From Pseudomonas sp. RC10 (GTDB taxonomy: Bacteria > Pseudomonadota > Gammaproteobacteria > Pseudomonadales > Pseudomonadaceae): DNA of 64,000 bases. Below the pieces are notes generated by a model. That model saw only the letters and a list, made by a program, of their open reading frames with translations, did no database searches and had not been told where the DNA came from. The position numbers and the translations under genes are program-made. Below, piece after piece: positions 1 through 64,000 of this stretch. The stretch is taken from contig NZ_CP151650.1 of assembly GCF_038397775.1 (NCBI RefSeq), forward strand, positions 5,971,001-6,035,000. Reading direction: 5' to 3'. How positions within the stretch are numbered: the first letter of the stretch is position 1; every line of letters begins with the position of its first letter.

Positions 1-2
1 AC

Positions 3-731
3 CGGCATGCGGCGCTCAAGGAACGGGTGCAGCAGGAATATCACAAGCAGAGAGGGCTGTATGGCTATCGGCGTATTGCGCTTGCGCTCAGAAAGGAAGG
101 AACGCTGGTCAACAAGAAGGTCATCGAACGGCTGATGGCCGAACAGGGTTTGCAATCGGTCGTACGGCCCAAGAAATACCGTTCCTACCGGGGGACTGTT
201 GGCAAAATCGCCGCGAACCTGCTGGAGCGTAATTTTCATGCACCCCGGCCAAAACAGAAGTGGGTAACCGACGTCACCGAGTTCAAAGTGGGTCAGCAGA
301 AGCTCTACTTGTCTCCTGTGATGGATTTGTACAACGGCGAAATCATCGCGTACGAAACAGCCAGTCGGCCTTACTACGAATTGGTGGGGAACATGCTCGA
401 CAAGGCGTTGGCTTGCTTGGGAGACGCGCCCAAACTGGTCGTTCATTCGGACCAGGGATGGCACTACCAACAGCCACGCTATCGCCACGCACTCAGCGAA
501 AAAGGTGTGAAACAGAGCATGTCCCGCAAAGGCAATTGCCTGGATAATGCGGCGATGGAGAGTTTTTTCGGCACGCTGAAGTCAGAGTTTTTCTACCTGA
601 AGCGTTTCGAGAGTGTGGAAGAATTGAAGGTCGGCCTGGATGAGTACATTCATTACTACAACCATGACCGCATCAAGCTGAGGCTCAATGGCATGAGTCC
701 TGTTGAATACAGGACTCAGGCTGCGGCGTAA
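3..731 (+). CDS. IS3-family transposase OrfB, 5' end cut by window edge
   Basis: This is the DDE integrase-type transposase of an IS3-family element. The frame is open from base 3 with no stop, so the real start lies left of the window; the internal GTG at 27 is unlikely to be the start. From that GTG, an HTH_21-like region (HKQRGLYGYRRI) comes first. The rve catalytic core follows, with the first Asp in WVTDVTEF, the second in VVHSDQGW and the Glu in NAAMESFFGTLKSE. The C-terminal YYNHDRIKLRLNGMSPVEYR segment is typical of the family. OrfA would be upstream and cannot be seen. The right terminal repeat follows the stop. The catalytic triad looks intact, so the copy may be active. Confidence 0.93.
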   Translation, partial: RHAALKERVQQEYHKQRGLYGYRRIALALRKEGTLVNKKVIERLMAEQGLQSVVRPKKYRSYRGTVGKIAANLLERNFHAPRPKQKWVTDVTEFKVGQQKLYLSPVMDLYNGEIIAYETASRPYYELVGNMLDKALACLGDAPKLVVHSDQGWHYQQPRYRHALSEKGVKQSMSRKGNCLDNAAMESFFGTLKSEFFYLKRFESVEELKVGLDEYIHYYNHDRIKLRLNGMSPVEYRTQAAA

Positions 732-732
732 A

Positions 733-758
733 CTGTCCAACTTTTGGGGGGCAGTTCA
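733..758 (+). repeat. Right terminal inverted repeat of the IS3-family element
   Basis: The stretch CTGTCCAACTTTTGGGG followed by GGCAGTTCA begins one base after the transposase stop and ends in CA, as IS3-family right ends do. The left end is outside the window, so the repeat cannot be paired and target-site duplications cannot be checked. Confidence 0.7.
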
Positions 759-797
759 CCCTGTGGGAGACGCCGGAGGCACGACGGCAGCGATGGC

Positions 798-832
798 GGT
801 GGGTCAGGCAATGTCGATGTGCCTGACTCACC
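798..832 (-). terminator. Hairpin just after the autotransporter gene
   Basis: A 13-bp near-perfect stem (GGTGGGTCAGGCA paired with TGCCTGACTCACC, loop 811-819) begins 6 bases beyond the stop of the leftward autotransporter gene. There is no T-run on the minus strand after it, so it may end or stabilise the transcript without being a classical intrinsic terminator. Confidence 0.45.
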
Positions 833-838
833 ACAGAT

Positions 839-3800
839 TCAAAACCCCATGCTGAAGCTGATGGTCATGGCGTGGTCTTTGTTTTCTTTCGAAAGCTGCC
901 CTGAATAGCCAATCCCCAGTTTGCTGTCTTCGCCTACCTGGAAGTCCAGCCCGGCTTCGACCACCGCTGCATCCCGTGCAATCGGCACGCCTTGGGTGCT
1001 GAAGGAGGCGCCGCCGTTGATGAAAGTCAGGTCGGCGTCGGGTTTGGTGTCGCCGTACGCATGTCGCCAGCCGATGCTGCCACGAGGGGTGATTTCCGAA
1101 TCCTTGCCCAACTGAATGCGTTTGCCCGCCCGCACGCCGACGGTGGAGAAGGTCATGTTCTGATCGGAGTCAGCGCTCAGCCGCGCGATGCCGCCCTTCT
1201 CTTTCGCCCGGTCGCTGTCGTAATCGACATGGGCCAGGCCCGCGAATGGCTCGAACGACACGCCGCCTGCCTCAAGGGTGTAACCCACTTCACCGAACAC
1301 CTGAGCCGTGCGCGCATCGTATTTCGCTTTCAGGCGATCGCTGTAATTGCCCACGCTGACGTCGCGTTTGCTTTCGATGTCATGCCAGCTGTAAACCGCG
1401 CCGAACCGCGCAGCCAGTGCGTCGAGCTGGTAGTTCATGTAAGCGGCGAGGTGGTAGCTGTCGACGCTCGCGGTGGAGTGGCGATCATGGGCATTCAGGT
1501 CGCTGCGGGTGTAACCGGCGGCCGCCCCGACGCGCCATTGATCATCGATCTGTTTGTCGGTGCCGAGCATGAAGCCTGACACGTTGTGATCGAGCTTGGC
1601 CGTATTGCTGTCACCCTTCGCCTCGCCCCACGATCCCAACACGCGCATCCAGCCGACCATTTCGTTTTGGCACCCCGCGCTGCTCAGACGATTTTCGCTG
1701 GTCACCAGCGCGTTACGCGGATCGTCCTCACGATAGCAGCCGGGTTGGCGCATGCGTTCAGTGAGGGCGTCGCGAACGTAGTGCGAGTCCTCGATCATGG
1801 CGCTGGTGGTGCTGGCAAAAATCTCGCCGGACAAATTGTCGAAGGCCGCCCGGGCACCGCTGCTGCTCATGTTGAGGATTTCGTTCTGCAACCCGTTACC
1901 CTGAGGCCCGCCCACGGCACCAGCGACACCTTGTTGGTTAGGGGTATCGGCCACGTCAGTGAAAGGGGTCTGATTGCGGGTGACGTCCAGATTCACGGCG
2001 TTTGGCGCGTAGCTGACGGAGGTGTCGAGGAACGCGTAGTTCGGCAGGTCCAGTGTGTTGAAGGTGCCGTTGATACCGCCTGCGGAGGTCAGCAGCGTGT
2101 AGCGGGTGTTGCCGGTGAACGGTGCCAGCGGCACAACCTGCAACGTGCCGCCCAACGTTGTAACGCCGCCGACCGCCAAGGGACTGAACGACGCAGCGTT
2201 GACCAACAGACGCAGGCGGCCGGTCGGACCATTGGTGAAGTTGCCGGTCACACCGAGATTGCCGGTCTCGCCACCCGATTGCACGAGACCGTTGTTGGTC
2301 AGGCCCGCCACGCTGCCATTGCCCACTAACGCCGCGCCATCGGCAACGGCCACCTGCCCGCCGAGTGTCGCAGGGCTGTCAGAGACGCCCACTTGCAACG
2401 TGCCTTCGTTCACGGCAACCGAGCCGCTGAATGGCTGCGCGCCGGTCAGCAATAAGGTGCCCGCGCCCTGCTTGATCAACTCGCCGGTGCCGCTGAGGGT
2501 GCCATTGAATCGGCCATTTGCCACCTGAGCAAACAGCAGCCGCGCGTTGTTGCGGATGGTGCCCTGCAAGCTGCTGGTGTTACCCGCCAGCATCCCGCCG
2601 CTGACCGTGGTCCCGCCGCTATACGTGTTGGGCCCCGTCAGCCACAACGTACCGGCGTCGAGTTTTTCGATACCGGCAGCGCCCACCAGCGACGCGGCAA
2701 TCTGCGTGGTCACGCCCGAATCCACACGCACCGGTGCCGGGCTGCCATCGGTCCCATTGGTCGGCGTGAGCGTGCCGCCGCTCCCTGAGGTGAGGGTGTA
2801 GCCATCCTCCAGAAACTGCAGGCCGGTGAAGTTCTGATTGCCCTCGACGGTCACCACGCCGCCCCAACCGCCAAACACGGCGAAGCGCGCATTGGTGGGC
2901 AGACTCAGCGTGCCCGTGGCATCGGTCCAGTTGGTGTCGGCACCCCACACGCCGTCGCCGCCACCAATGGCACCGTCCGCGCTGGTTTTGCTGCCGTTCC
3001 AGAACTGAAGCTCACTGGCGTCGCTGGCCACCAGCAGGTTCACCTGGTTGGCCATTGACGTTTGCAGGCTAAGGTCCCCGGCAGCCGTGCCCGTTGGCAA
3101 CGTGCCGTAATTCAGGCCGTTGTTGGTCAGGTTGCCGCCGTAGCGAAACAGCCGATAGACCCCGGTACCGAATCCGCCCGCGTTGCTGATGTTCAGGGTG
3201 CCGCCGAGGGTCAGATCGCCGCCCACATTGACTGCAGTGGTCGAGCTGCCGGGCAGACCCAAGGCAAAGTCCAACGTGCTGCCGGACGCCAATGCGAGTG
3301 AGCCGAGGGACAACGGCGTCGCGCTGCTGCCTGCCGTCAGTGTCGCGCCCGAATTGACCTGAACGGCGCCGTTGATTTGCCCGCCGCCGCCCAGGGTCGC
3401 GCCGCTGGCGACGTTGACACTGGCGCTGTTCAGGCTGCCGTCGACCCGCAGCGCACCGGCTTGCACGTCGGTTGTGCCGGTGAAGGCGCTGTTGCCGGTC
3501 AGCAGGAGCTCGCCGGTGCCGCTTTTGATCAGCGAGCCGTTGCCGGACAGGCTGCCCGCGTAGGTGCCATTGGCGTTTTGAGCGAAGGTCAGCGCGGCAT
3601 TATTGAGGATCGAACCCTGCAGGCTGGTGGTGTCGCCGGTGGTGCTGCCGCCATTGAGCGTCGTACCGCCGCTGTAGGTGTTAGCGCCGGTCAGCAGCAA
3701 CGCGCCCGTGCCATTTTTGATGAGACTGCCGGTGCCGCTGATCACGCCGTTCAATGCGGTGGCCTGATTGCCTGCAAGTGTCAGCGACCCGCCCAATTGA

Positions 3801-6800
3801 ATCCCGTTGGCCAGATTCAACGCTCCGCTGCTGTCCAGTGTCCCGGCACCGGTGACATTCAGAGCGCCCGAACCCAAAGCGCCGTCGTTGCCCAATAGCA
3901 GCGTCCCGGCGTTCAGTTGCGTGCCGCCTTGCCAGCTGTTTGTGCCCGTCAGCATCAGGGTGTTTGCATCATTTTTGACGAGGCTACCCGTGCCACTGAT
4001 GTTGCCCGCGAGGGTGAACGGGCTGAGCCCTCCGACCGCCAGCGCACCATTGAGCACGATACCGTTCCCCAGCGTGACTGCAGCGTTGTTGCTCAACGCA
4101 GTGCCGTCCGCCGCCGTCAGTACGCCTGAACCCAACGCAGTGTCATTGCCTACGACCAACGCGCCACCGTCGAGAGAAGTGCCACCGGTGTAGCCATTGG
4201 CGCCGTTCAACACCAACGTGCCGCTGTCGAGCTTGTTCAGCGTGCCGTTGCCATTGATCACGGTGTTGAGGGTCGCCGTGACGTTCGGATCGACACGCAC
4301 CGCTGTCGTGCCAGTGCTGCCATTCACGGCGTTCAACTCGCCTCCCGCCCCTTGATCGAGGACGTAGCCGTCGGTCACGAACTGCAAACCGGTGATGGAT
4401 TGGCTGCCTTCGACGGTCACGGTGCCGGGTGCGCCCATGAACACCGCAAAGCTGTTTTTCCAGGTGTTGTTATCCAGACCGTCCACGGACGTCCAGTTGC
4501 TCGACCCGGCATTCCAAACGCCGCTGCCACCATCCACCGTGCCATTGGGCGTGGTCTGGCCGCCGTCCCAGAATTGCACCGTGGTGCCGGACGTCGCTAC
4601 CAGCAGATTGACTTGATTGGCCACGGCCGTTTGCACTTGCAGGTCGTTCTGGCTCACACCGCTGGGCAGCGTGCCGATCGCCAGACCGTTGTTGATCAGC
4701 GCGCCGTTGTAGCGCATCAGACGGTAGACACCGCTGCCGAACCCGCCGATGTCCGTCACGTTCAGGGTGCCGTCCAGCGTCAGGTTGCCATTGATGTTGA
4801 CCAGTGCATTGCCGCCACCGGCGACCGGTGCGCCGAGGCTCACATCGAAAAGCGCGTTCGGCGCCAAGGCCAGCGAACCCAGCGTGAGCGTATCGGGGGT
4901 ACTCGCTGCCAGGTGCCCGCCGTCTTCGACAGTGACGTCGCCGAGGACGGACCCGGTGCCGCTCAGCGTGCCGCCGTTCTTCACCGCGACGGTGCGGCTG
5001 GCCAGCAGATTACGAATGTTGAGGGTGCCACCTTTGATCACGGCATCGCCGCTGTGGGTGTTGGCGCCGGTCAGGCTGAGGGTGCCAGCGCCGTCCTTGA
5101 CGAAGGTGCCCGGGCCACTCAGCACGCCGTCGAACACACTGCTGGCGTTGCCACCGCCGACGGTCAGCGTGTTGCCGCTGGCCACATCGACGCTGCCATC
5201 GCCGCTCAGCCCGCCGAGGTTGGCGGAGCCGCTCAAGTTCAGCGCCGCGCCGCTCGCCAGATTGATTCCCGCGTTATTGCCGAGGGCGCCAGCACCCACG
5301 GTGGTCAGGCTGCCCGACAGGATATTGATGAGGCCGGTGAAGGTGTTGTTGCCGCTGAGGGTCAGGTCGGCGAGACCGGTCTTGATCAACGAACCGGCGC
5401 CGCTGACGACACCGGCGAGGGTCAGGTTCTGGCTCCCGCCGACGGTCAGGTTGTCGGCCAGGGCGACGTCATTGGCGAGGCTCAGCGGTGTCGTGTTGTC
5501 CAGCGTGGAGGCCGCGCCCACAGTGAGCGCCCCGCTTCCCAATGCGCCTGCGTTGCCCAATACGAGCGTGCCACCGTTCAACCGGGTGCCACCGGTGTAC
5601 GTGTTGAGGCGATTGAGGACAAGCCGGGAAACGCCGTTTTTGATCAGCCTGCCGTTGCCCCCCACGACACCCGACAACGTCAGGTCAGAGGTGCCCGCGA
5701 CGATCAACCCGCCGCCCAGGTTCACGTCGTTGGCCAGAGTGACGGCCTTCGAGCTGTCCAGCGTCGTGCCGTCAGCGGTATTCAATGGGCCGCTGCCCAA
5801 CGCGGAGTCACTGCCTACGATCAATGAACCTGCTTTTAGCGTGGTCGCGCCCTGATACAGATTGTCGCCGTTAAGGGTCAACGCGGCAGAGCCGCTTTTG
5901 ATCAGGCCGCCCGTGCCGGAAATCGCGCCGTTGAGGGTCAGGTCGTTGCTGCCGCCGAGGTTCAGGCCGCCGTTGAGCGTGATCCCGTTGCCGAGCGCCG
6001 CAGCGGTGTTGTTGTCCAGCGTGGTGCCGTTGGCGGCGGTCAACACGCCACTGCCCAGTGCGCTGTCGTTGCCCACGACCAACGTGCCGCCCTGCAGCGA
6101 GGTGCCACCGCTGTAGGTGTTGACGCCGTTGAGAACGAGGGTGCCGGTGTCGAGTTTGGCGATGGGACTGGTGCCGTCGATCAGGGTGTCGATGATCGCG
6201 GTCACGCCCGGATCGACGCGAATGGACGTGTTGCCATTCAGTGCCGCAACGGCTGTCAGACTGTCGCCCTGCCCGCCGAGCAGGTGATAACCGTCCGTGG
6301 AAAACTGCATGCCGTTGAAGGTCTGATTGCCCTGCACGGTGACATCGCCCGCGGTGCCCTGGAACACGGCGAACTCACCAGCCCACGGGCCATTTTGGCT
6401 GCCATCAGCGGTCGTCCAGTTGGTGTTCCCTGCGCCCCAGATGCCCGCCCCGCCATCGACACTGTTGTTGGGAGCGGTCTGCGTGCCGTCCCAGAAATTG
6501 ATGTTGGCGGTGGCGTTGCCGTACACCAGGTTCACCTGATTGCCGACCGAGGTTTGCACTTGCAGATCGGCCAGGCTCACGCCCGCGGGAATACGGGCGA
6601 TGTCCAGACCGAGGTCTGTCAGGCTGCCGGTGTAATCGATCAAACGGTACACACCCACGCCGAAGCCGCCGACGTCCGTCACGTTGAGGTTGCCGTCCAG
6701 CGTCAGGTTGCCGCCGACGCTCACCAACCCGGTGGGGGATGGCGCGCCGAGCCCGACATCGAAATTCGAATTCGCGCCCATGACCAGCGAACCGACTGAC

Positions 6801-9800
6801 AAGGTGCCGCCCTGCGCTGCTTCGAGATGCCCGCCATCGCCAATGTTGACCGCACCGGCCAACGAGCCAGTGCCCGCCAGCGCTGCGCCGTTGCTGACTT
6901 GCACGTTGCCACTGGCCAGCGAACCGCTGACGTTGAGCGTGCCACCGTTGACGAGGGTGTCGCCGGTCAGGCTGTTGATGCCGGTCAGTGTCAGGGTGTC
7001 GAGACCGGATTTGGTGAACTGACCTGCACCGTTCAGGCTGCCATCGAACACGCTGGCGAGGTTGGTGTTGCCCACCGTCAACGTCGCGCCGTTGCCAAGG
7101 GTGACATCGCCCGCACCGGCAAGCCCCCCGACGCTGGCATCGCCCCCGAGATTCAGCCCTGCGCCTGCCGCCACATTCACGCCGGACGTGTTGCCGAGTG
7201 CGCTGTTGCCCACCGTGAAAACATTGCCCGCGACGACACTCAGCGGACCAGTGAAAGTGTTGGTGCCGCTCAGGGTCAGGTCGTTGAGGCTTTCTTTGAT
7301 CAACCCGCCCACGCCGGAAATCACCCCGGACAATGCCAGGTCGTTGACCCCGTCCACCGTGAGATTGGCGCCCAGGTTGAGGTTGTTGGCCAAAGCAGTG
7401 GCAGGCGCACTTGCGTTGTTAATGAGGGTCGACACGCCGCCGACAGTGAGCGCGCCCGTGCCCAGGGCCTGAGCGTTGTTCACGATCAAGCGGCCCGCGT
7501 TCAGGTCGGTGCCGCCAGTCCAGGTGTTGTTGCCTCCGAGGCTCAGATCAGAAGTGCCGTTCTTGATGAGTGTGCCAGCGCCGTCGACGGTCCCGCTCAA
7601 GGTCAGGTTGCCGGTGCCCGCGATCATCAAGTCCGCCAGCAGCGAGACGTTGTTGGCGAGGTTCACACCGCCGATGTTGCTGAGGGTCGAAGCGCCCGCC
7701 ACCGTCAGCGCGCCGAGGCCCAGCGCACTGTCACTACCGGCCACCAAGGTCCCGACGTTGAGGGTGGTGCCGCCCTGATAGGCGTTATTGCCATTGAGCA
7801 AGAGCGACCCGGCGCCGTTTTTGATCAGGCTGCCCGTGCCGCTGATATCGCCGTTGAGTACAAAGGTGTTAGTCGCGTCCACGCTCAGCGCGCCGTTCGA
7901 CACGACGTCGTTGCCCAGCGTTACGTTGCCGTTATTGCCCAGTGTGGTGCCGTCAGCTGCCGTGAGCGTGCCAGTGCCTAATGCCCCGTTGTTGCCCACC
8001 ACCAGCGTGCCGCCGTCAAGCGACGTGCCGCCGCTGTAGGTGTTGGCGCCGTTGAGGATCAGCGTACCTGCATCCAGTTTGTTCAAGGTCGCTGCGCCGT
8101 CGATGCCGAGCCCAAGGGTCGCGGTCACGTTCGGATCGACTCGAACAGCGAATGTGCCGCTGCCCGCATTGAGCTGGCCGTTGGTGCCCGAGACCAGCTC
8201 GTAGCCGTTGGTGAGAAATTGCAGCCCGGTCACGTTCTGCGTGCCGTTCACCGTGACGGTGCCAGCGGTGCCCTGGAACACGGCGAAACCGCCACCCCAG
8301 CCAGCATTCACCCCGCCATTAGCGTCTGTCCAGTTGAGGTTCGTGGCATCCCAAGTGCCCGCGCCGCCGTCGACGGTGCCGTTAGGGAGCACTTGGCTGC
8401 CGTCCCAGAATTGCAGGTTGCCGCCAGCGCCGGAGACGACCAGATTGACCTGGCCATTCACGCCGGTCTGCACCAGCAAGTCGGACGCATTGACGTTGCC
8501 GGGGATGCTGCCAATGTTCAGGCCCGCGCCGCTGAAGACACCGCTGTAATCGATCAAGCGATAGACGCCCAGCCCGAACCCGCCGATGTCGGCAACGTTC
8601 AAGTTGCCGTTCAGGTTGACGTCGCCATTGACGTTGATCAGCCGTGTGCCACCCGTGGAAGGCGCGGCCAGGCCGACATCCAGATTCGACCCCGAGTCGA
8701 GCACCAACGAACCGACAGTCAGGGTCTGGTTGCTTTGCGCGGTCAGGTGACCGCCGCTGGCAATGTTCACCCCGCCCAACAGGGTGCCGGTGCCTGTGAG
8801 CGTCGCACCGCTGCCGACGGCCACGTTGCTGCTGTCCAGCGAGCCGGTGACGTTCAGTGTCCCGCCGGTGATTTGGGTGTCACCGGTGAGGCCGTTGGTG
8901 CCCGCGAGGGTCAGAGTGCTGCTGCCATTCTTGATCAGATTGCCGGTGGCGTTCAGGCCGTTGTTGATCGGCCCAGAGAGGGTCAGGTTATGGCTGCCGA
9001 GGACCGTCAGATCGGCGCCGAGATTGATCCCGTTGCCGACGCTTATGGCGCTGCTGTTGTCGAGGGTCGAAGCACCCGCGACGTTCAGCGCACCCGTGCC
9101 CAATGCGGCCCCATTGCCCAGGTTCAGCGCTCCGCTGTTGAGAGTGGTGCCACCCGTGTAAGTGTTGATGCCGTTCAGTGTCAGTTGCGCGGCGCCGTTT
9201 TTGGTCAGACCGCCCGCGCCACTGACGATGCCGCCGAGCGCCAGATCTGCCGTGCCGCCGATGTTGAGGTTACCGGCCAGCGTCACATCGTTGGCTGCGA
9301 TGACGCTGGTGCTCGCATCCAGCGTGGTGTTTGCCGCCGCATTCAACGGGCCGCCGCTCAGGGCCGTGTTGGAGGCCAGAATCAGCCCACCGGCATTCAG
9401 CGCGGTCGGGCCGAGGTAGCTGTTGTTGCCGCCGAGGGTCAGGTTTGCCAGGCCGTTTTTGATCAGGCTTCCAGCGCCGCTGACGATGCCGTTGAGGGTC
9501 AACCCGTTGCTGCCACCAATGGCCAGGTCGCCGTTCAGGTTCACCGCATTGCCGAGCGTGACAGGCGCGTTGCTGTCCAGCGTGGTGCCAGTGACCGCCG
9601 TTAGCCCGCCGCTGCCAAGGGCGCTGTCGCTGCCAACGACCAACGTGCCGCCGTTGAGTAATGTGCCACCGCTGTGGCTGTTGTTGCCGCTGAGGACTAG
9701 GGTGCCGCTGTCGAGTTTGTTCAGCGCGACGTTGCCCGCGAGGTTCACGCCCAAAGTGGCGGTAACGTTGGGATCGACCCGCACCGCCGCGTAGCCGTTT

Positions 9801-12800
9801 CCGGTATCGGCGGTGGTCAGTTGCCCGTTCGTGCCGTTGATCAGGCTGTAGTTGGAGGAGAACTGCAAACCGCCGAAATTTTGATTGCCGTCTACCGTGA
9901 CCGTACCCGCCGCGCCCTGGAACACCGCGAAATCATTACCCCACGCCTGATTGACCGTGCCGTTGGCCGAGGTCCAGTTGGTATTGGTCGCGCTCCAGGT
10001 GCCATTGCCGCCATCCACGGCGTTGTTCGCAACCGTGTTGCTGCCATCCCAGAACAGCAGGTTGCTGGACTGCGAGGACAGCACGAGGTTGACCTGCCCG
10101 TTCACGCCGGTCTGCACCGACAGGTCCGCCAGGTTGACGCCCGCAGGGAGGGTCGCGATGTTCAGCCCCAGATCGCTGAGACTGCCGGTGTAGTCGATCA
10201 ACCGGTACACGCCGACGCCGAACCCGCCTGCATCGGTGACGTTGAGGTCACCGTCCAGCACCAGATTGCCGCCGACGCGGAACAGCTCCGGGCCGCCCGT
10301 TGCGGTCGGTGCGCCCAGTGCGACGTCCATTTGCGAACCGCTGGCGAGGGTCAATGCGCCCATCGACAAGGTGTTGCCGGTCGACCCCGCAAGATGCCCG
10401 CCGTTGGCCACCGACACCGCACCCGCCAGCGAGCCGACGCCGGTGAGCGTGGCGCCGTTATTGACCGACACGTTTGTGCTGGCCAGCGAACCACTGACAT
10501 TCAGCGTGCCGCCGTTGACTTGCGCGTCGCCACTGAGGCCATTCGCGCCGGTCAGATCGAGGCTGCCGCTGCCCGCTTTGATAAGGTTGCCGCCGCCGTT
10601 GATCACGCCATCGAAGGTCGAGCTGGCATTGTTCCCGCCAAGACTGAGGGTGTCGCCGCTGCCCAGTTGCACGCCACCTGCGCCTGACAGGCTGTTGAGG
10701 CTGAGGCTGCTGCCGAGGTCCAACAACGCGCCGGACCCGACGTTGGCGCCAGAAGTGTTGCCCAGACTGGCCGCGTTGGTGGTGCTGAGTGTGCCCGACT
10801 GAATGTCCAGCGGGCCGCTGAAGGTGTTGGTGCTGCTGAGGGTCAGCGTGTTGTTGCCGGACTTGGTCAGCCCGCCCGCGCCACTGACGACACCTGCCAG
10901 ATTCAGGTCATTGCTGCCGACCAGCAGGAGATCGCCGTTAAGGCCGACGGCGTTGTTCACCGTCATTGCGGCGAGGGTATCCAGCGTGGAGGTCCCGCCG
11001 ACGGTCAACGCACCGGTGCCCAGGGCGGCCCCATTGCCAAGGAGCAGGCCCCCGGCATTCAGGATCGTGCCGCCGCTGTAAGTGTTGCTACGGTCGAGGA
11101 TCAACTGCGCCGCGCCATTCTTCGTCAGACTGCCGGAGCCGCTGACCACACCGTTGAGCGTGAGGTCCGAGGTGCCGCCAATGCCGAGATTGCCTGCCAG
11201 CGTGATCGCATTATTCGCGGTGATCGCCGTGGTCGGGTTGGCCGTGTCCAGCGTTGCGTTGCCGGACACGTTCAGGGCACCGCTGCCCAGTGCCGTGTTC
11301 GAGGCGAGAATCAGGCCACCGGCATTCAGCGCGATGGGCCCGAGATAGCTGTTATTGCCGCCCAGCGTCAGGTTGGCCAGACCGTTTTTGATCAGGCCGC
11401 CCGCGCCGCTGATGTCGCCGTTCAAGGCCAGCGCCTGGCTGCCTGCGACGGTGAGATTGCCCGATGCCGTGATCGCATTGCCCAGCGCCACCGAGGTGTT
11501 GCTGTCCAGCGTGGTGCCGTCCGCAGCGGTCAATCGGCTGAGGCCCAGCGCGGTGTTGCTGCCGACGACAAGCGTGCCGCCATTCAGTTGTGTGCCGCCG
11601 CTGTAGCTGTTGGCGCCGTTGAGGACCAACGTGCCGCTGTCGAGTTTGTTCAGCGTGCCTGCGCCACCGATACCGACACCGAGGGTCGCCGTGACGTTGG
11701 GATCGACCCGGATCGCCGTGTTGCCGTTCGCGCCGTTGAGCGCGGTCAACTGGCCATTGGTGCCAGAGACCAGGTTGTACCCATCGGTGACGAATTGCAG
11801 GCCGGTGAAGCTCTGATTGCCCTCAACGGTGACGGTGCCCGCTGTGCCCTGAAACACACCGAAGTCGCTCGACCAGGTTTGATTGAGCAAGCCGTTGGCT
11901 GACGTCCAGTTGGTGCCCGAACCCCACACGCCACTGCCGCCGTCCACCGCCGCGTTGGCCACGGTCTGGCTGCCGTCCCAGAAGCGAATGGTGCCGGTGT
12001 CACCGTTCACTACCAGATTCACCTGGCCGTTTACACCGGTCTGCACGGCGAGGTCTGCCAGGTTCACGTTCGCCGGGATGCTGCTGATGTCGATCCCCAG
12101 GTCGGTGAGGCTGCCGCTGTAGTCGATCAGCCGATAGACGCCCACGCCGAAGCCGCCAACGTCGGTGACGTTGAGTTTGCCGTCGAGGGTCAGGTTGCCG
12201 TTGACGTTGATCAGCCGGGTGCCGCCGGTGGAAGGCGCGCCCAGGCCGACGTCCAGATTGGAATTGCCGTTCAAGAGCAACGAACCAACCGACAAAGTGT
12301 TGCCGCTGCTGGCGCTCAGATGACCGCCGTCCGCGATGTTCACCGCGCCCAGCAATGAACCGTTGCCGGTCAGGGTCGCGCCGGTCGCGACGCCGACGTT
12401 GGCGCTGGCCAGCGAGCCCGCTACGTCGAGCGTGCCTGCGTTGACTTGCGCGTTGCCGGTCAGGCCATTGGTGCCCGTCAAACGCAACAGACTGCCGCCG
12501 TTTTTGATCAGGCTGCCGGTGCCATTGAGGGTGCCGCCGAGGGTCAGGTCGTTGCTGCCAGCCACGGTCAGGTTAGCGCCGAGGTTCATGGCGTTGCCGA
12601 GGGCCAGGGCTGCGCTGTTGTCCAGTGTCGCGTTGCCGACCACCGACAGCGCACCCGTTCCCAGCGCCGTGCCGTTGCCCACCACCAGCGTGCCGCTGTT
12701 CAGGGTGGTGCCGCCGCTGAAGGTGTTCAAGCCGTTGAGGTTCAGCACGCCGGTGTCATTTTTTGTCAGGCCGCCTGCGCCGCCGATCAGGCCATTGAGC

Positions 12801-15800
12801 GTCAGGCTGGAGGGCGTGCCGATGCCCAGATTGCCATTCAGGTTGACGGCGTTGTTCAGGGTGACGGCGTTGGTGCTGTTGAGGTTCGTGCCCGCCTCGG
12901 CCGTCAGCGCACCGACGCCGAGTGCGCCGTCGTCGCCGACCACCAGTGTGCCGCCCGTGAGTTGCGTGCCGCCCGCGTAGGTGCTGAGACCGTTGAGCAC
13001 CAAGGTGCCGCTGTCGAGTTTATTGAGCGTGGCGGCGCCGGTGATGCCGACATTGAGGGTCGCTGTCACATTGGGATCGACGCGCACAGCGGTGTAGCCG
13101 CCGCTGCCGTTTACCGCCGCCAGTTCGCCGAGGGCGCCAGCGTTCAGGACATAGCCGTCGGTTAAAAATTGCAGGCCGTTGAAGGTCTGGGGGCCTGCAA
13201 CCGTGACCGTGCCCGCCGTGCCTTGAAACACCGCAAAGTCGTTGGCCCAAAGCTGGTTGAGTGCACCATTGGCGGAGGTCCAGTTATTGCCCGCACTGCT
13301 CCATGTGCCACTGCCGCCGTCCACCGAACCGTTGCCAGTGGTGTTGCTGCCGTCCCAAAACCGGATCGTGCCTGGCGTGGTGCCTGTCGAGACCACCAGA
13401 TTGATCTGGCCATTGACGCCCGTCTGCACCGCCAGATCGCCCAGGTTGACACCGGCCGGCAAGCTGCCGATGTCCAGGCCGAGGTTGGTCAGGCTGCCGG
13501 TGTAATCGATCAACCGATACACGCCGACGCCAAAACCACCGATGTCCGTGACGTTGAGTTTGCCGTCCAGGGTCAGATTGCCGCCGACATTGAACAGCCG
13601 AGTGCCGCCGCCATTGACGGGTGCAGCGAGACCAACGTCGAGGTTGGCATTGTTGCTCAGCACCAGAGAGCCAAGGGACAACGTGCTGCCGGTCGAGCCT
13701 TTCAAATGCCCGCCGTCGGCAACGTTGACCGCTCCCGCCACCGAACCGGTGCCACCCAGCGTCGCGCCGTTGGCCACCGCGACGGTGCTGTTCGCCAACG
13801 AGCCGTTGACGTTCAAGGTCCCGGCGTTAACCTGCGCCGCCCCGCTCATCGTGTTGCTGCCGGAGAGTGCCAGCGTGCCGGTGCCTGCCTTGATCAACGT
13901 GCCCGCGCCCGTGAGTACGCCGCTGAAAACGCTGTCCAGATTGGTGGCGCCGAGGGTCAACGCGTTGCCCGCGCCCATTTGCACCGAACCCGCGCCGCTG
14001 ATGCCGTTGAGGCTGGTGCTATTGCCCAGATTCAATTGAGCGCCGGAGGCGACGTTCGCGCCTGACACATTCGCCAGGGCGTTCGCGCTTTGGGTCGTCA
14101 CGCTCCCGGCCTGCACGTCGAGCAAGCCGCTGAAGGTGTTGTTGCCTGCCAGCGTCAGGTTGGCCAGGCCGTTTTTGATCAGGCCACCGGCGCCGCTGAT
14201 GACGCCGCTCAGGTTGAGATTGTTGGTGCCGCCGACTGCCAGATTACCGGCCAGATTGATCGCGTTGCCGAGGCTGGTCGCGGTGTTGCTGTCCAGCGTC
14301 GTTCCGGTGGTGGCTGTCAGTTGTCCTGTGCCGAGCGCGGTTGTGTTGCCGACCACCAGTTTGCCGCCGTTGAGCAGGGTGCCACCGCTGTAGGTATTGG
14401 CGCCATTGAGCACCAGTGTCCCGGCGTCCTGTTTGTTCAGCGTGCCCGCCCCATCGATGCCGACGCGCACTGTGGCCGTGACATTCGGATCGACCCGAAT
14501 CGAGGTATTGCCAGTGCTGCCGTTGACCGCCGTGAGCCGCCCGCCCGTGCCCGCATTGAGGCTGTAGCCATCGGTGACGAATTGCAGACCGTTGAAGCTC
14601 TGATTCCCCACCACCGAGACCGCGCCCGCCGTGCCCTGAAACACACCGAAATCGCTCGCCCACACCTGATTCTGAGTACCGTTGACGCTCGTCCAGTTGG
14701 TAGTGCCCGCCGCCCATGTTCCGGCGCCGCCATCGACGATGCCGTTGGCGGTGATTTGCGCGCCGTCCCAGAATCGGACGCTACTGTTGGAACCCGCGAC
14801 GACCAGGTTGACCTGTCCGTTCGCCCCGATCTGTACCGTCAGGTCTGCCAGATTGACGTTAGCCGGGATGGAATTGATGTTCAGCCCCAGATCGCTCAAC
14901 GAGCCGGTGTAATCGATCAGTCGATACACCCCGGTGCCGAACCCGCCGACGTCGGTCACGTTGAGGTTGCCGTCGAGGGTCAGGCTGCCGTTGACCTTGA
15001 TCAGCCCGGTGCTGGAAGGCGCGCCTAATCCGGCATCCAGATTCGCCGAACTGCCCAGCACCAGCGAACCCACGTTCAAGATGTTGCCCGAGGTCGCGGC
15101 AAGGTGCGCACCATTGGCGATGTTCACGGCCCCGGTCAACAAACCTGTACCGGCGAGGGTCGCGCCGCTGTTCACGTTGACGTTGTCGCTGGCCAGACTG
15201 CCGCCCACGTTCAGGGTGCCGCCGCTCACCAGCGTGGTGCCGGTGAGGGTGTTTGCACCGGTCAGGCCCAGGACGCCGGAGCCGGATTTGGTCAGCCCAC
15301 CCGCGCCGCTGATGACACCGCCGAACGTGCTGCTCGCGCTGGTTCCGCCGAGTGTCAACGTATTGCCTGTGCCAATGTTCACGCCTCCGGTACCGGTCAG
15401 CGAACCGAGGCTGGCGTTATTGCCGAGGTTGAGCGCCGCGCCCGTCGCGATGTTCGCCCCGGAGCTATTGCCCAAGGCGCCTGCACTGGCGGTGGTGACG
15501 GTCCCGGCGAGAATACTCAGCGGCCCGGTGAAGCCCGCATTGTTGCCACTGAGGGTCAGGTTGGCCGCGCCGTTTTTGATCAGCGCACCGGTGCCGTCGA
15601 TCACCCCGCCCAAGGTCAGCGCTTGAAGGCCTGCGATGCTCAGGTCTGCGCCCAGATGCACGGCGTTGTTCAAGGTGTAGGCAGCCGCGTTATCCAGGGT
15701 CGCTGCGCCGCCGACCGTCAATGCGCCCGTTCCCAAGGCTGAGGCGTTGCCTAGCTTCAGGCTTCCGCCGTTGAGCTGCGTGCCGCCCTGCCACGTATTT

Positions 15801-17299
15801 ACACCATTGAGCGTGAGGTTCGCGGCGCCGTTCTTGGTGAGTTGGCCAGTGCCCGAGAGGATGCCGCCCAGCGCCAGCGCATTGGTGCCTGCAACGGACA
15901 AATTGGCCCCGAGACTGATGTTGTTGCCGACGGTCAGTGCCGTGCTGCTGTCGAGGCTGCTGGCGCCCGTCACCGTTAACAGTCCGGTGCCCAACGCGGC
16001 GCCATTGCCAAGCGACAACCCACCGCCGCCCAACGAAGTCCCGCCGGTGTAGGTGTTGGTGCCGTTCAGGCTCAACGTCCCGGTGCCGGATTTGATCAAA
16101 GGACCGGTCCCGCCAACCACGCCGCCCAGCGTGAGGTTGTTGGCGCCCTGCACCGTCAGACCGCCCGTTCCAAGGCTGACTTGATTGCCCAGCGTCAAAC
16201 CGTTGTTTAGCGCCAGTATCGACCCGCCATTGGACGTCAGCAGCCCGGTGCCGAATGCCGCCGCGTTGTCGAACTGAGCGAGGCCGCCGTTGAGAATGGA
16301 AGTGTTGCTGACCACCGGCCCTTGCAAGGTCCATGTGCCGCTGTTGAGGGTCAATTTGTTGAAGTTGATGTAATTCGCGCTGCTGATCGTGCCGGTGCCG
16401 CTGCTGCCAGTATTCGTCGGGTTATTCAACGCCAGCGTGTTGTTGCCCCCGGCGCCGCCGTCGATGATGCCGGTCGCCGCGAACCCCAGGTTCACGCCCA
16501 CCAGGCCCGCCAAATTCAGCCCGACACCGCCACCTGAGCTGACGCTGGACCCCGTCACGGCGGTGAATAGGTTGGTGCTGTTTTGCCCCATTGATACGCT
16601 GCCGACGATCTCGCCCGCGTTGTAGAACGTATTGCCGCCCGTCGTCGGTTTTTCGAAGGCGACTCGGCCGATGATTTTCCCCGTGGCAGCGTTGGTCATG
16701 TTGATTTGCGCGCCACCCCAGGCCGCCACGACCGGCGCGTCACCGCCCAGTAACGTCACGCCCAACAACCCACTTGAGCTGATGGTGCCCGCGTTGTTGA
16801 TAGTGGTCGTGCCCGCGCCGTTCTGCACGTTCAGCGCCATGCCATCGAGGGAGAGCAAACTGACGCCCAGCAAACCGGTCGTGCCCCTCAATACCCCGCC
16901 AGTGGCGTTCGAGATATTGATGGTGTTGGTGCCCGAGTTGCCGATTTTCACCCCTGAACTCAGCACCGACAGCAGTCCGAGCAATGATGGGTCGACCGTG
17001 CCAGCGTTATTGAAGGTGACGTTGTTGCCGGAGAGTTGGAGCGCCGTGCCGATGCCCAGCAGCGGACTGTTGACCGAGCCGCCGGCATTGATCACGAAGG
17101 TGATGTTGTTCAGAGATGAGGAGTAGCCGCCATTGGCGCCGGTGCAGGTGATCGTTGCACCTGCCGAAGGAAAGACCGGGGTGCATGCCGCCATGACCGG
17201 GCTTGAAATAAGCCCCAGCGCCAGCCCTACCGCACTCAATCCCCCAATAACCCAAAGGCCGGACCGATTCCCTACTGCAGAAACATACCGATTATTCAC
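839..17299 (-). CDS. Giant PATR-repeat autotransporter (type V secretion), 5,486 aa
   Basis: A very large surface or secreted protein exported by its own outer-membrane barrel. The start is GTG at 17299, supported by AAGGAT seven bases upstream. Residues 1-37 form a signal peptide (hydrophobic core, cleavage after PVMA). Residues about 38-330 are a Gly/Asn-rich beta region. Then come many passenger-associated repeats (PATR) of the type GTLVLNGANTYSGGT, organised in eight longer modules. A linker (about 5100-5200) leads into the C-terminal autotransporter barrel (about 5213-5486) ending in ISFSMGF, a classical terminal Phe. Cysteines appear only as C39 and C52 near the N-terminus and two just before the barrel. 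No protease, lipase or adhesin active site was recognised. An adhesin or biofilm role is inferred from the repeat architecture only. The frame is intact over 16.4 kb. Confidence 0.95.
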   Translation of the reverse strand: MNNRYVSAVGNRSGLWVIGGLSAVGLALGLISSPVMAACTPVFPSAGATITCTGANGGYSSSLNNITFVINAGGSVNSPLLGIGTALQLSGNNVTFNNAGTVDPSLLGLLSVLSSGVKIGNSGTNTINISNATGGVLRGTTGLLGVSLLSLDGMALNVQNGAGTTTINNAGTISSSGLLGVTLLGGDAPVVAAWGGAQINMTNAATGKIIGRVAFEKPTTGGNTFYNAGEIVGSVSMGQNSTNLFTAVTGSSVSSGGGVGLNLAGLVGVNLGFAATGIIDGGAGGNNTLALNNPTNTGSSGTGTISSANYINFNKLTLNSGTWTLQGPVVSNTSILNGGLAQFDNAAAFGTGLLTSNGGSILALNNGLTLGNQVSLGTGGLTVQGANNLTLGGVVGGTGPLIKSGTGTLSLNGTNTYTGGTSLGGGGLSLGNGAALGTGLLTVTGASSLDSSTALTVGNNISLGANLSVAGTNALALGGILSGTGQLTKNGAANLTLNGVNTWQGGTQLNGGSLKLGNASALGTGALTVGGAATLDNAAAYTLNNAVHLGADLSIAGLQALTLGGVIDGTGALIKNGAANLTLSGNNAGFTGPLSILAGTVTTASAGALGNSSGANIATGAALNLGNNASLGSLTGTGGVNIGTGNTLTLGGTSASSTFGGVISGAGGLTKSGSGVLGLTGANTLTGTTLVSGGTLNVGGSLASDNVNVNSGATLAGTGLLTGAVNIANGAHLAATSGNILNVGSLVLGSSANLDAGLGAPSSTGLIKVNGSLTLDGNLNVTDVGGFGTGVYRLIDYTGSLSDLGLNINSIPANVNLADLTVQIGANGQVNLVVAGSNSSVRFWDGAQITANGIVDGGAGTWAAGTTNWTSVNGTQNQVWASDFGVFQGTAGAVSVVGNQSFNGLQFVTDGYSLNAGTGGRLTAVNGSTGNTSIRVDPNVTATVRVGIDGAGTLNKQDAGTLVLNGANTYSGGTLLNGGKLVVGNTTALGTGQLTATTGTTLDSNTATSLGNAINLAGNLAVGGTNNLNLSGVISGAGGLIKNGLANLTLAGNNTFSGLLDVQAGSVTTQSANALANVSGANVASGAQLNLGNSTSLNGISGAGSVQMGAGNALTLGATNLDSVFSGVLTGAGTLIKAGTGTLALSGSNTMSGAAQVNAGTLNVNGSLANSTVAVANGATLGGTGSVAGAVNVADGGHLKGSTGSTLSLGSLVLSNNANLDVGLAAPVNGGGTRLFNVGGNLTLDGKLNVTDIGGFGVGVYRLIDYTGSLTNLGLDIGSLPAGVNLGDLAVQTGVNGQINLVVSTGTTPGTIRFWDGSNTTGNGSVDGGSGTWSSAGNNWTSANGALNQLWANDFAVFQGTAGTVTVAGPQTFNGLQFLTDGYVLNAGALGELAAVNGSGGYTAVRVDPNVTATLNVGITGAATLNKLDSGTLVLNGLSTYAGGTQLTGGTLVVGDDGALGVGALTAEAGTNLNSTNAVTLNNAVNLNGNLGIGTPSSLTLNGLIGGAGGLTKNDTGVLNLNGLNTFSGGTTLNSGTLVVGNGTALGTGALSVVGNATLDNSAALALGNAMNLGANLTVAGSNDLTLGGTLNGTGSLIKNGGSLLRLTGTNGLTGNAQVNAGTLDVAGSLASANVGVATGATLTGNGSLLGAVNIADGGHLSASSGNTLSVGSLLLNGNSNLDVGLGAPSTGGTRLINVNGNLTLDGKLNVTDVGGFGVGVYRLIDYSGSLTDLGIDISSIPANVNLADLAVQTGVNGQVNLVVNGDTGTIRFWDGSQTVANAAVDGGSGVWGSGTNWTSANGLLNQTWSSDFGVFQGTAGTVTVEGNQSFTGLQFVTDGYNLVSGTNGQLTALNGANGNTAIRVDPNVTATLGVGIGGAGTLNKLDSGTLVLNGANSYSGGTQLNGGTLVVGSNTALGLSRLTAADGTTLDSNTSVALGNAITASGNLTVAGSQALALNGDISGAGGLIKNGLANLTLGGNNSYLGPIALNAGGLILASNTALGSGALNVSGNATLDTANPTTAITANNAITLAGNLGIGGTSDLTLNGVVSGSGSLTKNGAAQLILDRSNTYSGGTILNAGGLLLGNGAALGTGALTVGGTSTLDTLAAMTVNNAVGLNGDLLLVGSNDLNLAGVVSGAGGLTKSGNNTLTLSSTNTFSGPLDIQSGTLSTTNAASLGNTSGANVGSGALLDLGSSLSLNSLSGAGGVQLGSGDTLSLGGNNASSTFDGVINGGGNLIKAGSGSLDLTGANGLSGDAQVNGGTLNVSGSLASTNVSVNNGATLTGVGSLAGAVSVANGGHLAGSTGNTLSMGALTLASGSQMDVALGAPTATGGPELFRVGGNLVLDGDLNVTDAGGFGVGVYRLIDYTGSLSDLGLNIATLPAGVNLADLSVQTGVNGQVNLVLSSQSSNLLFWDGSNTVANNAVDGGNGTWSATNTNWTSANGTVNQAWGNDFAVFQGAAGTVTVDGNQNFGGLQFSSNYSLINGTNGQLTTADTGNGYAAVRVDPNVTATLGVNLAGNVALNKLDSGTLVLSGNNSHSGGTLLNGGTLVVGSDSALGSGGLTAVTGTTLDSNAPVTLGNAVNLNGDLAIGGSNGLTLNGIVSGAGSLIKNGLANLTLGGNNSYLGPTALNAGGLILASNTALSGGPLNAAANTTLDASTSVIAANDVTLAGNLNIGGTADLALGGIVSGAGGLTKNGAAQLTLNGINTYTGGTTLNSGALNLGNGAALGTGALNVAGASTLDNSSAISVGNGINLGADLTVLGSHNLTLSGPINNGLNATGNLIKNGSSTLTLAGTNGLTGDTQITGGTLNVTGSLDSSNVAVGSGATLTGTGTLLGGVNIASGGHLTAQSNQTLTVGSLVLDSGSNLDVGLAAPSTGGTRLINVNGDVNLNGNLNVADIGGFGLGVYRLIDYSGVFSGAGLNIGSIPGNVNASDLLVQTGVNGQVNLVVSGAGGNLQFWDGSQVLPNGTVDGGAGTWDATNLNWTDANGGVNAGWGGGFAVFQGTAGTVTVNGTQNVTGLQFLTNGYELVSGTNGQLNAGSGTFAVRVDPNVTATLGLGIDGAATLNKLDAGTLILNGANTYSGGTSLDGGTLVVGNNGALGTGTLTAADGTTLGNNGNVTLGNDVVSNGALSVDATNTFVLNGDISGTGSLIKNGAGSLLLNGNNAYQGGTTLNVGTLVAGSDSALGLGALTVAGASTLSNIGGVNLANNVSLLADLMIAGTGNLTLSGTVDGAGTLIKNGTSDLSLGGNNTWTGGTDLNAGRLIVNNAQALGTGALTVGGVSTLINNASAPATALANNLNLGANLTVDGVNDLALSGVISGVGGLIKESLNDLTLSGTNTFTGPLSVVAGNVFTVGNSALGNTSGVNVAAGAGLNLGGDASVGGLAGAGDVTLGNGATLTVGNTNLASVFDGSLNGAGQFTKSGLDTLTLTGINSLTGDTLVNGGTLNVSGSLASGNVQVSNGAALAGTGSLAGAVNIGDGGHLEAAQGGTLSVGSLVMGANSNFDVGLGAPSPTGLVSVGGNLTLDGNLNVTDVGGFGVGVYRLIDYTGSLTDLGLDIARIPAGVSLADLQVQTSVGNQVNLVYGNATANINFWDGTQTAPNNSVDGGAGIWGAGNTNWTTADGSQNGPWAGEFAVFQGTAGDVTVQGNQTFNGMQFSTDGYHLLGGQGDSLTAVAALNGNTSIRVDPGVTAIIDTLIDGTSPIAKLDTGTLVLNGVNTYSGGTSLQGGTLVVGNDSALGSGVLTAANGTTLDNNTAAALGNGITLNGGLNLGGSNDLTLNGAISGTGGLIKSGSAALTLNGDNLYQGATTLKAGSLIVGSDSALGSGPLNTADGTTLDSSKAVTLANDVNLGGGLIVAGTSDLTLSGVVGGNGRLIKNGVSRLVLNRLNTYTGGTRLNGGTLVLGNAGALGSGALTVGAASTLDNTTPLSLANDVALADNLTVGGSQNLTLAGVVSGAGSLIKTGLADLTLSGNNTFTGLINILSGSLTTVGAGALGNNAGINLASGAALNLSGSANLGGLSGDGSVDVASGNTLTVGGGNASSVFDGVLSGPGTFVKDGAGTLSLTGANTHSGDAVIKGGTLNIRNLLASRTVAVKNGGTLSGTGSVLGDVTVEDGGHLAASTPDTLTLGSLALAPNALFDVSLGAPVAGGGNALVNINGNLTLDGTLNVTDIGGFGSGVYRLMRYNGALINNGLAIGTLPSGVSQNDLQVQTAVANQVNLLVATSGTTVQFWDGGQTTPNGTVDGGSGVWNAGSSNWTSVDGLDNNTWKNSFAVFMGAPGTVTVEGSQSITGLQFVTDGYVLDQGAGGELNAVNGSTGTTAVRVDPNVTATLNTVINGNGTLNKLDSGTLVLNGANGYTGGTSLDGGALVVGNDTALGSGVLTAADGTALSNNAAVTLGNGIVLNGALAVGGLSPFTLAGNISGTGSLVKNDANTLMLTGTNSWQGGTQLNAGTLLLGNDGALGSGALNVTGAGTLDSSGALNLANGIQLGGSLTLAGNQATALNGVISGTGSLIKNGTGALLLTGANTYSGGTTLNGGSTTGDTTSLQGSILNNAALTFAQNANGTYAGSLSGNGSLIKSGTGELLLTGNSAFTGTTDVQAGALRVDGSLNSASVNVASGATLGGGGQINGAVQVNSGATLTAGSSATPLSLGSLALASGSTLDFALGLPGSSTTAVNVGGDLTLGGTLNISNAGGFGTGVYRLFRYGGNLTNNGLNYGTLPTGTAAGDLSLQTSMANQVNLLVASDASELQFWNGSKTSADGAIGGGDGVWGADTNWTDATGTLSLPTNARFAVFGGWGGVVTVEGNQNFTGLQFLEDGYTLTSGSGGTLTPTNGTDGSPAPVRVDSGVTTQIAASLVGAAGIEKLDAGTLWLTGPNTYSGGTTVSGGMLAGNTSSLQGTIRNNARLLFAQVANGRFNGTLSGTGELIKQGAGTLLLTGAQPFSGSVAVNEGTLQVGVSDSPATLGGQVAVADGAALVGNGSVAGLTNNGLVQSGGETGNLGVTGNFTNGPTGRLRLLVNAASFSPLAVGGVTTLGGTLQVVPLAPFTGNTRYTLLTSAGGINGTFNTLDLPNYAFLDTSVSYAPNAVNLDVTRNQTPFTDVADTPNQQGVAGAVGGPQGNGLQNEILNMSSSGARAAFDNLSGEIFASTTSAMIEDSHYVRDALTERMRQPGCYREDDPRNALVTSENRLSSAGCQNEMVGWMRVLGSWGEAKGDSNTAKLDHNVSGFMLGTDKQIDDQWRVGAAAGYTRSDLNAHDRHSTASVDSYHLAAYMNYQLDALAARFGAVYSWHDIESKRDVSVGNYSDRLKAKYDARTAQVFGEVGYTLEAGGVSFEPFAGLAHVDYDSDRAKEKGGIARLSADSDQNMTFSTVGVRAGKRIQLGKDSEITPRGSIGWRHAYGDTKPDADLTFINGGASFSTQGVPIARDAAVVEAGLDFQVGEDSKLGIGYSGQLSKENKDHAMTISFSMGF
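2960..15060 (-). repeat. Eight long tandem modules inside the autotransporter gene
   Basis: Each module carries, in protein order, a VYRLIDYTGSL segment, an FWDG...VDGG segment, an AVFQGTAGTVTV...GLQF segment, a VRVDPNVTATL segment and then several PATR repeats. The FWDG codons lie near 14762, 13347, 11972, 10043, 8400, 6485, 4563 and 2990. The spacings are therefore about 1415, 1375, 1930, 1640, 1915, 1920 and 1575 bases. Modules differ in length mainly through the number of PATR units between the fixed segments. The last module (near 2990) is the most diverged, with FWNG and VYRLFRY. Confidence 0.9.
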
Positions 17300-17709
17300 G
17301 TCAACATCCTTTTATATGGGAACTGCCTTTCCCATAACAACAAAATCGAATCCTCACCGCGTCCGCAGTTAGATTTAGTTGACCAGCAAGTTCATGTCAA
17401 AGCGCGACAGTATCTAAATAGCATTAATACTTTCGTGTGCAGTGTTTCACGCGCATTACAAACATGAATAAAAAATATATAAATCCCTATATAAATCAGA
17501 TAGATAAGCGAAGATGAATTTTGGCTTACGTATTTAAAAAACATTGAGCCACTTTGTATGCTACGCCCTCTCATACAGACTCAAGAGCAGCTTATTGCCA
17601 CTCATCGCCCGGGGCGTAATTAATCTGAACTTATATGATGGACTGCAAGAGCGATCGACTTTATGTCGAACCTGGCCTGACATTGCGCCGGGCCTGCGGT
17701 AGACAGCGA
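17300..17709. other. AT-rich intergenic region upstream of the autotransporter
   Basis: About 410 bases between the autotransporter start and the small gene at 17710. The part from 17390 to 17570 is clearly richer in A and T than the rest of the window (for example TATATAAATCCCTATATAAA near 17480). It should hold the autotransporter promoter and control sites. The 60-codon frame in it (17392-17574) has no recognisable product and is not called. Confidence 0.6.
17372..17400 (-). promoter_or_regulatory. Possible sigma-70 promoter of the autotransporter gene
   Basis: On the minus strand a perfect TTGACA (17395-17400) is followed after 16-17 bases by a weak AT-rich -10 (CTAAAT/TAAATC). It lies about 75-100 bases upstream of the GTG start. 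Only the -35 is convincing. Confidence 0.35.
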
Positions 17710-17991
17710 TCAGCGTCCGGACATCTTATCGAGCAGCGCGCTCTTTTCTTCCAGCACGGCAGCCCGACGAGCAATTTCTGCGCGGGCCGTGTCAATACGA
17801 GCACGTCCCGCTTCCACCGCCGCCTCGTGAGACTCAAAAAGTGTGTCTGGGGCATACCACTTGCCCTTGATCGTTCGCTCGTATTGACCGTCAGCCGTCG
17901 AACCCGCGAGCTCGACTTCAAGCACAGCAAAGCTCCGGGTTAGCACCCAGGCGGTGTAAGGGTAAATGCGCTCGTTAGGGTTCGGCCTCAT
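17710..17991 (-). CDS. Small hypothetical protein, 93 aa
   Basis: I do not recognise the family. The product has an N-terminal beta-rich half ([19 protein letters not shown], then YERTIKGKWYAPDTLFESHEAAVEAG) and a C-terminal helix rich in Ala, Arg and Glu (ARIDTARAEIARRAAVLEEKSA) that could be a coiled coil. There is no signal peptide or membrane segment, so it is probably cytoplasmic. The ATG at 17991 follows a purine-rich GAGAGACTGAG stretch. It stands alone between the autotransporter and the tRNA genes, with AT-rich DNA upstream near 18100 that may hold its promoter. The opposite-strand frames over it are less protein-like. Confidence 0.7.
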   Translation of the reverse strand: MRPNPNERIYPYTAWVLTRSFAVLEVELAGSTADGQYERTIKGKWYAPDTLFESHEAAVEAGRARIDTARAEIARRAAVLEEKSALLDKMSGR

Positions 17992-18223
17992 GGCTCAGTC
18001 TCTCTATGAGGTGTGTGCAGGGCGCAGACGATCCACGTCGCACTTTTCAACATGAGCGAGGGCCTTGATCACCCAACGTCACACGGGTGCCCATGATACC
18101 GATCGCTGTATATATTTTCATATAGCGTAAACGTACAAGCGCTAAGATCGGCCATTTCCAGCAGTCGTCATCAGAGATGCTTCGTCGTCAAGAAGGGAAA
18201 GGGAAACAGGAATGCCAGAAACG
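17992..18223. other. Intergenic stretch between the 93-aa gene and the tRNA terminator
   Basis: No gene is supported here. The only noticeable structure is an AT-rich near-palindrome around 18109-18127 (GTATATATTTTCATATAG), which could be part of the promoter of the leftward 93-aa gene. Confidence 0.5.
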
Positions 18224-18251
18224 AAAAAAGCGCCCCGAAGGACGCTTTTTT
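18224..18251 (-). terminator. Intrinsic terminator of the tRNA operon
   Basis: On the minus strand AAAAAAGCGTCC pairs with GGGGCGCTTTTTT around a TTCG loop, ending in a T-run. It lies about 60 bases beyond the last tRNA (Pro) and closes the leftward tRNA operon. Confidence 0.85.
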
Positions 18252-18313
18252 GTTGGCTCGACGTGGATGACGTCAGAGCCTGATTTTCTGCCCGGGTACT
18301 GCTGGGGCGAAAA

Positions 18314-18390
18314 TGGTCGGGGTAAGGGGATTCGAACTCCTGACATCCTGCTCCCAAAGCAGGCGCGCTACCGGACTGCGCTATACCCCG
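18314..18390 (-). tRNA. tRNA-Pro (TGG), distal copy
   Basis: A 77-base cloverleaf with encoded CCA. The acceptor stem is CGGGGTA/TACCCCG, the anticodon loop is TTTGGGA with anticodon TGG, and the T-arm is GTTCGAATC. It is identical in sequence to the tRNA-Pro at 18568-18644 and is the last gene of the leftward tRNA operon. Confidence 0.97.
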
Positions 18391-18400
18391 ATGAAACAGA

Positions 18401-18449
18401 GGAACACCCCGTAAGGTGTTCCTGAAGCGGGTGACGTAACTGACGTCAC
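18401..18449 (-). other. Two short hairpins in the tRNA-Lys/tRNA-Pro spacer
   Basis: GGAACACC (18401-18408) pairs with GGTGTTCC (18415-18422), and GTGACGT (18431-18437) pairs with ACGTCAC (18443-18449). Neither is followed by a good T-run on the minus strand. They are more likely processing structures of the polycistronic tRNA precursor than terminators. Confidence 0.45.
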
Positions 18450-18485
18450 TCCCTAAGATTCAACCCGATGAAGCCAGGCCGAAAA

Positions 18486-18561
18486 TGGTGGGTCGTGTGG
18501 GATTCGAACCTACGACCAATTGGTTAAAAGCCAACTGCTCTACCAACTGAGCTAACGACCC
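18486..18561 (-). tRNA. tRNA-Lys (TTT)
   Basis: A 76-base cloverleaf with encoded CCA. The acceptor stem is GGGTCGT/ACGACCC, the D-loop is AGCTCAGTTGGTAGAGC, the anticodon loop is CTTTTAA with anticodon TTT, and the T-arm is GTTCGAATC. It is the third gene of the Asn-Pro-Lys-Pro operon read leftward. Confidence 0.97.
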
Positions 18562-18567
18562 AAAAAA

Positions 18568-18644
18568 TGGTCGGGGTAAGGGGATTCGAACTCCTGACAT
18601 CCTGCTCCCAAAGCAGGCGCGCTACCGGACTGCGCTATACCCCG
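18568..18644 (-). tRNA. tRNA-Pro (TGG), proximal copy
   Basis: A 77-base cloverleaf with encoded CCA and anticodon TGG, identical to the copy at 18314-18390. It sits six bases from tRNA-Lys, so the two are excised from one precursor. Confidence 0.97.
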
Positions 18645-18664
18645 ACGGTACTACCTCTGGAAAT

Positions 18665-18740
18665 TGGCTCCGTGACCAGGACTCGAACCTGGGACCCAAT
18701 GATTAACAGTCATTTGCTCTACCGACTGAGCTATCACGGA
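18665..18740 (-). tRNA. tRNA-Asn (GTT)
   Basis: A 76-base cloverleaf with encoded CCA. The acceptor stem is TCCGTGA/TCACGGA, the anticodon loop is CTGTTAA with anticodon GTT, and the T-arm is GTTCGAGTC. It is the first gene of the leftward tRNA operon, about 150 bases downstream of the promoter at 18895-18922. Confidence 0.97.
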
Positions 18741-18894
18741 ATTTCAATTTCAGATGCAGCGTTTGACGCGCTTCGACACAACAAATTCAGTACTTCTTTG
18801 CGAAACGAATCTCGCATCTACAACCCTGAATCTACTGCATTTTCAGCCTCTTCGACCTGTCTGCATCGCTGCGTTCACGTCTCTGAGGCGCGCT

Positions 18895-18922
18895 ATTCTA
18901 CATTCCCAGAAACAGGTGTCAA
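18895..18922 (-). promoter_or_regulatory. Promoter of the tRNA operon
   Basis: On the minus strand a perfect -35 TTGACA (18917-18922), a 16-base spacer and -10 TAGAAT (18895-18900) are followed by a GC-rich discriminator AGCGCGCC. A GC-rich discriminator is typical of stable-RNA promoters under stringent control. The remaining DNA from 18741 to 18894 is a leader with no gene. Confidence 0.82.
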
Positions 18923-19022
18923 CCCTCTAAATTGCTTTTAAGACAAGGATTTGCGACTTTTTTTCGAGAACGCCTTCGAGGGCCGAAAATCGCGGGATCG
19001 AGCCTGTTTCCGAGCGCGCATG

Positions 19023-19050
19023 AAAAAGGGCGCACCCCTCGGCGCGCCCT
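19023..19050 (-). terminator. Intrinsic terminator of clpB
   Basis: On the minus strand AGGGCGCG...GTGCGCCCT forms a GC-rich hairpin followed by TTTTT. It lies about 30 bases after the clpB stop. Confidence 0.8.
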
Positions 19051-19079
19051 CCCATCCCCTTCTATATAGAAGCAGGCGA

Positions 19080-21644
19080 TCAGACGAATGCGATTTCGTC
19101 GTTCTCCACCGTGCCCTTGATGCTGGTGCCTGGCATGAAACCTCCGGACAGGATCAACTGAGCCAGCGGGTTTTCGATCCAGCGCTGAATCGCACGCTTC
19201 AGTGGCCGCGCGCCATACACCGGGTCGTAACCCACCGCGATCAGTTTCTCCAGCGCTTCCGGCGTCAACTCCAGGCTCAGGTCGCGCTCTGCCAGGCGCT
19301 GACGCAGGCGACCAAGCTGAATGTCTGTGATACCGGCAATCTGGTCATGGCCCAACGGCTCGAAAATCACCACTTCGTCGACCCGGTTGATGAACTCCGG
19401 ACGGAAGTGCGTGCTGATGGCGTCCATCACTGCCGCACGTTGCGCCTCGCGGTCACCCACCAACTCCTGAATGCGCGCCGACCCCAGGTTGGAGGTCATG
19501 ACGATCACCGTGTTGCGGAAATCGACAGTGCGACCGTGGCTGTCGGTCAGGCGTCCATCTTCCAGCACTTGCAGCAGGATGTTGAAGACATCCGGGTGCG
19601 CCTTCTCGACTTCGTCCAGCAGGATCACCGAGTACGGCTTGCGGCGTACGGCCTCGGTCAAATAACCGCCCTCCTCGTAACCGACATAGCCCGGTGGCGC
19701 ACCAATGAGGCGAGCCACGGAATGTTTCTCCATGAACTCGGACATGTCGATGCGGACCATAGCCTCTTCGGTGTCGAACAGGAATTCGGCCAACGCCTTG
19801 CACAGCTCGGTCTTACCCACGCCGGTCGGGCCGAGGAACATGAACGAGCCGCTCGGGCGATTCGGGTCAGACAACCCGGCGCGCGACCGCCGCACGGCAT
19901 TGGCCACGGCCACCACCGCTTCGTTCTGCCCGATCACGCGCTGGTGCAGCAGGCTTTCCATTTTCAGCAGCTTGTCGCGCTCGCCTTCGAGCATTTTCGA
20001 CACGGGAATCCCGGTCCACTTCGACACGACCTCGGCGATTTCTTCCTCGGTCACTTTGCTGCGCAGCAACTGGTTTTCCGGCTTGCCGTGCTGATCGACC
20101 ATTTGCAGGCTGCGTTCCAGATCGGGAATCACGCCGTATTGCAATTCGGCCATGCGATTGAGATCGCCACGACGACGCGCGGCCTCCAGTTCCTGACGCG
20201 ACTGCTCAATCTTCTGCTGAATCTGCGCAGAACCGGTGACCTCGGCTTTTTCGGAGGTCCAGATTTCTTCCAGATCAGCGTACTCGCGCTCCAGTCGGAC
20301 GATCTCTTCCTGAAGCTTTTCCAGACGCTTGATCGCGGCGTCATCGTCTTCCTTCTTCAGTGCCTGAGACTCAACCTTCAGCTGAATCAGGCGGCGCTCA
20401 AGACGATCCAGCACTTCAGGCTTGGAGTCGATTTCCATGCGAATGCGGCTGGCGGCTTCGTCGATCAGGTCAATGGCTTTGTCGGGCAACTGACGATCCG
20501 TGATGTAACGGTGACTGAGCTTGGCCGCCGCGATGATCGCGCCGTCGGTGATCGCCACTTTATGGTGAACCTCGTAGCGCTCTTTCAGGCCACGCAGGAT
20601 CGCGATGGTGTCTTCTTCGCTCGGCTCATCCACCAACACTTTCTGGAAGCGCCGTTCGAGTGCCGCATCCTTCTCTATATATTGGCGGTATTCGTTGAGG
20701 GTCGTCGCGCCCACGCAGTGCAGCTCGCCTCGCGCCAACGCTGGCTTGAGCATGTTGCCGGCGTCCATCGAGCCCTCGGCCTTGCCCGCACCGACCATGG
20801 TGTGCAGCTCGTCGATGAACAGAATGATCTGGCCTTCCTGCTTGGACAGCTCGTTCAGCACAGCTTTCAGGCGCTCTTCGAACTCGCCGCGAAATTTGGC
20901 ACCGGCAATCAGCGCGCCCATGTCGAGGGACAGCAAACGCTTGCCACGCAGGCCATCCGGCACCTCGCCGTTGATGATGCGCTGGGCGAGACCTTCGGCA
21001 ATCGCGGTTTTACCCACGCCTGGCTCGCCGATCAGCACCGGGTTATTCTTGGTGCGGCGTTGCAGGACCTGAATAGTCCGGCGAATTTCGTCGTCACGGC
21101 CAATGACAGGATCGAGCTTGCCTTCCTCGGCGCGCTTGGTCAGATCGACGGTGAATTTGTCCAGCGCCTGACGCGACTCTTCGGCATTCGGGTCGTTGAC
21201 CGCATCACCGCCGCGCAGGTTGCTGATGGCGTTTTCCAACGCTTTTTTGCTCACGCCCTGGCCAAGCAGCAACTTGCCGAGCTTGCTGTTTTCGTCCATT
21301 GCGGCGAGCAGCACCAGTTCGCTGGAAATGAACTGATCACCTTTCTGTTGGGCCAGACGGTCCGCTTGGTTGAGCAGGCGCGCCAAGTCCTGCGACATGT
21401 TCACGTCGCCCGTCGGGTTTTGAATTTTCGGCAGTTGGTCGAGTTCTTTGCTCAACGCCTTGCGCAGGCTGTTGATGTCGAAGCCGACTTGCAGCAGCAG
21501 GGGTTTGATCGAACCACCCTGCTGTTCGAGCAGCGCTTGCATCAAATGCGCGGGCTCGATGGCGGGATGGTCCATGCCCACCGCCAAAGATTGAGAATCT
21601 GATAAAGCGAGCTGAAGTTTGCTGGTTAAACGGTCAATACGCAT
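19080..21644 (-). CDS. clpB: ClpB protein disaggregase
   Basis: A cytoplasmic Hsp100 AAA+ hexamer that pulls polypeptides out of aggregates together with DnaK. At 854 residues it is the usual length. It has the N-domain (1-145), a first AAA+ domain with Walker A GEPGVGKT at 206-213 and Walker [10 protein letters not shown], and the long coiled-coil M-domain ([21 protein letters not shown] onward). The second AAA+ domain has Walker A GPTGVGKT and an arginine-rich sensor 2 region ([18 protein letters not shown]). The start ATGCGTATTGACC is preceded by AGGAAGGTG. A sigma-32-type promoter lies upstream and an intrinsic terminator downstream, so it is a single-gene heat-shock unit. Confidence 0.98.
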
Positions 21645-21716
21645 TGGTCACCTTCCTAATGGGCAGGCCGGAGCAATGAACACACCTTAATAAAGAAAAC
21701 CTGCCAGATAGCCCTT

Positions 21717-21744
21717 AGATGTGGCCGATTTAACAGGATTCAAG
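21717..21744 (-). promoter_or_regulatory. Sigma-32 (RpoH) type promoter of clpB
   Basis: On the minus strand CTTGAAT (21738-21744), 13 bases, then CCACATCT (21717-21724). This matches the heat-shock consensus CTTGAAA-N11-16-CCCCATNT with one difference in each box. It lies about 75 bases upstream of the clpB start. The expected heat-shock control of clpB supports the call. Confidence 0.8.
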
Positions 21745-21830
21745 CGGCGGGCGCTTGACACAGGACAACATTAGCTGGCGAGAAGGGTTTAGGAGAGGAA
21801 ATCGAGGATGGTCGGACTGGAATACAAAAC

Positions 21831-21919
21831 CTGTGGGAGCGAATTTATTCGCGAAGGTCGGTCAGGCAACGGAGATACGTAGGCATACAACCCTATCGCG
21901 AATAAATTCGCTCACACAG
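21831..21919. repeat. REP-type inverted repeat pair
   Basis: Two 23-base arms, at 21831-21853 and 21897-21919, each reading outside-in as CTGTGNGAGCGAATTTATTC plus GCG, differ at one position. They can form a long hairpin with a 43-base loop. It sits between the divergent clpB promoter and the end of pgeF and looks like a Pseudomonas REP doublet. Confidence 0.85.
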
Positions 21920-21936
21920 AATGAATCAGAGGTGAG

Positions 21937-22686
21937 TCAGGCAGACGGCAGAGATTCGATCCACACCAACGACGCAAACCGACCTGTGCGTGCGCCGCGA
22001 CGATAGGAGAAAAAACGCTCGTCGTTGTAGGTCGACAACCCGCCGCCATACACCGCCGTCACACCATGGGCCGCCAAACGCATGCGCGCCAGTTGGTAAA
22101 TATCGGCCATGAATTTGCCGTCGTTGACGCTCGGCACGAAGGCTTCGGCCGTTTCGGGGTGCGACGCCATGAAGGCTTCGCGCACTTCCGGGCCGACTTC
22201 GAACGCTTGAGGACCGATGGCCGGTCCCAGCCAGACAAGGATGTCAGCAGGCGCATCGGCGAAGCTCTCGACCGCTGCCTCCAGCACACCCGCCGCCAAA
22301 CCGCGCCAACCCGCATGGGCGGCCGCGACTTGGGTGCCCTGTCGATTACAAAACAGCGCGGGCAGGCAGTCAGCCGTCATGATCGTGCAAGCGACACCCG
22401 GCGTCTTGCTCCAACTGGCATCCGCTTGAATCACATGAGCAGCCGATGCCTCGACCACGTTGATGCCATGCACTTGCTTGAGCCATGCGGGCTGGATGTT
22501 CAAAGCGGTCGTGAGTGTCGAACGATTCTGAGCAACGGCATCAGGCTCGTCATCGACATGATCGCCAAGGTTGAAACTGTCGAACGGCGCCACGCTGACG
22601 CCGCCCGATCGAGTGGTGACGCACGCCTTTATCCCCAACGGCGCAGGCCAGTCGGGAGTCAGCCAGTCCGCCACGAACTCACTCAT
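21937..22686 (-). CDS. pgeF: Laccase-domain (YfiH/PgeF) family protein, purine nucleoside phosphorylase or peptidoglycan editing factor
   Basis: A 249-residue cytoplasmic protein of the Cu-oxidase_4 / YfiH family. The metal-site motifs are visible: a VHG at LKQVHGINVV, a Cys in MTADCLPALF, and AAAHAGWRGLAAGV. Family members act on nucleosides and proofread peptidoglycan stem peptides; which activity dominates here is not shown. The start overlaps the rluD stop by four bases (ATGA), so the two are translationally coupled. The order bamD, rluD, yfiH, clpB is conserved in pseudomonads. Confidence 0.93.
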   Translation of the reverse strand: MSEFVADWLTPDWPAPLGIKACVTTRSGGVSVAPFDSFNLGDHVDDEPDAVAQNRSTLTTALNIQPAWLKQVHGINVVEASAAHVIQADASWSKTPGVACTIMTADCLPALFCNRQGTQVAAAHAGWRGLAAGVLEAAVESFADAPADILVWLGPAIGPQAFEVGPEVREAFMASHPETAEAFVPSVNDGKFMADIYQLARMRLAAHGVTAVYGGGLSTYNDERFFSYRRGARTGRFASLVWIESLPSA

Positions 22687-23645
22687 CCGATGAACGCCTC
22701 ACGATCCTGCTTCAACAGCGACAGCAGCCAGTTGAAGTCCTCTGGCAGTGGCGATTCCCAGCCCATGCGCTGACCGGTCGTCGGATGATCCAGCTCCAGG
22801 AATCGCGCGTGCAGGGCCTGACGCGGGAAATGCTTCAACGACTCAACCATGGTCTGGCTGGCCGCTGGCGGAATGCGGAAGCGACCGCCGTAGGCCGGAT
22901 CGCCCACCAACGGGAAGTTGATGTGCGCCATGTGCACGCGAATCTGGTGAGTACGGCCGGTTTCCAGCTTGACCCGCACGTGGGTGTGGGACCGGAAACG
23001 CTCCAGCACGCGGTAATGACTGACCGCGGGCTTGCCGCCTTCCATCACGGCCATGCGCTGACGTTGTTGGCCGTGGCGCCCGATCGGGGCGTTGATCTTG
23101 CCACCAGCGGTGACCACGCCGATCACGATGCACTCGTAGATCCGGCTGACCGAGCGCTTCTGCAACTGGGTGACCAGTTGGGTCTGTGCCTGAATGGTCT
23201 TGGCCACCACCATCAAACCGGTGGTGTCCTTGTCCAGACGGTGCACGATGCCCGCACGCGGGACATTGATGATGTCCGGCACATGATGCAGCAGCGCGTT
23301 GAGCAGGGTGCCGTCGGCATGGCCTGCCGCCGGGTGCACGACCAGCCCGGCCGGTTTGTTGATCACCAGAATCTGGTCGTCTTCATAGACGATATCCAGT
23401 TCGATGTCCTGGGCCACCCATTCACCTTGGGCCTCTTGCTCGGCCTTGAGGACCAGTTCGGCGCCGCCATGCACGATGTCACGCGGGCGCAGTACGCCTC
23501 CGTCCACAGTCAGGCGGCCGTCTTTGATCCAGGCGGAAAGGCGCGAGCGCGAATGCTCGGCGAAGAGTTGGGCGGCGACTTGGTCGAGGCGTTGACCGCC
23601 CAATTCGGACGGCACCTCTGCGCGAAGTTCAATGATCTCAGACAT
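22683..23645 (-). CDS. rluD: 23S rRNA pseudouridine synthase D
   Basis: Modifies uridines 1911, 1915 and 1917 of 23S rRNA helix 69 (family knowledge). It has an N-terminal S4 domain (QRLDQVAAQLFAEHSRSRLSAWIKDGRLTV is split by the S4 fold) and the catalytic core with the RluA signature HRLDKDTTGLMVVAK, whose Asp is the nucleophile. I chose ATG at 23645 (MSEIIELRAEV, 320 aa), which fits family length. An in-frame GTG at 23666 would add seven residues. Neither start has a clear ribosome-binding site. It is divergent from bamD with about 150 bases between. Confidence 0.95.
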   Translation of the reverse strand: MSEIIELRAEVPSELGGQRLDQVAAQLFAEHSRSRLSAWIKDGRLTVDGGVLRPRDIVHGGAELVLKAEQEAQGEWVAQDIELDIVYEDDQILVINKPAGLVVHPAAGHADGTLLNALLHHVPDIINVPRAGIVHRLDKDTTGLMVVAKTIQAQTQLVTQLQKRSVSRIYECIVIGVVTAGGKINAPIGRHGQQRQRMAVMEGGKPAVSHYRVLERFRSHTHVRVKLETGRTHQIRVHMAHINFPLVGDPAYGGRFRIPPAASQTMVESLKHFPRQALHARFLELDHPTTGQRMGWESPLPEDFNWLLSLLKQDREAFIG

Positions 23646-23796
23646 GCTCAAACTAGGAGGTGGCACTGGCCTTTGGTTTCGGCTGTGCGCTTGTGGTTAA
23701 ATACGGCGTCTTTTGTCCCGGGGGTTCCACGGGGCGCCCATCATAACAGGACGGTCCTGCGCAAGACAGCAGGCCGTTATAGGGACGCAAGCCGCC

Positions 23797-24813
23797 ATGC
23801 AAGTGAAACACCTGCTGCTGATAGCCATCCTCGGACTTACCGCTGCCTGTTCTTCGAAGAAAGAAGTCATCGACGAAAACCTCAGCGAAGTCGAGCTGTA
23901 CCAGCAGGCGCAGGCCGATCTGGACAACAACAGCTACAACAGCGCGAGCGAAAAACTCAAGGCGCTGGAATCCCGCTACCCGTTTGGTCGTTATGCCGAC
24001 CAGGCCCAGCTGGAACTGATCTACGCCAACTATAAGAATGGTGAGCCCGAGGCTGCGAAATCCGCCGCCGAGCGCTTCATCCGTCTACATCCGCAGCACC
24101 CGAACGTCGATTACGCCTACTACCTGAAAGGCCTGACCTCGTTCGACCAGGACGTGGGCATCATTGCGCGCTTCCTGCCGCTGGACCAGACCAAGCGCGA
24201 TCCTGGCGCCGCTCGCGACTCTTACAACGAGTTCGCCCAGCTGACCAGCCGCTACCCGAACAGCCGCTACGCACCGGACGCCAAGCAGCGCATGATTTAT
24301 CTGCGCAACCTGCTGGCCGCCTATGAAATCCATGTGGCCGACTACTACCTGACCCGTCAGGCGTATGTCGCTGCCGTGAACCGTGGCCGCTACGTGGTGG
24401 AAAACTTCCAGGAAACCCCATCGGTCGGTGACGGCCTGGCGGTAATGGTCGAAGGCTACCAGCGCCTGCACCTGGATGACCTGGCCGACACCAGCCTGCA
24501 AGTCCTGAAAGCCAACTATCCGGACCACCCACAGCTGGCCGATGGCAAATTCAGCGCTCGCACCCCCGATCCGGACAACCGTTCGTGGCTGTCGAAAGCA
24601 ACGCTGGGCCTGATCGAAAGCCGTCCGCCGCTGCCACCGGGAGAAACCCGCGCCAACCAGGACGTGATCAAGCAGTACCAGGACGCGAAGGACGCCATTC
24701 CGCCAGAGCTGTTGCCTGAGAACCAGAGCGAAGAGAAGAAAAACACTGACGATGACGGCACCCCGAAAAGCCGCTCGATCTTCAGTTACATGACCTTTGG
24801 CTTGTTCGACTGA
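23797..24813 (+). CDS. bamD: Outer membrane assembly lipoprotein BamD (ComL)
   Basis: An essential lipoprotein of the Bam complex that inserts beta-barrels into the outer membrane. The start ATG at 23797 gives [18 protein letters not shown] with lipobox LTAAC, the Cys being residue 18. Extending upstream to 23713 would destroy the signal peptide. The mature part is a TPR-like superhelix ([20 protein letters not shown], then [20 protein letters not shown]). The 338 residues are typical of pseudomonads, with a charged C-terminal tail. An intrinsic terminator follows. It would be needed to insert the autotransporter barrel encoded at 839. Confidence 0.97.
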
Positions 24814-24840
24814 TTCAGTCACACCGTTTGCGTCACACAA

Positions 24841-24866
24841 AGAGAGGTCCTACGGGACCTCTTTTT
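24841..24866 (+). terminator. Intrinsic terminator of bamD
   Basis: The stem AGAGGTCC/GGACCTCT around a TACG tetraloop is followed by TTTTTC, 30 bases after the bamD stop. Confidence 0.88.
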
Positions 24867-24957
24867 CATTTCCGACACTCTGGAACGGCTTTGCTCACTG
24901 TGCGCCCGCCAGCGCCTTGGCTACACTGCGACATCTTCACTGACTAAGCTGGTAAAC

Positions 24958-25197
24958 ATGATTCGCTTGATTATGTGGGTCGCCCTGATCATGGCGGCGA
25001 TCTGGTTCTTCAAACGCTTGACCAAAGGTCCGGCCCCTCGCCCGAAACCCGCCGCGCCTGAAATCGACGCGGCGCCGATGGTGCGTTGCGCGCAATGTGG
25101 CGTTCACGTTCCTCGCGATCGCGCGTTGAGCCAAGGTCAGCAATGGTATTGCACCGAAGCCCATCGGCTTCAGGGCCCTGCCGCCCGTGACCGCTGA
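24958..25197 (+). CDS. PP0621-family small membrane-anchored protein
   Basis: A 79-residue protein with an N-terminal membrane helix (LIMWVALIMAAIWFF), a Pro-rich linker and a C-terminal region with two CxxC-like cysteines (VRCAQCGVHVPRDRAL) plus a third Cys in WYCTEAH. It could bind zinc as a small knuckle, but its function is unknown. It lies directly before pilS, which begins inside it (11-base overlap), so the two are probably co-transcribed and coupled. Confidence 0.85.
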   Translation: MIRLIMWVALIMAAIWFFKRLTKGPAPRPKPAAPEIDAAPMVRCAQCGVHVPRDRALSQGQQWYCTEAHRLQGPAARDR

Positions 25198-26779
25198 AAC
25201 CCTTTCGCTGGCCACCCCTCAGGCCCAGCGCATCCTGCGGTTGTATCACCTCTATCGCCTGAGCATTGGCATCCTGCTGGTGCTGCTGATTTCCAGCAGC
25301 CTGGACGCCGAACTGCTGGAGCTGGCGGATATCGAGCTGTTTCGCACCGGCTGCTGGCTGTATCTGGTGTTCAACATCCTGGTGGTCGTGCTGCTTGAAC
25401 GACCGACCCGTCAAGGGCAACTGTTCACCCTGGCCACGACCGACGCGATCATGCTCTGCGCGCTGTTCTACGCGGGCGGTGGCGCGCCGAGTGGAATTGG
25501 CAACCTGATCGTCGCGTCGGTCGCGATCAGCAATGTCTTGCTGCGCAAGCGCACAGGCCTGCTGATCGCCGCCATTTCCGCGATTGGCATCATTTACCTG
25601 ACCTTCTACATCAGCTATCACAAGCCTGCTGCCGCCAATCACTTCGTTCAGGCCGGCTCCCTGGGTGCGCTGTGTTTCGCGGCAGCCCTGTTGGTGCAGA
25701 CCCTGGCCAGACGCTTGCAGGTGAGCGAAGACATCGCCGAACAACGTGCCGCCGATGTCGACAACCTTGAAGAGCTCAACGCGCTCATCCTTGAACGCAT
25801 GCGCACGGGCATTCTGGTGCTGGACGCCGATCACAAGGTGTTGCTGGCCAATCACAGCGCGCTCACGTTGTTGGGTCACGAGCGCCTACTGGGGGAAGCC
25901 ATTGATCTGTACTCGCCCCAACTGGTGGAGCGGCTGCGGCAATGGCAGATCAACTCGTCGATGATTCCGCGCAGCATGACCACGTCGGCGATCGGCCCCG
26001 TGTTGCGCCCCGGCTTCATCGCGCTGACTCGCGGGCACCAGCGGCACACCCTGGTGTTTCTCGACGACCTTTCGCAAATCTCCCAACAGGCCCAGCAACT
26101 CAAGCTCGCCGCGTTAGGTCGGCTGACGGCTGGCATTGCCCATGAAATTCGCAACCCCCTGGGCGCGATCAGCCACGCAGCCCAGCTGCTGCATGAATCC
26201 GAGGAACTGGCGGCGCCGGACCGGCGTCTCAGTCAGATCATTCAAGATCAATCGCGACGGATGAATCTGGTGATCGAGAACGTCTTGCAGCTGTCCCGCC
26301 GACGTCAGACCGAACCGCACCTGCTCGACCTCCGGCAGTGGCTCGAACACTTCGTCGCCGACTTCCGCAGTCGACTGCCGACCGATCAGTCCCTGCATGT
26401 CGAGATCGGTTTCGGCACCCTCACTACCCGCATGGACGCCGAACAACTCCAGCAGGTCATGACCAACCTCGTGCAGAACGGCCTGCGCTACAGCGGCCAA
26501 TTGCATGAGCGTGCGCAGGTCTGGCTGAGGCTGTTTCATGATGCCCACAGCGACCTGCCAAGCCTTGAAGTGCTGGACGATGGCCCCGGCGTCGCGGCCG
26601 AGCACCTGTCGAAAATCTTCGAGCCGTTTTTCACCACGGAAAGCAAAGGCACGGGGCTGGGGCTGTACCTTTCGCGAGAATTGTGCGAAAGCAATCAGGC
26701 GAACCTGGATTACACACCACGGGAAGGTGGCGGCAGTTGTATGCGGGTCACCTTCGCCCATCCGTTCAAATTGAGTTGA
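25187..26779 (+). CDS. pilS: Type IV pilus sensor histidine kinase PilS
   Basis: The inner-membrane kinase that controls PilR and so transcription of the major pilin. It starts at GTG 25187. Residues about 20-180 hold six membrane segments in three hairpins. A PAS-like region follows (LEELNALILERMRTGILVLDADHKV, broken here by the fold description only), then the HisKA domain with H319 in IAHEIRNPLGAISH. The HATPase domain has N-box NLVQNGLRYS, G1 DDGPGV and G2 GTGLGLYLSRE. The length of 530 aa is usual. pilR starts three bases after its stop. Confidence 0.96.
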   Translation: MTAETLSLATPQAQRILRLYHLYRLSIGILLVLLISSSLDAELLELADIELFRTGCWLYLVFNILVVVLLERPTRQGQLFTLATTDAIMLCALFYAGGGAPSGIGNLIVASVAISNVLLRKRTGLLIAAISAIGIIYLTFYISYHKPAAANHFVQAGSLGALCFAAALLVQTLARRLQVSEDIAEQRAADVDNLEELNALILERMRTGILVLDADHKVLLANHSALTLLGHERLLGEAIDLYSPQLVERLRQWQINSSMIPRSMTTSAIGPVLRPGFIALTRGHQRHTLVFLDDLSQISQQAQQLKLAALGRLTAGIAHEIRNPLGAISHAAQLLHESEELAAPDRRLSQIIQDQSRRMNLVIENVLQLSRRRQTEPHLLDLRQWLEHFVADFRSRLPTDQSLHVEIGFGTLTTRMDAEQLQQVMTNLVQNGLRYSGQLHERAQVWLRLFHDAHSDLPSLEVLDDGPGVAAEHLSKIFEPFFTTESKGTGLGLYLSRELCESNQANLDYTPREGGGSCMRVTFAHPFKLS

Positions 26780-26781
26780 AC

Positions 26782-28122
26782 ATGAGCCCACGGCAAAAAA
26801 TCCTGATCGTCGATGACGAGCCCGACATTCGTGAACTGCTGGAAATCACGCTGGGCCGGATGAAACTGGACACCCGCAGCGCGCGGAACGTCAAGGAAGC
26901 ACAAGACTGGCTGGCCCGCGAGCCCTTCGACCTGTGCCTGACCGACATGCGCCTGCCCGACGGCAACGGCCTGGAACTCGTGCAACACATTCAGAAACGT
27001 CACGCGCAGGTTCCCGTGGCGATGATCACCGCTTTCGGCAGTCTCGACACCGCGATTCATGCCCTCAAGGCCGGTGCCTTCGACTTCCTCACCAAACCCG
27101 TGGATTTGGGACGACTGCGCGAACTGGTGGGCAGCGCGTTGCGTCTGCACAAATCGCCACTCAATGAAAACAGCATCGACAACCGACTGCTTGGCACTTC
27201 CCCGCCGATGCAGGCGCTGCGCAAACAGATCGGCAAGCTGGCACGCAGTCAGGCGCCGATCTACATCAGCGGCGAATCCGGCAGCGGTAAAGAACTGGTG
27301 GCGCGCCTGATCCACGAACAAGGCCCGCGCATCGACAAGCCGTTCGTGCCGGTCAACTGCGGCGCGATCCCAAGCGAATTGATGGAAAGCGAATTCTTCG
27401 GCCACCGCAAAGGCAGCTTCACCGGCGCCCACGAAGACAAGCCGGGACTGTTTCAGGTCGCCAACGGCGGCACCTTGTTTCTGGACGAAGTGGCTGACTT
27501 GCCACTGGCCATGCAGGTCAAACTGCTGCGCGCGATCCAGGAAAAATCCGTACGCCCGGTCGGGGGCCAGCAGGAACAAGTGGTGGATGTTCGCGTCCTG
27601 TGCGCCACCCACAAAGACCTCAGCGTCGAAGTGGCGGCCCAGCGTTTCCGCCAGGACCTCTACTACCGCCTCAACGTCATCGAACTGCGCGTCCCCCCAC
27701 TGCGCGAACGCCGCGAAGACATTGAAGACATTGCCAATAACGTCCTTCGTCGTCTCGCTGAAAACGCCACCCTGCCCCCTGCCCGCCTGGCGCCTCAGGC
27801 GTTGAGCGCGCTGAGGAGCTACCGCTTTCCCGGCAACGTCCGCGAACTGGAAAACATGCTCGAACGGGCTTACACCCTTTGCGAAAACGACCAGATCAAC
27901 GCCGACGACCTGCGCCTCGCCGAGCCGGTCAGCACCTCGGAACAAGACGGCCCGAGCCTCGCCGACATCGACAATCTGGAAGACTACCTGGAAAGCATCG
28001 AACGCAAGCTCATCCTGCAGGCGCTGGAAGAGACGCGCTGGAACAGAACGGCAGCGGCGCAGCGGTTGAACCTGACGTTCCGGTCGATGCGGTATCGGTT
28101 GAAGAAGCTGGGGTTGGAGTAA
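26782..28122 (+). CDS. pilR: Type IV pilus response regulator PilR (sigma-54 activator)
   Basis: An NtrC-class activator that turns on pilA with RpoN. The receiver domain (1-120) has phospho-acceptor D55 in LTDMRLPDG. The central AAA+ domain has Walker A GESGSGKE, the sigma-54 contact loop as GSFTGA (the common Ser variant of GAFTGA) and Walker B GGTLFLDEV. The C-terminal Fis-type helix-turn-helix reads TRWNRTAAAQRLNLTFRSMRYRL in two helices. I chose ATG 26782 (446 aa) over the longer open frame because the receiver domain begins at MSPRQKILIVDDE. Confidence 0.97.
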   Translation: MSPRQKILIVDDEPDIRELLEITLGRMKLDTRSARNVKEAQDWLAREPFDLCLTDMRLPDGNGLELVQHIQKRHAQVPVAMITAFGSLDTAIHALKAGAFDFLTKPVDLGRLRELVGSALRLHKSPLNENSIDNRLLGTSPPMQALRKQIGKLARSQAPIYISGESGSGKELVARLIHEQGPRIDKPFVPVNCGAIPSELMESEFFGHRKGSFTGAHEDKPGLFQVANGGTLFLDEVADLPLAMQVKLLRAIQEKSVRPVGGQQEQVVDVRVLCATHKDLSVEVAAQRFRQDLYYRLNVIELRVPPLRERREDIEDIANNVLRRLAENATLPPARLAPQALSALRSYRFPGNVRELENMLERAYTLCENDQINADDLRLAEPVSTSEQDGPSLADIDNLEDYLESIERKLILQALEETRWNRTAAAQRLNLTFRSMRYRLKKLGLE

Positions 28123-28141
28123 GCCCCCTTTCACGATTGAT

Positions 28142-28180
28142 AGTTCCCAAAAAGGGAACTATCGTACCCTTTTTGGGAAT
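28142..28180 (+). promoter_or_regulatory. Paired palindromic operator before the MNT/HEPN-like cassette
   Basis: Two A5/T5-centred palindromes lie side by side: AGTTCCCAAAAAGGGAACT (28142-28160) and TACCCTTTTTGGGAAT (28164-28179). They also form a larger dyad with each other. The second ends 19 bases before the ATG of the next gene, whose product has an N-terminal winged helix, so autorepression is the natural inference. No Shine-Dalgarno is visible before that ATG, so the transcript may be very short-leadered. Confidence 0.75.
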
Positions 28181-28197
28181 TATCTCGTCTAACCACT

Positions 28198-28767
28198 ATG
28201 TCTATCGCCGACGCACTTTTCACCACGACTCAGCAACGGTTACTTAGCCTTCTTTACGGCCATCCTGAAAAAAGCTTTTACACCAATGAAATCAGGCGTT
28301 GGGCAAAAGTGGGAACGGGCAGCATGACGCGAGAGCTCGAGCGACTCCGCTCCGCAGGGATACTGACTGCCACCCGTCTAGGCAATCAAATTCATTATCA
28401 AGCCAACGCTGAATGCACTGTCTATCAGGAGCTGATCGCCATCGTGCGCAAGACCTTTGGCATTGCGGATCACCTCAGGCTGGAACTGTCGCCTCTCGCC
28501 GATCGTATCCAGAGGGCTTTCATTTATGGGTCTATCGCCAAAGGAAGCGCGAACACATCGAGTGACATTGACCTCATGCTGATTGGCGACGGAATCAGCT
28601 ACAGCGATGTGATGGAGCGTATGATCCCGCTCGAAGAGTTGCTGGGCAGAACGATCAATCCAACGCTGTACACACCTGCTGATTGGCAGGCCAAACTCGA
28701 CGCTGGCAACAGCTTTGTAGTGCGGGTATCACAGCAGGAAAAAATCGACATCATTGGAAGTGGCTAG
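28198..28767 (+). CDS. Winged-helix / MNT nucleotidyltransferase fusion, putative antitoxin or regulator
   Basis: A 189-residue protein. Residues 1-75 look like an ArsR-type winged helix (TQQRLLSLLYGHPEKSFYTN, then VGTGSMTRELERLRSAGIL, then an ATRLGNQIHYQAN wing). Residues 100-189 form a minimal nucleotidyltransferase with the GS motif at 111-112 (YGSIAKGSANTSSDIDLML) and metal-binding D123 and D125. MNT proteins paired with HEPN partners can act as antitoxins that AMPylate the HEPN toxin (MntA/HepT type). Here the added winged helix suggests it also binds the operator just upstream. It is probably one operon with the next gene and is foreign to the conserved pilR-thiO junction. Confidence 0.82.
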   Translation: MSIADALFTTTQQRLLSLLYGHPEKSFYTNEIRRWAKVGTGSMTRELERLRSAGILTATRLGNQIHYQANAECTVYQELIAIVRKTFGIADHLRLELSPLADRIQRAFIYGSIAKGSANTSSDIDLMLIGDGISYSDVMERMIPLEELLGRTINPTLYTPADWQAKLDAGNSFVVRVSQQEKIDIIGSG

Positions 28768-28785
28768 AAGAGAGGATCCCACGGA

Positions 28786-29208
28786 ATGGGCAGTCTTGAG
28801 AGTTTGGAAAATCTCGTACGCACCGGCGGGTTAAAACCTGAACCCGCTGACCGGGCCGAATGCATCGGTTTGATTCGTTCCGCATTGGACCGGCTTCAGG
28901 ACGCGCACAATTCGACGCTTTCATACGCCAGCCGTTTCGACCTTGCCTATAACTCTGCACACGCGCTGGCGCTTGCAGCCTTACGTCTGAAAGGCTATCG
29001 ATCAGACCGCCGCTATCTGGTGTTTCAGTGCCTCCCCCACACGATCAATCTGGACAAGGTGCAAGTTCGCCTCTTTGCGCTCTGTCACGAGCGCAGAAAT
29101 CTCGCCGAATACGAAGGCTACATGGATATCGACGAAGCATTACTTGAGGAACTGCTAACAAGCACCGAGAGGCTTCGTCAGTTGGTTGAGAATGAGATGA
29201 AAGTCTAA
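28786..29208 (+). CDS. HEPN-like partner protein of the MNT gene, 140 aa
   Basis: An all-helical small protein 18 bases downstream of the MNT gene with AGAGGA before its ATG. Its size, helix pattern (RSALDRLQDAHNSTLSYASR, FDLAYNSAHALALAALRL) and position fit the HEPN family. However, the classical ribonuclease motif R-X4-6-H is not present: the expected place reads CHERRNLAEYEGY, with RN-x2-EY at 104-109 and no His. It may be a non-nucleolytic HEPN-like subunit or a variant site. The HEPN assignment is therefore by context and overall pattern rather than by an intact motif. Confidence 0.68.
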   Translation: MGSLESLENLVRTGGLKPEPADRAECIGLIRSALDRLQDAHNSTLSYASRFDLAYNSAHALALAALRLKGYRSDRRYLVFQCLPHTINLDKVQVRLFALCHERRNLAEYEGYMDIDEALLEELLTSTERLRQLVENEMKV

Positions 29209-30308
29209 GCCTTTAATCTTCCCTCAGGCGCATATGGCGCAGGATCAATGATCGGCGCATTGCCCGTCAGCAAGTCGGCCAGCAATTGACACGATGCAGG
29301 CGCCAGCACCAGGCCGTTGCGAAAATGCCCGCAGTTCAGCCACAGCCCTTCATGGTTCGGCACTCGCCCAATGAACGGAATGCCCTCAGGCGAGCCCGGT
29401 CGCAGGCCCGCCCAATGCCCCACTACTTCAGCGTCGGCCAAAGCCGGGATCAACTCCACCGCCGAGGCTTTCAGACTTTCGAGCGCGGTGTTGGTCGGCG
29501 TCTTGTCATAGCCCTCGTATTCCAGCGTGCTGCCGATCAGGATGTGCCCGTCGCGACGAGGGATCGCGTAGCGGCCTTTGGCGAGGATCATGCTCGGCAG
29601 AAAATCCGCGTCGCATTTGTACAAAATCATCTGGCCCTTCACAGGTTCAACAGGCAGCTCCAGATCGAGTTTGCCCAGTAGATCGCCGCTCCAGGCGCCT
29701 GCCGCCAGAACCACGCTATCACCCAGGATATCGCCTGCAGAGGTGCTCACGCCGATGATCCGGTCGGCATCGCGCACGAAATCGCTGACTTCGCATTGCT
29801 CATGGATCGTCACGTTAGGCAGGGCCTGCAAAGCGGCTTTGAGCGACTTCACCAGCCGAGGATTGCGCACGTTGGCGATGTCGGCCATGTGAATGGCCCG
29901 TGAGTATCCACCGCCCATCACCGGCACCGCATCGTAGACCGCCGAGATGTCCACCGGGCGCAGAGGCCGGTTCAAGCGTTGCGCCCACTCAAGCGCTTGT
30001 GGCTCATCGTCCAGATCCAACCAGTACAGGCCGGTCATGTGGACTTCCGGGTCGATGCCGGTGGCCGCCAACAGGCGCTCTGCCAGACGTGGATAAAAAT
30101 CCTGAGACCAATGCGCCAGCGCCGTCACTGCCGGACTGTAGCGCCAGGGATAAAGCGGCGAAACGATGCCGCCACCCGCCCACGAAGACTCCTGCCCAAC
30201 CCCAGCCCGCTCCAGCACCACGACGCTTTGCGCCTTGGCGGCGAGATTGAAGGCAGTCAATAGACCAATGACACCGCCACCGACGATTACCACGTGTTGC
30301 CCGGACAT
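29205..30308 (-). CDS. thiO: Glycine oxidase ThiO (FAD-dependent)
   Basis: Oxidises glycine to the imine used in thiazole synthesis for thiamine. The start ATG at 30308 (MSGQHVVIVGGGVIGLLTA) places the FAD-binding GxGxxG at residues 10-15; a longer open frame upstream lacks support. Also visible are ESSWAGGGIVSPLYPWRY and the C-terminal GLRPGSPEGIPFIGRVPNHEGLWLNCG region, split in sheets, typical of D-amino-acid-oxidase-like proteins. At 367 aa it is normal. It overlaps the end of the HEPN-like gene by four bases, tail to tail. Confidence 0.93.
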   Translation of the reverse strand: MSGQHVVIVGGGVIGLLTAFNLAAKAQSVVVLERAGVGQESSWAGGGIVSPLYPWRYSPAVTALAHWSQDFYPRLAERLLAATGIDPEVHMTGLYWLDLDDEPQALEWAQRLNRPLRPVDISAVYDAVPVMGGGYSRAIHMADIANVRNPRLVKSLKAALQALPNVTIHEQCEVSDFVRDADRIIGVSTSAGDILGDSVVLAAGAWSGDLLGKLDLELPVEPVKGQMILYKCDADFLPSMILAKGRYAIPRRDGHILIGSTLEYEGYDKTPTNTALESLKASAVELIPALADAEVVGHWAGLRPGSPEGIPFIGRVPNHEGLWLNCGHFRNGLVLAPASCQLLADLLTGNAPIIDPAPYAPEGRLKA

Positions 30309-30498
30309 GCAGAACCCGATCATCAAGAGAAAATAAACGCCGATCTCCGCCTGCCGCGATGCAGACAAACCGACTCCACAAAGGCTCGAAAACACCACCG
30401 TGCCACTGGTCCGCCGAATATCTCCGACCATCCACTACATAGCGACTTCGAACCTGAGTAGTATCACCATATTTCAAACGAAAAATGGAATTTCCTCG

Positions 30499-31035
30499 AT
30501 GGATTTCAGCTCTGGCATTACGCGCCCGAATTCGCGTCGCAGCTGGCAAGATCCTCTTGGGGGCAAGAGCGGCGGGTTTACCTTGATCGAATTGATGGTG
30601 GTCGTTGTGATCATGGGGATATTTGCGGCGATTGCGATGCCGAGTTTTTCGGGGTTGCTGCATCGGATGAATGTCAGAGCGGCCGCAGATGAGTTCTATG
30701 ACCTGATGCAATACGCGCGGGCCGAGGCAGTGACCCGCGGTACGACGGTGAACATTAGCGCTGCGGTCAATACGACCAACATTATCGTAAAACTGGGGCC
30801 TGGTACGGGATCGGGCTCGGTACTGAGACAGATCGGTGCCAGTGGTTTACAAGCCGGTGTCTCCATCAACTCCGGAACGACCAGCGTCGACTTTTCGTCC
30901 ACCGGCACTGCCTCGACAGCCGCCTGTTTCCAGGTTCTTTATCCGACCGATACCTCGGTTGCTTCTCAGTACGTTGCGTTACAAACCAGCGGCCGCATTA
31001 CCGCTCCTTCCACCACCAAGCCGAGTGGCTGCTGA
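30499..31035 (+). CDS. Minor pilin FimT/FimU (GspH type), first cluster
   Basis: A type IV pilus minor pilin of the GspH/FimT fold. The prepilin leader ends in GKSGG before FTLIELMVVVVIMG, so PilD would cut before the Phe and E+5 is present. The leader from ATG 30499 is unusually long (about 27 residues). The C-terminal globular part has two Cys (TAACFQVLYP and PSGC at the end). At 178 aa it is the first gene of the rightward cluster; the next ATG overlaps its stop (TGATG). Confidence 0.9.
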   Translation: MDFSSGITRPNSRRSWQDPLGGKSGGFTLIELMVVVVIMGIFAAIAMPSFSGLLHRMNVRAAADEFYDLMQYARAEAVTRGTTVNISAAVNTTNIIVKLGPGTGSGSVLRQIGASGLQAGVSINSGTTSVDFSSTGTASTAACFQVLYPTDTSVASQYVALQTSGRITAPSTTKPSGC

Positions 31036-31583
31036 TGAGCTTGTCTGCGCGTCGCCTCAGCGCTGGCTTCAGCATGATCGAAGTGCTGGTGAGCTTGCTC
31101 ATCACAGCCATCGGCGTTCTCGGCATGGTCGCTTTGCAAAGCAAGGCGATTCCTTATACCCAGGACTCGGTGCAGCGTAATACGGCAATGATGCTGGCCG
31201 ATGATCTGCTCGACATCATTCGCACGGCTGGCAGCTGTACCACGGCCAATGGCTGCATCACGCCGCCGGGATCGGATTTCCCGTCCCCTCCGGACAGCTG
31301 TAATCCGACCCCTACAACGCTGTCGGCGCAGATTGGCTGCTGGGCGGCCCAAGCGGGGCGCGCGCTACCGAACGGAAAGGCCCTGCTCAACAGTGCCTTT
31401 TACATCTGCCGAAGTGTCATCCCGGGAGACGTGACAGGCTCCGGTTGCGGCACCAGCAGCGCTACCAATACCGAGGTCGAAATTCAGCTCGCCTGGACGG
31501 TTAAATATGCGGCGGAATGCATGGATCCGAACGTCACTGGCACAAACACCACCTGCACCTACCGCATCAGGACTCGCCTGTAA
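31035..31583 (+). CDS. pilV: Minor pilin PilV, first cluster
   Basis: A type IV pilus minor pilin. The prepilin peptidase site is LSAG before FSMIEVLVSLLITAIGVLG, with E+5. The 182-residue product has several Cys in the globular part (SCTTANGC, DSCNPT, QIGCWA). The start overlaps the fimT stop, and the stop TAATG overlaps pilW. PilV, PilW and PilX bring PilY1 to the pilus tip and prime assembly (family knowledge). Confidence 0.93.
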   Translation: MSLSARRLSAGFSMIEVLVSLLITAIGVLGMVALQSKAIPYTQDSVQRNTAMMLADDLLDIIRTAGSCTTANGCITPPGSDFPSPPDSCNPTPTTLSAQIGCWAAQAGRALPNGKALLNSAFYICRSVIPGDVTGSGCGTSSATNTEVEIQLAWTVKYAAECMDPNVTGTNTTCTYRIRTRL

Positions 31584-32371
31584 TGAATCACCCAGCGACG
31601 CTTGCCGGATTACGACGGCATCAACGAGGACTGTCTTTGATCGAGCTGATGATCGCTATGCTCATCGGCCTGTTTTTGATACTCGGCGTCACTCAGATCT
31701 TCATCAACAACCAGAAAAGCTATTTGTTTCAACAAGGCCAATCGGGCAATCAGGAGAACGCACGGTTCTCGCTCGCCGTGTTGAATCAGGAACTCTCCAA
31801 GGCGGGCTACCGAAGCAAGCCGACCACATCGTTTCCACTTGGCGCGGGTCAAGGGTGCACCTTCCCTGATGGAACATCGGTCATCGCCGTATCGGCGACC
31901 TCGCTGTGCATTCGCTACCAGGCAGCCAACAAGAGCGATGTGAATTGCCAGGGCGCGGCACTGAGCAATGGTGATCAGGACACCATCCTCAATCCTTATC
32001 AGCAAGCCAACCCGATCGTGGTCGAAAAAATCTGGTTCGACGGAGGTACCAACTCGATCAGTTGCACGTCCGGATCGACGACTCAGCAACTGGTCACCGG
32101 CGTGGCGGCAGTGAACTTCGAATACGGCTTCGGACAGAAAGAAAAGAAAGCCGTCACCGGCTATGCCACGAACCCGACCGACACCGTTTTTGCCGTGCGC
32201 TATTCGGTGTTGATGCAAAGCCCGGGTACCGCATCGTTACGCGACTCAGCCACAGCCACATCGAAAGCATTGGCTGAATGGAACGCACGATTCAATACCA
32301 ACCTTGCTGAGGGTAATCAGATCTACCAGCTCGTTCAGGGCACCACCATGTTGAGGAATCAGATGCAATGA
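31583..32371 (+). CDS. pilW: Minor pilin PilW, first cluster
   Basis: A type IV pilus minor pilin of 262 residues. ATG 31583 overlaps the pilV stop by one base. The leader ends in HQRG before LSLIELMIAMLIGLFLILG with E+5. The PilW-specific region NQENARFSLAVLNQELSKAGYR is present. The start at 31517 in the longer open frame is rejected because it would bury the leader. Confidence 0.93.
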   Translation: MNHPATLAGLRRHQRGLSLIELMIAMLIGLFLILGVTQIFINNQKSYLFQQGQSGNQENARFSLAVLNQELSKAGYRSKPTTSFPLGAGQGCTFPDGTSVIAVSATSLCIRYQAANKSDVNCQGAALSNGDQDTILNPYQQANPIVVEKIWFDGGTNSISCTSGSTTQQLVTGVAAVNFEYGFGQKEKKAVTGYATNPTDTVFAVRYSVLMQSPGTASLRDSATATSKALAEWNARFNTNLAEGNQIYQLVQGTTMLRNQMQ

Positions 32372-32928
32372 GCCTCGATATGATGAGCCAATCGATGAGT
32401 CGTCATCGACAGACCGGCGCAACGTTACTGGTCGCAATCATGATGCTGTTGATCATCACGCTGCTGGCCCTGTCGAGCATGCGGGGCGTGTCGCTGGAAT
32501 CACGCATCACCGGCAACCTGAAAAACCAAAAGACCCTGTTCAACGCCGCCGAAGGGGCATTGCGAATAGGCGAGAACAGTGTCAGCTACACCAAAGCGCC
32601 ATCACTGGACAGCGTATGCACGGCCGCTTCTTGCGTGCGCTGGGGGCTTAAAGACCTCACCGCGACCGCTGGCAAAGACACGCCCCCGCGCTTCACGACA
32701 GGTGACCTCAATAACGTGACCAGCGTGACGACTAACTACGCCGTCAAGGTCCAGTGGTACGTAGTGGACCTCGGCAATTTGGTCGGTTCCAGCCAGGGAA
32801 ATGATTTCGCGACTGGCAAAGGCCCGCACCACTATGAAGTCAATGCCTGTGCCTCAACGGTACTGTGCACCAGCGATACGACCACCCCGCGCGTTATCCT
32901 GCGCACTGTCATTGCCCGGTATTACTAA
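32368..32928 (+). CDS. pilX: Minor pilin PilX, first cluster
   Basis: A 186-residue PilX_N family minor pilin. The leader ends in RQTG before ATLLVAIMMLLIITLLALS. As usual for PilX/GspK-like subunits, position +5 is not Glu. The motif SRITGNLKNQKTLFNAAEGA follows the helix. It overlaps pilW by four bases (ATGA) and pilY1 by one, which implies tight translational coupling through the operon. Confidence 0.93.
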   Translation: MSLDMMSQSMSRHRQTGATLLVAIMMLLIITLLALSSMRGVSLESRITGNLKNQKTLFNAAEGALRIGENSVSYTKAPSLDSVCTAASCVRWGLKDLTATAGKDTPPRFTTGDLNNVTSVTTNYAVKVQWYVVDLGNLVGSSQGNDFATGKGPHHYEVNACASTVLCTSDTTTPRVILRTVIARYY

Positions 32929-35900
32929 TGAACAAACGCCAGTACTGGACCGCCTTGCGCACGTCCAAAGCAGTGAAGCTGGTCGCAGCGCTCATGGCCG
33001 CCTGCGCGATGACACACCCTACGGCGCAGGCCGCCGTGAGCCAAGTGCCCGCGCAAGTGCCGTTATTCGTCAATAACTCAGTGCCACCCTTGAATATGTT
33101 GGTGGTTGGCCGGGACCATAAATTGTTCTTCCCGGCCTATAACGACGCTTCCGATCTGGACGGCGATGGCACGATCGATATCCGCTACAAGCCCTCGATC
33201 GATTACCTCGGCTATTTTGACTCGTTCACCTGCTACACCTACTCGAACGGATATTTCACCGCCTCGTCGAACACCACCAAGGCCAGTCTGAAAACCTGCC
33301 CCGGAACATGGAGTGGCGATTACCTCAACTACCTGACCACTTCTCGGGCGGACGCCCTGCGCAAGGTGCTGTACGGCGGCTATCGCAGCACCGATACCGC
33401 CACTCAGACGATTTTGGAGCGCGCTTATATTCCGACGGATGCGCACACGTGGGGCAAGGAATACAACAGCCCGACCATCGACGGGTACAACCTCTCCGAC
33501 TACACGCCTATCGCTAATCCCTCCGGCGGCAACCGCGCGCTGTTCGCTAACAACACTCAAGTATCTGCACCGCTGCTACGGGTAATTCCGAGCATCGCCA
33601 ACGTGCGTATCTTCGGCTGGGTTTCCCGCGAAACCACACAAGGCGGCGTCAGAGCGACTGACACGACCACCACCCCTTTTACCGACGTAACCGTCTCTCC
33701 GACGGATTACAACGTGCGGGTGGAAGTGTGCAAAAAAGATCCGGTCATCCCCCTTGAAAGCAACTGCAAGGTGTACCCCAACGGCAATGCCAAGCCCACC
33801 GGCATCCTTCACGACTATGGTGAAGGCAACCAGATGTACTTCGGATTGATGACCGGCACCTATCAAAACAACCTTCAAGGTGGGGCGATCCGTAAGGCCA
33901 TCAGTAGCTTTGCCAACGAAGTGGATACCTCCACCGGTATTTTCGGCACCCCCAATGCGGCAGGTACTGCCTACACCAAAGGGGGGATCATCAGCACCCT
34001 GGATAACCTGAGAATTTCGAAAGGCGCGTGCACGACGCAGGGCAACTCTATCGACAACGGCACCTGTCAGGACTGGGGCAACCCGTTGGCAGAAATGATG
34101 TTCGAGACCCTGCGCTACTTCAGTGGCGTCAACGGCACTGCACAGGCCACGCCTACCGCCGGCTACCAGTCGGGTGCGAGCGATACATTGCTCGGACTCT
34201 CAGGCCTCAGTACATGGTCCAACCCCTACTCTGCCAACCCGAATCCGGACGCAAACCCGCCGACCTATCCCAGTTGCTCAAAACCCTTCCAGACGCTGTT
34301 CAGCGACATCAGCCCGACGTATGACTCCGATTTACCAGGTAGTGCATACACCACGTCCAATCCGCCGGCCACCACCACGGCGCTGGCGAATTTCAGTGCC
34401 TCGTCGCTGGGCCAGACGATCTGGAACAACGACGTCGGCACTGGCAGTAAAAACATCAACATCGGCCAGACGCCCACCTTGAACGACTTGGCCCCCACTG
34501 CCAAAAGCGCGTCGAGTCTGGGCAATATTCGCGGCTTGCCGGAAGAGCCTGCCAAACAGGGGACGTTCAACGCCGGGGCCGTGGCTTACTTTGGCAACAC
34601 CAATCCTATCAGTTCGGTGGGTAGCCAGAAGGTGCAGACCTTCTCTATCGCGCTGTCTTCGACATTGCCTCGCATTCAAATGCCTGTGGGGACGGGGACT
34701 ATCACGCTGCTGCCTTTCGGCAAGGTCGTGAACACCAACGGCGTGACTGAACAGATCACCGGGTTCTATATCGACTCGCTGTACAACATGCCGGGCCAGC
34801 CTACCAACCCCAACATCAACGGCGGTCGGGCTCAGGCTGTGTTCCGCGTTGTGTTCGACGACAGCGGGCAGGGTGGCGACTATGACATGGACGCCATCGT
34901 GCTCTACACCGTTTCGGTGATTGGCTCGGGCTCGACCGCAACCCTCGATGTGCGTCTTGAAACCCAGTATTCCCAAGCGGGCTATGAGTCCCATATGGGC
35001 TACACGATTTCCGGCACAACGCAGGATGGTATCTATCTGGAAGTGACCGGCGGCGGTAACGGCAACCAGCACTATTCGCTGGATACACCCGGCACCCAGT
35101 TGCCCGGATCATGCGCCACAGGTTGCACGACCTCCGCCACGCTGCTGCCCGGAATGAGGTCAGGTAGCACGGTGGTCAATGGCGCGACATTCAAAACCCG
35201 TAACTTCACGCCGTCGTCCGCGCGCTCGGTTACCAATCTCATGGACCCGCTTTGGTATGCCGCGAAATGGGGTGGATTTGGTGATTCGAGTAACACCTCC
35301 ACAAGCTTGCCAGCGGCTGGGCAATGGGACTCTAACAAGCCTGGAACACCTGACAACTATTTCCTGGTCAGCAGCGCATCGACGCTCAAGGCCCAGTTGC
35401 AGGCGGCGTTCAGTCAGATACTGCAAAAAAACACCTCGGTAGCGCCGCCTGCAGCAGTCCCGCCGCCAAACTCCGCATCCACGTCGACGTCAACGTACAC
35501 CGACAGTTTTAATGTCACGCTTTGGAGTGGCGATCTGACGAAAAGCACCGAAACGTACGACACCACAGGCACCAGCAAAACCGCAACGGTGAACTGGAAC
35601 GCCTCGGAAAAGCTCCCGGCGCCGGATCGCAGGACGATCAAGATCGCCAATGCGGCGGGGAACGGGCTGGTGGACTTCACGTACAGCAACCTTGCCAACC
35701 GCAGCTTTGCGGGGACCAACTGGCAGTACTCCTCATCGAATCAGACAGGTCTTACCTCCGATCAGGTCTCATTTCTGCGAGGCGTGCGCACGCTCGAAGG
35801 TTCCGGGAACTGGCGTCGGCGTCTGACGCCGTTAGGCGATATCGTCAACTCGCAACCGGTGGTCGTGGACTCGGCGACATTTCTCACATCTATGGGCGAC

Positions 35901-37397
35901 TTCCTCAGCGGGGCAACGAAGTACGCAGCGTTCCAGACCAAGGCCAGCGGACGCCGCTCGCAGGTTTACGTTGGCGCCAACGACGGCATGCTGCATGGCT
36001 TCAATACCTCGACGGGCGCGGAGACATTCGCGTTCATTCCGTCTGCGGTCGTCTCAGGTTTGAGCGTTCTGACGAACAAGACTTACAACACCGACTCTTC
36101 CTTGCACCGTTTCTACGTTGACGGTACGCCGATCGTTTCCGACGTGTATTTCAGCAGCGACAACGAATGGCATACGGTACTGGTGGGCACATTGGGCGGC
36201 GGAGGCAAGGAAGTGTTTGCGCTGGATGTGACCGATCCCGACAACGTCAAACTGTTGTGGGAATTCACGTCACAGACCGACACAGATCTGGGCTACACCT
36301 ATTCCACGCCCTATATTTCCAAACTGCACACCGGTGACTGGGGCGTCATTTTCGGCAGCGGCTACAACGGCAACAACGGCAATGCCAGCCTGTTCATCCT
36401 TAACGCCGAAACAGGTGCAAGCATTGCCAAGCTGACCACGCCGGCCAGCAACCCCAAAGTGGATAACGGGTTGTCCAGCCCGGTCATCCTGGATGCCAAC
36501 TCCGATGGCATCGCCGACTATGCTTATGCCGGCGACTTGCTGGGCAACCTGTGGCGCTTTGACTTGATCAAACCTGGCTCGTTGACCGATCCCGCCGTGG
36601 CAAGCAATTACAAAGTCTCTTTCGCAAGTAAACCTTTATTCACCGCATCGGCACCGACTGCAGGGGCCGCGGCGCAGTCGATCACGGCGCCTCCCGTGGT
36701 GTGGCCGCACCCATCAGGGACCGGTACGCTGATCATTTTCGGCACGGGACGCTACTTCACTTCGGCGGACAAGACGAGTACCGATCTCCAGTCCCTTTAC
36801 GGTATATGGGACCCTCTGACGGCAGGACAAACGGCAACTGCGCCTGCAGGGACCACTGCACAAGCCGCTTTGAGTCGCAGCAATCTGCAGGCACAAACGA
36901 TGTCCACAGCCAATGGTTCGATTGGAAGCGTCACTGGACTCAGGACGGTTTCCACCAATGGTGTCGACTGGTCCACCAAATACGGCTGGTACCTGGATCT
37001 GAGGAGCGGAACCACGGCGACCGGTGAACGAATGGTCGACTTGCTCGATATTCAGGGAAGCGTCCTGTTCGTCGCCACCCGTACGCCCATTACCGGCGTG
37101 TGCGATGCGGGGGTCCAAGGCAAACGTCTGGGACTTGATCCGAACACCGGGGGAGCAACGGCATTTTCAATCTTTGACTTTTCCCGCAATGGCATCATTG
37201 GCGTCGAAGACACGCTGTCGGGCGCCATCATCAGTGGGTTTGATTCGGCCGCCGGTGGCTTTGCGGTCGTTGCAGGTAACGGACCTTCAGGATTGTCGAC
37301 CGTCTATAACGGCGATGGACTCAACAGTGCCATGCTTGCGTTTACCGGCTTTCAGTACAGTGGTCGTCAATCCTGGCGCGTGATCCCATCACCTTGA
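32928..37397 (+). CDS. pilY1: Pilus tip adhesin and biogenesis factor PilY1
   Basis: A 1,489-residue exported protein, longer than the roughly 1,160 residues I recall for P. aeruginosa PilY1. ATG 32928 overlaps the pilX stop; the signal peptide ends near PTAQA. A dockerin-like calcium loop DLDGDGTID is at 76-84. I saw no VWA MIDAS (DxSxS). The C-terminal half is the PilC/PilY beta-propeller (VYVGANDGMLHGFN, FALDVTDPDNVKLLWEF), with the calcium loop DANSDGIAD at 1189-1197 just before YAGDLLGNLWRFDL. In homologues that site controls pilus retraction. It is the only pilY1 in the window, although two minor pilin sets are present. Confidence 0.95.
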   Translation: MNKRQYWTALRTSKAVKLVAALMAACAMTHPTAQAAVSQVPAQVPLFVNNSVPPLNMLVVGRDHKLFFPAYNDASDLDGDGTIDIRYKPSIDYLGYFDSFTCYTYSNGYFTASSNTTKASLKTCPGTWSGDYLNYLTTSRADALRKVLYGGYRSTDTATQTILERAYIPTDAHTWGKEYNSPTIDGYNLSDYTPIANPSGGNRALFANNTQVSAPLLRVIPSIANVRIFGWVSRETTQGGVRATDTTTTPFTDVTVSPTDYNVRVEVCKKDPVIPLESNCKVYPNGNAKPTGILHDYGEGNQMYFGLMTGTYQNNLQGGAIRKAISSFANEVDTSTGIFGTPNAAGTAYTKGGIISTLDNLRISKGACTTQGNSIDNGTCQDWGNPLAEMMFETLRYFSGVNGTAQATPTAGYQSGASDTLLGLSGLSTWSNPYSANPNPDANPPTYPSCSKPFQTLFSDISPTYDSDLPGSAYTTSNPPATTTALANFSASSLGQTIWNNDVGTGSKNINIGQTPTLNDLAPTAKSASSLGNIRGLPEEPAKQGTFNAGAVAYFGNTNPISSVGSQKVQTFSIALSSTLPRIQMPVGTGTITLLPFGKVVNTNGVTEQITGFYIDSLYNMPGQPTNPNINGGRAQAVFRVVFDDSGQGGDYDMDAIVLYTVSVIGSGSTATLDVRLETQYSQAGYESHMGYTISGTTQDGIYLEVTGGGNGNQHYSLDTPGTQLPGSCATGCTTSATLLPGMRSGSTVVNGATFKTRNFTPSSARSVTNLMDPLWYAAKWGGFGDSSNTSTSLPAAGQWDSNKPGTPDNYFLVSSASTLKAQLQAAFSQILQKNTSVAPPAAVPPPNSASTSTSTYTDSFNVTLWSGDLTKSTETYDTTGTSKTATVNWNASEKLPAPDRRTIKIANAAGNGLVDFTYSNLANRSFAGTNWQYSSSNQTGLTSDQVSFLRGVRTLEGSGNWRRRLTPLGDIVNSQPVVVDSATFLTSMGDFLSGATKYAAFQTKASGRRSQVYVGANDGMLHGFNTSTGAETFAFIPSAVVSGLSVLTNKTYNTDSSLHRFYVDGTPIVSDVYFSSDNEWHTVLVGTLGGGGKEVFALDVTDPDNVKLLWEFTSQTDTDLGYTYSTPYISKLHTGDWGVIFGSGYNGNNGNASLFILNAETGASIAKLTTPASNPKVDNGLSSPVILDANSDGIADYAYAGDLLGNLWRFDLIKPGSLTDPAVASNYKVSFASKPLFTASAPTAGAAAQSITAPPVVWPHPSGTGTLIIFGTGRYFTSADKTSTDLQSLYGIWDPLTAGQTATAPAGTTAQAALSRSNLQAQTMSTANGSIGSVTGLRTVSTNGVDWSTKYGWYLDLRSGTTATGERMVDLLDIQGSVLFVATRTPITGVCDAGVQGKRLGLDPNTGGATAFSIFDFSRNGIIGVEDTLSGAIISGFDSAAGGFAVVAGNGPSGLSTVYNGDGLNSAMLAFTGFQYSGRQSWRVIPSP

Positions 37398-37409
37398 GCA
37401 ACGTTGAAA

Positions 37410-37811
37410 ATGACTATCAGACTTTCCAAAGAACGCGGTTTTACCCTTATTGAGCTGATGATTACGGTGGCGATCGTTGCGATTCTGGCAGCGATTGCCT
37501 ATCCGTCGTATACCAACTATGTGAAACGGGGATACCGGTCAGAAGGGACAGCATTGCTAAGCGAAGCTACAGCACGCATCGAGCGTTATTACGCGCAGAA
37601 CAATAGCTATGACATAGGCGCGGATATCAGCAAAATCGGCCTCACGGCGGCATCAGCTACCGGTAAATACAGCCTTTCGGTCGTTAGCACGCCGACCTCA
37701 TACACGTTTTCCGTTGCACCGCAGGGGACCCAACAGACCGATAGCTGCGGGACCTTGACGATCAATCAGGCGGGAACCAAAACCCCAACCACCGCTGAAT
37801 GCTGGAAATAA
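37410..37811 (+). CDS. pilE: Type IV pilin-like minor pilin PilE, first cluster
   Basis: A small pilin of 133 residues from ATG 37410; an in-frame TTG at 37404 would add two. The leader SKERG precedes FTLIELMITVAIVAILAAIAYPSYTNYV, which is the full pilin N-terminal helix with E+5. The C-terminal disulfide loop is TDSCGTLTINQ...AECWK. It ends the first cluster. Only two bases separate its stop from the stop of the opposing pilin gene at 37814. Confidence 0.92.
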   Translation: MTIRLSKERGFTLIELMITVAIVAILAAIAYPSYTNYVKRGYRSEGTALLSEATARIERYYAQNNSYDIGADISKIGLTAASATGKYSLSVVSTPTSYTFSVAPQGTQQTDSCGTLTINQAGTKTPTTAECWK

Positions 37812-37813
37812 CA

Positions 37814-38230
37814 TCACCGCCCCCAACACCCCTGCACACTGGCATCCCCCGACACCCCCACATTGTCGCGTTTGCCAGTGTTCTCCAGCACAAACCCGCC
37901 ACACTTATCCCCCGCCATCAGCGTCTCGGCCATCGGGGTCGCCACCAATTTGAACCCCTGCTCCGAACGCTCAGCCTCAATCGCATAAAACCCATTTCCC
38001 ACCGACACCTCATGCTCCCGCACCGGAGGGCCTTGGGTGTTGGTGTATTGCCCTGCTCGTGAATAAAACCGTTCCAGCGCATGGGCTTCTTCTATCAACA
38101 AGGCGGCGATTTCGGCGCGACGGGTTTTGCGCAGGTGTTCGGTGTAGGACGGGTAGGCGATGGCGGCTAGTATCGCGATCAGGGCGACGGCGATCAGCAG
38201 TTCGATCAGGGTGAAGCCTCGTTCGGTCAT
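37814..38230 (-). CDS. PilE-type minor pilin, second cluster
   Basis: A 138-residue pilin. The short leader MTERG precedes FTLIELLIAVALIAILAAIAYPSYTEHL, with E+5 and the pilin helix. The globular part ends in a Cys loop (DKCGGFVLENTG...QGCWG). ATG 38230 fits a five-residue leader; an ATG at 38245 would give a ten-residue leader and overlap the upstream gene by four bases. It is the last gene of the leftward set. Its sequence clearly differs from the pilE at 37410 beyond the N-terminal helix. Confidence 0.9.
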   Translation of the reverse strand: MTERGFTLIELLIAVALIAILAAIAYPSYTEHLRKTRRAEIAALLIEEAHALERFYSRAGQYTNTQGPPVREHEVSVGNGFYAIEAERSEQGFKLVATPMAETLMAGDKCGGFVLENTGKRDNVGVSGDASVQGCWGR

Positions 38231-38241
38231 TCGTGCGCCCT

Positions 38242-38730
38242 TCATTGCCGTTGGCGCCACAGGATGCGGCGCTGGTGGGTGTGGACGCTTTCCAGTACGG
38301 TTCGTGAGGTGCCGTGCAAACCGATGGCCGTGACACGGTAGAGTTTTTGGGGTTGATCGGGGGGCGGCATGCCGATGGGGTCTTCGGTTTCGCCGAGATG
38401 CTGGATGCCGAAGAAGCCACCTTGGCTAGCAATCCATCTCACCCCGGATGCCCCCCCTTCACCGGCGGCCAACAGCGTCAATGCTTCCGGGGGTGGTAGA
38501 CAGCCGGCGGGCGTAGGGCATTCGGGCTGCGAGAATCCGGGCGCCAGCACGCTCGCCTCGGCTGTTCGCAACACCGCCTCTGCCGCTTGAAATGAGGCAT
38601 CGCGCAATGCCAGGCCACCTGCGACTTTTTCCTGCAGCGTGGCGTTCTGCATGGACGACGTCCCCAACAATGTCAGCAGGAGCAGGAAGACCAGGCTGAC
38701 GATTAACACCACTCCGCGCTGTGTGTTCAT
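38242..38730 (-). CDS. PilX-type minor pilin, second cluster
   Basis: A 162-residue PilX_N protein. The leader MNTQRG precedes VVLIVSLVFLLLLTLLGTSS, with no Glu at +5 as in other PilX proteins. The conserved QEKVAGGLALRDASFQAAEAVLR follows, divided by a turn. Its downstream part contains a Pro/Cys stretch (PECPTPAGCLPPP) not seen in the first-cluster PilX. It lies ten bases downstream of the PilW-type gene. Confidence 0.88.
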   Translation of the reverse strand: MNTQRGVVLIVSLVFLLLLTLLGTSSMQNATLQEKVAGGLALRDASFQAAEAVLRTAEASVLAPGFSQPECPTPAGCLPPPEALTLLAAGEGGASGVRWIASQGGFFGIQHLGETEDPIGMPPPDQPQKLYRVTAIGLHGTSRTVLESVHTHQRRILWRQRQ

Positions 38731-38740
38731 GGCCCGTTCC

Positions 38741-39442
38741 TTAGCCGAGGCGGTTGCGAATAGCAGCCACCAGATTGAAGGTCTGCTCCTGCGTCCGGTC
38801 AGCGGGATCGAACAGGGTTAACGTCAGGCGCACGCTGCGAATGCGTGCGGGGTCAGGCTGATGGGTATAGCGAGCGATACCCGGCTCACTCACCGAGTCC
38901 GCCACGCCGAACAGCACGCTGAACGCTCGAATGTTGCTCAGCAATGGTTGACCATCAAGGGTCAGCTCGTGGCGCTGTTCGTTGAGTCGATACACATGCC
39001 GCTGAACCGGCAACGCGATTTCCCCTGCCTGAAGCGACGGGCCATGGCCGCGGGACCATGCCGTGGCCGAGGTGAGGCAGTCGGTGTGCACGATCCACTC
39101 ATGCCACGGGCTATCCGCGCCCACGGGAGCGGTCATCACCGTAAGGGATTTCTGCCGGGCGTCCCACTGAACGGGGGCGTTGAAAGCGTTGGAAAACCCG
39201 CCGCCGACACTGGAATCCTGCACGCGACCTAAACAGCCGAACATCCCCGCCAAGCGAATCTCCCGGACCATTTTGGCGAGAACGAAACGGGCGTCTTCCT
39301 GCAGGCTGGCGGACGCGTTCTGACTGAGGTTCGTGCTTTTGGCGGTGGTGAATATTTGCGCCAACGCCAAGGACATCACCAGACTGATCAACAGCGCCAG
39401 CATGATTTCGACCAGCCCAAATCCTTTGGAGTGGGTGATCAT
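38741..39442 (-). CDS. PilW-type minor pilin, second cluster
   Basis: A 233-residue PilW-like minor pilin. The leader MITHSKG precedes FGLVEIMLALLISLVMSLAL with E+5, then LQEDARFVLAKMVREIRLAG, which is the PilW signature. It is shorter than the first-cluster PilW (262 aa). The start overlaps the PilV-type stop by four bases (ATGA). Confidence 0.9.
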   Translation of the reverse strand: MITHSKGFGLVEIMLALLISLVMSLALAQIFTTAKSTNLSQNASASLQEDARFVLAKMVREIRLAGMFGCLGRVQDSSVGGGFSNAFNAPVQWDARQKSLTVMTAPVGADSPWHEWIVHTDCLTSATAWSRGHGPSLQAGEIALPVQRHVYRLNEQRHELTLDGQPLLSNIRAFSVLFGVADSVSEPGIARYTHQPDPARIRSVRLTLTLFDPADRTQEQTFNLVAAIRNRLG

Positions 39443-39894
39443 GGTCCTACGCTCCGAGCGGGTCGGATCAAACTGTCCAGACTCAAGGTGCGTCGCACTG
39501 CGCCTTCGCCTTGGGCTCGCGAATCATTCCAGTCCACCGCGACCCTTAGTCGGGCGCCGGCGTGGACGACAGTTGCCTCGACATCGTCTCCCAGCATGCG
39601 GCGCAACTGATCGGCAAAATCAAACAAATCCTGATCACGGGGGTTATTGAGGTTGCCCGAACCGGGGGCTTGGCTGAGTGAACCCAGACCGTAATCAACA
39701 TCGGAATTGGCGCGGACCCGCTCGAACAGGTCGTTGACGACAAAGCTGGCCTGGCTGCTGCGCATCGCGCTGTCAGTCTGCTTCAGCGCGTTGAGTTGCA
39801 CGATCGCCGCGCCGAGAATACCAATGGACAGCACCAACAGCGCGACCAGCACCTCAATCAACGTCATACCCGTTTGCCTCGAAACGCGACTCAT
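39439..39894 (-). CDS. PilV-type minor pilin, second cluster
   Basis: A 151-residue PilV-like minor pilin. The leader MSRVSRQTG precedes MTLIEVLVALLVLSIGILGA with E+5, and FVVNDLFERVRAN matches the PilV family region after the helix. It is the first gene of the leftward second cluster and is divergent from the fimT-type gene at 40064, with about 170 bases between them that must contain both promoters. Confidence 0.9.
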   Translation of the reverse strand: MSRVSRQTGMTLIEVLVALLVLSIGILGAAIVQLNALKQTDSAMRSSQASFVVNDLFERVRANSDVDYGLGSLSQAPGSGNLNNPRDQDLFDFADQLRRMLGDDVEATVVHAGARLRVAVDWNDSRAQGEGAVRRTLSLDSLIRPARSVGP

Positions 39895-40063
39895 CGAACA
39901 CCCCCATCACTCGTGCGCAGCCACCAGTGAAGCCGATCATTTGAAGGCTGCCCGACGGGTGTGTAACGCCTGTTTGCCGACACAGCAACTGACAATCGAT
40001 GAACTTGCCAGGCATCCGGAATGGGGGTTTTCTAGGGCGCGATGGGGTCAGGGAGAGACGACG

Positions 40064-40567
40064 ATGCGGCAGGCAGGACTGACGTTGATTGAGCTGCTGA
40101 TTGGGCTGGTGTTGATCGGCATCGCGGCGGCGCTGGCCGCTCCCTCGTTTAGCGCCCTGGTGGACTCACAGCGTCGTCACGACACTGCCCAACAGTTGGT
40201 CAGCGGCCTGCGTCTGGCCAGGGTCGAGGCGATTCTACGAAGTCAGCCGGTGATCATGCAGGCGCAGCAACGCTCGTGGGGTGAAGGCTGGCAGGTGTTC
40301 GTGGACACTAACCGTAACCAGCTCCGGGATGACGATGAGGTGATATTGGCCGAACGCAGCGGGCATCGGAACGTAACGGTGGTGGGCAACGGACGGGTGT
40401 CCCGACGCGTAGGATTCGACAGCTCGGGAAGGCTGCTCAACAACGCCAATGGCACACTGGGGGTGTGCCTGAAAGAGACCGCCGCCAGTCACTACCAGAT
40501 CGCGATTGCCGTCACCGGGCGCGTGACGCTCCGCAGCAGCGGGTTCACCACCGAACCCTGCGCTTGA
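40064..40567 (+). CDS. FimT/GspH-type minor pilin, second cluster
   Basis: A 167-residue GspH-like minor pilin. The ATG at 40064 is preceded by GGGAGAG. The leader MRQAG precedes LTLIELLIGLVLIGIAAALA with E+5. The GspH fold is seen in RLARVEAILRSQPVIM and WQVFVDTNRNQLRDDDE. It ends with a Cys (EPCA). Unlike the rest of the second set it reads rightward, and its stop is six bases from the stop of ispH. Confidence 0.9.
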   Translation: MRQAGLTLIELLIGLVLIGIAAALAAPSFSALVDSQRRHDTAQQLVSGLRLARVEAILRSQPVIMQAQQRSWGEGWQVFVDTNRNQLRDDDEVILAERSGHRNVTVVGNGRVSRRVGFDSSGRLLNNANGTLGVCLKETAASHYQIAIAVTGRVTLRSSGFTTEPCA

Positions 40568-40573
40568 CCCGTT

Positions 40574-41521
40574 TTACTGAATCTGTTTGACCCGCAGTTC
40601 CTTGGGCATCGAGAACGTAATGTTTTCTTCGCGCCCCGAGAGTTCATCCGCGCCTACCGCCCCCCAGGCCTGCAACTGCTGAATCACGCCGCGCACCAGC
40701 ACCTCGGGTGCGGACGCCCCGGCCGTAATACCAATGCGCTCAACGCCATCGAACCAGCTGCGTTGCATGTCTTCGGCACCGTCAATCAGGTAAGCCGGGG
40801 TCGCCATGCGCTCGGCCAACTCGCGCAGACGGTTGGAGTTGGAGCTGTTCGGGCTGCCCACCACCAACACCACGTCGCATTCGTCAGCCAGTTGCTTGAC
40901 CGCATCCTGACGGTTTTGCGTGGCGTAACAGATATCGTCTTTGCGCGGACCGCCAATGGCCGGAAAGCGCGCGCGCAGGGCGTCGATCACCCGGCTGGTG
41001 TCATCCATGGACAACGTTGTCTGGGTCACGAATGCCAGTTTCTCCGGGTTGACCACCTGCAGATTGGCAACGTCTTCTTCGTCCTCGACCAGATAAATCG
41101 CCCCACCATTGCTGGCGTCGTATTGGCCCATGGTGCCTTCGACTTCCGGGTGGCCTTCGTGGCCGATCAGGATGCACTCGCGGCCGTCACGGCTGTAACG
41201 AGCGACTTCGATGTGCACCTTGGTCACCAGTGGGCAAGTGGCGTCGAAGACTTTCAAGCCACGGCCCGCCGCTTCGCTGCGCACGGCTTGGGAAACCCCG
41301 TGGGCACTGAAGATGACGATCACGTCGTCCGGCACTTGATCCAGCTCTTCGACGAAGATCGCGCCACGGCTGCGCAGGTCTTCGACGACAAATTTGTTAT
41401 GAACCACTTCATGGCGCACGTAAATCGGCGGGCCAAACACTTCCAGCGCGCGATTGACGATTTCGATCGCACGGTCCACTCCGGCACAGAAGCCACGTGG
41501 GTTGGCGAGTTTGATTTGCAT
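40574..41521 (-). CDS. ispH: 4-hydroxy-3-methylbut-2-enyl diphosphate reductase
   Basis: The last step of the MEP isoprenoid pathway, giving IPP and DMAPP through a 4Fe-4S cluster. Cluster cysteines are in [24 protein letters not shown] and [10 protein letters not shown]. Substrate-binding motifs [10 protein letters not shown] and [10 protein letters not shown] are present. ATG 41521 ([10 protein letters not shown], 315 aa) is chosen over a longer frame. It is the last gene of the leftward ileS-lspA-fkpB-ispH operon, and ispB, another isoprenoid gene, lies further right. Confidence 0.97.
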
Positions 41522-41603
41522 GATGTGCCTCGTGTCTACGCGCAATGAAACATAAAAACGAAAAGGCCCCGAACGGGGTCGGGGCCGGACGCTCTGGCAA
41601 TGC

Positions 41604-42056
41604 TCAGAGCGCCTTCACCTCAAGGATTTCGACTTCGAACGTCAACGTCTTGCCCGACAACGGATGGTTGAAGTCGACGGTTACCTGATCGTCGTCAAAT
41701 GTCTTCACCACACCCGGCAATTCAGTATTGGCCGCATCATTGAAGATCACCAGCAAACCCTCGGAGAGCTCCATGTTCTGGAACTGCGAGCGCGGCATGA
41801 TCTGCACGTTCTGCGGGTTGGGCTGACCGAAAGCGTTTTCCGGCGGCACTTCGACCTTGCGCTTGTCACCCGCCTTGAAGCCGAAAATCAGCGCCTCGAA
41901 ACCTGGCAGCAGGTTACCGTCGCCGACCTTGAAGGTTGCCGGGGCTTTGTCGAAGGTGCTGTCGACGGTGTTTCCGTCTTCCAGATGCAGAGCGAAATGC
42001 AGCGTAACTTCCGTGTTCTGACCGATGCGTGTTTCTTGAATGGCGTGTTCAGTCAT
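41604..42056 (-). CDS. fkpB: FKBP-type peptidyl-prolyl isomerase (SlpA/FkpB)
   Basis: A 150-residue SlyD-like cytoplasmic prolyl isomerase and chaperone. FKBP residues appear in [37 protein letters not shown] and [13 protein letters not shown], with an inserted flap and a C-terminal [19 protein letters not shown] closing strand. The start overlaps the lspA end by eight bases. The ileS-lspA-fkpB-ispH order is conserved in gamma-proteobacteria. Confidence 0.95.
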
Positions 42057-42564
42057 GAACGGGTTCTCCGGTTTTCTTGCTCTTGAACATGTCCAGAGCA
42101 AGCATGATCGCGCCGACAGTGATCGCGCTGTCAGCAAAGTTGAAGGCCGGGAAGTACCAGCGGGTATCCCAGTGCACCAACACGAAGTCGATGACGTGAC
42201 CGATCGCGATACGGTCATACAGGTTGCCCAGTGCACCACCCAGCACCAATGCCAGCGCAATCGCGAGCCAGGTCTCGTGGCGACCCAACCGCTTCAGCCA
42301 GACCACCAGCACGGCACTGACCACCACCGCGATCAGGGCGAACAGCCAGCGCTGCCAGCCGGAGCTGTCGGCCAGAAAGCTGAACGCCGCGCCGGTGTTG
42401 TAGGCCAGGGTCCAGCTGAAATAGCTGGGGATGACCACGATCTGTTGATAAAGGGTAAGCGCGTTCTCGAAGTAGAACTTGCTGGCCTGGTCAATGACCA
42501 CCACCAACACGCTCAACCACAGCCAGCTCAAGCGGCCCAGACGGCCAGCCGACGCATTAGGCAT
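42049..42564 (-). CDS. lspA: Lipoprotein signal peptidase (signal peptidase II)
   Basis: An inner-membrane aspartic peptidase that removes signal peptides from prolipoproteins such as BamD. It has four membrane helices in 171 residues. The catalytic motifs are [11 protein letters not shown] and AFNFADSAI, each with the essential Asp; the upstream VVIDQASK and [10 protein letters not shown] motifs are also present. It overlaps ileS by eight bases and fkpB by eight bases, so translation is coupled. Confidence 0.97.
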
Positions 42565-45388
42565 AGTGACGAACCTCACCCGCGCCGCTGATGTTGTCCA
42601 CACAACGACCGCAGATTTCCGGATGCTCGGCGTGCACGCCAACGTCTTCACGGAAGTGCCAGCAACGGGCGCACTTGGTGTAGCCGGATTTGACCACTTT
42701 GAGCTTCAAGCCCGCGACTTCAGTCACGACGGCATCAGCAGGTGCGCTGGCAAACGGCGCTACGCTGGCCTTGGACGTGATCAGCACGAAGCGCAACTCG
42801 TCGCCCAGTTTGTTCAGGTCTGCTGTCAGGTCATCTTCGGCGTACAGCGTCACTTCGGCCTGAAGGTTGCCACCGATGGCTTTTGCCGCACGCTGGTTCT
42901 CCAGTTCTTTGTTGACGGCTGTCTTGACCGCCATGACCCGCTCCCAGTAGGCGCGGTCCAGCTCGAAGCCTTCCGGCAACTCGCTCAGGCCTTCGTACCA
43001 GGTGTTGAGCATGACCGACTCGTTACGCTCGCCCGGCATGTATTGCCACAGCTCGTCAGCGGTAAACGCCAGGATCGGCGCGATCCAGCGCACCAGCGCT
43101 TCGGAGATGTGGAACAGGGCAGTCTGGCATGAACGACGGGCCTTGCTGTTGGCGCCGGTGGTGTACTGGCGATCCTTGATGATGTCCAGATAGAAACCGC
43201 CCAGCTCCTGCACGCAGAAGTTGTGCACTTTCGAGTAGACATTCCAGAAACGGTATTCGCCGTAATGCTCTTCGAGCTCGCGTTGCAGCAGCAATGCGCG
43301 GTCCACGGCCCAACGGTCCAGCGCGAGCATTTCATCGGCCGGCAGGATGTCAGTGGCCGGGTTGAAACCGCTCAGGTTGGAGAGGAGGAAACGCGCCGTG
43401 TTACGGATACGACGGTACGCGTCAGCGCTGCGTTGCAGGATGGTTTCAGAAACGGCCATCTCGCCCGAGTAGTCGGTGGCCGACACCCACAGACGCATGA
43501 TGTCGGCGCCCAGCGTGTCATTCACTTTCTGCGGCGCGATCACGTTGCCCAGGGATTTGGACATCTTGCGACCGTTCTCGTCCACGGTGAAGCCGTGGGT
43601 CAGCAGCTCGCGATACGGAGCATGGCCATCGATGGCGCTGCCGGTCAGCAGGGACGAATGGAACCAGCCGCGATGCTGGTCGGAACCTTCCAGGTACAGG
43701 TCGGCGCGTGGACCCTGGTCGTGGCCCATCGGATGCGAGCCGCGCAGGACGTGCCAGTGCGTGGTGCCCGAATCGAACCAGACGTCCAGCGTGTCCGAAA
43801 TTTTGTCGTACTGCGGCGCTTCGTCACCCAGCAATTCAGCCGCGTCCATCTTGAACCAGGCTTCGATGCCTTCGTTTTCGACGCGTTTGGCCACTTCTTC
43901 CATCAGTTCGACGGTGCGTGGATGCAGTTCGCCGCTTTCCTTGTTCAGGAAGAACGGGATCGGCACGCCCCAGTTGCGCTGACGAGAAATGCACCAGTCA
44001 GGACGATTGGCGATCATCGAGTGCAGACGAGCCTGCCCCCATGTCGGTACGAACTTGGTCTCTTCGATGGCTTTGACGGCGCGATTACGCAGGGTATCGC
44101 CCGACACAGTCTGCTTGTCCATTCCGACGAACCACTGCGCGGTGGCGCGGTAGATCAGCGGAGTCTTGTGGCGCCAGCAGTGCATGTAGCTGTGGGTGAT
44201 GGTTTCGGTGTGCAGCAGCGCGCCGACTTCCTGAAGCTTTTCGACGACGGCCGGGTTGGCCTTCCAGATGAACTGGCCGCCAAAGAACTCCAGCGACTGC
44301 GCGTACACGCCATTGCTCTGAACCGGGGTCAGGATGTCATCGTTGGTCATGCCGTAACGCTTGCACGTCACGAAGTCGTCTTCGCCGTACGCCGGAGCGG
44401 AGTGGACCACGCCCGTGCCCGCGCCCAGCTCGACGTAGTCAGCCAGGTAAACCGGAGACAGACGGTCATAGAACGGATGACGGAAGTTGATCAGCTCCAG
44501 CGCCGCGCCCGGCGCAGTGGCCAGCACTGTGCCTTCGAGGTTCCAGCGTTTGAGGCTGGCTTCAACCAACTCTTCGGCCAGCACGAGCAGACGCTCGCCG
44601 GTGTCGACCAGCGAGTAAGTGAATTCAGGGTGAACGTTGAGCGCCTGGTTCGCCGGAATGGTCCACGGGGTGGTGGTCCAGATCACGATAGCGGCAGGTT
44701 TGCTCAGGCTCGACAGGCCGAAGGCGGCAGCGAGCTTGTCAGCATCGGCGGCCGGAAAGGCCACGTCGATGGTCGACGACTTTTTGTCCTGGTATTCAAC
44801 TTCCGCTTCAGCCAGCGCCGAACCGCAATCGAAGCACCAGTTCACGGGCTTGAGCCCCTTGAACACGAAACCGTTCTTGACCATTTCAGCCAGCGCACGG
44901 ATTTCTCCGGCTTCGTTGGCGAAGTCCATGGTGCGATAAGGGTTGGCCCAATCGCCCAGCACGCCCAGACGAATGAACTCGGCTTTCTGGCCTTCGATCT
45001 GCTCGGCAGCGTAGGCACGGCACAGTTCGCGGGTCTTGTCTGCGGGCAGGTTCTTGCCGTGGGTGACTTCGACCTTGTGTTCGATCGGCAGGCCGTGGCA
45101 GTCCCAGCCCGGAACGTAAGGCGCGTCAAAGCCCGAGAGCGTCTTCGAACGGACGATCATGTCCTTGAGAATCTTGTTGACCGCATGACCGATGTGAATA
45201 TTGCCGTTGGCATACGGAGGACCGTCGTGCAGTACGAACTTTGGACGATCCTTGCCAATTTCACGCAGCTTCTGGTACAGGCCAATGCTGTCCCAGCGCT
45301 GCAGAGTTTGCGGCTCGCGCTGGGGCAGGCCGGCCTTCATCGGGAAGGCGGTGTCCGGAAGATTAAGCGTGGCTTTGTAATCGGTCAT
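42557..45388 (-). CDS. ileS: Isoleucyl-tRNA synthetase
   Basis: A class I synthetase of 943 residues. The HIGH motif is in [14 protein letters not shown] and KMSKS in [11 protein letters not shown]. The CP1 editing domain includes the [14 protein letters not shown] stretch. The C-terminal zinc ribbon [12 protein letters not shown]...EICGRCV marks the bacterial eukaryote-unlike type. ATG 45388 ([20 protein letters not shown]) is the family start; the longer open frame overlaps ribF. It is 13 bases downstream of ribF. Confidence 0.98.
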
Positions 45389-45401
45389 TTCAGGCTCTAG
45401 G

Positions 45402-46337
45402 TTAGCGGTTGACCATGCCCCAATGGGCACGGGCGGCAGCGACGTCCGCATTGATCGCCGTCTTAAGCGCCTCAAGCGAGGCGAAACGCTGCTCATCACG
45501 CAGCTTTTGGTGGAAGACCACCGTCAGGCGCCGGCCATAGATATCACCGGCAAAATCCAGAAGATGTATTTCAAGGTGAGGGCGTCCATCCCCCGCCACG
45601 GTTGGCCGCACGCCAATATTGGCAACACCCGGCCAGACCTTGCCGTCGATGTGCGCACTGACCAGGTAAACCCCGGTCAACGGCACGCGGCGGCGTTTGA
45701 GCTGCACGTTGGCAGTGGGCGTACCCAACTGACGCGCCAGCTTCTGGCCATGCAGGACACGGCCGGTGATCTCGAATGGACGACCAAGCAAACGTTCGGC
45801 AAGGGCAAAGTCGCCGACAGCCAGGGCATTACGCACCTTGGTGCTGCTGACGCGTTCGCCTTCGATCTCTACCGTCTGCGCCGCTTCGACCGTGAAGCCT
45901 TTTTCGGCACCGACCTTTTGCAGGAACGCGAAATCGCCTACCCGGTCGCAGCCAAACCGGAAATCGTCACCGACCTCCAGATGCTTGACGTTCAGACCGC
46001 CGATCAACACGGTGTCGACAAACTCGGCAGCGCTCAATTTGCTCAGCCGCTGGTTGAATGGCAGACAAAGCACCAGGTCAACGCCCTCGGCTGCCAGCAG
46101 ATCAAGCTTGTCTCGTAGACGAGCCAGGCGCGCGGGGGCCGTCTCCGGCGCGAAGAACTCACGCGGCTGCGGCTCGAAAATCACGACGCAACTGGGCAGG
46201 CTCAATTCCACGGCGCGCTCGCGCAGTCGCGCCAGGATAGCCTGGTGACCACGATGAACGCCGTCGAAATTGCCAATGGTGGCGACGCAGCCCCGATGCT
46301 GGGGGCGCAAGTTGTGAAGGCCTCGAACCAGCTGCAT
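45402..46337 (-). CDS. ribF: Bifunctional riboflavin kinase / FAD synthetase
   Basis: Makes FMN and FAD from riboflavin. The N-terminal FMN adenylyltransferase domain has [14 protein letters not shown], with the nucleotidyl transferase HxGH-like signature, and SSTKVRNAL. The C-terminal flavokinase domain has [20 protein letters not shown], split by the PTAN motif, and [17 protein letters not shown]. The start ATG 46337 gives 311 aa. The family is often placed beside ileS. Confidence 0.96.
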
Positions 46338-46455
46338 AACGCGCTTCTTGCTCATAAAGTGGCCGATTATAACCACACACTGCCGTCAACGACAGGCGAC
46401 ACATTCAGCCAAACAGCAACAATCGGCGTTAACCGGCAAAAACCGACGATTGATC

Positions 46456-48000
46456 CTACATGATCGCCTTGCGGGCGAAATCCTTGAGGCGAAAACCCAA
46501 CAGCAGCAACATCCCGAAATAAGCGACGACACCGGCTGCAACCAGCCCGCCCAACCGGATGAAACGTTCGAGCATCTGCCCGTCGGACCACGACGGCATG
46601 ACCTGCATCAGGCCCAGCAGGACCGCAGACATCACGGAAACCGCCACGGCTAGCTTGACCAGAAACACCGGCCAGCCTGGCTGCGGCTGATACAAATCCT
46701 GTTTGCGCAGCTGCCAATAAAGAAGCAGCGCGTTCAGACACGCTCCCATGCTGATCGCCAGCGCCAGTCCCGCATGGGCCAAGTGCACGCCGTAGACGAA
46801 CAAAACGTTGAACGCCTGAGTCACTATGAGGGTGAAGACAGCGATTTTCACCGGCGTGCGAATATTTTGTTGAGCGTAGAAGCCGGGGGCCAGCACTTTG
46901 ATCACGATGATGCCAAGCAGCCCGACGGCGTAACCGATCAGCGCACGCTGAGTCATTGCGGCATCGTGGCCATCGAATTTGCCGTACTGGAACAACGAGA
47001 TGGTCAACGGCTCGGACAGCAGCCCCAGCGCCAGGGTGCAAGGCAGTACCAGCACGAAACACAGGCGCAGGCCCCAGTCCAGAATGCGCGAATACTCTTG
47101 ACGGTCCCGGCTGGCGTACGTCTTGGAAAGAATCGGCAGCAGGATCGTCCCCAACGCCACACCCAACACGCCCGAGGGCAACTCCATCAGGCGGTCGGCG
47201 TAGTACATCCACGAGACCGAACCGGCGGCCAGAAACGACGCGAAAATAGTGTTGATGATCAGGGAAATCTGACTGACCGACACACCCAGCATCGCCGGCA
47301 GCATCTGTTTCATCACGCGCCAGACGCCTGCGTCCTTCAGGTTCAGTCTTGGCAGTACCAGCATGCCGATCTTCTTGAGGTGCGGCAGTTGATACAGCAG
47401 CTGCAGCAAGCCGCCCGCCAGCACGGCCCATCCTAAGGCCATGACCGGCGGATGAAAATACGGGGTCAGGAACAGTGCGAAGAAGATCATCGCCAGGTTA
47501 AGCAGCGTCGGCACGAAGGCCGGAACGGAGAACCGGTTCCAGGTGTTGAGGATGGCCCCCGCCAGCGACGACAGCGAGATCAGCAATATATAAGGAAAGG
47601 TCACCCGCAGCAGATCGGAGGTCAGCTGGAATTTTTCCGGCGTGTCGGCAAAGCCCGGCGCAGTCGCCCAGATCACCCAAGGTGCGAATAGGATGCCCAG
47701 CACCGTTACCAAAGCCAGTGCCAGGGTCAGCAATCCCGTGACATAAGCGACAAATGTGCGGGTCGCCTCCTCTCCCTGCTGACTTTTATATTCCGCAAGG
47801 ATCGGGACGAACGCTTGAGAGAACGCACCCTCGGCGAAAATCCGGCGCAGAAGGTTGGGCAACTTGAAGGCGATGAAGAAGGCATCTGTTGCCATTCCTG
47901 CCCCAAAAGCTCGGGCAATAATGGTGTCGCGGATAAAACCCAGAACCCGCGAAAGCATTGTGATAGAGCTTACGGCGGCGAGTGACTTGAGTAGATTCAT
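46456..48000 (-). CDS. murJ: Lipid II flippase MurJ (MviN)
   Basis: A MOP-superfamily inner-membrane protein that flips the peptidoglycan precursor lipid II. It is 514 residues from ATG 48000 with about 14 membrane helices. Conserved N-terminal features are [19 protein letters not shown], with the essential Arg residues, and [20 protein letters not shown]. The longer open frame (to 48165) lacks sequence typical of the family. It is divergent from rpsT and lies 118 bases upstream of ribF, so it may be co-transcribed with ribF. Confidence 0.97.
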
Positions 48001-48171
48001 CGAAAGGTTGTGCGCCCGACCAAAGGAAGCGCCATAGCGCGTTCCATTTATGCGATACTCCGCGCCGCAAAACAGCACTGAGCCAAAACCCGCGAGTTTA
48101 CAGGTCGCACGCCGGAAAGAAATCACCTCGGCATCACACGGCGACCACTCAGCGGAACGCATCAACTGCCC

Positions 48172-48200
48172 TTGACAAGCATCAAACTCATCGGCATGAT
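48172..48200 (+). promoter_or_regulatory. Sigma-70 promoter of rpsT
   Basis: TTGACA (48172-48177), 17 bases, CATGAT (48195-48200). The -35 is perfect and the -10 matches at four of six positions. It lies 50 bases upstream of the rpsT start in the murJ/rpsT divergent region. Confidence 0.7.
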
Positions 48201-48250
48201 TCGCGGCCTATTTTGTTAGCTATTTCCCAAGTCTTTCGAGGAGCTCGACG

Positions 48251-48526
48251 GTGGCCAACACACCTTCCGCCAAAAAACGTGCAAAACAGGCTGAGAAGCG
48301 TCGCAGCCACAACGCCAGCCTGCGTTCAATGGTTCGTACCTACATCAAGAACGTAGTGAAAGCCATCGACGCCAAAGACGCTGCTAAAGCGCAAGCTGCT
48401 TATGTTCTGGCCGTGCCAGTTATCGACCGTATGGCCGATAAAGGCATCATCCACAAGAACAAAGCTGCTCGCCATAAGAGCCGCCTGAACGGTCACGTCA
48501 AGGCTCTGAACCAAGCTGCAGCCTAA
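48251..48526 (+). CDS. rpsT: 30S ribosomal protein S20
   Basis: A 91-residue basic protein that binds 16S rRNA in the small subunit. The characteristic [20 protein letters not shown] start and the C-terminal [21 protein letters not shown] are present. It starts at GTG, preceded by CGAGGAG. Non-ATG starts are known for rpsT, where S20 represses its own translation; a weak start may serve the same purpose here. It is a single gene between its own promoter and terminator. Confidence 0.98.
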
Positions 48527-48539
48527 GCGACTGTTTGTT

Positions 48540-48568
48540 AAAAAACCGACCTCAGGGTCGGTTTTTTA
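48540..48568 (+). terminator. Intrinsic terminator of rpsT
   Basis: AAAAAACCGACC pairs with GGGTCGGTTTTTT around TCA, ending in a T-run 13 bases after the rpsT stop. The A-run on the other side means it can also act leftward, but creA ends before reaching it. Confidence 0.9.
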
Positions 48569-48622
48569 TTGCCTGCGATTTGACAGCACGCCCTCTCCAA
48601 AACCACGGTAGGCGCAATCCCC

Positions 48623-49093
48623 TCAGGGTGCAGGCGCGGGCGCCCAGGGCAGGATCGGAATCGCGGTCACCGCATTCTGGGGGCTGCCCTCAATCACACG
48701 ATCGCTATAGACCAGATACACCAGCGTATTCCGCTTCTTGTCGAGGAAACGCACGACTTGCATGGTCTTGAACACCAGCGATGTGCGCTCCTTGAACACC
48801 TCATCGCCATCCTTGAGCTCACCCTTGAAGTGGATAGGCCCAACCTGGCGACAGGCAATCGACGCTTCCGCGCGGTCCTCTGCCAACCCTAACCCACCCT
48901 TCAGCCCACCCGTCTTGGCGCGCGACAGATAGCAGGTCACGCCATCGACCTTGGGATCGTCAAACGCCTCGACCACAATCCGGTCATTGGGGCCGACGAA
49001 TTTGAACACCGTCGAAACCTGACCAATCTCTTCAGCCGACGCCAGCACGGGCAACATCAGCAGCGCACCCAGCATTCCTTTTACGAATCCCAT
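48623..49093 (-). CDS. creA: CreA family periplasmic protein
   Basis: A 156-residue exported protein of unknown function in the CreA family. A signal peptide covers [20 protein letters not shown]. Family features are [32 protein letters not shown] and a second Cys at [11 protein letters not shown], which may form a disulfide. The C-terminus is Pro/Ala-rich. It lies 28 bases downstream of proB and is probably co-transcribed with it. Confidence 0.92.
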
Positions 49094-49120
49094 TGCAGCT
49101 TCCTGTTCAGAGAGCCTGAC

Positions 49121-50239
49121 TCACACCAGAATCAGGTTGTCGCGATGAACCAACTCAGGCTCAGCTATATAACCCAACTCCTTCACGATGGAGTCGGAGG
49201 ACAGACCGATAATCTTCTGCGCTTCAAGCGCGCTGTAGTTGCTCAGCCCGCGAGCGACTTCGCGACCGTCCGCCGCAACACACACGACCATCTCGCCACG
49301 GCGGAAACTGCCCTGCACCACCTTCACCCCTACAGGCAGCAGGCTCTTGTGGCTTTCAGTGAGGGCCTTGACCGCTCCATCATCCAGCACCAGCGTGCCG
49401 CGAGTCTGCAAATGCCCCGCCAGCCACTGCTTGCGCGCCGCCAACATCTCCCGCTCGGGCGACAGCAGCGTACCCAACCGCTCGCCCGCCTTGAGGCGTG
49501 CCAGCACGCGCTCGATGCGGCCACCGACGATCACCGTGTGCGCACCCGAACGCGCCGCCAGACGCGCCGCACGCAGCTTCGTCTGCATGCCACCGCGCCC
49601 CAGCGCCCCGCCCGTACCGCCCGCTACGGCATCCAGCGCCGGATCATCGGCACGGGCTTCGTAGATCAATTGGGCTTCAGGGTTATTGCGCGGGTCGGCG
49701 TCGAACATGCCGTCACGATCCGTGAGAATGACCAGCAGATCGGCTTCGACGAGGTTGGCCACCAGCGCCGCCAGCGTGTCGTTGTCACCGAAGCGGATTT
49801 CGTCGGTCACGACCGTGTCGTTTTCGTTGATGACCGGCACAACACCCAGTTCGACCAGCGTGCGCAGGGTGCTCCGCGCATTAAGGTAGCGCTTGCGGTC
49901 GGACAGGTCGTCATGGGTCAGCAGAATTTGCGCGGTATGACGGTCATGCTCAGCGAAGCTCGATTCCCAGGCCTGTACCAGACCCATCTGACCAATCGCC
50001 GCCGCCGCTTGAAGCTCATGCATGGCACTCGGTCGCGCAGCCCAGCCCAGTCGACTCATCCCGGCCGCTACCGCGCCAGACGAAACCAGAACCAGCTCGA
50101 CGCCCGCTTCATGCAGCGCCACCATCTGCTCGACCCAAACACCCATCGCGTTGCGATCAAGACCCTTGCCGTCCGCCGTCAGCAGCGCACTTCCGATCTT
50201 CACAACCCAACGCTGGGCACCTGTCACCTTGCTCCGCAT
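49121..50239 (-). CDS. proB: Glutamate 5-kinase
   Basis: The first step of proline synthesis: glutamate plus ATP gives gamma-glutamyl phosphate. The amino-acid kinase domain (1-255) has [37 protein letters not shown] and [19 protein letters not shown]-terminal PUA domain (about 280-372) includes [20 protein letters not shown]. The length of 372 aa is the usual two-domain form. It is separated from obgE by an intrinsic terminator, so it may have its own promoter. Confidence 0.97.
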
Positions 50240-50279
50240 GATCTTTCAACCTTAAGCCAGAGAGTACAAATCCAAGATA

Positions 50280-50307
50280 CTAAAACGCCGCTGATTTCAG
50301 CGGCGTT
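50280..50307 (-). terminator. Intrinsic terminator between obgE and proB
   Basis: On the minus strand AACGCCGCTGA pairs with TCAGCGGCGTT, followed by TTTAG. It lies about 20 bases after the obgE stop and 40 bases before the proB start, so it can partly or fully uncouple proB from obgE. Confidence 0.8.
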
Positions 50308-50325
50308 GTAGTTTACTTCAGTCGA

Positions 50326-51564
<1,239 letters not shown>

Positions 51565-51599
51565 TCACAAAGACGAGCAAACAACATAAATTCATAAGG

Positions 51600-51683
51600 C
51601 TCTTGCAAAGATGAGCGTTGCGATACCGATCAAAAACCAGCGACTTCACACCACAACGGCCCACACAAACAGCTTTGCAAGAG
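51600..51683 (-). other. Inverted repeat in the obgE leader
   Basis: CTCTTGCAAAG (51600-51610) and CTTTGCAAGAG (51673-51683) are perfect 11-base inverted repeats 62 bases apart. They lie between the rpmA terminator and the obgE start and could pair in the obgE 5' leader or be a protein-binding pair. No known regulator is recognised. Confidence 0.4.
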
Positions 51684-51713
51684 ACTCACCAAAAACCAAA
51701 GCTTCTACAAACG

Positions 51714-51743
51714 AAAAAGCCCTGTCATCGACAGGGCTTTTTT
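51714..51743 (-). terminator. Intrinsic terminator after rplU-rpmA
   Basis: On the minus strand AAAAAAGCCCTGTC pairs with GACAGGGCTTTTT around GAT. It is a strong stem with a T-run, about 50 bases after the rpmA stop. Confidence 0.88.
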
Positions 51744-51795
51744 GCTCGGATAGCGTGAGCGCGAGAACGCACCCGAACCACCCGAGACTGCAAGA

Positions 51796-52068
51796 TTATG
51801 CCGCGGCTTGAGCCTTAGGCACGATGCTTACATAGCGACGACCGAAGGCGCCTTTGACTTCGAACTTGATCACGCCTTCGACTTTAGCGAACAGAGTGTG
51901 ATCTTTGCCCATGCCAACGCCGTAACCAGCGTGGAATTGGGTGCCGCGCTGACGCACGATGATGTTGCCCGGAATGATTACCTGGCCACCGTACATCTTG
52001 ACGCCAAGACGTTTGGCTTCTGAGTCGCGACCGTTACGGGTACTACCACCAGCTTTTTTGTGTGCCAT
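51796..52068 (-). CDS. rpmA: 50S ribosomal protein L27
   Basis: A 90-residue large-subunit protein next to the peptidyl-transferase centre. It starts [20 protein letters not shown], without the N-terminal extension found in Firmicutes, followed by [20 protein letters not shown] and [19 protein letters not shown]. It lies 36 bases downstream of rplU in the same leftward operon. Confidence 0.98.
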
Positions 52069-52104
52069 GAGTTCAATACTCCTATTAGGGTATCAGGCTG
52101 AAAT

Positions 52105-52419
52105 TCAGGCCTGGATACCGGTGATTTTGATCTCGGTGAACCACTGGCGGTGGCCCATACGCTTCATGTGGTGCTTACGGCGACGGAACTTGATGATGCG
52201 GACTTTATCGTGACGACCTTGGGAGATCACTTCAGCCACAACGGTAGCACCGGCAACAACTGGAGCACCGATATTGACGTCGTCACCGTTGGCAACCAGC
52301 AGAACGCGGTCGAAGGTCACGGTTTCGCCAGTAGCGACTTCCAGCTTTTCAATTTTCAGGTATTCACCTGGGGCGACTTTGTACTGCTTGCCACCGGTAA
52401 CGATTACTGCGTACGACAT
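52105..52419 (-). CDS. rplU: 50S ribosomal protein L21
   Basis: A 104-residue large-subunit protein. Family sequence is clear: [28 protein letters not shown]-like region [16 protein letters not shown] and the C-terminal [16 protein letters not shown]. It is the first gene of the leftward rplU-rpmA operon, divergent from ispB as in most gamma-proteobacteria. Confidence 0.98.
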
Positions 52420-52552
52420 GGTATTTCTCCGAAAATCCTGCTCACCCAGCGCTTTATAAGAAGAGTATCGGCTGGCATGGCTGCATGGGGCTGGAAAGGC
52501 TCGTCATGCAATTGCGTAAGGCAGGTGCTGCCCAGGAAAGTTAGGGTGCGCG

Positions 52553-52581
52553 ATTGTACGCAAGCCGCGAACGCCTTGCAA
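52553..52581 (-). promoter_or_regulatory. Sigma-70 promoter of rplU-rpmA
   Basis: On the minus strand TTGCAA (52576-52581), 17 bases, TACAAT (52553-52558), then a GC-rich start region (CGCGCACCC). It lies about 135 bases upstream of the rplU start. Confidence 0.75.
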
Positions 52582-52599
52582 GCGGCGTTACGTCACGCC

Positions 52600-52628
52600 T
52601 TGACAGGGTGGGGCCTGCGACCTAGCAT
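52600..52628 (+). promoter_or_regulatory. Sigma-70 promoter of ispB
   Basis: TTGACA (52600-52605), 17 bases, TAGCAT (52623-52628). It lies about 30 bases upstream of the ispB start, and its -35 is only 19 bases from the -35 of the divergent rplU promoter. Confidence 0.65.
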
Positions 52629-52660
52629 GCCGCGCAACCCTTCTGGAGCACGTCTCGCTG

Positions 52661-53629
52661 ATGCAACCCCAAGCCTTCTACCGCGCTGTGGCGGACGACT
52701 TTACAGCCGTCGACCACATTATCAAGAAGCAGCTGACATCGCGCGTGCCGCTGGTCTCGAAAATCGGCGACTACATTACCTCAGCTGGCGGCAAACGTCT
52801 GCGTCCGTTGTTGGTGCTCCTGTGCGGCAAGGCGCTCGGCAGCGGTGGCGACAACCTGCGCCTGCTGGCGGCGACCATCGAATTCCTGCACACCGCGACC
52901 CTGTTGCACGACGACGTCGTTGACATGTCCGGCATGCGCCGTGGCCGTTCGACCGCCAACGCCATGTGGGGCAACGCACCCAGCGTTCTGGTCGGCGACT
53001 TCCTTTATTCCCGCTCGTTCGAAATGATGGTCGAGCTGGGTTCGATGCCGGTCATGAAGATCCTTTCGAAAGCCACTCGCGTCATTGCGGAAGGCGAAGT
53101 GTTGCAACTGTCCAAGGTTCGGGACGCCAGCACCACCGAAGAAACCTACATGGAAGTGATTCGCGGCAAGACGGCCATGTTGTTCGAAGCCTCGACCCAC
53201 AGCGCCGCCGCCCTGGCCAATGCAAACCATGACCAGAGTGAAGCGTTGCGCACATTCGGTGATCATCTGGGCATCGCGTTCCAGTTGGTCGACGACCTGC
53301 TCGACTACCGCGGCGACGCCGAGACTATGGGCAAGAACATTGGTGACGACCTGGCAGAAGGCAAACCGACCCTGCCCCTGATCTACACCATGCGCGAAGG
53401 CACGCCCGAGCAAGCAGCATTGGTGCGCAAGGCGATTCAGAAAGGCGGCCTGGAAGACCTGGACGCCATTCGTGAAGCGGTCGAGAAGTCCGGCTCGCTG
53501 GACTACACCGCGCAACTGGCCCGCGATTACGTCGCCCGTGCCATCGCTTGCCTGGACGTGCTGCCTGCCAGCGATTACCGCGATGCGCTGATCGAACTGA
53601 GCGAATTCGCCGTCGCCCGCACGCACTGA
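52661..53629 (+). CDS. ispB: Polyprenyl (octaprenyl/nonaprenyl) diphosphate synthase
   Basis: Makes the ubiquinone side chain from IPP and FPP. The first Asp-rich motif is LLHDDVVDMSGMRRGR and the second QLVDDLLDYRGD. GGKRLRPLLVLL marks the IPP site, and the GKNIGDDLAEGKPTLPLIY segment is clear. 322 aa is normal. In pseudomonads the product is usually the C45 chain for ubiquinone-9; chain length cannot be read from the sequence here. An intrinsic terminator follows. Confidence 0.97.
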   Translation: MQPQAFYRAVADDFTAVDHIIKKQLTSRVPLVSKIGDYITSAGGKRLRPLLVLLCGKALGSGGDNLRLLAATIEFLHTATLLHDDVVDMSGMRRGRSTANAMWGNAPSVLVGDFLYSRSFEMMVELGSMPVMKILSKATRVIAEGEVLQLSKVRDASTTEETYMEVIRGKTAMLFEASTHSAAALANANHDQSEALRTFGDHLGIAFQLVDDLLDYRGDAETMGKNIGDDLAEGKPTLPLIYTMREGTPEQAALVRKAIQKGGLEDLDAIREAVEKSGSLDYTAQLARDYVARAIACLDVLPASDYRDALIELSEFAVARTH

Positions 53630-53650
53630 CACGCGCACCGCCTCACCAGA

Positions 53651-53675
53651 AGCCCGTCCTCGTGACGGGCTTTTT
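53651..53675 (+). terminator. Intrinsic terminator of ispB
   Basis: AGCCCGTC pairs with GACGGGCT around CTCGT, followed by TTTTT, 21 bases after the ispB stop. Confidence 0.88.
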
Positions 53676-53693
53676 CATGCCCGGTAGAGATCC

Positions 53694-53783
53694 CTGTAGG
53701 AGTGAGCTTGCTCGCGATAGGGAATGCCAATCACGTATTCATCAACGGACTCAGCGCCATCGCGAGCAAGCTCACTCCTACAG
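53694..53783. repeat. REP-type inverted repeat pair
   Basis: Two perfect 25-base inverted arms, 53694-53718 and 53759-53783. Each reads from outside in CTGTAGGAGTGAGCTTGCTC plus GCGAT, with a 40-base loop. It is a Pseudomonas REP doublet placed right after the ispB terminator. Confidence 0.9.
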
Positions 53784-53855
53784 ATTTCCCGCTCGCCGGA
53801 AAGAATGCCCTGAATCCACCCGCCACCAAAATGGGAATTAATCTCAAATAGATCC

Positions 53856-53887
53856 TTGCTATTCTTCAGATAAGAATTATTCTCATT
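53856..53887 (+). promoter_or_regulatory. Promoter with overlapping Fur-like box
   Basis: TTGCTA (53856-53861), 16 bases, TATTCT (53878-53883) forms a plausible promoter. The 19-base GATAAGAATTATTCTCATT (53869-53887) covers the -10. On the other strand it reads AATGAGAATAATTCTTATC, with halves AATGAGAAT and ATTCTTATC that match a Fur palindrome at seven of nine positions. It lies 23 bases before the ATG of the next gene. Iron repression is inferred. Confidence 0.7.
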
Positions 53888-53910
53888 GAAACATTTCAAG
53901 GAGAACGGAC

Positions 53911-54153
53911 ATGACCTATCTGATCGACGCATGGCTCGATCGGCCACACCCTTACCTGCGCATCCTGCATCGCGAAACCGGAGAGGTTTGTGCCCTGCTG
54001 GAGGAAGACGCGCTGGATGAACTGCGGGATCAAGGGGATCTGGACGTGAACAGCCTCAGCTCATGCGAACCGGGGATTCAAAAGGAGATGGTGCGCAGCC
54101 TGTTCCTGTTCTGCTATGCCCGAGCGTTGCGCCCGGCATGCGAACTTCACTGA
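53911..54153 (+). CDS. Small conserved protein (PA4570-like), 80 aa
   Basis: A short acidic cytoplasmic protein with no known domain: MTYLIDAWLDRPHPYLRILH, then RETGEVCALLEEDALDELRD, then CEPGIQKEMVRSLFLFCYARAL. Start ATG 53911 with AAGGAG upstream. Four Cys are present (CALLEE, SSCEPG, LFCYA, PACEL). Its place after ispB matches PA4570 of P. aeruginosa as I remember it; the adjacent cytochrome gene of PAO1 is missing here. The upstream Fur-like box suggests a role in low iron, but the function is unknown. Confidence 0.85.
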   Translation: MTYLIDAWLDRPHPYLRILHRETGEVCALLEEDALDELRDQGDLDVNSLSSCEPGIQKEMVRSLFLFCYARALRPACELH

Positions 54154-54156
54154 TCA

Positions 54157-54270
54157 GCTGCAAGTGGCAAGCGACAAGCCGCAAGCTTTTCGTCGTCGAC
54201 TGTACGATCAGGGCCAGTCAACGACGCACTGCTTTTAACGTGAAGCTCAACACTTGCAGCTTGCCGCTGT
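54157..54270. repeat. Imperfect repeat between the PA4570-like gene and fklB
   Basis: AGCTGCAAGTGGCAAGC near 54157 and the inverted CACTTGCAGCTTGCCGCT near 54252-54270 share a GCAAGTG/CACTTGC core. They look like a degenerate member of another Pseudomonas intergenic repeat class. The two flanking genes converge here, so the structure may help end both transcripts. Confidence 0.45.
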
Positions 54271-54271
54271 T

Positions 54272-54889
54272 TTAGAGGACGTCGAGCAGTTCGACGTCGA
54301 ACACCAGCACGCTGTGCGGCGGGATGCTGCCAACGCCTTGAGCGCCGTAAGCCAGTTCGCTCGGCACGTGCAGGCGCCATTTGCTGCCGGCTTTCATCAG
54401 TTGCAGGGCTTCGGTCCAGCCAGCGATCACGCCGCCAACCGGGAATTCGGCCGGCTCGCCACGATCGTAGGAGCTGTCGAAGACGGTGCCGTCGATCAGC
54501 ATGCCGTGGTAATGAGTACGCACGTTGCTTTCGCGGGTTGGCTGAGCGCCATCGCCTTGGGTGATCACTTCGAACTGCAAACCGGAATCCAGCGTAGTGA
54601 CGCCTTCACGCTTGGCGTTTTCGGCCAGGTATTCCTTGCCAGCGCCTGCAGCGGCTTCGGCTTTTGCGGCGGCTTCAGCTTGCATGATTTCACGAATGAC
54701 TTTGAAGCTGGCCGCCATTTCTTCCTGGCTGACACGGCTTGGCTGACCAGCGAACGCATCGGTCAGACCGGCCAGGATGGCGTCCAGATTGACGCCCGGT
54801 GGCGGGTTGTCACGCAGTTGGTCGCCCAGTTGGCGGCCAATGCCGTAGCTGACGCGGGTTTCGTCGGTGGACAGATTGACTTCGGACAT
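54272..54889 (-). CDS. fklB: FKBP-type peptidyl-prolyl isomerase FklB
   Basis: A 205-residue FKBP22-type isomerase. The N-terminal helical dimerisation region (1-90, VSYGIGRQLGDQLRDNPPPG then a coiled EMAASFKVIREIMQAEAAAKAEAAAGAG helix, read in parts) is followed by the FKBP domain (about 110-205: VRTHYHGMLIDGTVFDSSYD, GWTEALQLMKAGSKWRLHVP, AYGAQGVGSIPPHSVLVFDVELL). No signal peptide is seen, so it is likely cytoplasmic. ATG 54889 has GGAG upstream. Confidence 0.94.
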   Translation of the reverse strand: MSEVNLSTDETRVSYGIGRQLGDQLRDNPPPGVNLDAILAGLTDAFAGQPSRVSQEEMAASFKVIREIMQAEAAAKAEAAAGAGKEYLAENAKREGVTTLDSGLQFEVITQGDGAQPTRESNVRTHYHGMLIDGTVFDSSYDRGEPAEFPVGGVIAGWTEALQLMKAGSKWRLHVPSELAYGAQGVGSIPPHSVLVFDVELLDVL

Positions 54890-54988
54890 GCTGCTGCTCC
54901 GCTTGATGAACGCCCGCAGGCGCCCTGAACTAAAAGGCCGAGCAGCCTAGCACATCTGCCCTCCGCACCCTAGGCAGCCAACCCGCCG

Positions 54989-55294
54989 CTACCAGGCCGA
55001 GCGAATAGAGATGGGAACGCGCACGACCTGTTCCTCGGTGTCGCGGATGCCACACATCTCGTCGTGAACCACGGCGTGCACCAGATTGAATGGCATACGC
55101 GAGACCGATTGCAGCACGTCCCTGGCGTGTTCGACCGAGCGCAGGTGCAGGGTTTTTCCCTGGGCATCGTTCAGCGGATGCGCAGCGCCATGCATGCGCG
55201 CTTCGAGCAGGTAAATGCCGCCTTCCATGGAGATAAGGTTGAGTTCGTCGATGTGGCCGGCACTGGCGTGAGCCGTGAGTTCCTGAAGATTCAT
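54989..55294 (-). CDS. DUF6482 family protein, 101 aa
   Basis: A small cytoplasmic protein of unknown function found widely in pseudomonads. It starts MNLQELTAHASAGHIDELNL, with ISMEGGIYLLEARMHG and LVHAVVHDEMCGI in the middle. ATG 55294 has AGGA upstream. It lies in the fklB-yqhA interval, matching PA4573 in P. aeruginosa by position as I remember it. Confidence 0.85.
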   Translation of the reverse strand: MNLQELTAHASAGHIDELNLISMEGGIYLLEARMHGAAHPLNDAQGKTLHLRSVEHARDVLQSVSRMPFNLVHAVVHDEMCGIRDTEEQVVRVPISIRSAW

Positions 55295-55416
55295 GAGAGA
55301 GTCCTCGTTGATTCAGGCGTTGAGTGAGCGAAAAAGAAGTCTTGCCCAGTCTGGCTGAAGTACAAGGAACACAAGGCGCCGCTGGTCATTTTCTGTTCAA
55401 AGCGCCCACACCCACT

Positions 55417-55504
55417 GTAGGAGCCAGCTTGCTGGCGAAGGCGTCGTATCAGACGGCTCGTTCGCCACTGCCCCACCGTCTTCGCCAGCAAGCCGGCTCC
55501 TACA
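55417..55504. repeat. REP-type inverted repeat pair
   Basis: TGTAGGAGCCAGCTTGCTGG plus CGAAG (55417-55440) and its near-perfect inverse (55480-55504) face each other around a 39-base loop. It is a Pseudomonas REP doublet between the DUF6482 gene and the end of the UPF0114 gene. No gene is supported between 55295 and 55567. Confidence 0.88.
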
Positions 55505-55567
55505 AGGATTCACTCAGCCCCACCGCCGGCATGCGGTGCTGCTAGGGCGTAATAAGCTATCCGACCA

Positions 55568-56056
55568 TCAATGCTTGGTCAGCTTGTCCAGATAGCCCAT
55601 CGCAAACGCCGATACCACGAAGGTCATGTGAATGATCACGTACCACATCAGGTATTGGGTTTCGATGTTTTTGGCGTCCATGAAAACCCGCAGCAGATGA
55701 ATGGAAGAGATCGCGACGATGGACGCGGCGACTTTCATCTTCAGGGAAGACGAGTCCATTTTGCCGAGCCAGTTGAGCTTTTCCTTGTCTTCGTCGATGT
55801 CGAGCTGGGACACGAAGTTCTCGTAACCCGAGATCATCACCATGACCAGCAGACCGCCCACCAGCGCCATGTCGATCAGCGACAGCAGCACCAGAATCAG
55901 GTCGGACTCCGCCAGGGAAAACACATTGGGGATAACGTGAAAGATTTCCTGAAAGAACTTGAGCGCCAGCGCCAAAAGTCCCAGAGACAGGCCAAAGTAG
56001 ATCGGCGCCAACAACCAGCGCGACGCGTACATGGCATTTTCGATAAACCGTTCCAT
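55568..56056 (-). CDS. UPF0114/YqhA family membrane protein
   Basis: A 162-residue inner-membrane protein of the TIGR00645 family, function unknown. Membrane segments are about 12-33 ([19 protein letters not shown]), 50-75 ([21 protein letters not shown], in two parts), 107-125 and 135-155. The family motif [20 protein letters not shown] sits in the central loop. The start ATG 56056 ([16 protein letters not shown]) fits the family. It matches PA4574 by position. Confidence 0.9.
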
Positions 56057-56239
56057 TGAAGCTCACAGGTAATTGAAAGCCCGCGAGTATAGGGTCAAGG
56101 TTTGTCGACACAAGCGTTGAGGACAAGAAATGAAACAATTAACTGGAGTGACTGTGCGCCAGTAGCCATCGGCGAACTCCACGCTACAACCCTGATGATC
56201 AGGCCTACCACGGGGCGTTCGTCGATGTGTCGGAGCGTG

Positions 56240-56572
56240 TCAGTTAACCGGAGAGGTTCGCTGACCGTGAGCAGTGTCACCGTTGATCCGTCGTAACTCA
56301 CCCTGCAGATGAAGACTCCAGATCGGTATTTCTTCCGCGGTCTGATAACCATGAAGGGTCAGGCTTTCGGCAATCGCGTCCAATACGGACTCGGCGGCGA
56401 CCGGGCCATGAAACGGACCCTGAGCCTTTAACGCGGAAGGTTGTTCTCCGGACATCCCGGCGGCGAACAGCAAAGTCCACATACCGTTATCGCCGGACAG
56501 AGGGCGAACCACACATTCGATACGGGTCTCAAGACCCAGACATTGGCGAGTAAGACAGAGGCTGCGCGGCAT
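56240..56572 (-). CDS. Small conserved Pseudomonas protein (PA4575-like), 110 aa
   Basis: I do not know a function. The ATG at 56572 is chosen because GAGGAG stands seven bases upstream; the open frame continues to 56719 without a ribosome-binding site. The protein is cytoplasmic, with a beta-strand-rich middle (LETRIECVVRPLSGDNGMWT) and ESVLDAIAESLTLHGYQ as a helix. It lies between the UPF0114 gene and the Lon-like protease gene, as in P. aeruginosa. Confidence 0.8.
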   Translation of the reverse strand: MPRSLCLTRQCLGLETRIECVVRPLSGDNGMWTLLFAAGMSGEQPSALKAQGPFHGPVAAESVLDAIAESLTLHGYQTAEEIPIWSLHLQGELRRINGDTAHGQRTSPVN

Positions 56573-56757
56573 GGCGAGCTCCTCATTGATTGCAGTATTC
56601 ATTCCCTTGGAACAGCGAAGGAAACGCGTCAGTCCCTTTGACAACTGCTGCAACACGACAATATCGAAGAAATACCCCACAGGAAAAGCGTAAAAACAAA
56701 AAGGGCGCCGAATGGTCATTTTGCCATCAAACGCCCTGTTTCATTGACGTCAAACCG

Positions 56758-59190
56758 TCAACTTTTCAGTTCGGGTTGTAATTGTGGCGCCTCTTTTTCG
56801 AGCTCTTTCAGGTCTTCTTCGCTGAGCATATCTGCGATATCGCGCAGACGATCCACCACCCGGCCATTGACCGAATTTTCCGGGAACTGCCCCTCTTCAT
56901 CCGCCTCGCCCACCTCTTCTCCGACAAGCAGGCTCAGCGCCTCGTCCACCTGACGCACGGCATAGACATGGAACTGCCCCGCACGCACGGCTTGCAGCAC
57001 ACGCTCGTCGAGCATCAGCGTGGCGACGTTGGCCTGCGGGATGATTGCGCCTTGATCGCCTGTCAGACCCCGGGCTTCACAGAGTCGGAAAAAGCCTTCG
57101 ATCTTCTCGTTGACGCCGCCCACGGCCTGCACTTCACCGAATTGGTTGATGGAGCCGGTAATCGCGAAACATTGCTTGAGCGGCGTTTTCGACAACGCCG
57201 AGATCAGCGTGCAGACCTCGCCCAGCGAAGCGCTGTCGCCATCCACGTAACCGTAGGACTGTTCGAGGGCGATGCTCGCGGAAATCGCCAGCGGGAATTC
57301 CTGCGCATAACGGCTGCCCAGATACCCGGTGAGAATCATCACACCCTTGGAGTGAATCGGCTGACCGAGGTTGACCTCACGCTCGATGTCGACGATGCCG
57401 CTGCCGCCCGGATAGACCGTCGCGGAAATACGCGCTGGCACACCGAAGGCCGAGTCGCCGACTTCCAGTACGGTCAACCCGTTGCATTTGCCGACCGCTG
57501 CGCCTGTGGTGTCGATCAGGATGATCCCGGCAAGCATGTCGTCGAGAATCCGTGCCGAGACGCGACCGGTGCGTGTGGCTTTGGCCTTGAGTGCGCGCTC
57601 GATATGGCCCGCATCCGTGCGCTCGTCGTTGGCCAGGCTGCGAATGAAATCCGCCTCGCTGACCAACTGAAACAGATCACCGATACGCGCCGACAAACGC
57701 CCCTGATGCTCCGCCAGCCGAGCGCTGTAGGTCGCCAGACGGGCGACGGCATCGGCGGTCAACGGCGCCATACCCTCTTCCGAGGTGCGCGTTTTCAGCA
57801 ACTGCGCGAACTGCTCCAGACTCTCGTCGACCATCGGGATGTCTTCGTCGAAATCCACCAGCACCCGGAACATCTCCTGGAAGTCCGGATCGAGGTCTTG
57901 CAGCGTGTAATACAGTGAGCGGGCGCCAATGATGATGACTTTGACCTGCAATGGAATGGTCTGCGGCGTCAGGGTCACGGTCGCGATACGGCCCAGCTCG
58001 CCCAGCGGCGATTCCATCTTGAGCTTGCGCGATTGCAGCGAGCGTTTGAGGGCGTCCCACACGAACGGCTCGCTGAGCATTTTCTCGGCTTCGAGAATCA
58101 GGAAACCGCCGTTGGCCCGGTGAAAAGCCCCCGGACGCAGTTGGCGATACGTGGTGTACAGCGCGCCTTGGTCGGTGCTGTATTCGATACGCCCGAACAG
58201 GTTGTCGTAGGTCGGGTGCGGCTCGAACACCACAGGCGCCCCGCCGCTGGCTGAATGACCGACCACCAGGCTCGGGCAGTATTGCTCTTCCAGCAGCTTG
58301 CGCGCCTGAGCGTCGGTCTTGCTGTCGTCGACCAGTTGCTCGACCACCGTTTTCAGCAGGTTGACCTGCACAGCCTGCAGGTACGCGCAAACGGCGGCAT
58401 TCTCGGCGTACTGCTCCGAGAGCGGCGCCAGCAGCGGTTGCAGGGCCAGAATGATCGTCTCTTCATTTAGCTGACGCATCTGGTTGTTGGACTCGCGCTT
58501 CCACTGCGGCAGGCTGGCGAGCTCTTCATTCAAACGTTCTTCCAGCGCCGAAATATCGGTGTGAAAACGCTCGCGCTCGGCTTCCGGCAATTGTGAAAAC
58601 TCGGCCTCGTCCAACGCCTTGCCTTCCAGCATGGGCGTGAAGGCGATGTTGGTGCTGTCGCGATACAGCGCGATGTCCTTCTCCAGCGCCAAGCGCTCGA
58701 TCACGTCCAGTGCCTTGTCGTAGCGCTGATTGAAGGCACGGTCGATGGCGCTTTTCTTTTGCTGGTAAGACGGGTGCTCAAAGACTGCAGGAAAAGTCGA
58801 CAGCAGGTTGTCGATCAGTCCGTTTATGTCGGCGATGAACGAACTGGCGCTGCCCGGTGGCAGTTCCACGGCGCGAGGCTCGCGCGGTTCATCGAAGTTG
58901 TTGACGTAGACCCAGTCCGACGGGGTCTGCATGCGCTTGCCCTCGGCCTTGAGGTAGCGCTTGACGAACGAGAAGCGGCCGGTGCCGGGCTCACCCATGA
59001 CGAATACGTTGTAGCCGGGGCGCGGCATGGCGACCCCGAATTGCAAGGCCTCGACTGCTCGCTCCTGGCCGAGTACGCCGCGAAAGGGTTCCAGATCGTT
59101 GGTTGTCGTGAAGCTGAACTGTTCAGCGGAAAAGGGGCGGGTCAGCGCCTCGGGCGCAAGTCGCAGGCTGGCAGCTACAGAATCGGGCAT
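56758..59190 (-). CDS. Lon-like ATP-dependent protease (AAA_32 family)
   Basis: An 810-residue protease of the LonB/YcbZ-like group. The N-terminal AAA_32 region (about 30-500) has a P-loop-like GEPGTGRFSF in which the usual Walker A Lys is Arg. GGFLILEAEKMLSEPFVWDA is a Walker B-like segment. The Lon proteolytic domain (about 560-770) has the catalytic Ser in YVDGDSASLGEVC and Lys in GGVNEKIEGFFRLC, so the Ser-Lys dyad is intact. The start is ATG 59190 (MPDSVAASLRLAPEALTRPF). Substrates are unknown; these proteins act in the cytoplasm. It matches PA4576 by position. Confidence 0.93.
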   Translation of the reverse strand: MPDSVAASLRLAPEALTRPFSAEQFSFTTTNDLEPFRGVLGQERAVEALQFGVAMPRPGYNVFVMGEPGTGRFSFVKRYLKAEGKRMQTPSDWVYVNNFDEPREPRAVELPPGSASSFIADINGLIDNLLSTFPAVFEHPSYQQKKSAIDRAFNQRYDKALDVIERLALEKDIALYRDSTNIAFTPMLEGKALDEAEFSQLPEAERERFHTDISALEERLNEELASLPQWKRESNNQMRQLNEETIILALQPLLAPLSEQYAENAAVCAYLQAVQVNLLKTVVEQLVDDSKTDAQARKLLEEQYCPSLVVGHSASGGAPVVFEPHPTYDNLFGRIEYSTDQGALYTTYRQLRPGAFHRANGGFLILEAEKMLSEPFVWDALKRSLQSRKLKMESPLGELGRIATVTLTPQTIPLQVKVIIIGARSLYYTLQDLDPDFQEMFRVLVDFDEDIPMVDESLEQFAQLLKTRTSEEGMAPLTADAVARLATYSARLAEHQGRLSARIGDLFQLVSEADFIRSLANDERTDAGHIERALKAKATRTGRVSARILDDMLAGIILIDTTGAAVGKCNGLTVLEVGDSAFGVPARISATVYPGGSGIVDIEREVNLGQPIHSKGVMILTGYLGSRYAQEFPLAISASIALEQSYGYVDGDSASLGEVCTLISALSKTPLKQCFAITGSINQFGEVQAVGGVNEKIEGFFRLCEARGLTGDQGAIIPQANVATLMLDERVLQAVRAGQFHVYAVRQVDEALSLLVGEEVGEADEEGQFPENSVNGRVVDRLRDIADMLSEEDLKELEKEAPQLQPELKS

Positions 59191-59472
59191 CGGACATCCT
59201 TACATCAGGCGGGGCAGATGGGGGCATTCTGGCGCTCGCCGCACCAGACTGGCAAGGCAAGAACTCGCGCAATCGTTTTCTTGTTGAGGAAGCGACCTAC
59301 AAGCCCCAAAGGCCGGGGGCTACAGACAACAAACTGCAATAAACCACGGAACGTTCATATCGTGCCTAAACTCCAAGCTGCGCGGTCGGTAACAAATCGA
59401 ATAGCCGGCCCGACCTGACGCCCGTATCGGTCAGGACTCCGACCCTTGGTTGAAACAACAGAGACTAACGCT

Positions 59473-59961
59473 ATGAAACGGATTCTTCTTGGTACTCTCC
59501 TCGCCGCTGCATCCCTGAACGCCATGGCTCAAGCCCCGGGTGGCCCAGATTGCGGCTGGGGCAACATGCTGTTCGAAGGTCAACGCGGCACCCCGGCCCA
59601 CTTCCTGGCTTCCACCACCAACGGCACCTCCGGTAACGCCACCTTCGGCATGACCTCGGGCACCAACGGCTGCTCCACCAACAGCGCGCTGACGTACGGC
59701 GGCAAATCCTGGTTTGCCATGAACGGCATGATGGACGAGCTCTCCAAAGACATGGCGATGGGCCAAGGCGAAGCACTGACCACCTACGCGGTCGTGCTGG
59801 GCGTTGCACCGGAAGACCGTGCGCATTTCGCCGCCGTCACCCACGAGCACTACACCCAAATCTTCAACAAGGCAGACGCCACCGCTGAAGACGTGCACAC
59901 CAACACCATCGACGTCCTGAAAAACGATCCGACTCTGGCCAAATACGCAACCCAAGCCTAA
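59473..59961 (+). CDS. DUF3015 family exported protein
   Basis: A 162-residue protein with a signal peptide (MKRILLGTLLAAASLNAMA, cleavage before QAPG). The mature part has the DUF3015 pattern DCGWGNMLFEGQRG, NGTSGNATFGMTSGTNGC and a helical C-terminal half. Two Cys could pair in the periplasm. Function unknown. ATG 59473 is chosen because it starts the signal peptide. A strong terminator follows, so it is a single-gene unit. The 282 bases upstream hold no other gene. Confidence 0.9.
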   Translation: MKRILLGTLLAAASLNAMAQAPGGPDCGWGNMLFEGQRGTPAHFLASTTNGTSGNATFGMTSGTNGCSTNSALTYGGKSWFAMNGMMDELSKDMAMGQGEALTTYAVVLGVAPEDRAHFAAVTHEHYTQIFNKADATAEDVHTNTIDVLKNDPTLAKYATQA

Positions 59962-59971
59962 AGTCGTGCCA

Positions 59972-60002
59972 CCTGCCTCCCTGTCGGGAGGCAGGCTTTT
60001 AA
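59972..60002 (+). terminator. Intrinsic terminator of the DUF3015 gene
   Basis: CCTGCCTCCC pairs with GGGAGGCAGG around TGTC, followed by CTTTTAA, ten bases after the stop. Confidence 0.85.
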
Positions 60003-60036
60003 TGCCTTCCGCCTCTTTTTGATTAGTTGCCACTCT

Positions 60037-61896
60037 ATGCTCAAACGCCTTGCCTGGCTGGTGCTCTGTGTCTGCGCCCCGCTGTCCGCCGCGCCTCACG
60101 TCGATAACGAACGTTTGCAGCAACTGGCCGATTCCCGGTTCTGGATCGCGATCGGCCACTATGAATCCGGCAAGCTGGGTGGCTGGCGCAGTTATGTCGA
60201 TGACCCCAAATTCTTCCTGGCCACCCATGGTGCCCATGACCCTAAAGCCGAGCTGGCCGCGACCCTCGAAGCGATCTATCGCCCGGTCGTGCAAGGCAAG
60301 GAAGACCTGCACCCGCAATGCGTCTATCCCTCGCGCACGCGTTTTCTGCGGGACGAGCTGAAGCTCACTGACCTGCCCGCCGTGGACTGCAAAGAATTCA
60401 ACAAGTGGTTCTCCGATGTGGCGCCGGACAGCACGGTCATGATCTTCCCCGCCGCATACCTCAATAGCCCGTCGTCGATGTTCGGCCACACGCTGCTGCG
60501 TATCGACCAGGCCAATGTGCAGGCAAACAAAACGGCGTTGCTCAGCTATGCGATCAACTTCGGCGCCTACATCGAAGGCTCCGACAACAGCATTCTCTAC
60601 GCCTGGAAAGGCCTGATGGGCGGCTACCCCGGCCTGTTCGCGCTCGTGCCGTATCAGGAAAAACTCTCCGAGTACCGTAGTCTCGAAAACCGCGACCTGT
60701 GGGAATACCGCCTGAACCTGACGCCGGAAGAAACGCGGCGCATGGTCGAGCACGTGTGGGAACTCAAGCAGATTCGCTTCGGCTATTTCTTCTTCGACGA
60801 AAACTGTTCGTACCGGCTGCTGGAGCTGTTGCAGGTCGCGCGCCCGAGCCTGAACCTGACACCGCAATTTCAGCTCACGGCCATTCCCACCGACACTGTG
60901 CGGGCTGTTAAAGAAGCCGGTTTGGTCGAGAAAATCGACTATCGCCCCTCCAAGGAACGCGAACTGCTGAGCCGCGCCGAACCGTTGAATCACGATGAGA
61001 AACAGTGGGTGCTGAAGGTGAGCGCCGACCAGAAGCAAATGCAGACGCCGGAATACCTTGCGGTGCCGAAAGAACGCCGGGCGTTGATTCAGGACGCAGC
61101 CTATCGATTGGAGCGTTACCGCGCCAATGGTGAGGAGCGTGACGCTGCAAGGTCGCAACGCAGCTACGACCTGCTGCGGGCGATCAGCACCAACCCGCCG
61201 CCTGCGCTTGATATCGAGCGTCCGGGTTTGCCTGAAGACGGCCACGAATCGCGCACCTGGCAGTTGGGCGCAGGCACGCGTGACGATAAGGCCTTCGCGG
61301 AATATGGGTTGCGCATGGCTTATCACGACCTGAACGACAACGCTTACGGCTTCCCGCTCGGCGCGCAGATCGAGATTCTTCAGTTAAAGCTGCGCCAGTA
61401 CGAGAACAACAAGTGGCAGGTGCAGCAACTGGACCTTGCGACCATCCGCTCACTGACGCCACGCAACGAACTCTTGCAGCCTTGGTCGTGGCAGGTCGCA
61501 GGCGGTCTGGAGCGCGTGTTGGGTAAGCATGGCGACGAAAATCTGGTGAGCCACGTGAACGGTGGCGCGGGCGGGACATGGAAGCTGGGGGATGACGTGC
61601 TGGGCTTTGCGCTGGGCACGGTGCGCATCGAGCACAACAATGATTTCGACGCGCTCGTTTCGCCTGCTGCGGGCTTTGACAGCGGGGTACTGTGGCGCAA
61701 TCCGCTGGGCAATTTGAGTCTTGAGGGCAAGGGCGATTACTTCACCAACGGCGAAGTGCGACGCACGATCAGTCTGAACCAACAGTGGGAATTGTCGCGA
61801 AACCTGGGCTTGCGGTTGAGCGCCCAACGCGAGTTCAGCGAGCTGACGTCGCCGGTGAATGAGGTGATGCTGGAGTTAAAGTGGTATCACTATTGA
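60037..61896 (+). CDS. DUF4105 (Lnb N-terminal periplasmic domain) family protein
   Basis: A 619-residue exported protein. The signal peptide MLKRLAWLVLCVCAPLSAA ends before PHVDNER. The DUF4105 core (about 140-320) has NSPSSMFGHTLLRID and FFFDENCSYRLLELLQVARP, whose His and Cys resemble a papain-like (NlpC-type) catalytic pair; enzymatic activity is inferred only. The C-terminal half alternates short strands and ends in VNEVMLELKWYHY, like an outer-membrane barrel. ATG 60037 is preferred over an upstream TTG. Function unknown. Confidence 0.88.
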   Translation: MLKRLAWLVLCVCAPLSAAPHVDNERLQQLADSRFWIAIGHYESGKLGGWRSYVDDPKFFLATHGAHDPKAELAATLEAIYRPVVQGKEDLHPQCVYPSRTRFLRDELKLTDLPAVDCKEFNKWFSDVAPDSTVMIFPAAYLNSPSSMFGHTLLRIDQANVQANKTALLSYAINFGAYIEGSDNSILYAWKGLMGGYPGLFALVPYQEKLSEYRSLENRDLWEYRLNLTPEETRRMVEHVWELKQIRFGYFFFDENCSYRLLELLQVARPSLNLTPQFQLTAIPTDTVRAVKEAGLVEKIDYRPSKERELLSRAEPLNHDEKQWVLKVSADQKQMQTPEYLAVPKERRALIQDAAYRLERYRANGEERDAARSQRSYDLLRAISTNPPPALDIERPGLPEDGHESRTWQLGAGTRDDKAFAEYGLRMAYHDLNDNAYGFPLGAQIEILQLKLRQYENNKWQVQQLDLATIRSLTPRNELLQPWSWQVAGGLERVLGKHGDENLVSHVNGGAGGTWKLGDDVLGFALGTVRIEHNNDFDALVSPAAGFDSGVLWRNPLGNLSLEGKGDYFTNGEVRRTISLNQQWELSRNLGLRLSAQREFSELTSPVNEVMLELKWYHY

Positions 61897-61972
61897 GGCG
61901 AGAGGCCTTACCCATTGCTATCGCAGTGTGTCTGACACGCCTCGGTCGCCCGGTTTTGCTGCCGCTTCGCGC

Positions 61973-62116
61973 CAGATCGCAGGCAAGCCAGCTCCCACGC
62001 CTTGCAGAAGCAAAAGCAAAAGCAAAAGCAAAAGCAAGCAGACAGGCGGGCGGGCGACGCGATTCGGGCTCTTGATTCTGGCCGAAGGCCGTGGGAGTTG
62101 GCTTGCCTACGATCTG
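61973..62116. repeat. REP-type inverted repeat pair
   Basis: CAGATCGCAGGCAAGCCAGC plus TCCCACG (61973-61999) and its near-inverse (62090-62116) form a fourth Pseudomonas REP doublet. Its 90-base loop contains the hexanucleotide microsatellite. Confidence 0.85.
62008..62039. repeat. Hexanucleotide microsatellite (AAGCAA)n
   Basis: About five consecutive copies of the hexamer AAGCAA (AAGCAAAAGCAAAAGCAAAA onward) inside the loop of the REP pair. It is non-coding as far as can be seen, so length change here would not alter a protein. Confidence 0.85.
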
Positions 62117-62271
62117 CTGCGAAGCAGCAGTAGAACCTGACAACGCGATCTACCTGACCCGCCACGCGTGCCGGGTTTGCTATCACTGCGCAATGGATCG
62201 CAGGCAAGGTAGAGCCCCACCCCGGCAGCTCTTACGCCTTCGGCAGAAGCAAGAGCAGACTGGCCGCGCAC

Positions 62272-62469
62272 TCACGCCACCTTCGCGGTATACCCCTCCT
62301 CCACAATCAACCCGATGATCTGATCGGCCGGCAGTTGGCTTTGCACGACCATCTCACCTTTGGCCAGGTCGATCTGCACGTCGGCACTCGGGTCTTCGCC
62401 TTTGATCGCGTTGGTGACGGCGCGCACGCAGTGGCCGCAGGTCATACCTTGAACGTTGAAGGTTTGCAT
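62272..62469 (-). CDS. copZ: Copper chaperone CopZ (heavy-metal-associated domain)
   Basis: A 65-residue single HMA-domain protein. The metal motif GMTCGHC has C11 and C14. It carries Cu(I) in the cytoplasm to the export ATPase. The start ATG 62469 has AGGAG upstream; a longer open frame to 62589 crosses the operator and is rejected. A CueR-type operator lies about 50 bases upstream, and a copA-type ATPase gene is nearby on the other strand with the same kind of operator. Confidence 0.95.
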   Translation of the reverse strand: MQTFNVQGMTCGHCVRAVTNAIKGEDPSADVQIDLAKGEMVVQSQLPADQIIGLIVEEGYTAKVA

Positions 62470-62517
62470 GTCGTGACTCCTCGATTGAGTGAAACCCGCT
62501 GAATGTCGGCATGTTCG

Positions 62518-62540
62518 ACCTTCCCATCGGGGCAAGGTCA
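62518..62540 (-). promoter_or_regulatory. CueR-type operator/promoter of copZ
   Basis: On the minus strand TTGACC (-35, 62535-62540) overlaps ACCTTGCC-CCGAT-GGGAAGGT (62518-62538), an 8-5-8 dyad with one mismatch. This is the layout of CueR/MerR-family promoters, where the regulator twists a long spacer. The -10 is not clear. The cueR gene itself is not in the window. Confidence 0.82.
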
Positions 62541-62623
62541 AGTTTTGATTGAATCTGCCGGGCTGGTATTCGGTCGTGCTCTGAGCCAAAGTGTTTCATC
62601 AACGTACATCAGGAGAATCGGCC

Positions 62624-63004
62624 ATGGGCGGGTCTGCCTTTCGCATCGCAGGTTTTATCGGTCTGCTGGCCTCCGCATCCTGGGCTCAGGCGGACGAAGA
62701 TTATGGCGTGCTCATCATTTCCCGCGAACGGCTGGAAGTCGCCACGTCCTGTGAAATTGGCATTTATATGCAGGATCAACTCGTCGGCCGCCTGTTCCAG
62801 GAAGAGTCCCGCTCGTTCAACCTGCCCGCCGGTAACATCTCTGTGCGCCTGCGTGTGCTGCCCGGCCAGATGCCCGGTTGCTCACCCGGCATTGAAGCGC
62901 AGAACAACACCGCCCTGCACATCAACGCTGGCGACGTTCTGAAGTACCGTATCGCGTCGGGGCCGAACGGCATGTACCTCAAGCGCGCCGAGTTGAATTA
63001 CTAA
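62624..63004 (+). CDS. Unknown exported protein inside the copper locus, 126 aa
   Basis: I do not recognise a named family. The start ATG 62624 follows AGGAGAATCGGCC. A signal peptide ends at ASWAQA before DEDYG. The mature part (about 100 residues) is beta-rich, with two Cys (VATSCEIGIYMQDQ and GQMPGCSPGIEAQN) that may form a disulfide, and resembles a small PEGA-like beta-sandwich (QLVGRLFQEESRSFNLPAG). It is divergent from copZ across the copZ operator and lies about 100 bases upstream of the copA-type gene. A link with copper is inferred from position only. Confidence 0.8.
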   Translation: MGGSAFRIAGFIGLLASASWAQADEDYGVLIISRERLEVATSCEIGIYMQDQLVGRLFQEESRSFNLPAGNISVRLRVLPGQMPGCSPGIEAQNNTALHINAGDVLKYRIASGPNGMYLKRAELNY

Positions 63005-63044
63005 GCCTGAAAAAGCACACCCTCCTTCGCTCAAAAATCGAGAC

Positions 63045-63068
63045 TTGACCTTGCCCACGTGGCAAGGT
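63045..63068 (+). promoter_or_regulatory. CueR-type operator/promoter of the copA-type ATPase
   Basis: TTGACC (63045-63050) overlaps a perfect 8-5-8 dyad ACCTTGCC-CACGT-GGCAAGGT (63048-63068). The half-site sequence is the same as at the copZ operator. It lies about 40 bases upstream of the ATPase start, so copper induction through CueR is expected. Confidence 0.88.
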
Positions 63069-63106
63069 TGATCCTTGTCGGCAATTGCCTTCAAGGAGTC
63101 CTCAGG

Positions 63107-64000
63107 ATGTCCATTCCCGATACGTTCGACCTGCCCATCACCGGCATGACCTGCGCCAGTTGCGCGGGACGTGTCGAGCGGGCGCTGCGCAAAGTCCCTG
63201 GCGTGAAGAACGCCACCGTCAACCTCGCCAACGAACGCGCCCACGTCGAAGTCCTCGACAAGATCGACCCTGCGAACCTGATCGCGGCGGTGGATAAAGC
63301 CGGTTACGGCGCCAGCCTTGAGCAGAATCCTGGTGTTCAGGAAGCCGAGCAGCTGAAACGTCATGACAGCGAACGTTGGCACCTGATTCTGGCCATCGTG
63401 CTCGCTCTGCCGCTGGTGCTTCCGATGCTGCTGCAGCCATTTGGCGTGCATTGGATGCTCCCCGCCTGGGTCCAGCTTCTGCTGGCCACACCTGTGCAAT
63501 TCTTCCTTGGCGCGCGCTTCTACGTCGCAGCGTTCAAGGCCGTGCGGGCGATGGCGGGGAACATGGACCTGCTGGTCGCACTCGGCACCAGCGCAGGTTA
63601 CGGGCTGAGCGTTTATCAATGGCTCATCACGCCAACAGGGGCCATGCCGCACCTGTATTTCGAAGCCTCAGCCGTGGTCATCGCCTTAGTGTTGCTGGGC
63701 AAATATTTGGAGAGCAGCGCCAAGCGACAGACCTCCAGCGCGATTCGGGCACTGGAAGCCATGCGACCCGAACGGGCGATTCGGGTCGTCGACGGGCAAG
63801 AAGCCGAGGTGGCGATCAGCGCATTGAAAGTAGGCGATCTTGTGCGCGTCAAACCCGGCGAGCGTTTTCCGGTAGACGGTGAAGTCGTCGAGGGTCAAAG
63901 CCATGCAGACGAAGCGCTGATCAGCGGTGAAAGCCTGCCGGTCGCCAAACAGCCCGGCGACAGGGTCACAGGCGGCGCGATCAATGGCGAAGGCCGCCTG
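63107..64000 (+). CDS. copA: Copper-exporting P1B-type ATPase, 3' part beyond the window
   Basis: The first 298 codons of a heavy-metal P-type ATPase (CopA/CueA type) that exports Cu(I) across the inner membrane. There is one N-terminal HMA domain with GMTCASCAGRV (C16, C19). Membrane helices follow from about residue 95 (LILAIVLALPLVLPMLL, WVQLLLATPVQFFLGARFY, NMDLLVALGTSAGYGLSVY, PHLYFEASAVVIALVLLGKY). The actuator domain has ISGESLPVAKQ. The CPC membrane motif and DKTGT phosphorylation site lie outside the window. The ATG at 63107 follows AAGGAG. It could also be called cueA in this genus. Confidence 0.96.
   Translation, partial: MSIPDTFDLPITGMTCASCAGRVERALRKVPGVKNATVNLANERAHVEVLDKIDPANLIAAVDKAGYGASLEQNPGVQEAEQLKRHDSERWHLILAIVLALPLVLPMLLQPFGVHWMLPAWVQLLLATPVQFFLGARFYVAAFKAVRAMAGNMDLLVALGTSAGYGLSVYQWLITPTGAMPHLYFEASAVVIALVLLGKYLESSAKRQTSSAIRALEAMRPERAIRVVDGQEAEVAISALKVGDLVRVKPGERFPVDGEVVEGQSHADEALISGESLPVAKQPGDRVTGGAINGEGRL

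Follow-up and report, generated by a model that had tools for sequence, protein, structure and literature searches.

A probable self-repressing HEPN/MNT toxin–antitoxin-type module of the PDC-M05 family at the pilR–thiO junction of Pseudomonas sp. RC10

The pilR–thiO cassette and its two products

The window analyzed here, a 64,000-nucleotide stretch of the Pseudomonas sp. RC10 genome, carries two plus-strand genes between pilR and thiO, with two DNA dyads ahead of the first. Gene A (28198..28767) encodes a 189-residue protein that matches the PADLOC family PDC-M05A and is proposed below to act as antitoxin and autorepressor. Gene B (28786..29208), 18 nt further on in the list of open reading frames, encodes a 140-residue HEPN-fold protein that matches PDC-M05B and is the proposed toxin. 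The pilR–thiO spacer measures 10–168 nt and lacks both genes in 17 of 30 thiO loci from relatives (12 were unmeasurable), versus 1088 nt in this genome, so the first-pass annotation was correct to describe a two-gene unit that interrupts a conserved junction.

Intact pairs occupy this junction in the window and at three further loci (L012, L013, and L028), and two genomes (G256 and G407) have an intact A with a frameshifted B in the same place. In G020 (locus L146; pilR 89% identical), both genes are absent from the junction, and an apparent decayed operator pair is left that agrees with the consensus at 32 of 43 positions, where 5000 letter shuffles reached 25 at most; this empty junction looks like the scar of a lost cassette. 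Given the coexistence of intact, B-frameshifted, and scar states, the cassette probably entered the junction before the group split and is now being lost from it.

At the downstream end, gene B and the convergent thiO overlap in their stop codons (29205–29208), and the window scan called no terminator-like site between the two. Beyond thiO (30400–37397), the list of open reading frames holds products resembling what we take to be type IV pilus minor pilins and a large PilY1-like protein.

The product of gene A combines a winged helix (approximately residues 1–87) with a minimal nucleotidyltransferase (MNT) domain (approximately residues 88–189), the fusion anticipated by the first-pass annotation. 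It matches PF18765 (Polbeta) in Pfam with an E-value of 9.4e-8, PF01909 (NTP_transf_2) with 22.3 bits, above the cut-off of 21, and PDC-M05A with an E-value of 2.5e-81 over residues 2–188 of 189; the predicted fold of its AlphaFold2 model (pLDDT 88.4) matches solved structures of ArsR regulators and MNT antitoxins. The active site had been described as intact, and this holds for the GS-x10-DxD motif (G111, S112, D123, and D125; 28528..28572, plus strand), which is kept in 200 of 200 homologous loci, not all of them independent and several sharing one genome. The site is, however, incomplete, with Asn154–Pro155 (28657..28662, plus strand) where MntA carries its third catalytic carboxylate. By sequence alignment, with 12 of the 200 loci lying outside the search pattern and read by eye, the gene A homologs have Asn (195), Ser (4), or His (1) at this position and never Asp or Glu, whereas MntA sequences beside HepT read "VD" or "ID" in 11 of 11 rows, two of which are identical. 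The equivalent acid of AadA, E87, is presumably the catalytic base, and AadA E87Q occurs in PDB titles among the structure matches. Gene A looks like a protein whose nucleotide-binding part is intact and whose usual Pol-beta catalytic base is missing; with the third acid absent, AMPylation of B is doubtful.

Gene B is modeled as a helical bundle that matches solved HEPN domains when its AlphaFold2 model is compared with the PDB, the nearest fold being 2hsb (UPF0332/HEPN), and the earlier reading of a small, helical, HEPN-like second protein is borne out. Profile comparison was less uniform: PDC-M05B is matched with an E-value of 9.2e-64 over residues 5–137 of 140, but there is no Pfam match above cut-off and no HEPN match in Pfam or NCBIfam. 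Searched alone against the sequences of solved structures, gene B gives no match at E ≤ 1; PF05168 finds 12 of 39 relatives at E ≤ 0.01 and not the window protein; and an hhalign comparison of the gene B profile with class I HepT is not significant (probability 0.3%). The Rx4HxY motif of HepT is replaced by R104-N-L-A-E-Y109-E-G111 (29095..29118, plus strand), an Rx4Y version in which the catalytic His has become Tyr and the position of the AMP-accepting Tyr has become Gly. R104, Y109, and G111 are invariant in all 39 aligned sequences, which include a distant branch only 30–34% identical to the window protein, and gene B is strongly conserved wherever it is present. The 2hsb sequence carries R-E-E-S-D-Y where gene B has R-N-L-A-E-Y, in a weak sequence match (E 0.035). 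HEPN proteins without the motif are described in part of PMC3710099 as effective toxins, and a Legionella HEPN protein that has it was judged unlikely to be catalytic in a passage of PMC11586414.

A promoter with built-in dyads

Consensus scanning and conserved spacing place a predicted promoter for the pair at 28137..28165 on the plus strand, with a -35 element TTGATA (28137–28142), a 17-bp spacer, and a -10 element TATCGT (28160–28165). Operator 1, a GTTCCC-N5-GGGAAC dyad (28143..28159), exactly occupies the spacer with its 6-5-6 layout. Operator 2, a GTACCC-N5-GGGAAT dyad (28164..28180), starts 21 bp, or two helical turns, after the start of operator 1 and overlaps the end of the -10 element and the predicted transcription start, which gives the order TTGATA - GTTCCC AAAAA GGGAAC - TATC - GTACCC TTTTT GGGAAT. 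A perfect 10-bp inverted repeat (28139–28148/28154–28163) and a 21-bp pair with 90% complementarity (28139–28159/28164–28184) lie in the same stretch. Allowing up to three mismatches, a 25-bp pattern has one match in the window and none in 100 shuffles, and the degenerate operator, searched in the 6,711,602-base single-contig genome, finds just the two sites described here; a reversed-pattern control has one forward and one reverse match.

Support for the promoter comes from its conservation in homologs and not from the consensus scan, as a stand-alone sigma-70 scan is not significant (one found, shuffle mean 0.9). Most of the homologous loci open to inspection keep the -35/-10 spacing ahead of gene A. 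Upstream regions were compared for 116 loci (97 distinct regions), and, among the regions listed, the promoter–operator cassette is nearly constant within the window's branch though the neighboring genes differ. A class-level sample took in 64 of the 369 genomes that gave a hit to a distant A; the layout recurs there in many upstream regions, built from different half-sites (for example, GTTCAT, AGACCC, ATACCC, and ATCCCC).

Covariation was assessed in regions anchored on the -35/-10 elements only, not on symmetry, with 2000 shuffles of the arms and one locus per 90, 80, 70, or 60% protein cluster (65 of 73, 37 of 45, 20 of 28, and 14 of 20 loci anchored, respectively). Operator 1 covaries, its complementarity of 0.78, 0.76, 0.71, and 0.73 at these four levels comparing with 0.71, 0.68, 0.68, and 0.71 in the best shuffle and with 0.13–0.35 in slid frames. 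Operator 2 is conserved; its complementarity (0.66, 0.65, 0.63, and 0.56) lies above the best shuffle (0.64, 0.65, 0.64, and 0.61) at 90%, ties with it at 80%, and falls below it at 70 and 60%, so that its covariation, at the limit of the shuffles, is not clear. Six to eight representative loci per level were unanchored, and L006, L007, and L202 carry other dyads or none that could be named. At L074 and L086, and perhaps L099, a further dyad (for example, AGTCCC-N5-GGGACT) lies about 40 bp before operator 1.

The conserved promoter–operator layout, the covariation of operator 1, and the restriction of the pattern to one locus in the genome are strong sequence-level evidence for local self-control of the pair through the predicted operators, the role suggested for the paired palindromes at the outset. 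That the palindromes are nothing more than the transcription terminator of pilR is highly improbable. A terminator-like hairpin with a T-rich tail does lie at 28138–28164 (one found, shuffle mean 1.4), and both functions could coexist, but an element phased to the -35 and -10 precedes gene A beside differing neighbors and the arms of operator 1 covary, and the terminator-only reading was rejected.

Unequal loss of the two genes

Both genes were searched in the same 398 genomes of the genus. Gene A gave hits in 76, and after six weak, MNT-only hits had been dropped (E 3.9e-5 to 8.5e-4), 66 of the remaining 70 genomes have a full-length A without stops and four have a broken A. Gene B gave hits in 64 of the 398 genomes, and doubtful loci were resolved by piecewise matching of their DNA. 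Beside the 66 intact A genes, B is intact in 46 genomes, broken or missing in 18, and ambiguous in two (an in-frame deletion in G204 and a short C-terminus in G020), and none of the 46 intact B genes accompanies a broken A. Both genes are broken, fragmentary, or not found in six genomes (G145, G327, G357, G404, G186, and G180). Remnants of B were seen in the first search in 11 of the 18 genomes that have lost it, and the seven without a hit comprise three with an N-terminal remnant and four with none; in some of the 18, for example G142 and G237, the only damage is an early stop or a frameshift, after which a downstream restart and a shorter product are possible. Because A is the longer target, chance would favor damage to A.

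A quick tree was built from 58 A genes (the 18 with broken B and 40 others, including G204; eight of the 66 were left out), and the state of B changes on it at least 17 times, 13 of these changes being forced by supported branches. We read the changes as losses of B, and they are scattered at the tips of the tree.

As a positive control, we used an MntA–HepT-type pair (PF01934, Rx4HxY) in 298 genomes of the genus; the type is experimentally established and has a proven toxin as its second gene, and this Pseudomonas pair is a putative case of it. HepT is intact beside 19 of 34 full-length MntA genes of at least 70% identity and is broken (six) or without a hit (nine) beside the other 15, whereas none of the 19 intact HepT genes lacks an intact MntA; these counts come from search tables, with 11 MntA rows of at most 57% identity left out. 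Two more genomes have a HepT fragment and no close MntA. The fact that, in the genomes searched, A outlasts B in 18 cases and the reverse was not seen, with the same bias in the MntA–HepT-type pair, points to B as the toxin and A as the antitoxin, and this asymmetry of 18 to 0 agrees with the toxin/antitoxin-like split of roles first suspected. An independent function of A, combined with a B that the cell can simply do without, would produce this bias as well.

An orphan winged-helix–MNT gene with conserved operator and motif and no intact HEPN partner is present in G005, G318, G349, G376, and 14 other genomes of the genus, GSx10DxD and a recognizable operator being kept in 18 of 18. The dyad-1 positions that remain paired average 4.7 of 6 in the orphan loci versus 4.6 in the 40 others, and the median pairwise dN/dS of gene A (0.099 versus 0.091) stays at about 0.09–0.10 with or without B. 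The orphaning of A may be recent, and the orphan genes may serve as antidotes against incoming copies.

Known relatives, proposed working, and meaning

Both proteins match their profiles over nearly their full length, which makes the pair a member of PADLOC PDC-M05, a named phage-defense candidate, and not a new system. In the relevant part of PMC12988326, PDC-M05 is presented as a nucleotidyltransferase plus a HEPN protein, enriched in archaea, toxin–antitoxin-like, and with an antiviral role that is unconfirmed; operator, decay pattern, and catalytic residues are not mentioned there. A homologous PDC-M05A is reported in a section of PMC12584637 to be upregulated during phage infection in Burkholderia cenocepacia. 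New here are the operators built into the promoter, the decay asymmetry, the lack of Rx4HxY in B, and the lack of the third acid in A.

The family is common: at E ≤ 0.001, A has 3414 homologs and B has 6947. The "extra" DNA-binding domain of the first-pass annotation is indeed present as a fusion, but the architecture is already catalogued as PDC-M05, with thousands of homologs. Gene A lies directly upstream of gene B in all 80 B loci from genome contigs that were compared (the best 80 of 195), 22 plasmid records carry a homolog of A, all below 60% identity, and gene B is without a match among 50,697 phage records. Within the fluorescens group, the pair sits at many loci between a CheA-type gene (about 26 of 80 loci), presumably chpA, and malonate decarboxylase genes. 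PADLOC, applied to 64 of 74 flanking open reading frames beside 20 of the 80 loci, returned 33 families, each from one reading frame; the matches listed include a type III restriction–modification system and the single PDC candidates S04, S06, S18, S31, and M37B. In this sample of 20 of 80 loci, defense-type genes lie beside a few copies but form no consistent island, and the defense-island idea was dropped; neighbor lists are rough, since the open reading frame caller took wrong frames in GC-rich DNA.

Among studied systems, class I MntA/HepT (type VII toxin–antitoxin) pairs share with ours the order of MNT first and HEPN second, GSx10DxD, the HEPN fold, and the loss pattern in Pseudomonas. 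They differ in that our B has no Rx4HxY, the third acid of our MNT domain is Asn, and a winged helix and an operator are added; gene A also stays below the NCBIfam MntA_antitoxin cut-off (26.2 versus 60 bits). Because these defining features of class I (Rx4HxY, the third Asp, and the NCBIfam score) were looked for and are lacking, class I membership was rejected and the pair is filed under PDC-M05 as a HEPN/MNT variant. The earlier statement that it resembles MntA/HepT or a defense module stands as far as its toxin–antitoxin-like character and its place among PDC-M05 candidates are concerned, but not for the HepT RNase motif, which B lacks. Class II HEPN/MNT pairs (PF05168/PF01909) resemble ours in having a conserved Tyr without Rx4H, as set out in part of PMC7641770, together with GSx10DxD and PF01909 in the MNT domain; however, the window B has no PF05168 match, and section 22 of that paper does not mention a winged-helix fusion. 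The toxicity tests in PMC7641770, as far as that account goes, concern class I pairs only, and HEPN is the toxin in the tested HEPN–MNT pairs.

Gene A is similar to the ArsR/SmtB repressors (BigR, SqrR, and AntR) in fold only, scoring 22.2 bits against a curated cut-off of 55, and differs from them in carrying an MNT domain. Its similarity to the Hailong nucleotidyltransferase HalB is weak and confined to the surroundings of the GS motif (19 bits, cut-off 190). Elsewhere in this genome, outside the window, a HepT-like PF01934 protein (76.8 bits) and an MntA-like MNT protein (39% identity) are encoded far apart (G000:C1:1820697-1821044 and 923796-924074). The relevant parts of PMC6929052, PMC12839542, and PMC10127717 describe no winged-helix fusion of this kind. 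A literature search without bioRxiv and most subscription journals yielded no paper that we recognized as dealing with an operator of winged-helix MNT/HEPN pairs, and the literature examined held no toxicity, binding, or anti-phage results for this pair.

The domains and folds, the promoter–operator layout, the restriction to one locus, and the one-sided loss of B across the searched genomes are computational observations. We consider it probable that the cassette is an autoregulated, self-repressing toxin–antitoxin-type module of the HEPN/MNT kind, PDC-M05; its DNA binding, toxicity, neutralization, trigger, and any anti-phage role are what we infer. B, a HEPN protein that lacks the customary RNase motif, would be the toxin and probably stops growth through an action on RNA or by binding it, and A would be antitoxin and repressor in one chain. 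The ArsR-type winged helix of A would bind the two 6-5-6 dyads, two helical turns apart, on one face of the helix, and A seated on the spacer and transcription start would shut the operon. Its MNT domain would bind nucleotide and hold or modify B, most plausibly at the invariant Tyr109, and B would be kept inactive either by AMPylation there or by binding alone. When free A falls, or its nucleotide state changes, B would be released and the promoter would reopen.

Within this scheme, A may be a pseudo-nucleotidyltransferase that binds ATP/Mg through GSx10DxD without transfer, working as a repressor that senses nucleotide and retains B by binding alone, such that a change in nucleotide level releases promoter and toxin together. 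We regard this as possible, if doubtful: the universal DxD and the third-acid position, Asp in MntA and almost always Asn here, would fit it, as would the role we assume for AadA E87, but B has, where its HEPN motif ends, a conserved Tyr that resembles an AMP acceptor, the part of the base could be taken by other residues, and the position match comes from sequence alignment across loci that are not all independent. It is unlikely that the pair is no toxin–antitoxin system at all, with A a local regulator or antidote that has its own function and B a nontoxic, dispensable gene in passive decay. The 18 of 66 genomes in which A and its operator outlast B, and a dN/dS of A near 0.1 in either setting, are what one would expect from it, but the MntA–HepT-type pair has the same bias, 15 to 0, the losses of B are scattered at the tips, and B is strongly conserved where present. 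Reversed roles, with the nucleotidyltransferase as toxin and the HEPN protein as antitoxin, are very unlikely, and this reading was rejected. Some nucleotidyltransferases are toxins (MenT), and a 2009 prediction for HEPN–MNT pairs, found in a part of PMC2701414, cast HEPN as the antitoxin while doubting that it regulates transcription; against this assignment speak A standing alone in 18 genomes, the absence of an intact B without A in the genomes searched, and the HEPN toxicity reported in PMC7641770.

Our preferred reading remains the self-repressing module with B as the probable toxin. HEPN/MNT is perhaps the most abundant two-gene toxin–antitoxin module of prokaryotes, according to a passage of PMC7641770, and little is said of its regulation in that passage and the other literature examined. 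In the present pair, the MNT domain comes fused to a DNA-binding domain, and the operator is legible in the sequence even of distant homologs; this makes self-control testable, and the promoter would be a ready reporter for the trigger of a named defense candidate. Comparing the decay of two partner genes costs little, needs nothing but genomes, and can suggest which of them encodes the toxin; an MntA–HepT-type pair examined in this way behaved alike. The two kinds of pair also allow an AMPylating antitoxin to be set beside one that may be noncatalytic, a comparison provided by nature. More speculatively, and in our view rather improbably, this HEPN/MNT branch may have turned an enzyme antitoxin into a nucleotide-sensing repressor, keeping the ATP/Mg motif, losing the catalytic base, fusing a winged helix, and holding a non-RNase HEPN toxin. 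If so, a single chain would read the nucleotide state, keep hold of the toxin, and control its own promoter through the two dyads, and toxin release would follow a fall or change in nucleotide, for example, during phage infection, rather than AMPylation.
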